Assembly (NCBI GenBank): GCA_000310025.1
Contig: FN649754.1
Location: forward strand, 162,753 to 207,991
Direction: 5' to 3'
DNA length: 45,239 nt
DNA from: Ectocarpus siliculosus
Taxonomy: Eukaryota; Sar; Phaeophyceae; Ectocarpales; Ectocarpaceae
The notes beneath the pieces are model-generated. The model was given only the letters and a program-made list of their open reading frames with translations, was not told the DNA's origin and did no database searches. Shown here one piece after another: positions 1 to 45,239 of the stretch (position 1 is its first letter; each line of letters begins with the position of its first letter). Both the position numbers and the translations under genes were made by a program.

Positions 1-31
1 ACAAACAGGACACGAACAGCCCAAGAATGCC

Positions 32-506
32 TCAAAGGTTCATGACAAAGTTAGTTGCGGTGCACTCTGAAAACGCCTCCTTGTGCAGTGGTTTCGTAAG
101 AAAGTCGGCGTGCTGCAAAGGCGACGGGACAAAAACGACCTTGAACTCCCCCCGGTCAACACGGTCCCGAATGAAATGGTGGCGGATGTCAATGTGCTTG
201 GAGTTGGGGGTGGTGGCTGGGTTGTTAGCCAAATGAAGCGCCCCGACATTGTCCTCCTTGATAGCACTGAGTGCACCCCACATCCCCATCCGGAAAGATA
301 AAACTCCAGAGATACCGCAAGAAAATCGCCTCCTTCATCCCATCGGCCATTGCAGCGTACTCAGCTTCCGTAGAAGTCAGCGTGACGCTCTTCTGAGTCC
401 AAGAGAAAAACGACACGCAGGACCCCGCGCACATGACAATACCTCCCGACACAGACCGCCTGCCCGTCGATTTGCTAGCGTAGTCCGAGTCCACGTACAC
501 CTCCAA
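32..506 (-). pseudogene. copia RNase H domain (frameshifted)
   Basis: The minus-strand frame 506-225 begins EVYVDSDYASKSTGRRSVSG and contains the STEAEYAA motif, the classic copia RNase H core with acidic catalytic positions (VDSDYA, TEAEY). Near 225-289 the frame shifts, and the C-terminal half continues in 289-32 with DNVGALHLANNP, SKHIDIRHHFIRD and the terminal ADFLTKPL motif that ends nearly all copia polyproteins. The domain is complete in content but split by a frameshift. The stop near 32 should lie just before the polypurine tract and 3' LTR, which are outside the window. Confidence 0.92.
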
Positions 507-545
507 GCTAACACCACCTGCCGTACTCCGCTGAAATGTAATACC

Positions 546-790
546 TTACGCACTCGTGGATCTCATGTACATCACAACATGCAGCGCAGCCTTCCAGTGT
601 ACGGACTTGGGCGCGTAAGAATACCGTTTAACGGCACGGACGGCGTTGAGGATGTCCGGCCGAGTTTGATTCGCAAGCCACATCAAGTGCCCCACCAAAG
701 AGCGAAACGGCTCTACTCTGTAACGTCGGGTTCACACGCATCAAACTCCTCAAGTTTCACGCCAACGGCCATGCATGGGGGTTTCTTTGT
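546..790 (-). pseudogene. copia reverse transcriptase, C-terminal part
   Basis: Translating the minus strand from 722 down to 546 gives YRVEPFRSLVGHLMWLANQT, then RPDILNAVRAVKRYS and VHWKAALHVVMYMRSTSA. This is the conserved region of copia polyproteins between the RT palm and RNase H (YRSLVG, TRPDI and H..A..V..Y motifs). A TAA at 546-548 interrupts the frame, which otherwise continues directly into the RNase H at 506. Upstream, about 789-720 reads MAVGVKLEEFDACEPDVTE in a second frame, so there is a frameshift near 720. The ORFs are short because of these lesions. Confidence 0.85.
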
Positions 791-1300
791 TACGGGTGAC
801 ACCAAACTTCGCGACCATGGTGGTGGCATATATATGTCTGTTGGGAAAGCGTAATGGTCCCCTGAGCAAAATCACGAGAAAAACGAATACCAGCGTACAC
901 GCGAAGTTCTCCAAGGTTGGTGATGGGAACGTACTCGTTCAAGTCACTACCAAATTGCTCACACAGACTCTTCTTCCCGATGGCAAAGATGTGATCGGCA
1001 TGGACGACAACGACCATGGCGACAACCCCCTCTTCGATCAAGCGCAAACTGTTCAAAACCAAGACTCTTCATGCCCCTAACCAAGTGTTTATGCCACGTG
1101 CGGGATGCTTGCTTGCTTCAAGCCATAGAGACTACGACGGAGGCGAACAATCTTACCAGAAAGAACACCGCAGCCCTGCGGCAGGCGGAGGTACACACAC
1201 TCCTGCAACTCTGATTGAACAAAGGCCTGCTCCGCGTCGAAATGACACAAGTCCAAACCCGACTCACATGCAAGAGCTGCTAACAAACGGATACTAGTGA
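790..1300 (-). pseudogene. copia reverse transcriptase, palm region (frameshifted, catalytic site degraded)
   Basis: From about 1300 down, the minus strand encodes SIRLLAALACESGLDLCHFD, then AEQAFVQSELQECVYLRLPQ and the hallmark RRSLYGLKQAS. A frameshift near 1115 moves the continuation RTWHKHLVRGMKSLGFEQ into another frame. A further shift leads to the 1062-790 frame with EEGVVAMVVVVHADHIFAIG and NLGELRVYAGIRFSRD. The copia catalytic motif YVDD is replaced by HADH, so the second catalytic aspartate is lost. The RT N-terminus (the KARLVAKG-type region) is missing because of the internal deletion. Confidence 0.9.
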
Positions 1301-2337
1301 CAGACGGGCACGGGGAGATTCGAAAAATGCACGCGACCGTTGAGAATCCAAGTGCCAGCGCTATTCATGAGGAGGTCGTGGGTCTCCTGAACGACGTTGA
1401 GGGAGACGAGGTCAAACGCAAGATCGGGCACGACCGCTATGTCCTTCAGCGTCACCACCACATCCTCCCTGCAGTGGAACACCACATCAAGCGACCCAAA
1501 ACACTCCACCTTCAACTTGGGACCGTCACCGATGAACAGGAAAGTCTCCTCGGCGAGGGGAGGGCGAGTGTCGTAGACGTGAGCGCCGTCGCTGGTCGCG
1601 TGCACGGTAGACGCGCTATCACCAATCCACACAGTCGATCCAGGACGGCGACGCGGAAAAATCGAGGACAGCATGTCGCGGGTAGAGAGAGCACTCAGGG
1701 CAAACTGTAGGGCAAAGAAATGCCCCCCAAGATGATACGGTGCACCACCAGTTGGCCCCGAGCCTCCAAAGGTACAATGGAGCAATCCGCCGTCTGCCCC
1801 CCCACCGGTATCTTCGCCACCCCCCGTGGCCGCAAGGTCCTCAAACTCGCCGCCGCTCTCATGCTGCACTCCAACAAACGGCTGTACTCCACCATTGCTC
1901 CATCCGGTCCCCCCCACTCCACCAACACCATATTGCTGCTGCTGGTGCGGCGGTGGCGGGTGCTGCTGCTCCATCTGCTGATGAGGTGACCACTGCTGCT
2001 GCTGGGGCTGTTGCGGCTGGGGGGATGTAGGGTGTGAATCATATTGCGCAGCGTTGTGTGTAACGGCACCGGTGAAGGTCCCGTACATCGAACCATCGTC
2101 CGGCGGCCCCCACGTCACACCACTGCCGTCTCCTACTATAGCACCACCGCCGTCTTGCTGATGGTACACCGCCGACTTACCGACGACGCTGGGAGTCTGC
2201 CCGGCAGTTACGACGTTGACGTGTGGGGGCATACGAGGAAGACCGACGACTGTTGAACACACACGACGCACATGACCGTACTCACCGCACGCGGAGCAGG
2301 CACCCTCAAATCGCCGCGGCGCATTGCACATGCTCAA
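1294..2337 (-). pseudogene. copia Gag C-terminus (CCHC knuckle) and aspartic protease
   Basis: The 347-codon minus-strand frame has a zinc knuckle CSACGEYGHVRRVC (C14, C17, H22, C27; CX2CX4HX4C) near its start. A Gln/Pro/Gly-rich linker of about 150 residues follows, then a retropepsin-like domain beginning TVWIGDSASTVHA. The usual DSGAS active-site loop reads DSAST, so the glycine after the serine is lost. The typical copia flap and ending VVPDLAFDLVSLNVV and WILNGRVHF follow. The frame stops exactly where integrase should start, at the deletion junction with RT. Confidence 0.88.
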
Positions 2338-2339
2338 GG

Positions 2340-2987
2340 TAGCCTGCTACGCCCGCACCTCTCACAGCGGTGAACAGTGCCCATCGGAGCGCCTGCTGGC
2401 GGAGCCGACTCCTCCTGCCGTTACACGGTGTTGCGTCCACAGTCGAAGAGACCCCCAGTAGTCAGTCCCCCATGTCGGGTAATTCGGAGGCGGATGATGC
2501 GGGGGCGGGGGTTGCGGTCTGGCATGTTGTCCCAGCCGCTGACGCGACCCCAGCAGCTGTTGTTGATACTGCTGTTGTGCCTGGTGGATCGGTTGCACGC
2601 CGAAGTGTTGTTGCTGCTGGCTCGCCGTCCACCGCCCGGTATTGTGCCGCTGTCCACGCCCGCCACTAGAAAAACCACCGCCCCCCGAGAACCGCCACCG
2701 ATGCCACTGCCGCCGCTGCCGCTGCCGCCGCCGCCGCCGCCGCTGCCGCCGCCGCCGCCGCGGGCGTCGCCGCCGGACCGAAAACCACTAACAGCAAGCG
2801 CGTGGGGATCGTGGTTCGGCTGCACCGACGTCGCCGAATAAGGCACCTTCACCTTCTCCAGCTGCTTGGCAACAATGTTAGCGTACGCCTTGCGAACAAT
2901 GCTTTCGACCCCCGCACGCGAAATGTCGGAATCGGATAGGGTTTTGAACTGCTCACTTGTGCTTACCAACATTTCAAGACCTCGCAA
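2340..2987 (-). pseudogene. copia Gag N-terminal part (frameshifted)
   Basis: The minus frame 2987-2421 encodes MRGLEMLVSTSEQFKTLSDS followed by a helical stretch (KAYANIVAKQLEKVKVPYSA) and a glycine/serine run caused by (CCG)n and (GCC)n tracts at about 2700-2765. After about 2600 the plausible Gag frame switches to 2598-2362 (Gln/Pro-rich). At 2366-2340 a CERCG sequence resembles the first half of another zinc knuckle, shifted out of frame with the CNAP sequence at 2330. Assignment rests on position in the element and composition, not on a recognisable capsid fold. Confidence 0.6.
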
Positions 2988-3243
2988 GACCCGTTGCTTT
3001 GTCTATCCTCGCCGCACGCATGTCGCGCAAAGTATCAATACGTGCATGCAGCTTTGTCGATGTGTGCGAATGTGTCGCCTACTACGCAGTAGAACGATTA
3101 GATAATTAATTCCGTCTCTCAACGGCGGATCAATCAATATTTATTCACATCCGCAGGCGTGGTGCTGAAGCTAAGCGTCAGAGGAATACAATGCTGAGGT
3201 TTTTTAAACCGACGATACGGGCGGCGGGAAGGGGTCGAGGGAC
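2988..3243. other. No gene seen; possible remnant of copia 5' untranslated region/LTR
   Basis: This spacer lies upstream of the minus-strand Gag. It is moderately AT-rich near 3100-3150. No TG...CA-bounded LTR, primer-binding site or partner repeat could be recognised by eye. Confidence 0.4.
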
Positions 3244-3936
3244 GTGATGGATAGCAGCGGTGGCGCATGCAGTGACGTTGAGGTGGTTACGACGGGAGTT
3301 GCAGGCGGGCGTGAGGGCGGAGCAGGCGCGGGTAGCGACGCTGAGGTGGTTGCCACGGGAGTTGCAGGCGGGGGTGGAGGCGGCGCGGGCGCAAGCAGTG
3401 ACGTTGAGGTGCTCTCGACGGGAGTTGCAGGCGGGCGTGAGGGCGGTACGGGCACGGGTAGCGCCGGTGAGGTGGTTGCGACGGGAGTTGTGAACGGGCG
3501 TGAGGGTTGTGAGGGCGCGAGCAGCGAAATGGATGGAACTTTCTCCGACGCCGCACACCAGAGTGGTTCGACCGATATGGTGCGCGTCCAAAACCCCCTC
3601 CGCTGCGCGGGATTGCGTCCGAATGTTCGGGAGCCTCTTCTCCAACACTACCCAGCAGCTTTGCATGGTGTCGTCAAAAAGGGGCTGTCGTGGGAGGCTC
3701 GGATAGACCCGAATGGCGTGGCTCTTTACGCCGTGGAATCCGTCTCCCGCGGCATCCCGAGCCCAGGTTGTGCTGGAGCAGTGGAAGAACCAGGAGGCAC
3801 GTGCGAGCCGTGTGTTGACATCAAGGGTAGTAAGGTTTACAGAGGTGAAACCACGTAGCGAAAAAAACGCGAAATAGGAAGGCACAACTAGGAAGGCAAA
3901 ACATTTTAACTGTCGTACCCTCATTCCACCACACAT
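3178..3936 (-). CDS. Unassigned open frame over the minisatellite
   Basis: A 252-codon ATG-initiated minus-strand frame spans the 63-bp array. Its N-terminal 150 residues are not repetitive (for example FHGVKSHAIRVYPSLPRQP) and its C-terminus is the translated array. The opposite strand is also open (3247-3858, 203 codons), so at most one is real and both could be by-products of a GC-rich repeat of three-divisible length. No family is recognised. The ATGs of this frame and of the plus-strand exon at 3935 share the same CATG palindrome. Confidence 0.2.
   Translation of the reverse strand: MCGGMRVRQLKCFAFLVVPSYFAFFSLRGFTSVNLTTLDVNTRLARASWFFHCSSTTWARDAAGDGFHGVKSHAIRVYPSLPRQPLFDDTMQSCWVVLEKRLPNIRTQSRAAEGVLDAHHIGRTTLVCGVGESSIHFAARALTTLTPVHNSRRNHLTGATRARTALTPACNSRREHLNVTACARAASTPACNSRGNHLSVATRACSALTPACNSRRNHLNVTACATAAIHHVPRPLPAARIVGLKNLSIVFL
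3274..3525. repeat. 63-bp minisatellite, four units
   Basis: Four tandem units of exactly 63 bp lie at 3274-3336, 3337-3399, 3400-3462 and 3463-3525. Each starts near GACGTTGAGGTGGTT and contains GACGGGAGTTGCAGGCGGGC. Because 63 is divisible by three, frames stay open on both strands through the array (plus: DVEVVTTGVAGGREGG-type 21-residue repeats; minus: ARTALTPACNSRREHLN-type). Confidence 0.93.
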
Positions 3937-4365
3937 GTACTTTTTTTTACTTGGATTGTTCCCTCTGCACCCCTTCCGTCTTGGAGCAGATCTGGTTCAA
4001 CGATCAGACTCAAGGTTGAAGCACCTTGCTCTAGATTTGTTGACTCCTCACCAGCAACGAGGTAGGCTGACGCGGTGGAAGAAGAAGTTCGAAGTGCAGA
4101 AACTGTACACTTTGAACCAACTCAGGAAGTGCGCGGCTTTGCATGGTCGTGTTGCACTCGCGAAGAGTATCTTCATTTACATGGCAGACAATGACGTGAA
4201 TGGCATTCGAAGGTTGATGGCTCAAGCGCGGCGAGACGGCTTGTCGCTGAGTGGTATCATGCATAGGTTAGAGCAGGCGGTGAATGGCAAGTATAGTGCC
4301 GAAGGGTTCAGCGAGGATGAGTTTGACTTGGCAATACTGGAGGGGCTTCGGGGAGTGAAGAATAA
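3935..4365 (+). CDS. Unassigned exon with helical domain, ends at a GTAAGT donor
   Basis: The plus frame starts at ATG 3935 and encodes about 144 residues. After an uncertain N-terminus it becomes charged and helical: RWKKKFEVQKLYTLNQLRK, ALHGRVALAKSIFIYMADND, then IRRLMAQARRDGLSLSGIMH and FSEDEFDLAILEGLRG. The pattern resembles a helical region I associate with uncharacterised, transposon-linked multidomain proteins, but I cannot name a family. The apparent stop at 4367-4369 overlaps a near-perfect splice donor (AA|GTAAGT, GT at 4366-4367), so the exon probably ends at 4365 and the stop is intronic. No continuing exon was found before 5000. It may be a fragment of a decayed element. Confidence 0.45.
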
Positions 4366-4369
4366 GTAA

Positions 4370-5012
4370 GTACCATCCAAGACAATTTACTATTATTTGT
4401 GGATGGGTGTTGCACGTGGCGAAGGTGAGTCCACCGCCGTAGGCTCATCGACAGTCCCTCTTCGGTATGTTGCCGGCTGGAGTAAGCTTGGAGTGATGAC
4501 GTTTCGACGCATGGGTATGTGTCATTTGGTTGTGTCCTTTCGCCACATTCGACCGAGGTCAAATGTCGTGAACTTGTCGCAGAGGCTTGGAGAAGTTCTA
4601 AGTTGTTACTTGTAGCTGAGGGGTTGTCCCCAAGCACTCTGTACTTCAAGACTTGAAAACCAAATAAGAAGTGTCCCCAGCCCATCACAGCTTATTTCAG
4701 TACATGAAGTAGCAATCTACACCTTCCTAGTAACAAGGTCCTGCTTGCACGTCGTGCCGTAAACACCACCACACGCAAGCACACGCAATGGAGAAATGAA
4801 AGCCAAAAGCTAGCCTGTACGAAAATATTCAAAAAAACAAAAATAATTTTTTCACACCCCTCCCGGGGGGGTGGGGGTAGGGTTAGGTGTCGGATAAAAA
4901 ATATTTTGTGCGCCCTTGCGTCTACACGTCTTTACCTACCCTTGCGGCCCGTCACGGCCGAGCTGCTCTACGCTCCCATCACACACAACTGAGCCACCCG
5001 AATTATCGATCA
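4370..5012. other. No gene seen (possible intron and flank)
   Basis: The stretch follows the GTAAGT donor at 4366. It holds a short 72-codon open frame (4397-4615) without recognisable content, an A/T-rich tract at 4815-4850 and a G-run at 4864-4880. A candidate acceptor (TTACTTGTAG, ending near 4615) exists, but no convincing exon follows. Confidence 0.4.
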
Positions 5013-5209
5013 TTGCTGACCTAAAGCCGCGCAACAACCAACCCCAACTTGGTTTTCTGACCGTGCAGCCTCCCCCTTTTTGTGATGTTGGTAGCGCGCC
5101 AACTCCAGGACCTTTGCGCTGGGGCGCTGGGTTTTATTTGGTTGGGCGGCCGCTGGACATACATGCTCTTGCAGACTGTGTGTGTGCGTGTGGGTGGTGC
5201 CTGATGATG
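5013..5209 (+). repeat. Dispersed repeat, inverted partner at 26931-27114
   Basis: The sequence from TTGCTGACCTAAAGCCGCGC to GGTGCCTGATGATG reappears in reverse complement at 26931-27114 with small indels, including the shared GGCGGCCGCTGGACAT... segment and a GT/CA-rich stretch. In the right copy it lies inside an inverted-repeat element (26712-27724), so the left copy may be a fragment of the same family. Confidence 0.85.
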
Positions 5210-5270
5210 ATGGTAAGCGTGACCGCTGCTGCTACTACAGCAGCAGCAGTAGTTCAAGCAAGAAACACGC

Positions 5271-5360
5271 CGCAATTGAGACACAACAGACAACAACACA
5301 CGCACGCACACACGGCACATCGCAATTGAGACACAACCGACAACACACACACGCACACAT
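5271..5360. repeat. 50-bp tandem duplication, CA-rich
   Basis: CGCAATTGAGACACAAC occurs at 5271 and again at 5321, each followed by a (CA)-rich tail with ACGCACACA. This gives about 1.8 units of 50 bp and abuts the left end of the tyrosine-recombinase element. Confidence 0.8.
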
Positions 5361-5603
5361 AGGAAGGTTTGTTCGAAGAGCAGATAGAATAAACTGGTGT
5401 TTATTTTGTAACAGTCGAATTAGAATTTGGCTTCATTTTCTATCGGAAACCCAGGGTCACGGTGTTTGGATTTATTATTGTAGTCTATAGGTGGGGATGT
5501 CATTCCGTGATCGAGTCCACGCAGGGGCTGTAGCAAAGTCGGGTAACGTGTGAGAGCTACAGAGCGCGTGAAGCAACGGAAGGACAGCAGCAGCCGCCTA
5601 ACG
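5361..5603 (+). repeat. Split direct repeat A1
   Basis: 243 bp, beginning AGGAAGGTTTGTTCGAAGAG and ending CAGCCGCCTAACG. It matches A2 (8051-8293) base for base at an offset of 2690, apart from one T/C difference at 5368/8058. Confidence 0.95.
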
Positions 5604-5681
5604 TCAGATATTTCCGCCGAAGATAGGAACTTGTAGAGCACTCTAACAGCAGATCCAGGCGCGCGATCGACCACGCTCACG

Positions 5682-6772
5682 ATGAAGAGGAAAACAAGTG
5701 TTCCCGCAACGCCGCCCTGACGTTCGCCCGCCGCCTGCCGCCGGTTCGCTGCTTATACGACTCCAACCGCGACCAGATGCCGGCACGGGCCTCCACGCAG
5801 AGCGGCAGGGCTGCGGCCGGGCAAGCAGGGCGAGGTCGGGCGGCGACACCCTCGACACCACGCACGAGGTCTACCGCGCGACCGGTGGCGAGCTCGACGG
5901 CTCGCCCCTCGACGCGGAGCGGGTCACGTACTCCCGCGAGGCGTCGAGCGGTATCCTCGTCGCGAGGGACAGGGACAGGCACCCGCGGTGACCCCCCCGC
6001 TGACGAGACTGAGCTCGCTCCTCTCCGCGGGCTGGTGGACGGCCTGAGGGAGGAGCTGCAGCGGGAGCGCGACGAGGCTGCCGGCGATCGCCAGTAGCTT
6101 CAAGCATCGATCGACGACCTGATCGCCGCCCAAGCAGCAGGACCTGGCCTTTAGGGGGAGGTGCAACTGGTGGGCACAACCGCCCCACCACCGGCATCTC
6201 GGGCCCCCGCTGTACCCAGCGCCGAGGCTGCTAAGGCTGCGGCAAAGGATAGGGCGCGGATGCAGGGGGACCTCCGCTGGTTAAAAGCGTGGCTCATCCT
6301 CGGACGGCCTCCGGCAGTTGCAAAACTGTCGGAGCCGAAGTGGCAATCCTTGCCTCGCAAAGGCGTTCTGGTGTCAGAGAAAGTGGCGGCATCGCTCGAC
6401 ACGCTCTCAAACTTCCGGGTCGAAGACCGTGGTCGCAACGTTGGTCACGGCAACGGGGGAGGGGGTGCGGAGGAGAGGCGCGCGCCGCTGGCGAGGGCGG
6501 CGCGAGGCCCACAGCCGCTGATTTCTTCACCCACGGGAAAGACAAATAGAGGTGCGGGCTCTCCCGCGTGGCGGGGGGGGCCTACCTCGGTTGGCAGCGC
6601 ACATGCGGTCAAATCGAACGGCAGCACGCCGGCAATCAGCAGGTTCAGGACCTGGGACAGGCAGGACAGGACTCTGTTACCAACGTCTTGGCATCCAGCT
6701 CGTCGAGCACTCGGTTGTCTAGAAGGACTTGCACGCCAGGCTTCAACTCTTGGTGCACGTTTCGGAGGCTGA
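5682..6772 (+). pseudogene. Gag-like ORF of the tyrosine-recombinase element (interrupted)
   Basis: An ATG at 5682 (MKRKTSVPATPP) hits a stop after 12 codons. The main frame 5777-6772 is basic and Ser/Thr/Arg-rich, then forms a predicted coiled coil (RGLVDGLREELQRERDEA), and is broken by TAG at 6095-6097 and TAG at 6152-6154 within an otherwise continuous heptad-like stretch (SIDDLIAAQAAG). After that come KAAAKDRARMQGDLRWLKAW and a Gly/Arg-rich region. Position and composition fit the ORF1/Gag of Ngaro-type elements, but no zinc knuckle is visible. The frame runs into, but is not in phase with, the recombinase. Confidence 0.6.
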
Positions 6773-7734
6773 CGGAGAAGCCCAAGTTTCTAGGGCAACG
6801 TGCCAGGGGCCTTCATGTGTGGGAGTTGATAGACTTCGTAGCCTGGTGTTTCGAGTCTGAGGGTAACCTAGCGAGTACAATATCCGGAAAACTCACGGCT
6901 GTGCAACATTTTCATACTTGTAGGCTGGAAGCTTCGGTCGAGCTAGACTTGTCGTCTCCGATGTTGAAATGTGCGCTAAGGGGGATGGCGAGGAACCACG
7001 TGGCTATGGGGACGGTACGCCGTGTGCGCCTGCCTGTGTTATGGCGTATGCCGCTGGACGGGGAAAGCGCAAGGCAGAACTGGGGGGAAGGGGGCAGAGT
7101 GATGTGGCTGTGTCTGTGCCTGTCCTATCTCTTCATCACACGGTCTGATGAGGTGTTCGCGAATGACGCGGGCAGGGTGCATGAGGCACACCGTCTTACG
7201 AGGGTGGACAAATCATTGTTTGCCGACGGGACGCAACTAGACTTTAGTCACTGTCGTAGAGCAGACCGTGTCGAAATGAGGTTTAGAGGGCACAAGGCCG
7301 ATCAAGAGCAGAAAGGCAACATACGGGTTCGTACGCGAGACGAAGTCACCGGACCGCAGTCAGGTGTGAGAGCACGCGGCGGCGCGGTGGCTCTTGTGGT
7401 GGAGCTATTGTCGTGTCATGCGACATTGCCTGACTCCGCTCCGTTGGCTCCGTACCGTAGTGGAAGAGCAGTGAGAGTAGTGAAGTATAGTGCTGCCCTC
7501 CGTGCAGTAAGAGAAGTGGTAGCAAAGTCGGGGCGTAACCCCCAGGAGTACGCGTTGCACTCGTTGCGAATTGGAGACGCGACGGCTCTTGCATCGGGCG
7601 GAGACATCGCAGAACGAGTGATTCAGAGAGAAGGGAAGTGGAGGTGGAATGCCTACAAGCCGTATGCGCGGAACAACGTAGAGGATTCGCGGCGAGTGTC
7701 ACGGAACTTACAGACGGCAGCAGGATTGTATTGA
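6568..7734 (+). CDS. Tyrosine recombinase (DIRS/Ngaro/Crypton type)
   Basis: The 388-codon frame contains a SAM-like core-binding segment (STRLSRRTCTPGFNSWCTF, about residues 47-65) and a catalytic domain with the expected constellation: Arg192 in FITRSDEV, His331 and Arg334 in HSLRIGDATALASGG, Trp358 in REGKWRW, and the probable nucleophile Tyr366 in AYKPYARNN (Tyr363 is the alternative). It would cut and rejoin DNA at the B|A circle junction and target. The catalytic part is uninterrupted and ends with TGA at 7732-7734. Oddly, the frame opens after a TAG at 6547-6549 and has no ATG before Met132 (6961). Translation of the full domain would therefore need fusion, frameshifting or splicing from the Gag-like frame, which fits an internal deletion junction near 6550-6690. 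Confidence 0.87.
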   Translation: MAGGAYLGWQRTCGQIERQHAGNQQVQDLGQAGQDSVTNVLASSSSSTRLSRRTCTPGFNSWCTFRRLTEKPKFLGQRARGLHVWELIDFVAWCFESEGNLASTISGKLTAVQHFHTCRLEASVELDLSSPMLKCALRGMARNHVAMGTVRRVRLPVLWRMPLDGESARQNWGEGGRVMWLCLCLSYLFITRSDEVFANDAGRVHEAHRLTRVDKSLFADGTQLDFSHCRRADRVEMRFRGHKADQEQKGNIRVRTRDEVTGPQSGVRARGGAVALVVELLSCHATLPDSAPLAPYRSGRAVRVVKYSAALRAVREVVAKSGRNPQEYALHSLRIGDATALASGGDIAERVIQREGKWRWNAYKPYARNNVEDSRRVSRNLQTAAGLY

Positions 7735-7811
7735 GACAGCCGGGGGAGGGGACCGTATGGGGAACGCATAGTTGAGTTATTCGGTAGTCGTCCAGAAACT
7801 GACCTCGATGT

Positions 7812-8050
7812 GGGTGTTGTAGAATGGTGTGTACCATTTGAGGACTTGGTCAGTTTTGGGACTCCTGCGGTTGCAGTCGTAGTCCCCCGGCTAGTATTTA
7901 TGGGGAGAGAGATGGATTTGTAAGAGTTGACGCCGGCCTTCGCAGCTAACGCGGCCGGAGAGACGATGAGCGTTTCGTGCGTCTCTCTCCCCAACACGTA
8001 GCCTAGAAACCGAAGAAATAATGAAGCAATTCGAAAGAAAACAAAATAAA
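7812..8050 (+). repeat. Split direct repeat B1
   Basis: 239 bp, beginning GGGTGTTGTAGAATGGTGTG and ending ACAAAATAAA. It equals B2 (8385-8623) at an offset of 573 with one A/C difference near the right end. It contains a perfect 11-bp inverted repeat, GGGGAGAGAGA (7902-7912) and TCTCTCTCCCC (7982-7992). Confidence 0.95.
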
Positions 8051-8293
8051 AGGAAGGCTTGTTCGAAGAGCAGATAGAATAAACTGGTGTTTATTTTGTA
8101 ACAGTCGAATTAGAATTTGGCTTCATTTTCTATCGGAAACCCAGGGTCACGGTGTTTGGATTTATTATTGTAGTCTATAGGTGGGGATGTCATTCCGTGA
8201 TCGAGTCCACGCAGGGGCTGTAGCAAAGTCGGGTAACGTGTGAGAGCTACAGAGCGCGTGAAGCAACGGAAGGACAGCAGCAGCCGCCTAACG
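8051..8293 (+). repeat. Split direct repeat A2
   Basis: Second copy of A1. It starts immediately after the last base of B1, giving the diagnostic B1|A2 junction. Downstream, a 91-bp spacer unique to this place separates it from B2. Confidence 0.95.
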
Positions 8294-8384
8294 CAGTAGC
8301 GGCGGCAGTTTAGAAAATCCCGCCCTCCCATCCCTTTTCTTTCGAAGGTGGGGGCATAAGTTCAGGAGTATTCGGTATCTAGTC

Positions 8385-8623
8385 GGGTGTTGTAGAATGG
8401 TGTGTACCATTTGAGGACTTGGTCAGTTTTGGGACTCCTGCGGTTGCAGTCGTAGTCCCCCGGCTAGTATTTATGGGGAGAGAGATGGATTTGTAAGAGT
8501 TGACGCCGGCCTTCGCAGCTAACGCGGCCGGAGAGACGATGAGCGTTTCGTGCGTCTCTCTCCCCAACACGTAGCCTAGAAACCGAAGAAATAATGAAGC
8601 AATTCGAACGAAAACAAAATAAA
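8385..8623 (+). repeat. Split direct repeat B2 (right end of element)
   Basis: Second copy of B1. Host flank begins at 8624 with GCATGC and an AT repeat. The same hairpin-forming pair GGGGAGAGAGA/TCTCTCTCCCC is present. Confidence 0.95.
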
Positions 8624-8903
8624 GCATGCATATATATATATGCATGTCAACCATGCTGGATCGGTCTTGCTTTCATAGCGTGACCCGTGCATCTCGGACA
8701 TAGACTGCAGCAAGCAGTAGTCCACGGGGTATTGTACGCATGTATGTGTGCATGTTTCCAAACGGAACAACTGTGCTGGGGTGTTGCCCGCCCATTGTTG
8801 ATTTAGAGCGGAAGAGGTGCTGGTTGTTGGTGTTGTTTCGCAGGGCCGAAACTGATTCCTGTCTCGTTGCCATGGTTGTTATTCGGCGGGAATATTCGGC
8901 GTT
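8624..8903. other. No gene seen; AT palindrome next to the element end
   Basis: GCATGCATATATATATATGC at 8624-8643 forms a self-complementary AT-rich stretch directly abutting B2. The rest has no coding signal. Confidence 0.6.
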
Positions 8904-9195
8904 TGGTATCCCATGGGTGGAGGGGAAAAGGAGTTGGGAAGATTCCTGCGGGGGAAATGATTGATGAAAGGAGGGTCTCTTTTCCCGTCAGGTCAGGGTA
9001 CATCATCTCCGAAAACAGGGTACAGCAGTTGCTGAGAAAAGTAGTCACGGCAGGGTATACCCTGCGCCTTTTCGGACGCACCGGGGTGAAATTGGGCGCT
9101 GACCAATGATATGAGTGCATTTACTGCTGTTAATGACTGTGTACCCAGGTGTGTCGCTTTTCGACCAGGGTATACCCTGTTGTGTCGTTTTCCCA
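8904..9195 (+). repeat. Dispersed repeat with GGGTATACCC palindromes; shortened inverted copy at 40146-40256
   Basis: The outer parts (about 8908-9000, TGGAGGGGAAAAGGAGTTGG..., and 9175-9195, CTGTTGTGTCGTTTTCCC) recur in reverse complement at 40146-40256, where the roughly 180 bp between them is missing. The internal part here contains two perfect CAGGGTATACCCTG palindromes at 9051-9064 and 9166-9179. Confidence 0.85.
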
Positions 9196-9380
9196 AAAAA
9201 ACGTTGCGTGCGCGCGCCGGTTGAACCACAGGCTACTAAATATACCAATTGCGTATGGTTGAGGTCGTACTCGTCGGGGGGCTTTGTCTTCACCTCAGCG
9301 AATAGGGTGAGTAACCTGGATCCTTGAAAATATAACTAAGGCCCAAGTAAGGCCTGAAGACTCTTAGATTGTAAGACTAT

Positions 9381-9682
9381 ATCTGTACCTATAAAACAAA
9401 ACTTTGTAGGCCGTCGTCGTCGTCGTCGTCGTTGTTGTCGTTGTTGTTGTTGTCGTCCCTTTTCAAAAACGCGCTGTTCGATGTTTCAGCCTCCGGCTCT
9501 TTCGCGAGGAGGGAGACCAAGGCACACAAGGTGCTGCGCGCCGTGTCTCGCGCCCAGCGCACAGCACGGCCGCGACGGTGGCGCAGTGTGCGTGAGAGGA
9601 GGTGGCGGCGCAACCGGCTGCGGTACACAAAGAATAGGTCAAATCGTTTTGGGGAGGGGGCTGCTGCTGTGTGCAGCTGCTG
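9381..9682 (+). repeat. Dispersed repeat family R1, long copy 1
   Basis: It starts at ATCTGTACCTATAAAAC, passes a (GTC/GTT)n tract at 9412-9454, then CTTTCGCGAGGAGGGAGACC and GGTGCTGCGCGCCGTG, and ends at GTGTGCAGCTGCTG. It is highly similar in direct orientation to 37982-38246, the main difference being an indel around 9545-9585. Shorter relatives lie at 34425-34610, 39062-39270 and 39303-39425. No protein is evident. Confidence 0.9.
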
Positions 9683-10140
9683 GACTGGCAACCACTTTGC
9701 TCCATGTGCAGGGTGGGCTACTTCGACCTTGGCAGGGTGGTGACATAGAATGGCGGACGAAATTTATGGTCCCACCCTGGCAAAAACAACAATAAGGAAG
9801 GGTATACCCTGTTACCCTCGTCGCATGGTCACAACCCTCGGACAGACCCGACAGGGTCCCCAACGGGGGCACCGTGGAGGTTCTGGCAATGGTAACCTCG
9901 GCGTAGGGTTAAGCCGAGGCTTCACTGAACATTTAGCATTTTGAGCATTCATTTTCTCTATTTGTTTCGTATTTGGGGTTTTAAGTCCGGGCAAGCAGCC
10001 CCACAAAGCTGCAACCCGGACTCCGGCGCGGGACATGTTGACTCTCACAATAAATGAACCACACCGGGCGGGGGCCGGTGGCTTCTGTGTGACTAAAGGA
10101 GACGACAAATTACATCACCATCAACAACACTGGACAAGAT
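9683..10140. other. No gene seen; short repeats
   Basis: It contains CAGGGTGG repeats (about 9707-9740) with an inverted CCACCCTGG (about 9772-9780), and AGGGTATACCCT at 9799-9810, which links it to the palindrome family at 9051 and 9166. Confidence 0.5.
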
Positions 10141-11848
10141 ATGTACCACAAAAATAGAGTACCCTTATCGGTTATAAAGACCCTCCCATCTCACACATCC
10201 GCATCCGTACCTCACGGTGGACACATTTCGCGCGACGCATGCATTCAGCTAGACTACTGTCGTTTTAGAAGGCGAAGTAGAGAATCACTTGATATTCCCC
10301 ACAAAAAAAACGCTCTACGCGGACTGGGTCCCAATTCCAAGAGGCCACCCACAACAAATGACGAAGCATGGCATGCTGGGAGCACTACAGCCAACACTAC
10401 AATCTCCCACACAGGCTGTGACAGTATCAGAGGTCAAAGTTCTCTCCACACTACTACACCCGTGCCAACGCACACATTTCTTCAAGACCTGCACAAGACT
10501 CGCGAAGAAAAAAAACGCACGCGCGACAGACCAAAATAGAAAGCCTCTCTCTGCCCGCTAACAGCTTTTAGCGATAGAACCAGCCATGAACACCTTTATC
10601 CCAACAACAACGAATCTTATGCAAGGATCATTTTGTGCCCCAAGATACGATGCAACGCGTGAACACATGACCTGACAACGTCATAGAAAAGCACGCAATC
10701 AAGAGGAGGAGCCGCCCGCCCCACAAGCGCATGAGCCAAAACACTGCCACAGGTTGTGACAACAAGACAAGAGAGGAAAAAAACTTTCCCACATCAGCTA
10801 CATATGCTACAAAGCAACCGGCGCGTATGAGCTCCCCATCCACACCGCAACCCGCCCCCCGTTATCACACGGATAAGCGAACAACCTCGTGGTGCACACC
10901 ATGAGTGCAGGATACCCAAAGAGTAGACGCGACAGACAAGACCCAAAGGCGAGATGCAACAAGCCGAATACTACCCACACAAGGACCCACGGATCCTCAC
11001 GAATTTCAGCAGAAAAATCCGATGCAACAACAACCCAATATAGAATGCTCTACCAAGCCTGCACAATAGTGGACCTCCGGAGCCCCCCTCTGTGTATGTG
11101 AAAGGGCGACAGAACAAGTCCAAACTAAACTTTGCGAACAGCTCGTGCCCCACTAAGAACCTACAGGAGAAGAGCAACAGCGCAATTGACAACCCCAACG
11201 CAATTGACAGCCCAAACGGGGGGAACTCGCGATTTCACTCTGCGGACTCCTCAATTACACCCCAAAAGACGCCAAGAGCACACCAACACAACTTATTCTA
11301 ACCCGTCACACGTGCCGCGAATCTCCATATGCACGACCGTCTGTGAAGGGCAGACAGAAATGTTGAGGAAAAAGACCAAGTGCGTGGTTCGTCGTCCTAA
11401 AAGGCGACCCAGGGAGGCAGGCCCATCCCCACCGAAAGCCGAAGGCGAGGACGGCGTGGGAAAACCTGAGCTCAGTTCATGTCGGCAAGGAAGTCCTCGA
11501 GCTCCTCGCCATCCAGCTCGATGCTGTCGCCCCGGGGGAGGGTCTCTATCTACTACATGTCCTACCTCCTAGTCCTTGATCTTCAACGACAGGACAACTT
11601 TTCCGGGGTCACTTGTGGACCCTTGCGAAGGAAGCGAACCACCCGGACCACGCCAGCAATTTGGCAGCAAATTGAGAGCGCATCATAAAATAACTCTTCA
11701 CCCAATGACATTGCATGAGAGTGATGACGCCACACGCTTCGATTAGATGACATGGCACCGACTCAACACGAACATTGCCTACTTCGTTTTTCAAGCCGAA
11801 AACGCATTCTGAACCATTTGGCGAGGTGTTCTGCAGGCAGCTACTAGT
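10141..11848 (-). other. 3' flank of the copper monooxygenase gene, possible long 3' UTR
   Basis: No convincing protein is coded here. The minus strand (gene sense) is T/G-rich and the region directly follows the stop codon at 11849-11851, so part of it may be 3' untranslated. One short coding-like exception is the minus-strand stretch 11546-11478, which ends DGEELEDFLADMN before a TGA. Confidence 0.4.
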
Positions 11849-14800
11849 CTACGCCATGATGATCTCAAGCGAGAGCGCTGCGATGATGGTGGAAACCGCA
11901 AACAACGGTCCGAGCAGGGGCTGGGCCGCACGTGACGAGGAGCTCGAGTCGCTTCCCTCCTGAGAACCAAGAGGCGTGGTGTTGGGTGGGGGGAAAGGGG
12001 GGATATTAGCACGTGCTGACCAGTGGCACGCGGTATGCGAGGGGTGGGATTGTCTGTTGGGTTCAGGACCTAGCCGGGGAGCAGGGAAAGACAAAACGTA
12101 CCTAAGGCCTGAACGGGTGACGACGAATTATGATGAACAAAAACCCTTACTCGGAGAACAAGGGCAACAGAACCGCTAGAAAATTGACACCTTCTATCTA
12201 CGGTCCAGGGGTTCACCCTCGCCCGTTCGTTGGTGGTGTGTGGAACCTCCTCGTGTTGTTTGTTGTACGCCCATCGGTACAGCTTGTTCGATACAGGTTT
12301 ATTTCTCCAATACTTGGTCGTGTACAAATGGTCGAATCTGACAATGAATCCGTGTTGCGCCCCACCTCCTCCCCGGATAAGCTCGAGGTGCACGTGTCCA
12401 CTATCCCGAACGTGCGGTTGAAGTCGGAGTCGGCTTCCAGCTCCTCATAGCCCAGAACGCCGCCATCGCACGCGAAGACCCCGCACGCTCCCCCGTCTGG
12501 CAGTCTCTGATCAGGATAGTAGAAGATGAAGTTGACGCACCTGCGCGTCGTCGAACGCACAAGAGGAGAGAAGGAGTCGTTGGTGCGCAGAGTTACAAGC
12601 AGCAAGTTTCTGCATAGACGCTCACGTAGGGTCGAAAGGTGTTGTAATACGCAACGCGCGGACAGCGGTTCAGGAACAATACCTCCTAGCTCATTTTTGC
12701 CAAGTCGGGGCCCTAACAATCGCCAGAACGTGAGCGGCTACGAAAACAACAACAAGTAAAGCGCCCGAGCGACGTGATCACATGGCAGCCAAGAGGACGG
12801 ACGAAATCTGGACGAACCCAGGGTCGACAGGCGAGAGTGTGGGTTGTAACAGCAGTTGCGGTGTTCACGGAGCGGGTTTTGACTACATTTTGGATGCGAA
12901 GCGGGGTGGTCTAGTTGCCGCTCTGCGATATTATTTATCAGCTTCACAAAAGCAATTTCCCCTGCGGAGCGGTTTAGTTTCGGCTCTGCGACGTTATCTA
13001 TCAGCTTAACGAAACAAATTCCGGCCCCCACCGTGCTAATTATTCCGAGGAGAATAACGCTCTGCTAAGCCCCTTGGGAAAACACGAAAACCTCCCGCGG
13101 TGCCGCTCTCCTCCGTGAATATCTGGCCCTGGGATGAACGCCGTTCCATTCCAGACTCACTCACATTTCTTGTTCCGACCCTAGACCGAACGTGACGTTG
13201 GCCGAGCCTACCGAAGAGAGAGACGTGTCGTACATGCACTGCGTCGTGAAACTGTCTCCTTTCTGGACAAAATTCGATCGTAGGCGCGCAGGGACGGGTG
13301 GAAGCGAGGTCAGGTTCAAACCGAATATTGCCGACGATAAGTGCGTCGACCGATGGGACGGTGGTCTATTTCTCGGACAACCTGGGATGGACTGGCGGGG
13401 TGAAGGCAAAAACTGAGACTCGTCCCTTCGGCGTACACCAGGATCCAGGGATCGTGGTACTGCTGTAGCGTTGTGCTTGACCAACCCGACCACGGAAGGA
13501 GACCTCACGAGTCGACGCCAGTTGGGGATGGATCTACTATGCAAGACTCAAGTCTCGAGAGACTAAACACCATCATCAACCTGTTCGCTTGTGAAGCAAG
13601 TCTGAGGCACTATGATCATCTACCCGCTGTTTCGTCGAGAAAGTCTGAAATGTCGTCACACAATCATCCGGTTCACGCACTTTGATGGTGGCGCTGCCGT
13701 TGACGGTTACCACGTGCGCGCCGGCCTGCAGGGAGGAGTAGTACCAGACTTCGGTCGTGTGGATCAGCTCCTCGTTGCCCTCGCCGTCGTCCCGGTACTG
13801 GTGTGTCACCATCCGCTGCCCGTTCTCGTGCATGTGGAGCACGTGATTGAAGATGGTAACCTCCTCTTCCTGAGGAACAACAAAAAAGAAACAACATATG
13901 ATTGTGTTTCGACGGAATATCAAGCATGATGAGAGAGAAAACGAATGAGGACATAGGCAGGGAGGAACTTGTGGGTGGGATCGGTATTGTTACAACTCCC
14001 CGGCATCTCGCGTGGGCAACGGTTCATCGCACGGGTGCCACCTTAAGAGAAGAGAGATGTGTTGTTGATTCAAGCGGCGCGTACATTACCCACGCCCACA
14101 GAAGAGAGAGGTAGTGAGTAAGCCATGCGGAACACCGAGGGGTCCCGACGTGTCAACACCTTCTCCCTATCACGTACCAAGAGACCCCGCAGAGTACAGA
14201 CCAAAAACGAGCGCGCCGTACCTCACGTACACACCGAACAAAGACCCCGCACTCTGTTACGAGGGAAGGCGTCTGTGTCAGTTGGACTATTAGTACAGAT
14301 AGTAGAAGGTACACAGGGGACCGGAACGATTTGTTTTACGTCAAGCCAACAACAACAACAGCAGCAGCAGCGACAAACAGTGACAACAACTCTGTTTGCG
14401 TCTACATACCTCGAAATTTGTCTCGGAGCAAGTACCCGGGCAACCAAACGAGAAGCTGGACTTGCCGTCCGGCAAGGGTTGGTCTGAGAGGGCGATGAAC
14501 GGATCTCCGAGCTTCAGTACGCCCATCTGGATCGGCCGCAGCTCCTCGGTGTAGTACACGCGCACGCCGGAGCTGTCGTTCTTGCCGCTCACCCCGTCCG
14601 GGTTGTTGTAGTGGGTCTGAATATTCAGGGAGTTGAAACCACCAGATTCGTTGCCTAACAGGAACCCGACGTCGCCGGGCAGCTCTAGGTTGCTTGTTCC
14701 CGGAGCCCATACGAAGATGTCCGCTTGTTCGCCGTAGTTGCTGCAGAAGGAAGGGACGGTGATGTTGAGATTTTCGAAGTACTCGGTGAAGGACACTGAC

Positions 14801-17800
14801 GATGAGTCGTCCGAAGGATAGGAGGAACCAGAGGGGCTCGAGGACGAAGCGCCTTCTTCTCCTCCTTCGACGGTGGAGGAGGAGTCAGAGCCGTCCTCGC
14901 TCGCAAACATTTCATCCAGCCACTCGGAGCAGGCCTTCCCGCAGTCAGATGCACCATAAAACCCGGTCAAGATGAGGTGATGCACGTACTCGGCCGTGTC
15001 GGCTTGGAGCAAGCCTTCGAAAGCGATGGCGTGGTACTGGTGGGTGGCAAACCCGGTGGTCAAGGGAGGCAAACGCCGGGGGGGGGGAGGGGTTGAGCGA
15101 CATGAGGATGAGGACAAGAGCAACGGGGCGGGGAACGAAAAGAAGGGACGCGCTCAAGAAATTTTGACGGTCGGAATAGAAGCCGTGGACGTGTCGAGCC
15201 TATGTACCGATGGGACTAGGTCAGAGTGGCAAGCAAAACGTGCGACGCTCCGGCCGCTTGCTAGTGTTGCCCCCCATATCTGACGCAGCCCCAAAATTTT
15301 GAGTGGGGGCTGGCGTATTAGTGCGAAAAATGTACGGTCGGTCCGATTGCACTACTGTCTGTCTCTCGTGCAACCACGATCCTTACGCGGAAATTTACCT
15401 CTTCCACGGAAAATTAGATCTTCCTCGGAAAATCAACTCTTCCACGGACATTTTCCTCTTCCGTGGAACTTTTGGTCTTCCGTGGAATATTACCGCGTCC
15501 ATGGAAATTTACCGCTTCCACCGAAATTTACCTCGTCGAGGTCTGGTAGTTCCGAGGCCGTGATACAAGTGTTCTCGTACCAGGTGCGCACAGTCGGGAT
15601 GGAGAAGTTTTTCTGCATGTTTTCAAAGCGGACGCGGCGGCGGGCCAAACACCGCGACGGGAGAAGCAAGACGAGTTTGTTCCCAGGGAATTGGATGAAG
15701 CGTGGAAGGGTTAATGGCGGTGAGCCAGGGTCTGATGCACACAACACGGTCCGCTATTTTGCATGTTTACGGTGCCGTATTTTCCAATCCTTCTGTAGAG
15801 ACCACACAGAGCCCACGCGTTCTCGTCAAATATACGTTTCTGTGAGAGGGGCCGAAACGCGACCTTCCTCGTGTACCTCAACCTCGTTGTTGACGTTCAG
15901 GTAGCACATTTCTTTGGAAGGGGTGGATCTGGGTAGGCGACCCCGTGTGTGGCGACATGGCCTGTATACATAGCGATCACAAAATCGCGTGACACCGCTA
16001 CACCCTGACCAGTAGCCGCTGTACCTGCAATAGCGACCTGCCCTGACCAGAGACCATGTTCCTCCTGACACCAGGAGTGGCTAATTGTTTCAAGTGTTCG
16101 GCGGGTGACCAGACGTTAACACCGTAGCAGCCCATTCGTGTGAAGGTACGAAGACGTGCTTCCAAAATATCAGGGCATCCGTCGTTATCGTCTGCACAAG
16201 GGGATGTTTGACCGGGGCCAACTAGTTCTTGTCCCCACCCTGCGACTCACCGGCGCCGCATCGAAGAACTGAACATCCTCGCTAGTCTTGACGTCGATCA
16301 CCGGATCGGCGGCATCATCGTTCTCCGATCCGCCGAACATGACGACCTGCCCCTTTGCGAAGTTTTCGCCGTGGTAGCCCACGGTGTCCGAGTCGCCCCA
16401 CGCGGTGAGGACTCGCGTGGGTATAGCTCCTGTGATGAAAACACACAACGGCGGTACATGTGGTCTTTACCTCTATGGCGTGTACATCTTCAAGACAGAC
16501 GTCATCAGCAGTAGCGTTTTGCAACACGATCATGGTACTGGGCTTGATTTCTCCCTAGACATTCGTCTGCCGCGTGACATGATGGACTACTGCGTGTAGA
16601 CCGCCATCTGGGGACCGAGCCTTCAGCAGCCGGGAAAACTTCGGACGGCAAACCTCGGCTAGGCGGTGGCGGTTTCGCTGCTTGGCGGCGTGATCAGAGG
16701 AGTAGGGGTGGTTGGTTCCGTGGATACGGTTCGAGCAACCGGGGGGGGGGGGAACACACAGAGGCGCGGGTCTCTCCATTCTCCCAAACCCGAGGATCAC
16801 ACGTAGCCCTGCAATCTTCCCTTGATAGTAAGCGTAGAGGGGGAGCTCGAACGGTCGGGCTTCAACCTGCCGAAGTTGAGAATGCCTTTCATCTCGAAGC
16901 TACCTTCCAAGCTGCTGGTGACCAAAACCGTGTCAATACCACAACGCAATTCCCTTCGCACCATCAGGCACTCCACCATACAATACCGAGCGGTCAACTC
17001 CGGATGTACCGTTCCCAACCAAGGACACCCTTAGTCCACGCGATATCGCTCTATGGCTAGGGTGGGGAGAGCTGCCCTATTGCTTGGCACACTGTGCTTT
17101 AACTTTCTCGACATGGAGCAAGAGGTACTGGGGTATGCACGGTACACGGGCCCGCAGTGAAGAAAAAAATGTCGTTACAGCAAGAAAAATGCGCCTTTAC
17201 TTCTCTATTGACAACGGACGAGACTAACCTTACCCAATGTGGTTCTGGGATGTGAACGTTGGGCTACAGGACGGACCCGCAGTTGAGAAAAAACGCATTT
17301 GCATTGAGAAAACAAGACGAAAAATCTTCACCCCGAAAAGCAACAGGATGCGTGTAGGGCACACACACCTACAGCTCAGCCGGTATCTTACACTTTGAAC
17401 GACAACCTGAAAGAACTCTACGACGGTGTGGTGACGAGATGAGATACTGCCTCGACGACCCGATTTCGACGCTTCTTTCGTCCCCGGAACCCCGCTGCCC
17501 CAAACTGAGCATCCAGCCGTTTCTTCTCCCACTTTACGCAAATATTTGGACACACATTTCCTTCGGCTGCTGTGGCTATCGTACACCTCAAACAGATAGT
17601 ACTGTAGTTTTCTGTGATTTTATGCACATCCTCGAAAAAAACAACTCCTCCTACCGTCGAAGCTGTCATCGGAAAAGACCCGATCTTGATCGTCTCCCGT
17701 GTCGAGGGCTCTCTCCGCCTCGAACACCAGGCTCCCGTCTCCTACCTCCGCCGACAGCAAGGTCCAGTCTTGCGTGCACTCGTCGACGACAGGCGTGCCC

Positions 17801-19247
17801 GCCACGAGGGAGTAAGCGTCGGTCAAGTTCCCGGTCTTGACGCGCGTGGGCAAAATTTCGGGGGGGGGAAGGGTACTCATTTCTTGGATGCCTTAGCTGT
17901 CAGCCCATTGCCCCCCCTTCCTCAAAAGGACGGAGCATTTTTCCAACAGGCCCAATCACCGATGGCCAATCCCCCCTTCCTGCTTTGCCAAAGGTTGCTT
18001 TAAAACGTTGTCCCTATACTATCTATCCTGGGGGAGCGGAGTGGGGGGGGGGGGTGTTGTACAGAGTATGCATGCTCACTCGCCGTATTTTTTGCGTCGA
18101 GATCGGTCCGTCACGCGGTAGAGCTACCGATCACGTTGCATCATAATCCGCTGCTATATCTTGGGTGCGCGTAACTAAACAAAGACATCAGTGGCGTAGG
18201 GTCTGGTAAGACTTTGTGGTAGCCGAGAACACCGTTCTGTAGCCATTCCGGAAACCAAATACCTTTCCATGGCAGAAACCAGTTCCGGAAACGTTCCGGA
18301 CTTTCCCCGCGAACGTTTCTGAGAACCGTTCTAGGAAAGCGTGCCCGTTCTAGTACGAAACGTTGTACGAACCACTGCGGAATCTACCGCATCCGTCAGT
18401 AGAAATGTTCTCCATAATCCTCCTGATGTATTGCTATCGTCCATTGTTCTTGAAGTTGCGCCTACTTCTTCAATCACTTATCATACCGAGTTAGGTTGCC
18501 ATATCAAGTATACCGAAACCGGTATTGTTTCGTGCTACGAAATCGCTCATGTATGTAACATCGTATACTGCTGTGTTGTATTGACGGGAATCCCTAAATA
18601 GTCTACAGCAGCCTTTTGCTCAGTTGGTGCTGATATACTCCGAAGCAATTACAGAAAATGGGTGTGCGGGGGGGGGGTGATGTTGTGCATACTTGCTCAC
18701 TCGCGTGTTTCGGATCGAGACCGGTCCGCCACGCGGTAGAGCTACCGAGGACGTTGCATGCATGCATGTTGTTGCACAGAAACCGAGGTTTGTCGCTCGA
18801 AAGTGCGCAACTAATTATCGACCACACGAGGTGTCTTGCACACAATCATGACGACTGACTATTGCTTTCTGTCGTGCTTAGGGAATGGTAAAAACTCTCT
18901 CCCCGACAACAAACATCCATTATTCTCTGTCACGAGCAAGCACTCACAGCTGTCTCGTAAAACACAATGTCGGCGCCCTCCATTCCCCCCATCTCAGAGA
19001 TGCCCACGCCCGCCCAGCCCGTGGCAGCTTTCGCGTGCACGGCCACACGAATGGTTTCGGCCTCGAGATCGACGGTCCAAAAGATGTCCACGTTGGTGTC
19101 CAGCGAGACGTTCCTGGCGTAGGAGGAGCCATCAAAGTCATCTACGGCGGCAACAGCCTGGAGAACAAACAAGCCGCAGAACAGGGACACCGCCAGTCGT
19201 TGCCTCATGCCGTGGGTGCTTCCAGACCGCAACGATTTCTTCGCCAT
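11849..19247 (-). CDS. DOMON and copper type II ascorbate-dependent monooxygenase (DBH/PHM/MOXD1-like), 9 exons
   Basis: Exons, 5' to 3' on the minus strand: 19247-18948, 17835-17655, 16429-16251, 15612-15532, 15036-14410, 13869-13681, 13262-13165, 12540-12366 and 11959-11849. All junctions are GT-AG and stay in phase, giving 646 residues. The last donor (GAG|GTGGGG) is the least certain. ATG 19247-19245 is the first in-frame ATG. Residues about 14-34 form a signal peptide. DOMON covers about 45-215 (NVSLDTNVDIFWTVD, DWTLLSAEV, ALDTGDDQDR). The catalytic core covers about 221-600 with CuH ligands His266/His267 (YVHHLIL) and His389 (QTHYNNP), and CuM ligands His468/His470 (LHMHENG) and Met552 (a codon split between exons 7 and 8, SEQEMCVNF). 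A Ser/Gly/Glu-rich insert lies at about 292-328, and a hydrophobic helix at 624-646 ends the protein. The family hydroxylates small molecules or peptides using ascorbate and O2 in the secretory pathway. The substrate here is unknown. Confidence 0.92.
12901..13026. repeat. 63-bp tandem duplication in intron 7
   Basis: GCGGGGTGGTCTAGTTGCCG at 12901 and GCGGAGCGGTTTAGTTTCGG at 12964 start two diverged 63-bp units, each containing CTCTGCGA and TATCAGCTT. They lie wholly within intron 7 (12541-13164). Confidence 0.75.
15381..15532 (-). repeat. 19-bp tandem array beginning at the exon 4 splice donor
   Basis: On the minus strand, eight consecutive 19-bp units run from 15532 to 15381. Examples are GGTAAATTTCGGTGGAAGC, GGTAAATTTCCATGGACGC and GGTAATATTCCACGGAAGA, and the last is GGTAAATTTCCGCGTAAGG. 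The first unit contains the actual exon 4 donor (GAG|GTAAAT, GT at 15531-15530). Three further units repeat the GGTAA donor-like start, so intron 4 opens with a ladder of pseudo-donors. Confidence 0.88.
17920..18003 (+). repeat. Dispersed short repeat in intron 1, relative at 19875-19950
   Basis: The shared series is GGACGGAGCATT, then GGCC.ATCA, then GGCCAATC, then CTTCCT.CTT.GCCAAAGG. It is found inside intron 1 and again upstream of the start codon, in the same orientation and diverged by substitutions and small indels. Confidence 0.65.
18040..18147 (+). repeat. Intron 1 repeat, direct copy at 18661-18767
   Basis: A G-run (11-12 G) is followed by GTTGT, a GCATGCTCACTCGC-type segment, GAT/CCGGTCC and CACGCGGTAGAGCTACCGA, then CGTTGCAT. 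The copy at 18661-18767 has the same order. Both lie within intron 1 (17836-18947). Confidence 0.85.
18661..18767 (+). repeat. Intron 1 repeat, second copy
   Basis: Direct copy of 18040-18147. It ends in GCATGCATGCATG. CACGCGGTAGAGCTACCGA is identical in the two copies. Confidence 0.85.
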
Positions 19248-20168
19248 CTTCCTGTCCGTCTGTGCCCATGCATTCGCGAACGAACGAGCAGGAGAGATCA
19301 GCAAACAACGTTGATCACACGGGATGAAATAGAAGGAACGATGACGGTGTTCCCTTGTCTAGCGATGAAGCACCTTGTGATACTGAAACACGGCGTCCAC
19401 ATCCCAGCCGTGAGGCGTGGCAGAGCCAGCTACGTTGATGTGCTTGCTTTCCCTGTAACTCCGAACGACCGAATGGAAAAATGGGATACGCAATCGTGCA
19501 AAGGAACCACATGACCAAGCAACAGGCGTGTACAGAACGCTCCACGAATTAGAAGTTACGAAGTTGAGCCTACCACATTCCAACATCAAACAACTTGGCC
19601 ATAAGAACAGGTGCTCAGTTCCGACGTGGTATCAAGAACAAGAACCCGCCTTCGTGGTGTATCAACGCACATACATACAGTTGAGAACCGAGCCCTAAAA
19701 CAAGGCGGCAGCAGATGAGCACTCAGGATAGTGGGGGGGGACCCCAACAGTGATTGGTTTCAGATTGGGGGCGGGAGGGGGGGGGGCGGGAGCACCTCGT
19801 GAAATAATGCTTGTACGCGCGGGGCGGTCTTTTGTATGCCATGGCGGTTAGACCATTGACAACGCGTCCTCGAGTGGACGGAGCATTGGTCCCATAGGGC
19901 CGATCAAGTACGGCCAATCGCTCCTTCCTACTTGGCCAAAGGAGGCACAAAAAACCTTTTGCTTTATTTTGGCTGTCGTATCGACATCACTTCCCGCCTC
20001 TTCAACACACTTGCTACGCACCAATCAATAGAGCTACTTACCGCCTTCTCGTGGCTACATTCCATGCGTCAACATCTGCCTGGACCTTCCTTCTGCCAGC
20101 TCGAGCAAGTAATTCTTCTCTCCTTTCCGCAATTACATGACCTCGTTCTTCGCGCTACAGCCGCATCC
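19248..20168. other. Upstream region of the copper monooxygenase gene
   Basis: It should contain the 5' UTR and promoter on the minus strand, but no core element is obvious. It includes a G-rich tract (19729-19795), the second copy of the short repeat (19875-19950) and a moderately AT-rich stretch before the hAT element. No open frame looks coding. Confidence 0.4.
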
Positions 20169-20176
20169 ATATTTTT
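20169..20176. repeat. 8-bp target-site duplication, left copy
   Basis: ATATTTTT, repeated exactly at 21726-21733 on the other side of the inverted-repeat element. Confidence 0.85.
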
Positions 20177-21725
20177 CAGGGTACACCTCGGTACTAGTTT
20201 TTTAGGCGGATCCAGGCGGGGCGGTACGTCAATGTGGCGATACTTTTTTGGCGGTTGGCGGTATTTCGTTTTCCGGCGGTACTGCCTTTGGCGGTTCCCG
20301 GTACTGCCAATAATGGCGGTACATTTTTGGCGGTACGTCAATATGGCGGGTTTTTTTAGGCGGTTCCCGGTACTGCCAAATACGGCGGTATTTTTCTGAC
20401 GGTACTGAAATATGGCGGTACCGCCTTCGGCGGTTCCCGGTACTGCCAAATATGACGGTACCGTCTTCGGCGGTTCCCGGTACCGCCATAGTTTTTTGGT
20501 GGCGGTACTGAAATATGGCAAACAAATTGACTGGCCGCGGCCCGCATCTACCATGGTGCGAGACTCGCTTGAGGATTGCAGCTCTAGTTCCCTCGTAGCC
20601 ACCGATTCCACATCCACAGAATCGCTCCCGTCCACAGAATCACCGGCGGCACGCGCCACCGACAAAGCAGCAGACCCATCTCCTACACTACTAGTAGCAC
20701 CGGGATTCCCCTCTAACGCGCTCATTGCTCTGCTGGGCGCTGGGGCAACTGCTGCGTGTGTGATGTGTGTGTTCGAACCAGCGCTTTAAATAGGTGTTGC
20801 GGAGTTGCGGAAGCGCAACAATTGGATGGATATTGCGGCTTGCCGCAACGAAACATTTTAGCCCGCAACACGTTCGCCGTAGGCGAAATATTTTGTTGGG
20901 GGGGGTCCATTTCGCCGTAGGCGAAAAATATTTTTCGGGCCCTTTTCTCGCCATTATTATTAAATAACAACACTATTTTTGACGTAATTTCCTTTCAAAA
21001 CCAAGTAAATATCCAAAAAAAATCGCCTCCGGCAACACGCCTGCGGCGTGTTGTTGCGGGAGCCTGGCGGCTCCGCAACAGCCGCTTCGCGGCTACTTAA
21101 AGCGCTGGTTCGAACAGCTGACGATCGGCGACAGATGAAAGAGGTTTCGCCGAAAGGAACAAGGCAGAACCAAAAAAAAAATATATATATATATATGTAT
21201 GACGAAAGAGAACAAGAACAAAGAATAAATGTGAACAATGACGCACGCCAGTTGGACTCGAACCACTTTTCTGAGCGAGACATGGCGTTGGAGTTAGTGC
21301 CCTATGCTACTTTAGAGGGCAAAACTGTAGTATGGCGGTACGATTTTGGCGGTACTGCAGTACGGCGGTATTTTTTCGGCGGTGGTACTGCAATATGGCG
21401 GTTCTTTTTAGGCGGTTCCCGGTACTTCGTGTTTTGGCGGTACCATTTTGGCGGTACTGCAGTACGGCGGTACTTTTTCGGCGGTGGTACTGCAATATGG
21501 CGGTTCTTTTTAGGCGGTTCCCGGTACTTCGTTTTTTGGCGGTACTTTTTCGGCGGTACTGCAATGTGGCGGTACTTTTTAGGCGGTCGGCGGTTTTTCG
21601 TTTTTCGGCGGTACCGCCTTCGGCGGTTCCCGGTACCACCGAATGTGGCGGTAAATCCCGCCAGTACCGGGACCGCCCACCACGGCGGGAAAAAAACGGC
21701 GGGAATTTTCCCGAGGTGTACCCTG
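20177..21725. mobile_element. hAT-type DNA transposon, non-autonomous, with internal GGCGGTAC repeats
   Basis: Perfect 15-bp terminal inverted repeats CAGGGTACACCTCGG (20177-20191; reverse complement 21711-21725) are flanked by a perfect 8-bp direct repeat ATATTTTT (20169-20176 and 21726-21733). An 8-bp target duplication plus CAG-initial TIRs is the hAT signature. Two subterminal blocks (about 20210-20515 and 21330-21690) are packed with GGCGGTAC/GGTACCGCC motifs every 15-25 bp, which resemble clustered transposase binding sites. The centre carries a short minus-strand frame from ATG at 20725 (MSALEGNPGATSSVGDGSAA...) that runs into the repeat block and could be a transposase N-terminal remnant or captured sequence, plus a nested 345-bp element (20771-21115). 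No transposase catalytic region is present. Confidence 0.9.
20771..21115. mobile_element. MITE-like element nested in the hAT element
   Basis: Terminal inverted repeats GTTCGAACCAGCGCTTTAA (20771-20789) and its complement (21097-21115) are perfect over 19 bp. The outermost TTCGAA is palindromic, so TIR and target duplication cannot be separated by eye. The interior is unusually rich in short perfect hairpins: TTTCGCCGTAGGCGAAA twice, CACGCCTGCGGCGTG, GGAGCCTGGCGGCTCC and AGCCGCTTCGCGGCT. It has no coding capacity. Confidence 0.82.
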
Positions 21726-21733
21726 ATATTTTT

Positions 21734-22504
21734 TAACTGAGGGGAAGGGGCGTTGCCCGATTTCTCTTTTGTACTCGTAGTGTCACGTTAAAATCCACTG
21801 AGAATGACATGAACCCGCGGCATGGGGCAACCAGCGTACATGCATACAAATAAGCAGATGAAGAGCAACAACCCCTCTCATCCTAGCTAGGCAGATGCCT
21901 GAACTACAGAAAATAACTTAAATTATTAGTAACATAGGCTCAGTTTGGAGGCATCCAACCAACAAGCGTGGAGCCTTGCGCAAATAAGTGGACGGGTGTG
22001 CGCCTCTTGCACGGACCCGCCCACTACATATGCGTACGCTTCTCGGCAATTTCGACACAGGCTACGAAGAAAGCCAACGGGTGATCCGCGGACTTCCTCT
22101 AGATTCGGCAACTACCGTAAATGACACAACATGACACACCACCTGGACCGATTTTCAAATCTCGATTCCTCAACAACAGAAAGAGTCACAGCGCCGAAAA
22201 CGGTGGCGTTGAAGCAGTCTCGTCGAGAGCTTTCCGAAAATGTATTGTTTCATTGTTTGTGATTTCCCTTCGTCGTGGTGTAATCGAGCATTGAAATTCG
22301 TCCAGGGGGTGTGTTATCATGTGTCATAATATGTAGCAGTAACTCCAGCGGCATGGCAGGGGTGCTCGAGGTTTGAGAGGGCGGCAAAACTTGAGCATAC
22401 AAGTTGTGGCAACTGACTGACGACTGCTGTATTCACTATTCACGGTCGAAACGTACTTGCACCCGCCTCTTGCATCATTTGTCTGGTCTACTGCTGTAGA
22501 CTTG
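21734..22504. other. No gene seen
   Basis: No open frame with coding character. A GGGGGTGTGTTATCATGTGTCAT-like stretch (about 22303-22328) has a weak relative near 33967-33990. Confidence 0.45.
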
Positions 22505-22895
22505 ATGTTATTATTGTTGTTGTCTTCACATTTAAAAACGTTCCGATCTCTCTCTACCCAGTACCTTCGTATGTCCGTACTGATCCACCACTCGACGTGG
22601 TCGATTCCCGTGGTCACAGGTTAACTTACCCTAAAAAGGTACACTCAAATATACTGGCCCCGAGGGGTCCGTAAGTCAATAGAAATCAACGACAGATATT
22701 CTGGAATCCTCCACTCCCTCTGCGCGCTATGCAAGGTATCAACGGAGAGTAGGAGTCACTATCATGGGCCGGAGAGAAAGAGGTACACCCCTTGGTTTAA
22801 TCTTGGTACTTCACAACGCAAGCAGAGACAAGGCCATCTGGCACAGAAAAAGAGAGAAAAAATAGAGAGAAAAAGAGCAAAAAAAAAATATTTAA
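22505..22895 (+). repeat. Dispersed repeat R2, copy 1
   Basis: It begins at a (TTG)n tract and TCTTCACATTTAAAAACGTT, runs through GGTCGATTCCCGTGGTCACA and GGGTCCGTAAGTCAATAGAA, and ends in an A/G-rich AGAGAAAAAGAGC tail. A reverse-complement copy lies at 23870-24264 and a truncated direct copy at 40248-40412. Confidence 0.9.
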
Positions 22896-23445
22896 CACAC
22901 ACCCACATGCCGGTGATGAAACCTCAACCACACGCCTCTATCGGCGACCACGTCATCAGGAGGCAATGAATGATGAACGAATGTTCTCCCGTGCCATTTG
23001 CACATCTAACAACACGAAATTTCACAAAAAGGTAAGAAAATGGTGAGACCACTCCCTCCCGTGTGTCCGCACATACTCCGAAATGTGTCCACACATACAT
23101 ATACACACTGAAAACCCGGTACATACGCGTACCACATTGAAAATACGTTTGAAAACTGAGGGAGATTGCATGCCCTACGACTAAAAGGAAGGGTGCCACA
23201 CACAAAACGCCCGACCAGGACCCAACACATACATATCCTCTGCACCTTCTCAACATAACATACCTATATATGAGACACACAAGACAGCTACCAAACTGTC
23301 TTGTTGAGCCTGTTACCCGCAGGGGAGATGTGTCTGGGAAATCGTAGACATACAGGTGCTTTCTGATGCTATGAATTCATTGCTAATCTGTCTCAGACTC
23401 TTTTCTATGATAATAGAGAGAGATGGATTCGTTGTGTCATGTCAA
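22896..23445 (+). repeat. Dispersed repeat R4, uninterrupted copy
   Basis: It begins at TTAACACACACCCACATGCC, includes TCTATCGGCGACCACGTCA, TGTCCGCACATACTCCGAAA and CAAACTGTCTTGTTGAGCCT, and ends GATTCGTTGTGTCAT. The same order occurs in two separated halves at 24926-25070 and 26319-26710, and the right part in reverse complement at 33000-33225. Confidence 0.88.
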
Positions 23446-23869
23446 GAAAAAAACAATTCATTCTTTTGTCCAGCAATTCCTGAAATGTTGTTATGTTGTG
23501 TTCGTACACCGTAATGTCTTGATGATCAATAAGAACGCTGGTATGTAATTAATGACGTCCCGTTGAAATTGCTTTTTGCGCAATACCAAACCTGCACACA
23601 CTACTTTATTAGGAGCTTTATAGCTTATAGCGAGGCACCCGCGCATTTGACCGCGAAACCGCAAGGGGGAACACTGAAAATGAAACGTGTCGAGAGCAAA
23701 TAAGATAATCGATTTCTGTGCACCTTCCATGAAAAACTCCCATACACCCAGGTGACAACGGGAAAGTTGGGAATTCCGACGAATTCCGCTGAAGAAGAAC
23801 CAGAAGTCTGCACTTTTTATTTTCTCTTCTCCTTACGGTTTCCATTTTTATTGTTTCTCCTTTTTTTTC
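23446..23869. other. No gene seen between repeats R4 and R2
   Basis: Unique-looking AT-rich sequence without coding signal. Confidence 0.5.
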
Positions 23870-24264
23870 TCTTTGTCCTTTTTTCTCTCTTTTTTTTCTC
23901 TCTTTTTCTGTGCCAGATGGACTTGTCTCTGCTTGCGTTGTGAAGTACGAAGATTGAACCAAGGGAGTGTGCCTCTTTCTCTCCGGCCCATGATAGATAG
24001 TGACTGCTACTCTCAGTTGATACCCCGCATAGCGTGAAGAGGGAGCGGAGGATCCCAGAATATCTGTCGTTGATTTCTATTGACTTGCGGACCCCTCGGG
24101 GCCAGTTTATTTGAGTGTACCTTTTTAGGGTAAGTTAACCTGTGACCACGGGAATCGACCGCGTCGAGTGTTGGATCAGTACGGACATACGAAGGTACTG
24201 GGTAGAGAGAGATCGGAACGTTTTTAAATGTGAAGACAACAACAACAACAACAACAACAACAAC
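23870..24264 (-). repeat. Dispersed repeat R2, copy 2 (inverted)
   Basis: Reverse complement of 22505-22895 along its whole length, from the pyrimidine-rich tail (TTTTTTCTCTCTTTTTCTG) to the (AAC)n tract at 24235-24264. Together the two copies form roughly 390-bp arms around a 970-bp centre. Confidence 0.9.
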
Positions 24265-24925
24265 TTCAAAGAGCCAGCCAGCCACATCTATGTATCTATC
24301 TGCTGAGAGGAGCACGCATGCAGTCATTCCGTTTTTAGCTCAGCTACCCACCTCTCTTGGATTGCGGAACTAGCCGGCATTTCGGATCTAGCCGTTGTGC
24401 GATACTAATCATCTCCGATAGGACTTGAGGAGGACGGACTGTAAAGCTGTAGTAGCATACTGCACTGCGTCTGCTCCTTGCTGCTGCTCTTGGCTGACCC
24501 AGGAACCCGAAAAATCCCCACAGGTACGAACAAACTCCTTTGTGTGTGGTCGAAGGATGGACTACGCTATGTACAAGCCCAAAATGCCACCATGCACAAC
24601 ATACTGCAGCTAGCTGCCTTCACCTGTCGCCGCCATTCCACGTCTACCTGTCCATGACACATGCTGCCAACTGATGCGACGACTGATGATGCGACAACAC
24701 CTGGGTACAACACGGACACAGGGAGTACTCCCCCTGCCCATACACCGTCAAAATTGCTTACAAACTAGAACAACCTCTTATTCCTCTCATGCCAAATACA
24801 AATGATGTTACTACATGAAATAATCGACCCTGTCTTTACTTGTGGTCCACGCTGCCTACTAATGGGAGAGGTAGCCATACCTTCTGCCTACACACGGGCG
24901 AGATAGGTAACCATACCTACTGCAT
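24265..24925. other. No gene seen
   Basis: Mixed-composition spacer. A 62-codon open frame (24425-24613) has no recognisable content. Confidence 0.45.
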
Positions 24926-25070
24926 TTAACACACACACACCCACATGTCGGTCATGAAACCTCAACTACACGCCTCTATCGGCGACCACGTCAGGAGGCA
25001 ATGATGAAAGAATGTTCTCCCGTGCCATTTGCACATCTAACAACACGAAATTACACAAAACGGTAAGAAA
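24926..25070 (+). repeat. Dispersed repeat R4, left half of an interrupted copy
   Basis: Matches 22896-23039 up to GGTAAGAAA. The rest of the repeat resumes only at 26319, with about 1.25 kb in between. Confidence 0.85.
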
Positions 25071-26318
25071 TTATATGGGGATGTTTGATTTAATTAATTG
25101 TTTTTGGGTTTGGGGAGTACATAGAAAATATATGGGGTGTTTGATTTTTAAGGGTGCTTCTTATCGACCAATAAAACACGAAAAAAAAACGAAACCGTTT
25201 TTTCTTCAACACATATGGAGGCGTTTTTGAACGAAAGCGTGAAAAGAAGGAGCCCGATTTTTTTGGGGCTTGCTACTTAAACGAATTCGTGTTTTTGACA
25301 GAAGCATCGGACAAGCGCACCGCAGGCGCTGTAACATCACTGAGAAAGCTAGAAAGACCTGCCAGACTCACGTCCAGGTCTGTTGTGGAGATGGACAAGC
25401 GGCAGAAGCGGCGTTCAGTCCGTTCTTGGTCCAAAACTAGACAATGCGTGGTGCTCTCGTCTTCAACTGCTGCTGTTGGTGCTGGGGAATTTTTTTCGAT
25501 CACACATAGCAAACACGGAAACAGTAGAACGAGTACAGCAGCACCACCAAGACCTCCAAAGCGCTGATTCCTTCGGTTCGGCTGTCTATATGACACCATC
25601 TCCCGGCGCCGTGCTGCTTCGTGGGTATTGGGTGCTTGGGTGCTGCTCAATAAGGTGTGTGAGAGACGTGTGCCACCTCACCAAAATGCCGTTGGAAAAA
25701 TTGCGGCGAGATGATCTGTTTTTGGTCGGACACATCAACATCAATCCACGGCGTCACGCAGCAGTAGAGCAACAGGGCCTCCAACACGCTAATTCTTTCG
25801 GATTGGCCATCTATATGATGCTGGCCGTCAGCGCGGCTGCCGCCCTATGATTGTTGAGCTCGTCTACCTTTGGGTAGGTGGTGGTCGAAGATGGGAGTCG
25901 CAACCGTGAAAAATGAGCTGGCAAACTGAAGAAATCGCAAGCAACACCCAGGTTGCGACACTCTGCCGTGCGCCTGTTGTTGCTAAAAACTGAAAACAGC
26001 AGGCCGGGTGGACGGGATCTTTCTAAGTGTGTTGTCCTCTGTGCCGGGTGCTGCTTATTGCGCTTTAATCGCTGCTCTATGGTGAGCAATACCATGTCAA
26101 CCTGTTGTGTGCCGAGCAAAGCGTGTATTCAGGGAAGGAAACGTGCTTTTTTTTATGAAATCACGAAAAGAACAAGCAAAAAAAAGTCGGGTTTTCTTTC
26201 AACCGTTCCGTTTAAAAAAGACCGATTTCGACGTTGCGTTAACAACAACCCTAAATAGACAGTTGTTTCGGAACAAAAAAAAATGTTTTATATTTTATTT
26301 TTCGGGATTTTGGAAGAC
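25071..26318. other. About 1.25-kb sequence interrupting repeat R4
   Basis: It is absent from the intact copy at 22896-23445. It starts with two related motifs (ATATGGGGATGTTTGATTT, ATATGGGGTGTTTGATTTTT). It also holds a diverged internal duplication: CCTCCAAAGCGCTGATTCCT at 25551 resembles CCTCCAACACGCTAATTCTT near 25776. No inverted repeats at its ends, target duplication or coding region were recognised. Confidence 0.6.
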
Positions 26319-26710
26319 AGGTAGTGAGACCACTCCCATGTGTCCGCACATACTCCGAAATGTGTCCACACTATACATACTCGGTACACGTACATACGTA
26401 CACGTACCAAATTGAAAATACGTTTGAACAATGAGGGAGATTGCATGCCCTACGACTAAAAGGGTGCCACACACAGAACGCCCGACCAGTACCCAACACA
26501 TATATATCCTCTGCACCTTCCCAACATAACATATATGAGACACACAAGACAGCTACCAAACTGTCTTGTTGAGCCTGTTACCCGCAGGGGAGATGTCCCT
26601 ATATGCTGTCTGGGAAATCGTAGACATACAGGTACCTTTCTGACGCTATGAATTCGTTGCTAATCTGTCTCAGACTCTTTTCTATGATAGAGATGGATTC
26701 GTTGTGTCAT
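26319..26710 (+). repeat. Dispersed repeat R4, right half of an interrupted copy
   Basis: Matches 23040-23445 from GTGAGACCACTCCC through GATTCGTTGTGTCAT with small indels. The inverted-repeat element at 26712 begins directly after it. Confidence 0.87.
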
Positions 26711-26711
26711 A

Positions 26712-27724
26712 TTTGACAGTTTCGGAACCAAAAAAAAACTGAAACAAGGAAATATGTTTTGAGTTAAGCCATCGTTCTGAGGATCGTTCCTGACAGTCTC
26801 GCCAGAACCCAAGATAAGGGAAAAATAATCAGATTCAACAGCGGAGGGAGGCTGGTTTTGCGGACAATTTTGACAAATTTTCGATTTAGCAGCTTTCTTT
26901 GAAATAACACATCAGGCACCACACACAACACATCATCAGGCATCACCCACACGCACACACACAGTCTGCAAGAGCATGTCCAGCGGCCGCCCACATAAAA
27001 CCCAGCGCTCAGCGCAAAGGCCCTGGAGTCGGCGCGCCACCAACACAGAAAGAGGGAGGCTGCACGGTCAGAAAACCAATTGGGGTTGGTTGTTGCGCGG
27101 CTTTAGGTCAGCAACACGCGCCCGTCACACACAGAGGTTAAGGCAAGGGGGAGGAAGAGCGCCGGAACGAACCGCGGCAACCGACGATGTAGATTTGGTG
27201 GCAGCACCGCCAGCAAAGGGCAGAGAGGAGGAAGAGCACGCAGTTGCCTTCTGGTGACGCGCCGCAAGAAGGAGTATTCCCTGCTTCTACTTGAGAGAGC
27301 GTGTTTGACTTCGATGTGCCCCCGCCCCCAAAAATTCACCCTCTCCCCAACGCTTGAAATGCGATACACAGCACTTCGTACAGGGCTGCCGGGCATTATG
27401 TGTACTTCTGTCGCTGTTTTGGTGCGGGTTCGCGTGCTGGGGTTAAGGGGGCAACACAGACACGCACACGCATGCATGCACGCACACTCAACAGCAGTGG
27501 GAGCGCTGTGGTCAGGGTGCAGCTGTCACGCAGCGCACCACAAAAAACAGCAGTACCCGCAAACAGGGGAAGTTCGTTGGGTGACTGTCGTCCCACAGCC
27601 AATCACATGAAGCCGCCTTAAATCGAAAAATATTCGCCTGCAGGAAGCTTCCAGGAAACTTTCTTATCTCAAAATATGTTTCCTTATCTCAGCAAATTTG
27701 GAGCCGCAGTCCGAAACTGTCAAT
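26712..27724. mobile_element. Inverted-repeat element, possible TA-target MITE
   Basis: The left end TTTGACAGTTTCGGA (26712-26726) pairs with the right end TCCGAAACTGTCAAT (27710-27724), with one mismatch at the outermost base. TA lies on both outer sides (26710-26711 and 27725-27726), as expected for a Tc1/mariner-type target duplication. A second pairing zone (AAGGAAATATGTTTTGAG on the left, CTCAAAATATGTTTCCTT on the right) extends the imperfect inverted repeats. The interior contains the reverse-complement copy of 5013-5209 and no transposase. Confidence 0.65.
26931..27114 (-). repeat. Inverted copy of the 5013-5209 repeat
   Basis: Reverse complement of 5013-5209, from CATCATCAGG through GGCGGCCGC and CAAAGGCCCTGGAGT to GGCTTTAGGTCAGCAA. 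Confidence 0.87.
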
Positions 27725-27726
27725 TA

Positions 27727-29537
27727 AGAAAAAAAAAAAAGGAAGTAAGAAAAAGAGAAAACAAAATGAAAATAAAATGAGAAAGAGCGAGGACAAAAGG
27801 GACCTGGCCGAAAATAACAAGAAATAAGAGGCAGAAACAGGCATACGATGGAGAGCCCACTAACGAACAACAAGCAAACACGCAAACAAACAAACATGGT
27901 CACCAACCAGCGATACATTGTAGTCTAATGGTACGTCATCACTACTGGGGGGTTGGTGCAATGGTGCAGCGTTGGGGGGGGGAATTGGCTAAAAGAAATT
28001 CAATCCGGCACGCATCGTGCCACTCGTTCCGTCTCTTCTCGTTTGCTTTCTTCCCTCGTCGTCTCCTCCGTCTCCTGCCCCCCTCCCGCCCCAAACATAT
28101 GTATATATACAAGGTCTCCCTTCGGGACGTGGGTGTCTACCCTCCCTCAGGTGACGCAAGACGACATGCGCATTGCCCGAAGAGGGACTGTGTGTCGTGC
28201 AACGCTTGTATTTCCGCACAAAACATCGCGCACGTTGTTATTCTACGTTGGAGCCAGCTCGAGCGGACAATATTTTGGCAGCTAAATTTAAAACTCAGAA
28301 TTCCATGACGTCTTTGATTGATGATGGCAGATTTCCGATGAGACCCAAATTTGAAGCCGAAACAACAACACAAATGGGACATGTTCAACACTGCGGCTGG
28401 ATGCATGCTCTCAGACTTGTCTACACTTCGCCCGCTGCGAAGTGCAGAAAACGTAGTAGGTACTGCTGTTGGACAACGCGATGACACGAAGAGTCACAGC
28501 CAGCCATGAATCATCGAATGAATGAATGAAAGAACGAAATGAAAACGTGGAGAGGCAAGAGGCAAATATTTCAAACCGTCGTATTTGATGTGTTTGATAG
28601 GTTTCAGAATTGGTTCGCCAGGTTTTTCAGCGCGGAACGCGTCCCCGGGGTTTTGAGACAGTTTTCGCAACTTTGGCCGTCGACCACACGCGCCACGGAG
28701 GCCTACCGAGCTCCGGGCACGGGCGTTAATGTACTGACGGGCCTCCTGCGTACCCCTGAGAAGGAATCGCGATAAAAGACTCGCTGCCGCGAGAGAAAGT
28801 AACGCCGAGGCATGAAAAGTGACCCAATCTTATATGTACATGTACGTACGTACATGAATCTTGGATGCAAATCAATTTGACAGCCTGCTTGCCGCTCTGT
28901 TGCTTTCTGTGGTGGAATCGGAAGGCAGGTATTGTTTGTGCCTCTCCGATTGAGACGACCATACGCATACGACGCGCGCGCAACAGGGGCGACGACGGCA
29001 TTGTTGTGGAATCTGAGGAACGTTCCTCATCAGCAAATTAATTTACCCGCTCGAAAGATGTTTTTCCTGCCGCCGTGGGACAGGGAGGAGGGGATGAGGT
29101 CGTTGCTACAGATAAGCCAGTCGGGACTATTTTGCTACTCGGCAGTAAGCAGAAAAGGTTCAGCGGCACCAGTCGCCGACTGGATTTGTTTGCGCTACCT
29201 TTGATCGCGGCATCGTACGTTGTACGTTGTATTTGCGGGTTCCGAGGAACTACACGCCGAACGGAAACCACGAGAGGATGTACGGAGATTAAAAAGGACT
29301 GTCCCAACCTTGGCCGAAACCGGCCAATCCCAATTTCGCCGCTTCCTTCCGTGAAGACGCTAGGACGCTGGACGCAAGACGCTGGACGCGCCACTCTTGT
29401 CTGCCGTTTCCATGTCATAGCAGACGGGAGGAGAGTGCTAACGTGCTAACAGTAGTAGCAAGCGCTGGACCACTGGGTCGGAATTCATTGGTGATTTCCA
29501 TGTCTCCAGGTCTACATGTATGTACACACACATCGCA
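27727..29537. other. No convincing gene
   Basis: It begins with an A/G-rich tract (27727-27800) and contains several short open frames without family resemblance. One is 28539-28775 (FQTVVFDVFDRFQNWFARFF, 78 codons). A small GACGCTGGACGCAAGACGCTG repeat lies at 29359-29387. No evidence of a host gene. Confidence 0.4.
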
Positions 29538-30955
29538 TTTCTGAAGCTTTAGCTTCAGTCTCATATTTCAATATCCGTGGGTGGAACTTTATTCGCATAG
29601 CCCACCCCTTGCCCGACCCTGTCTCAAATGCCGATCTCGAGCTACAGTGTAAATCTCGTGGCGCCCGAAGTATAGTTCGGTAGGCAATCGCAAACCACTA
29701 CCCCTCCCCGAGTTTCAGGAGCTTCCACCTACTGTGGCCGACACGGCTCGGCCGGGACTGTTCCTTGTCTGTGTCGCCATGGGAACGGCCGGTTGAACAG
29801 CGAAAGAGGGTCCTGCGTGCTGCGCGCCACAATCTTTTTTTTTTGTGATTTTCTTCGTGAGTGACCATGCTGCTGTTGCTGAATTGCTTCAGACAAGGTT
29901 GTGATATCGTGTCTGTCGCTTTGGGGTGTTCGCGTCGCGTAGTAGGCGATGCGCGTCGCTTACTTTGTCGCCTGTTGTGTCGTTATACATGAAAAGCAAC
30001 AGCAGCACAACAGTTGAGACAGACAACAACATATTTTTTTCTCTCTTGCTGCATATGCTTGGATGGGTGGTATGCATCGTAATACTGTAGTCTAAGCGGC
30101 ATATGCATGGGTGGCATACATCGAATAAGGGTGTTGATCCTTTTTGAGTCTGCTGCGTAGTCAGTCGTAACTTGAGCGATAAGGTAGATGGCAGAACAAT
30201 CTTATTTACAACAGAAAGTGAGGATTGGCAACCAACAGTCTGCTGCTCTGTGCAGCGGTGCACATCTATCGCGGACGGACTAGTTCGTCCGTGTAGTTAG
30301 TCATGGTTTTTGTTTTCACTTCGTCACAGAAGGATGCAAGTCCGCCCTACTCTAGTCTAGTTCCAACTCGGCGACTTGTGGTTGTTGTGCTTGTTGTTGC
30401 TGAGCCCACTTCGGATACCGCCGTTCGGTACAGATGTCTGACAGCCTGCGGTGGGCCAAAGGGACGAGCGTGAGTGAGTGTCTTCTCGAGAGTGAATGCC
30501 TTGTCTTCTCTCCGCTCTCTTCTTTTAGTCTATCTGTCTCTCTCGTTTTTCGCAGGTGGGGTCCAAACCATATCGAACTACATCAACCGCAGTGGTTTCG
30601 CATCTTGCTGAGTAAGAGACTACCCGTGCACCGGGCTGCTGCATGAGAGGCGATGTGCGCTACCTGTTTTATGTCAAGCAATGGACTTGGGGCCCTACCT
30701 AATGCTGGACATGCAGTGCTATGTGGCATGTTCCAGCGACCCAGGGCGAGCGACGACCACGGTGGGTTTTCTATGCGTCTTTTGCCTCCTCCCTCAAGCC
30801 TGTCGCGCCTGTGGCTCACTTGTCTTTGATCTCCTTTTTTCCTTTTTCATGCTTTGTTTGTTGGGGTCCCTCAGCCGCCCGCCCACCGATCATTTCAGTA
30901 ATAATTTTTGTTGGGAGGGGTGTTTACCTTGCCATGTTCATGACTGAGCCCCGGA
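29538..30955 (+). repeat. Long-unit repeat R5, unit 1
   Basis: Module A (29538-29850) starts with the hairpin GAAGCTTTAGCTTC, includes GATCTCGAGCTACAGTGTAA and ends GGAACGGCCGGTTGAACAGC...GCTGCGCGCCACAA. Module C (about 29870-30300) includes TTGAGCGATAAGG.TAGATGG. Module B (about 30400-30955) includes GGTGGGCC and a pyrimidine-rich TCTGTCTCTCTCG tract before a GGGGTCC segment. The same A-C-B order recurs at 31049-32185 and 34882-36490. No conserved protein frame is seen. Confidence 0.82.
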
Positions 30956-31048
30956 CGTTTTACTCGCACCCCGTCCATTCCACTTGTCAACACACCACGA
31001 CATCCTATTGTACCATGCCCACCGACACGTCCAAGGCTTGGGGATCTC

Positions 31049-32185
31049 ATCATTCAGTATCCGTGGAAGTTTCATTCGCATGCGCCACCCCTTGCCCGAC
31101 CCGGTCTAAAATGATGGATCTCGAGCTACAGTGCAAATCTCGTTGCGCCTCGAGTATGTATGGTTCGGTGTGGAATCGCAAATCATGAGCCGTCCCCGAG
31201 TTTGAGCGGCTTTCCGCCTCCTGTGGCCGGCAAGACTCGGCCTTGACTGCTGTTCCTTGCCTGTTTCGCCATGGAAACGGCCGGTTGAACAGCGAAAGAG
31301 GGTCCTGCGTGCTGCGCGCCACATTTTGTTTGTTTTTGCGTTTGTTCTTGAGTGACCATTCATTGCACACACACATACACGCGGCTGCTGTTGCGGTTTC
31401 TGCTCTTGTTATTGTCGGAATGTGCTGCAATGGTCGTACGGTTATCGTAGTCAGGTTTGACAACAGTCTGCTCGTTTGTATAGCGGAAGCGGTGCGCATC
31501 TTTCGCGACGGCAAGCGCATTGAGATAATAGTTCGTCCGTCGTGCTTCTAGTCTACACAGACAGATAGAATGGTCGTGTTCTTCTTTGTTGCCACTTCCT
31601 GCCAGAAAAGAAAGAAAGTCTCCACCAACTTACAGTGTCTCCACAGCAGTTCGGAAACGACGGCTATTTTTCTTTTGTCGTGTTCGTTGTTGCTGAGCGC
31701 ACATCGGATGTCGCCGTTCGTTACACGTGTTCGAGCCTGCGGTGGGCCAGAGGGATGAGAGTGAATGTCTTCTCGACGAGCGTTCATGCCTTGTCTTCTC
31801 GAGTCTCTCTTCCTTTAGTCTACCTCTTTCTCTCTGTTGCATTTTCGCCGTTAGGATCCCAATAACATCGAACGTCAACCGCAATCGTTCAGCGTCTTGC
31901 TGAGTAGGAGGCTACCCGTGTACCCGGCTGCTGCATGTGAGGCAATGGGCCCCGCCTCTTTCCGTCAAGCAATGCGCATGGCCCCTACGGTTCGCCGCAC
32001 ATGCCGTGCTGCTTCCAGCGGTTCAGAGCGGCGACGGTGTTTTTCGCCGGTAGAGCCCCAGAACAACACGAACCCCGCGACTGTTTCATTGTTTTCGGGT
32101 CCCCCACTCACCCAACCATCCATGAATTTCAGCAGTTTTCGTTGGGGGGATGTTTTTCTTGTCATGTCCATGACGTGGTGCCCCG
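31049..32185 (+). repeat. Long-unit repeat R5, unit 2
   Basis: The module A anchor GGCCGGTTGAACAGCGAAAG lies 1492 bp after that of unit 1. Module C is shortened, and module B contains ACCCGGCTGCTGCATGTGAG and CTTCCAGCGGTTCAGAGCGG. Confidence 0.82.
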
Positions 32186-32960
32186 AGCGAATATGGTTCG
32201 GTAGGGACTCGCAAACCATGACCCCTCCCCGAGTTTGAGCATCATCTTCAACCTCTTGTGACGGACAAGAAGACCGGAAACTGTCTCGCCATCCAAACAA
32301 CAGTTGGCCAGTTGAAACAAAGAGGGTCCGGTCCGCCGAAGATTTTGATTTTATGTTTCCCTGCCGACAAATAACCTCGGCTACGGCAGTGCAAATCTCA
32401 TGGCGCCTCAAGTACGGTTCCGTAGGGAATTGCAAACCACGACCCCTCCCCGAAGTTGAGTATAGCTTCCCACTTCCTGCGGCGGATAAGACCGACGTCA
32501 AACCCTAGATTTTGTCTGTCCGTGTCGCCATGTCGTCGCCATCCACGAACAGCAGTTGGAGAGTCAAAATAAAAAGGGTCCGCTTCGCCACCAAGAAAAC
32601 AGTTTTTTTTTTCGATTCTTCTACAGCTGGATATATATGGTGCTACCATGTATCGGGTGTAGCTGTGGTTGAGCTTGAGGGATATAGGGTCTACGGCAGC
32701 ATATTCTATGCGAAGATTTAGAGCCTTCCTCGCGTAACGATGCGCATCTCTCCCACGGCAAGCAGAATGAATGACGTCATCATGACGCTATATCTTGTGA
32801 CTACAAGTTCAAGTTCGCCCGGGCGTTGTTGTTCTTGCCGGAGAAAGAGACTAAACTTGTACTACGTACCAGTCCGTGAATGTATTCGGCTACTGCATGT
32901 ATGTGAGGTAGTGGGTGCTGCCCCAGCTGTTTGCTGCGGTGCATGGAAAACTTCTAGTGG
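32186..32960 (+). repeat. Long-unit repeat R5, degenerate partial units
   Basis: Two further module A fragments (about 32190-32345 and 32398-32605) share CGCAAACCATGACCCCTCCC-type and AGAGGGTCCG segments. At 32880-32955 a module B-like stretch (GGCTACTGCATGTATGTGAG...) follows. All are more diverged than the main units. Confidence 0.65.
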
Positions 32961-32999
32961 GTTCGTCCATGAATAGCTTTTGCAGCACTTTTTTTTTTT

Positions 33000-33225
33000 T
33001 AATTTGACACCATCTCTATCTATAGAAAAGAGTCTGAGACAGAATAGCAATGAATTCATAACGTCAGAAAGTACCTGTATGTCTACGTTCCCAGACAGCA
33101 TGTAGGGACATCTCCCCTGCGGGTAACAAGCTCAACAAGACAGTTTGGTAGCTGTCTTGTGTGTCTCATATATGTTATGTTGGGAAGGTGCAGAGGATAT
33201 ATATGTGTTGGGAGATTGCATGTTA
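33000..33225 (-). repeat. Dispersed repeat R4, partial inverted copy
   Basis: Reverse complement of the right part of R4, including AGGCTCAACAAGACAGTTTGGTAGC-type sequence with AAGCTC here, TGTGTGTCTCATATATGTTA and GGGAAGGTGCAGAGGATATA. Confidence 0.87.
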
Positions 33226-34420
33226 TCGTCCCACACCGCCGTTGGCTTTTTTTCTGGCGTTTGATGGCTGGCGGACCGCATGTAGCTCACAACCATGCTC
33301 ACATCATGCACACACATGCACACTCGTGCGACACAAATATGTCCGAACCATGTTGCTTCACTTCCCGTTGCTCTGCACCCTCTCTCCTGACGCCACCAAA
33401 GTTCTTGATCACTCTGCCCACCTCTGACACCGCCATGGCATAGCTCAACTGCTGGTTACTACATGCGGGAGGCTGGTTGAGAGGCAGTAGACATGTGGCT
33501 CTCCAGGAATCGTACGCCTGTTCTATTCTATCTTTCAATAAATTATCTCACTCTCAATTTCACTCTCAATTTCACTCTCAATTTCATGCGTCGCTCTCAA
33601 TTTCACGAATTTGTTTCGGGCGTTTTGTGTGTGGCACCCCTTTTTTAAGTATTTATTTGTGTATAATACGACTTCTTCATGGATGGGTAATGAGAGGTTT
33701 CAATTCAACTACTGTACTACAATATCTTACTTACTGGAGTATGGAGGGTGCTCGTTGTTCTTATGCATGGCATGTACCGGCAGTAGTAGGTGACATAATA
33801 TATCGCATGATCAATCTTCACAGCTAATTATGTTAATCCACGACGACGAGGACGTCAAACGATAGATGATAGATTAGTTTCGGAAAGCTATCGGTGCCAA
33901 CGCCGCCCGGCCACGATTTCTGCTGTAGAGCAATCGAGCTTTGAAAATTAAAAATTGTTCACATCAGGGGGTGTGATATCGTATGTCATCTACTCTGTGT
34001 TAGAACTCTTTGTCGTGCTCGGTGGGCGAGCGTGTCGCGGTGTGCGCCCTCGACTTTAGTAACCGCTAAAAAACTGGAAAGCTTCAGACAGGCAACGCGA
34101 CGATACTCGTCGAGTTGCTATCACATACGTACATGTACATACGTATACTGCTGTAATACACAGCAGCAGTACTGCTGTACAAACCATCGTACACAAACGG
34201 CACGATCAAGGGCATGCCAACCTACCGCACGGCAATATTCAGTACATGTATGCATGCCATCCAACGGGTGCACGCACTGACCTCACATTAGCCGGCTGCA
34301 GTGTCTACCGCAGAGCCGGCCAGTTAACATCAAAATCCTTCCAATTCGTACTAGTCTATCACACACTGTGATACACATGTGGTTGCTGTGCCGCTTCTTG
34401 TGTGGTCCGTTTCTATAACA
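33226..34420. other. No gene seen; 12-bp microsatellite at 33548-33606
   Basis: TCTCAATTTCAC is repeated four to five times at 33548-33606, with one degenerate unit. The remainder, including 33607-34420, lacks coding character. Confidence 0.5.
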
Positions 34421-34424
34421 ACCT

Positions 34425-34610
34425 CGCGTGCGGCTACGAATCCAGTGATGATTTTCTTTCGCGCGGAGGGAGTCCGAGGAACGAAAGGTGCTGCGCGCCG
34501 CGTCTCGCGCCAAGCGCGGTCGTGGTCGTGGCGCGGTGAGCCTGCGGAGGTAGCGGCTTATCAATGGGGTGTGTGGTGTGTCGCACACAAAAACTGCAAA
34601 AAACCCCGTC
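34425..34610 (+). repeat. Repeat family R1, diverged copy
   Basis: It contains CCTCGCGTGCGGCTACGAAT, CTTTCGCGCGGAGGGAGTCC, GGTGCTGCGCGCCGCGTCTC and GCGCGGTGAGCCTGCGGAGG, in the same order as the other R1 copies. Confidence 0.75.
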
Positions 34611-34881
34611 AAACCGGGGGGGGAGCGCTACTGCTTGTGCTACGGTGTGGTGTCTTTTGAACAACCTCTCGGCTAGACAACCACAAGCAGCAGGGGGATT
34701 CTGCTGATGCTGCCTCTAGCGTACCTGCGTGTGGCACACTCCTACGTATGTATTTGTCTCGTGACGCCGACGTACGCACCGAGACACGGCGACGAAAGAA
34801 GAAGCACAGCAGAGCACCAACCACCTTCTTCGTTTTTCTTCTGTCGTCGTGACGCCATCATCGTGAATCCAACCAGCAGCA

Positions 34882-36490
34882 GTTCTGAAGCTTTAGCTTC
34901 AGTCTCAGTCTCATCTTTCAATATCCGTGGAACTTTATTCGGATAGCCCACCCCTTGCCCGACCCTGTCTCAAATGCCGATCTCGAGCTACAGTGTAAAC
35001 AAATCTCGTGGCGCCTCGAGTGCGGTTCGGTGTGGAATCGCAAACCGTGAGCCGTCCCCAAGTTTGAGCACCTTCCGCCTCCTGTGGCCGGCAAGACTGT
35101 TCCTTGCCCTGTTTCGTCATGGGAACGGCCGGTTGAACAGCGAAAGAGGGTCCTGCGTGCTGCGCGCCACAACTTTTTTTTGTTTTCGTTTGTGATTTTC
35201 TTCCTGAGTGAACGTTGTACACATGCGCTGCTGTCATGCTCGGAATATGCTGCAAAGAATGGTCGTAAGGTTATCGTCTCTGCGCTTGGGCTGCACGCTG
35301 TGCTCGCGTAGAAGATGCGCTTTCCTCAATTTTTTCTCTGTGCTGTGCCGATATCCGTGAAGAAAAACAACGGCAGCACGGTTGAAGATACAGACAACGA
35401 CGGTCCGCCTTCGTTTTTTTTTTATGTTCTTGCTGCAATGCATGGATGGGTGATCAAGCATCGTACGCGTGTTGCTGCCCTATCTTGCATAGGCTCAAAC
35501 GATACAAAAAAAAAAAAGTTTCCAGCCGGGTTCTCTCCACTCACTGAAAACACTGCGCCTACACCACTCTCGGCTGCTGCTGTGGTGATACACCTATCCT
35601 GAACGGGTATTGCAGTCTTTCTGTGAGGTTGTGTACACTTTCCACAAATTAGAGGTGATTTCTCCAGCTCTTTGGATTGTTTTAAAGTCGAACTGCTTGT
35701 ACAGCAGGCTCTTTGGTGTGCTGCGTAGTCGTAATTTGAGCGATAAGGGGTAGATGGCAGCACATTTTTTTTTGCGTGGTGAGGTTTGACAACTGGTCGT
35801 TCGTGTAGCGGTGCGCGTCTATCGCGACGGCAAGCGTGTTGAGAAAATTATAGTTCGTCCGTAGTGCGTCTAGTCGTCATGTTCTCTTTTTTTGTAACTT
35901 CATCTTCATACCAAAAATAAAAGATGAAAGAGAGTCTCCACAGTTAGTAGTTCGGAAACGGCGACTATATTTGTTATGTTTGTTGCTGCTGAGCGCACAT
36001 CGGATGTCGCCGTTCGTTACAGCCTGCGGTGGGCCGCAGGGACGAGAGTGAGTGTCTTCTCGAGAGTTATTTAATGCCTTCTCGACGCTCTCTTCTATTG
36101 GTCTTTGGTCTGTACTACAGTAATACCTGTCTCTCTCTCGCCTATCGCCGTTGGGGTCCCAACAACATCGAACGTCAACCGCAATCGTTTGCTTCTTGCT
36201 GGGAAGAGGCTACCCGTGTACCCGGCTGCTGCATGTGAGGCGTTGGGCGCTGCCACTCTACTTGAAGCAATGGGCATTACCCCTACTGTTTGCTGCATGC
36301 AGGTCTATGTGACAGCTTCCAGCGGTTCAGAGCGGCGACGGTGGCTTTTCTATTCTCCCTTTTGCCACCTCCCTGAAGCCTGTCGCGTCTGGCTCACTTG
36401 TCTTTGTTCTCCCTTCTTTCCATTTTTATTTTTTGCTTTTTGGGGTCCGCCGGTCACCCACCCACCCATTAGTTCAGTTTTTTGTTTTTA
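34882..36490 (+). repeat. Long-unit repeat R5, unit 3
   Basis: It starts with the same TTCTGAAGCTTTAGCTTCAG as unit 1 and carries the module A anchor at 35121, the module C marker GAGCGATAAGGGGTAGATGG and module B with TACCCGGCTGCTGCATGTGA and CTTCCAGCGGTTCAGAGCGG. It ends in a T-rich stretch near 36490. Confidence 0.82.
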
Positions 36491-37326
36491 TTACGAGCAG
36501 TAACCAGAAACGGGTATACCCGGGTACTTTATCACCAATTTAGGGTACACTTCGACATCAACGCGCCTGCATCCCCAGGTCCCCCCAGGTAGCCGGCGGC
36601 ATCTCCAGACCCTCTGTTGTTACCGATCGATGCTGGTTACTGGTGTACCCGGAAACGGTCGATTTCGTACCCAGGAACGGTAATACTATCCCGGCGCCGA
36701 AGACTCTAAAACCCGCAGAAAAAAACGTGTACCGCACATACCCGTACGACATACCAGTCAGTCTCATGTCACGTATTTATCGACTCGTGGGCCCGGGCTC
36801 CTCTTCTAGAGGGGTCGAACTCGCTCGATCCGCGAGTTAGCTCGCTGTGGTGCTCGTACATTAGGTAATGACAGAGCGACAAAACGGGCACGATCTGCCT
36901 CATGCTTCCGAGGCACAGCTCTTGGGGATGTAGGCTTGTGGATGTTGACGATTGTCCCCTATCGGTTCTCGAAGAGGTGTTCTAGATTGTCGTCCTAATT
37001 TGTTCTTGAGTTGGTGCGTGCTCTCTCCGCAGTGCGTCGCGCGAGCAGAAGAAACCCTATGCAGCAATGGCCACTGATGTACATAAGCAGAGCACCCGAT
37101 TGTGCTATCTTATACATAGTCACAGGTCAAAGGCAAAACTCAAGTGCTGCGTGTGAGCCTGTACGTGTCCTGTACAGCTGCAGCGCGGCGTACCAACTCA
37201 CTTGTTGTGCTGCTGGACTCTTAGTACGAGAGGCTCGGCTCTGAGTACGCAGGAAGTCCGAAGGAGAAGAAGATGGGTTGGTGGAAATGTAGATACTTGA
37301 TCAGTGGAGACCAGAAAGAATGTAGA
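36491..37326. other. No gene seen; another GGGTATACCC palindrome
   Basis: CGGGTATACCCG at 36511-36522 and repeated GGTACCC/GTGTACCCGG-type motifs (36540-36690) recall the 8.9-9.8 kb repeats. No coding region. Confidence 0.5.
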
Positions 37327-37418
37327 GAAACAGAGGGGTAGTGAACCCCGTAGAAGCAGAGAGGTTGAGAAACTCCAAATAGGCAGAGGGTTGGAGAACC
37401 CCCAAAGAAGCAGAGTGA
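37327..37418 (+). repeat. 27-bp minisatellite, about 3.4 units
   Basis: Units start at 37327, 37354, 37381 and 37408 with an A(A/G)(A/G)CAGAG core followed by a GAGAACC/CCCAAA-type half. Confidence 0.8.
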
Positions 37419-37606
37419 GAGGATGGGGCGAGTACGCGCTCATCCTCGAAATCATGGAATCACACCTATCCGACAACGTCGACCAATCACACGTGCTCAG
37501 AATACGGTACTGGTAAGCTACCATCCATACGTTTCTGGAAAGATGACTTCAACACCGTTCTCTCGAACTTGTGCCACGTATGCACATCAAGTATTGCTTG
37601 CACGCA

Positions 37607-37835
37607 CAAGTGATTACTTGCACTGACGTACGACAAACCGCAGAATACAGCTTCAACAATTGAACTACTTCCAAATTCGACTGCTGAGCGCATACGAATA
37701 TTCATTCATTCAAGCACGCAAGTCTGAGTTACTTGCAGCGGCGTATCCTTTCATACACACGCAAGTTAGAGGCACTTGCGACAACTACTACCCGATGCAT
37801 TTATATTTCCGACCCCGCAAGTCTGAGCTACTTGC
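37607..37835. repeat. Series of GCAAGT...ACTTGC stem-loops
   Basis: GCAAGT-7 nt-ACTTGC occurs at 37718-37736, 37761-37779 and 37817-37835. A related CAAGT-4 nt-ACTTG lies at 37607-37620. Loops read CTGAGTT, TAGAGGC and CTGAGCT. Confidence 0.8.
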
Positions 37836-37981
37836 ACTGCTGCTGTGACATTTTTATTTCTGGAAACCTAGTCAATGCAGACTATTTCTGGATATGAAAC
37901 ACAGAACATCAACCATGTACATCTCCATATTCCGAGTATGACAGACCATACGGAATTTTACCTACTACATGACATAGCGAC

Positions 37982-38246
37982 ATCTGTACCTATAAAACCA
38001 AACGTTGTAGGCCGGTGTTGTTGTTGTCGCTGTTGTTGTTGTCGTCCCTTTTCAAAAACGCGCTGTTCGATGTTTCAGCCTCCGGCTCTTTCGCGAGGAG
38101 GGAGACCAAGGCACACAAGGTGCTGCGCGCCGTGGGCGGCGACGGTGGCGCAGTGTGCGTGCGGAGGTGGCGGAGCAACCGGCTGCGCTACACAAAGAAT
38201 ATGTCAAATCGTTTTGGGGGGGGGCTGCTGCTGTGTGCAGCTGCTG
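37982..38246 (+). repeat. Dispersed repeat family R1, long copy 2
   Basis: Direct copy of 9381-9682, with the same start (ATCTGTACCTATAAAAC) and end (GTGTGCAGCTGCTG) and a shorter (GTT)n tract. It lacks a stretch equivalent to about 9545-9580. Confidence 0.9.
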
Positions 38247-38260
38247 TGGTCTGTCTGTTA

Positions 38261-39050
38261 GGGTCGGTCTAACGAAGAAATCAGATCTCGAACTCACATT
38301 CAGATTTGGTTATAAGACCGGAAGATCCACAGAAGAACTCTTTCGGAACCCGTCGAATCTTTAGGACTTATAACAGGACGACCCAAAACCAAATCGGGAT
38401 TTGAAAAAAAAAGGTGAAATTTAATCGGATCCCGATTTGGGTGAACAGCGTCCATAGTTGCGGGACCACGGTCTACTCGCATACACGGCGCGTGCCCACC
38501 TACCCCCATCCACACGAACTCCATCCACCGCCGAGCACAGAGGAAAGAAAGAGCACAAAAAGCCAACCCAAAGGGAGGGTGACTGCGCATCGTTGTTGCA
38601 CGTGACTGGTCCCGAAAAAAAACGTGTGTGGGATGTGTTGGTCTGTGGGGCAATCTCCCGTGGGTTGTTGAACTATAAATGCACAGATGAATTGATTGGC
38701 GGCTTTCCATCGAACGAGGGTCGATTCAAAGTGTCACATGCATAGACATCGTGTCCGTACCGCACAGAGGCCATGTACGCGTTTTGTGTGTGCTTCGCGG
38801 GAGCGATAGCTCCCCATGTGGTGTGGCCACGTCACAGCAGTACGTCACAACAGCAATCTGGCAGTTGGCAAGCGGCGGACCTCTCGGGTTGTTCGTGGTG
38901 GACTGCAGAGATTCGTTTCCATTTGGCAGATAGATCTCCCGTTAAGGCACAAGGCCATTTCTTTCCGGATTTGGGTAGATCCGACTCTTTTAGACTATTC
39001 TTATATCGAAATGTGATTTTGAGATCTGATTTCTTCGTTAAGAACGACCC
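38261..39050. mobile_element. 790-bp inverted-repeat element between two R1 copies
   Basis: The left arm (38261-about 38330: GGGTCGGTCTAACGAAGAAA, then TCAGATCTCGAACTCACATT) pairs with the right arm (about 38980-39050, reading in complement GGGTCGTTCTTAACGAAGAA, TCAGATCTCAAAATCACATT). The arms are about 60-70 bp, with substitutions and one indel. No target duplication was obvious and no transposase is encoded. Confidence 0.72.
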
Positions 39051-39061
39051 AAAGGGTCGTA

Positions 39062-39270
39062 AACCTCACGGCTACCAATAAAAAATCCAGTGCATTTTCC
39101 TTTCGCGTCGAGGAAGACCGAGGCACAAAAGACACTGCCCGCCACGTCTCGCGCCCAGCGCGGCGCGGTCATGGCGCGGTGAGTCTGCGGGGGTGGCGCC
39201 GCAACCGGCTCTGCGGTACACAAAAAAAATGGTGAAATCGTTTTTTTTGGGGTGCGCTGCTGTGCTGCTG
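39062..39270 (+). repeat. Repeat family R1, copy with ACCTCACGGCTACCAAT start
   Basis: It starts AACCTCACGGCTACCAATA, passes CTTTCGCGTCGAGGAAGACC and GTCTCGCGCCCAGCGCGGCG, and ends near GGGGTGCGCTGCTGTGCTG. Confidence 0.8.
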
Positions 39271-39302
39271 TGCTGTGCCTTTCTTTGAGGTCCCTGTCTT
39301 AG

Positions 39303-39425
39303 AACAACCTCACGGCTACCAATACAGCGCTCTCCTTTCGCGTGGAGAGAGACCGAGGCACGCAAGGTGCGGCACACCGTGTCTCGCGCCCAGAGCGGCC
39401 GCGGTTGTGGCGCACGAGTGACACA
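39303..39425 (+). repeat. Repeat family R1, short copy
   Basis: It starts AACAACCTCACGGCTACCAA, continues CCTTTCGCGTGGAGAGAGAC and GTGTCTCGCGCCCAGAGCGG, and then diverges. Confidence 0.8.
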
Positions 39426-40145
39426 GCAGCAGTAGCAGTCAGGGGGATGTTCGCAGAAAAGTATACTGCTGCTGTACATACGGCAGCATGTAGGACGGGG
39501 GCACAAAAAATAAAAGGCCATCCGTTGAAAGCAAAGTAGGCGACATGTACTGCTGTATGCACTGCTGTATACACATTAATATCACACGAAAGGCAGCGTG
39601 CTCTGTACCAACCTCTACCTGCCTGTTCTGAATTATGTTGTGCCCTGTGCATATATATCTAAAACTCTGTAGGTCGTAGTTCACGCTGCTAGGCTATTGC
39701 TGTGTGCTGTGGTTGCTACATAATAATAAGCTGAACATCATCCAGCGCCAGCACAGCAGCACCAGCACCAGGAGCAGCACCATCAGCGCAGCAGCAGCAG
39801 TACTACAGAGTATACTCTGGCTGCTGCTGTACGTAGTCCCTTCGTTTCAAAATAAATGGGTTGCTGTGTGTCAGAGTAGTACGTAGGTGTGGCTTCCCAA
39901 CGGATTCTTGCGTGTATTTAATCCTGCCAAATCATTAAGCAGTGTGGTAGAATTCACGCAGCGTACGCAGTAGTAGTAGTAAACATAAACAATAGCAGAC
40001 CCAACAACAGCAGACCCACGAGGCCGCGTTGGCTACACAACAAGAAGAGTTCATGTTTTGAAAACCGAAAAAGATTCGCCGAAAAGGTTGTCATGTACTA
40101 CCTGACACATGACATGACATGACATGCCTCCCACACATAATAATA
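39426..40145. other. No gene seen; CAG/CAGCAC microsatellites
   Basis: CAGCA-type repeats lie at 39749-39803, ACATG repeats at 40092-40125 and AGTAGTAGTAGTA at 39970-39982. There is no coding region. Confidence 0.5.
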
Positions 40146-40253
40146 TTTGGGAAAACGACACAACAGGCCTGACGGGAAATGATACCCTTTCATTAATCAT
40201 TTCCCCCGCAGGAATCTTCCCAACTCCTTTAAAATTTCCCCTCCAACCATGGG

Positions 40254-40256
<3 letters not shown>
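40146..40256 (-). repeat. Shortened inverted copy of the 8904-9195 repeat
   Basis: Reverse complement of 9175-9195 joined to that of about 8908-9000. The internal part with the palindromes is missing. It abuts a (TTG)n tract at 40255-40295. Confidence 0.82.
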
Positions 40257-40295
<39 letters not shown>

Positions 40296-40412
40296 ATTGC
40301 CTTCACATTAAAAACCGTTCCGATCTCTCTCTCTACCCAGTGTACCTTCGTATGTCCGTACTGATCCAACACTCGACGCGGTCGATTCCCGTGGTCACAG
40401 GTTAACTTACAA
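40248..40412 (+). repeat. Dispersed repeat R2, truncated copy
   Basis: (TTG)n at 40255-40295 followed by CTTCACATTAAAAACCGTTC, TACCTTCGTATGTCCGTACT and GGTCACAGGTTAACTTAC, as in 22505-22640, and then a break at about 40412. Confidence 0.88.
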
Positions 40413-40702
40413 CAAGGATTATTGAACTTTGGTTTGAATTCGTGACATCAGTTTGAGAATTTTCTCGTGGCGGCAGGTATGTTGGATGTACTCACAGCAT
40501 CAACAGATTATTGCGAGCAAGAATTTCCCGAGCAGATGGAGCGGGGAGTTTGGGGGTTCAATGGTTGCTATGGATTAGATTTGGTGGTACCAACTTTATC
40601 ACATATTGCAGGTTTGAGGGTATGGGTGTCTACAACGGAATTTGTGTGCGTGGCTTGTGGTTCCTCACTTCCTTTTTCTGTGTATAATCAAGTCCTTTTT
40701 CC

Positions 40703-40892
40703 GGCTCTCACGCCAACCCCGGCTTCCACGCCCATACTCCGGCTATCACGCCAACCCGGCTTCCACGCCTTCAGGACTCCCACGTCCCTAAATATACCTT
40801 TACATCAGGGCCACCACGCCACCCGGCTTCCACGCCACAACTATATTATACACGAGCTTCCACGCTCCACCACGTAGAAGGGCTTTCACGCC
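40703..40892 (+). repeat. Cluster of GGCTTCCACGCC motifs upstream of the copia ORF
   Basis: GGCTNNCACGCC occurs at 40703, 40721, 40741, 40758, 40825 and 40881, with a variant GAGCTTCCACGCT near 40854. All are in the same orientation. The cluster lies 160-350 bp upstream of the Gag start, within the expected LTR/leader. A regulatory role is conjecture. Confidence 0.75.
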
Positions 40893-41049
40893 CGCGGATA
40901 GTTTCTACATTTTGACCGTTGGCAGTACCCAGCTGCTGGCACCTTTTGTTTCCCACTACGGGACCCCGCGCCGAGGCACCCACGCACAAAGCTACTCAAC
41001 ACGCTAGCGTTTCGATCAAGAGAGTGGCCGCTGTGTCTACGCGCGCAAG

Positions 41050-42118
41050 ATGCCGGATGGAGACGGACGACAGCCTCCGGGGGGACAAGGTCATGGTGAT
41101 CCTTCCCCGGGAGAAGGCACCGGCGATGGAGGAACCAACTATTCGTTCACCGCCGATGCAGAAGAACAAGACAATCTGGGAGGGAGAGCGGCGGCGGGGG
41201 GAGATCAGCAAGACTCGATGCGTCAGCTGGTCGACCTTCTCAAGCATGCTTTCACGGCAAACTCCCAGGACCAGGGGCATCGTGCCCATTCAGGCACGTC
41301 TAGCGCCCAGACAGTAGAGTTGAAACAGCGGGACAAATTCGAGGTCCCTGTTTGGAGTGATGATTTCCTCAAAAATCGATCGATGGAGGTTGCGTTGCGG
41401 ATTTTCACGAGTGCGTTTGAAGCGTGGATGGAGAACGAGGGAGTGGTTGACGCAATGAGAGGCCCAGAGATTCCTGTAGCTGCAGCTCAAGTGAATGTGG
41501 ATTGGATGAAACGTTCGTTTGGTGAGGAGAGAGTAAAGCAGTCTAGGAAGGTATGGATTTTCATGCTGTCGAAGATCACGGCACAATCTATTCAAGGGCA
41601 ATTGCTCGCAGCGGAGAGTCCGCAAGCCGGGTACAAAATTTTCTTGGACTACTACCGACGCAGTAAAAACGAGGAAAGACAGACGTTTGATGATCAGTGG
41701 AATGTGCTGTGTCAGAGGAATGGAGAAAGTTTGATGGACTACTTTGGTAGAGCTAAGGCGCTTTGGATGAGACTGGTGTCATACGGTGATAATCGTGCTG
41801 AAGTGTCCATGTGCAAGCACATCGCTCGGGGTTTTTTGCCAGAATTTGAGAAAATTAAAGAGCGTGTCCTTTTTCACCCCATGTTGTCGAGTGCACAAAT
41901 GCAGGAGGCGTTGAGGACGGCTGAGCACGAGCAGAGGTACGAGCGGAGGTCTGGAGAGAGAGGAGAGGAGACGAGGCACGCCCTCGTCGCTGCCGGCATG
42001 GGCCGGGGCGGCGGGCAGAGGAGACCAGCCATTGTCGGCATGGGTCACGGCGGACCGCAGCAGCAGCAGCAGCAGCAGCAGCCACAGGCGTCGATGCAGC
42101 CACCGCAGCAGCAGCAGC

Positions 42119-42151
<33 letters not shown>

Positions 42152-45100
42152 TGGGACCGTACATCTGCCAGTACCACGGGCCCAACACCTCGCACGCGAC
42201 CGCTGACTGTCACAAGTTGCGCAGCGAGTTCCTGGCGAATTACAACGAGATCAGCGCGTACTTGAGCGGCAGGAGGGACGCCGAGGCGGCCGCTCATCCA
42301 CGAGGCGGATCGCAGAACCTGGGGCGGGTTGGTGGTCCATCAGTACAGCAGTCGTACCAATTCCAACACGGTGCGGGCTGGAGTCAGGGCCACCCTCATG
42401 CGCCTCAGGGGCCGCCGCGTGGGCCAGGACCCGGAGCTGGGGGGCAGATGCAGGGGCGCAACGATGGGGGACGGGGCTACGGCGGCTACGGGCCTCGCCC
42501 CTACGAAAGCCGTGGGCAAGGCGGCGGCCGCGGGGGCAATTTCCCGCCGGCCAACGTACCTGCAGGGCAGCTTGCCAGCGTCCCGCGGCCCTTTTTTCCG
42601 GCTCACCTGGCCATCGGGGGCGGAGATTCGTTCGGTGGCGAAAGCAGCTCGGGATGGCAGCAAACGTCGGCGCCGGCACCCACGCCAAGCTGGGCCCCAT
42701 CACCTTCCGAGGCGGGATACGGGTATGGGCTCGCGGCTCACGGGGGGAACCACAGCGGCGGTTCCTACGGCAACGCCGGCGGGGGATTTGGCTTCGGCTA
42801 TTTTTCCGAAGACGGCGGGCCGCACCAGCAGCAGGAGGCCAACGTAACATACTGCCCTTCTGCTGCAGGTCCTGACGCGTATCAGCCGAGAGTCTACAAC
42901 GAGGCCTTCTACGTCTCGGAGCAGCCGGCGCCCTTCCCGCAGCAGCAGGCGAGTTTTGAGCAGCAGCAGGAGCAGCAGTACCACGGCGTGCCTCAGGCGG
43001 CCTCTTCCTCCTCCTCTCCCTCTTCAGATCCAGGCGACGTTCTACCTCCTGCTGGCGACGCCCCTCTTCGTCTCTTCATGGCACGAAGTGTGTGCCCTCG
43101 AGGCAAGTTTGATTCTTTTCTTGAGTCTGCGTTTGGTTTTAAGGCGTCTGACGTTTTCGTACCTGCTGTACCCGGTGTTGACCCTGAAATGCTTGCGAGT
43201 CACGATAGGAATCACTGTTTTTCTGAGCAAGATTTGCACAGGGTTGCTTCTCCGAGTCTGTCTGCGATGTTCGAGAATTATGAGAAGGAGACCGATTTTC
43301 ATGAGACTGATGCGATTGTGCCCGCTGTGCCTGACGTGGTTGTGAGTACTGAGTCTGATGGGATAATGCATGCTGTCCATGATGTGAGGGTGCCTTCTAT
43401 GCCTGCTGTGATCGCGACTGCTGAGCCGGATAAGATTGTGCCTGCTGCCTCTGATGTATCTGGAATGCTAATTGTAGCTCGTGTCACCAAGCGTCCCACA
43501 GTAGACAAAGCTTTTCTATGCCAACCGTACATGCCGAATCCGAAGGGTAGCGAGCAGTGGCAGGCCGATTCTGGAGCGAGCGCGATGATTTCGAACCAGA
43601 TAGATCACATGTACGACATTCGCCACTTGGGCCAGGATGAACAATTTATTCAAATTGGAGACTCGGCTCTCATCAAGGTTGCAGCTGTAGGAAGCTTAGA
43701 CCTTCGGTTCCACCAAATCGGAGCCGACGGGAAACAGGAAGACATAGACATTACTGTGCCAGAAGTTTTGTTTGTGCCCGGGTGTGGATTCAATCTTTTT
43801 TCGGTTTGGAAAGTTTCGCACAAGCATGAAGTCCGCATAAACCCTAGCGGAACTCAACTGCTGCACGGTAAACTACGATTCATCCGTGGAGTGTCAAGTG
43901 ACTCCCTTTTCGCCTCCCGCCTTCCCCACAAAGATGTGTCTCAAGTGAATGTTGCGCGTGAGAGTTTTCTGGTGAAGCCGGCCTCTACTGCCGAGAGTAG
44001 TGACCCCTCGAGAGAATGGGCCCATTCCTGCATGTTGAACATCTTTATGCATGCCCAGAGATCTGAAGTGTTGACTTGCCTTCTGGATTCGGATTTTGAA
44101 CCCCCCCGCGTGACGGATGTTTCGGCAGAATCCTCTGCCAGGATGATAGATGTTTGGGAGGGTGCTGAGTGTGATCGTGCTTTGGCTGTGTTGGGTCCGG
44201 GTAAGACGCCTTTCCATGTCGGCAATGCAACAAAGGTTATGGATATTAACACGTTCCACAACCGTGCCGGCCACTTGTCCGAACCAATCTTGAGGTTATC
44301 CGCAAAACAACACGGAATCACCCTCACGGGCACAATGGACAGCTGCCGGTGGTGCTTGCCGGCGCGGGGGACGAGGGCACCGGTGCCGAAGCAGGGGGGC
44401 GGATACCGCGGCAAGAGGGCGCCGAACGACATGTTCCACATCGACATGTGCGGCGGGTACACGGCGACCATCGGCGGCAACCACTACATGCTCTTCGGTG
44501 TGGACGCCGCCACGGGCTGGATCGTCTGCTATGCCATGCGGCGGAAGTCGGAGGCGTTGGCGGTCTTCAAGCGCATGGTCGTGGACGCCGCCCACAAGGC
44601 TGGCACCGCGATCAAGTGCGTCCGGGGCGACTGTGACGCCCTCTGGACCAGCGGCGACTTCAAGGAGTTCTGTGCCAGCATGGGGATCGCGATCGAGTAC
44701 TCCCCTCCCGGCGTGCAGCAGTACAACGGCGTCGTCGAGAGCGCCATCCAGAGGTGCCTCAAGGTCGGCAAGGCGTCTCGCCGCGCTGCCCAAGAGATAC
44801 TTGGCCCCGCTGGATTTTCTCGTATCCGCGGGCTGAGCGTTCGGGGCGACGAGCTCTGGGCGGAGTCCGCAAAAGACGCCGCGCAGAAGCTGAACCAGTC
44901 TGCATCTCCTTCCAACGCAGGGGGTGCCTCGCCGCAGGAGCTCTACACCGGCAAGAAACGACCCTTCCGTTTGGTACCGTTTTTCCAGTACGGTTTCATG
45001 TGGGAGCGGCCGGCGACCAAGATGGACGACAGGGCAGTGCCGTGTTTTTTCCTGAATGGCGGCGACAACCACGCCGACATCACGGTCAAGGTGCTCAAGG

Positions 45101-45239
45101 AAAGGACCGCCCACGTCTGCTACTCTTCGAATGTGGCGTGGGCGGCGCTCCCGCCGTCGGGGGGGGGGGGGGGGGGGGGAACGCCCCCCCCCCCCCCCCC
45201 CGGGGGAACCCACCCCCCCCCCCCAGGGCCCTTTAAAAC
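41050..45239 (+). CDS. copia Gag-protease-integrase polyprotein (3'-partial)
   Basis: The frame opens after TAG 41005-41007, starts at ATG 41050 and has no stop through 45239 (1396 codons). Gag capsid-like helices fall at about residues 95-305 (VKQSRKVWIFMLSKITAQSI, LMDYFGRAKALWMRL). Poly-Gln tracts lie at about 337-367, a knuckle-like C373-x2-H376-x5-H382-x4-C387 follows, then a Gly/Gln/Pro-rich spacer. The protease loop is D840-S-G-A. The integrase has a zinc site H1070-x4-H1075-x23-C1099-x2-C1102 and a catalytic triad D1132-x61-D1194-x35-E1230 (HIDMCGG, VRGDCDALW, QYNGVVESA). Beyond it are ELYTGKKRPFRLVPF and PCFFLNGG, typical of the post-catalytic region. All inspected active-site residues are intact, so the copy may be recent. 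Codons after about 45163 lie in homopolymer runs and are unreliable. Confidence 0.93.
45164..45239. other. Homopolymer G/C runs at the sequence edge, probable assembly artefact
   Basis: Runs of about 17 G, 18 C and 14 C alternate with short A-containing joints up to the last base. This is unlike the balanced composition of the copia polyprotein just upstream and typical of poor sequence at a contig or gap edge. Confidence 0.7.

Follow-up and report, generated by a model that had tools for sequence, protein, structure and literature searches.

In two lineages of a split-repeat tyrosine recombinase (YR) retrotransposon family (family 1), the segment encoding reverse transcriptase and RNase H (RT-RH) is missing at a single base-exact junction that occurs at 107 genome sites, and sequence comparison places the same loss, in a copy of a second family, at the homologous bases. 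This recurrent intron-like loss looks to be new. It is reasonably likely that the whole RT-RH region is a conserved optional intron, with unspliced RNA giving Gag and RT, spliced RNA giving leader-YR, and retrocopies of spliced RNA repeatedly yielding RT-less gag-YR elements. That the RT-less copies arose from spliced RNA copied back into DNA, and that the copy in the window (the whole 45,239-nt stretch of Ectocarpus siliculosus DNA that was analysed) is a deleted Ngaro-like member, is considered quite probable. The window copy itself is ordinary.

The window copy lies at positions 5361-8623 on the + strand, and its features are listed in Table 1. A sequence-only reading had described a split-repeat architecture with one base difference per pair, and the plan A1-[ORFs]-B1A2-spacer-B2, the coordinates of A and B and the exact adjoining of B1 and A2 (8050/8051) were all recovered, with one base differing between A1 and A2 and one between B1 and B2. 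The 243-nt A pair of that reading is present, but A2 runs on to about 8318 and A1 is truncated. The A repeat measures 263-268 bp in most other copies; A1 of the window, at 243 nt, is short because a private 5′ deletion took its last ~24 bp. Genome searches with A and B, proposed in the same reading, and with the body of the window copy returned at least 43, 40 and 64 matches, respectively (lower bounds, about 40 candidates having been scored per search), which argues for a repeat family rather than chance.

Table 1. Features of the window copy (positions in the window)
Feature	Position	Strand	Remarks
A1, left terminal repeat	5361..5603	+	3′ end shortened, final ~24 bp gone
Private deletion junction	5601..5605	+	4463 bp missing versus L001; 2-bp microhomology
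Gag N-terminal remnant, frame broken	5627..6427	+	93% identical to L022
690-bp gag deletion junction	6426..6428	+	common to L001 and L004
Gag tail and RT-ORF leader	6428..6642	+	22 bp lost at 6632/6633
Tyrosine recombinase ORF	6550..7734 (ORF 6550-7731)	+	394 aa between stop codons; earliest Met at aa 138
RT-RH removal junction, CAG/GTTCAG	6642..6643	+	2054 bp missing versus L022; site C29:169387-169413
B1	7812..8050	+	239 nt
A2, full length	8051..8318	+	8051-8293 (243 nt) of the sequence-only reading plus 25 bp
Spacer, A2 to B2	8319..8384	+	
B2, right end of element	8385..8623	+	239 nt

Within a copy, the members of an A pair differ at 0-1 bases in 13 of 15 pairs (at 3 in L017 and at 5/96 in the partial L012) and those of a B pair at 0-4 across 15 pairs; the mean differences between copies are 9.4 (A) and 4.1 (B). 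The likeness of A1 to A2 was considered as proof of RNA-mediated copying and judged not decisive, the nearest other copy often being equally similar. No consistent target-site duplication was seen among 13 copies having both ends.

Sequence comparison identifies the window copy as a non-autonomous, internally deleted member of the split-direct-repeat (Ngaro-like) YR retrotransposon family. Its body aligns to the RT-bearing locus L022 as three blocks, with the gag and RT-RH gaps between them. The gag deletion removed the zinc-finger region, with 2-bp microhomology and no GT-AG register, and the 5′ deletion junction was found at a single genome site with up to three mismatches allowed. A loss of 22 bp at 6632/6633 puts the window leader out of frame with YR. 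This loss, seen in none of the 13 other RT-less loci compared, was settled from the sequences themselves, the computed comparison being badly anchored (34 mismatches). Having lost gag sequence, 4.46 kb on the 5′ side that included the last part of A1, and 22 bp from the leader, the copy probably does not express its own YR; A1 and B2 retain their outer ends, and the copy might still be mobilised in trans. The earlier suggestion that it is a fresh internal deletion derivative mobilised in trans had the kind right, in that siblings match both sides of the gaps and the 5′ junction is unique, but the RT loss is not fresh, being found at many sites and in both lineages. Likewise, a one-off deletion, with a unique copy and a sibling matching on both sides, describes only the 5′ gap.

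Full-length relatives carrying RT-RH, which the sequence-only reading had suggested looking for, do exist. The siblings L021 and L022 contain A1, Gag, RT-RH with YVDD, YR, B1 and A2, their A and B being about 92-97% identical to those of the window; L022 is complete, and no B2 was found in L021. In both, gag, RT-RH and YR share one orientation, and the RT ORF is separated from the YR ORF by 56 bp in L021 and overlaps it in L022. The RT gave a sub-threshold Pfam RVT_1 match (E 0.018, 4/10 rows) and no PDB match, and it bears motifs, recognised by eye, that we take to be those of RT-RH. On these grounds RT-RNase H is placed between gag and YR in L021 and L022; it is missing from the window copy. 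The repeats A1-[ORFs]-B1A2B2 are present in the window copy and L022, and YR has R, HxxR, W and Y. No methyltransferase was detected by Pfam in 10 RT ORFs, a search that a divergent domain could escape. Six-frame Pfam analysis of the longer RT-less copies L001 and L007:1100-4602 detected no hidden RT, and none of the 150 RVT_1 matches listed of 1041 candidates, compared by eye, fell inside the listed YR elements.

Ngaro elements have the plan A1-[ORFs]-B1A2B2 and a YR (PMC8547959), and no methyltransferase (PMC4157794). The present elements resemble them in their split repeats, YR, single ORF orientation, lack of a detected methyltransferase and lack of a clear target-site duplication; they differ in that RT-less copies outnumber RT-bearing ones and RT-RH is missing at an exact GT...AG junction. 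PAT-like elements likewise have split direct repeats and a YR, but they are placed within DIRS, which encode a methyltransferase (PMC4157794), and that domain was not found here. The further proposal of the sequence-only reading, an RT-less Crypton-like DNA element that has split repeats and moves without RNA, would be a new class. Cryptons are DNA transposons (PMC3212892) and also have a YR without RT; the RT-less copies here are numerous, and their YR may have stayed under constraint, since the 320 codons compared across family-1 rows, by projection on those of L021, contain no stop, and NG86 dN/dS is 0.28-0.61 between the two RT-less groups. The proposal is nevertheless very improbable, and the existence of RT-bearing siblings with the same ends leaves the class unsupported; the split repeats also set these elements apart from Cryptons, and the YR ORF of the window copy lacks a Met upstream of aa 138.

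The RT-less junction of family 1 is accompanied in the genome by only 10 sites with an intact 3′ boundary, so that by junction sites RT-less exceed RT-bearing copies about ten to one. The junction is identical in the window copy and 13 RT-less loci (L013 with one substitution), and also in L041, L042 and L043 (the last with one substitution). The microhomology at this junction is 6 bp (GCAGGT), and one of the several registers that it allows gives the recurrently and exactly removed segment GT...AG ends. Ten other deletion types that were examined have 0-2 bp of microhomology and no GT-AG register, and splicing was rejected as their origin.

A single RT-less clade was rejected on YR (AU test, 18 v 8 rows, p=8e-5), on the gag tail with YR (16 v 7 rows, p=0.0004) and on the gag N-terminal region (15 v 6 rows, p=0.033). 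At 9 bp to the left of the junction, one RT-less group has T, as do the RT-bearing L021, L022, L024, L036 and L038, whereas the other RT-less group has A, as does the RT-bearing L040. These flank trees and this base contradict a single RT loss, caused at first by splicing or by ordinary deletion, that spread across the lineages through recombination or gene conversion. One event could be spread by recombination between copies: the junction is identical in both RT-less lineages, such recombination would confuse the trees, and L040 does change position between the gag-tail and YR trees. A spread of this kind leaves family 2 unexplained, however, and is regarded as unlikely.

Family 2 is 52% identical to family 1 in RT, and fewer genomic copies without RT were observed in it. 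Its copy C183 is missing exactly 2063 bp, and the flanks are 97-98% identical to those of the RT-bearing C315. The junction has 3-bp microhomology, only AGG being shared, and one register reads GT-AG; the ORFs are a 496-aa Gag and a 422-aa leader-YR. No terminal repeats of C183 were found within 7.6 kb. In a prediction test, a probe across the corresponding site of family 2 was searched and 40 of 174 candidates were scored: 21/40 matches span the site and 19/40 start at or after it, that of C183 beginning at probe position 353 (junction at 354/355). Five of the seven other non-spanning matches were followed up; L045 has a degenerate join, and the joins of L046-L048 were assigned by eye.

Without any splicing, RT-RH could have been deleted a few times through ordinary microhomology or template switching, with amplification in trans afterwards. 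Both families have microhomology at the junction, and the other internal losses of these elements are of that kind; within 300 bp of both ends of the segment, only 70 deletions with at least 6 bp of microhomology are possible in family 1, so a hot spot could strike that junction twice. In family 2, however, a requirement of at least 3 bp leaves about 4,851 possible deletions within the same distance, yet the homologous base pair was used in two such divergent families, and in each there is a GT-AG register with YR in the leader frame. This explanation is rated unlikely.

Under the splicing reading, the RT-RH segment would be flanked by working splice sites, and splicing would yield a leader-YR message, joined as CAG/GTTCAG in family 1 and as AAG/GAACAA in family 2. 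Spliced RNA would sometimes be reverse-transcribed and integrated to give RT-less copies, which would then be amplified with RT supplied in trans. After joining, YR falls in the RT-leader frame in 8/9 RT-bearing copies of three families in which both frames could be read (6/6 of family 1, 1/2 of family 2, and the family-3 copy L025), an agreement worth about three observations given how closely the six family-1 copies are related. Leader and YR are out of frame in L027 of family 2, and L025 and L024 have a late YR motif in a different frame. By eye the candidate sites look weak (donors GTGTGG and GTGGGA; acceptor TGGCAG, with no obvious pyrimidine tract), and the acceptor letters are partly fixed by W-Q codons. 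Splicing of DIRS/Ngaro RNA is not described in the passages of PMC12477816, PMC8547959, PMC3266345, PMC3783388, PMC4157794, PMC6681497, PMC5633606 and PMC9210276 that were examined. If true, the splicing reading would explain how the 3′-located recombinase of a YR retrotransposon is expressed and how RT-less YR elements come to outnumber RT-bearing ones. It would also show, in a concrete and repeatable way, how a retrotransposon can become a YR-only element, and an RT-RH intron would be a possible birth route for YR-only elements of the Crypton type.

The copia LTR retrotransposon makes a subgenomic Gag message by splicing. The same is described for BARE, in which the RNA pool that is copied is a different, uncapped one (PMC3735527). 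Here, by contrast, it would be the spliced RNA that is copied and integrated. Hepatitis B virus splices its pregenomic RNA and has known spliced genomes, but it is not known to have a tyrosine recombinase or a lineage of integrated copies amplified in trans. SIRE is a non-autonomous short form of the YR retrotransposon VIPER (PMC6681497) and is comparable as a deleted derivative; it retains only short VIPER ends, whereas the present copies retain YR and part of gag and have the RT segment exactly removed.

Single-sequence Pfam found no recombinase family for YR, and a 1341-aa ORF around YR in L014 was discarded as the product of an N run in the assembly. The catalytic Arg, His-x-x-Arg, Trp and Tyr reported from the sequence are all present in the window ORF, as R198, H337-x-x-R340, W364 and Y372, together with K249 (R, K, H, R, W and Y at 7141, 7294, 7558, 7567, 7639 and 7663). 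A PDB profile search with 10 YR rows gave weak matches (E 0.006-0.16), 17/17 of which were Cre-type (16 Cre and 1 Tre).

The window copy was compared with the whole genome assembly (189 Mb, 492 contigs), in which the window is G000:C29:162753-207991. It is apparent that the split direct repeats described by the sequence-only reading are present, with one base difference within the A pair and one within the B pair. The first 24 bp of the spacer in that reading are part of A, which measures 263-268 bp in most other copies; window A1 thus lost its end through deletion. All three parts are repetitive: genome matches number at least 43 for A, 40 for B and 64 for the 2.2-kb body. Relative to L001, a 7.7-kb copy, 4463 bp are absent from the window copy, the left break lying within A1 with 2-bp microhomology. 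A 41-mer spanning this junction (up to three mismatches) has one genomic site, so the deletion is private to the window copy. A 22-bp loss, not seen in 13 other RT-less loci compared, puts its leader (the start of the RT ORF) out of the recombinase frame, and four further RT-less copies (L003, L006, L009 and L012) have internal deletions different from its own. The window copy is a carrier of later damage, unremarkable in itself.

Features of the window copy and related loci (positions without prefix count within the window)
Feature	Location	Description
Direct repeat	5266-5345	30 bp, 90% identical, in CA-rich DNA immediately left of the element
A1	5361-5603	
22-bp loss	6632/6633	window copy
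RT-RH junction, family 1	6642/6643	CAG/GTTCAG
B1	7812-8050	
A2	from 8051	
B2	8385-8623	
L021		A1, Gag 542 aa, RT-RH 690 aa (YVDD), YR 392 aa, B1, A2
L022		A1, Gag 564 aa, RT-RH 768 aa (YVDD), YR 392 aa, B1, A2, B2
Interior segment	L001:2706-3842	about 1.1 kb, in L001-type copies
Tandem array	L001:1505-2515	degenerate, 5′ region
Tandem array	L007:2360-3750	degenerate, 5′ region
Tandem array	C183:32250-34160	degenerate, 5′ region
L027	C460:210500-214800	RT-RH and YR in a single 1112-aa open frame
A, 91 bp, B	G000:C30:3632657-3633229	nothing more

The published Ngaro plan is A1-[ORFs]-B1A2B2, and Ngaro copies without ORF1 are on record (PMC8547959); an absent methyltransferase sets Ngaro apart from DIRS/PAT (PMC4157794), and SIRE is a short, non-autonomous VIPER (PMC6681497). 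For Ectocarpus, PMC12477816 counts 3893 Ngaro copies in 15 families, which make up 2.45% of the genome; its family library may already contain the window copy's family.

RT-bearing candidates were defined as copies with Gag-probe and YR matches more than 2 kb apart; B2 was looked for in one of them, L021, and not found. Against Pfam, no RT was detected in six frames of L001 or in the interior of L007. The ORF of the RT-bearing copies has what we take to be DIRS-type RT and RNase H motifs. Pfam RVT_1 matched 4 of 10 RT rows (L021 sub-threshold, E 0.018), and a PDB search with the RT sequences gave no match. The YR profile returned 17 PDB matches, all Cre-type and all weak. YR was compared over 320 codons among family-1 rows and has no stops there (indels relative to L021 ignored), with one extra base in L006; NG86 dN/dS between the two RT-less groups is 0.28-0.61, without transition correction. 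The window body aligns to L022 as three blocks, the gaps being 690 bp of gag and 2.05 kb of RT-RH. L021 Gag has C-x8-C-x4-C-x3-H; this CCCH-like finger, found in RT-bearing copies and L007, is removed by the 690-bp deletion in the window and L001-type copies. More distant RT-bearing families were also observed (L028-L034; 36-42% identical to L021 in the six of seven aligned); in L030, L031, L033 and L034, a YR ORF 250 aa or more in length lies downstream.

A 27-mer over the RT-RH junction (up to two mismatches) has 107 sites genome-wide and a 31-mer over the intact 3′ boundary has 10, both being counts of short junction sites that include partial copies. Flanking DNA differs among the RT-less copies, which form two groups with different gag deletions, L001-type (including the window copy) and L007/L015/L017-type. 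A single RT-less clade in family 1 is not supported by the flanks: AU p was 8e-5 for YR (18 v 8 rows), 0.033 for the N-terminal part of gag (15 v 6) and 0.0004 for gag tail plus YR (16 v 7), in trees that left out L025, L026, L027, L014 and rows shorter than the length cut-off. At the base 9 bp left of the junction, RT-less L007/L015/L017 and RT-bearing L021, L022, L024, L036 and L038 carry T, the remaining RT-less rows compared and RT-bearing L040 carry A, and RT-bearing L023 carries G. Flank trees and this base together indicate that RT loss in family 1 either occurred twice or was moved when recombination carried one junction between lineages.

Seven registers are possible at the junction of family 1 (GCAGGT), and one of them reads CAG/GTGTGG...TGGCAG/GTTCAG; the donor stretch is present in 7 and the acceptor stretch in all of the 10 RT-bearing copies examined. 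If splicing were responsible, RT-RH loss would be expected at homologous bases in other families, and this prediction was put to the test in family 2, whose RT-bearing copy C315 is 52% identical to L021 in RT and 58% to the window in YR. A probe spanning the acceptor gave 174 candidates, of which 40 were scored; 21 of these 40 matches cross the site and 19 begin at or past it; the latter comprise 12 family-1 RT-less copies and 7 others, five of which were examined. Compared with C315, copy C183 lacks exactly 2063 bp between flanks 97-98% identical. Its junction reads AAG/GTGGGA...TGGCAG/GAACAA, the shared bases being only AGG, and its ORFs are Gag (496 aa) and leader-YR (422 aa). Judged by eye, L046, L047 and L048 (65-81% identical) have the same join, which is degenerate in L045; these four joins may be one older common event.

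For breaks within 300 bp of both ends, microhomology of 3 bp or more would permit 4,851 different deletions in family 2, and microhomology of 6 bp or more would permit 70 in family 1. A loss at homologous bases by chance is thus unlikely in family 2 (about one in 4,851, were every deletion equally probable); within family 1, a deletion hot spot hit more than once could also account for the data. RT-RH loss is base-exact, recurrent and GT...AG-compatible in two families, and we infer that RT-RH is an optional intron. Splicing would remove it to leave an RNA coding for leader-YR, and retrocopies of that RNA would give rise to RT-less lineages, which would then spread in trans. Splicing of DIRS/Ngaro RNA was not met in the passages or listings examined. 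The proposed mechanism has parallels elsewhere: BARE RNA is spliced for Gag (PMC3735527), and spliced genomes are made by hepatitis B virus.

When the RT-RH segment was removed by coordinate arithmetic, YR fell in the leader frame in all six readable family-1 copies (L021, L022, L023, L024, L036 and L038; L040 was unreadable and is not counted). The RT motif itself is in a different frame in L023, L024 and L036. Leader and YR also agree in one family-2 copy, L026, and in L025 of family 3, and YR is out of the leader frame in L027 (family 2); a later YR motif is in another frame in L024 and L025. Because the family-1 copies are closely related, the frame agreement across the families amounts to about three independent observations. 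The RT-RH and YR joined in L027 are in different frames in its close relative L026.

The interior segment of L001-type copies is 87-89% identical at 15 or more other places (C16, C2, C25 and others), and may be captured, nested or shared DNA. Two of these places, L019 and L020, were examined; on its opposite strand, L019 shows weak similarity to A and to the spacer. The long tandem arrays occur in both families, and those of L001 and L007 have periods of about 87-251 bp. The C30 locus looks like an A1 x A2 recombination product, the counterpart of a solo LTR.
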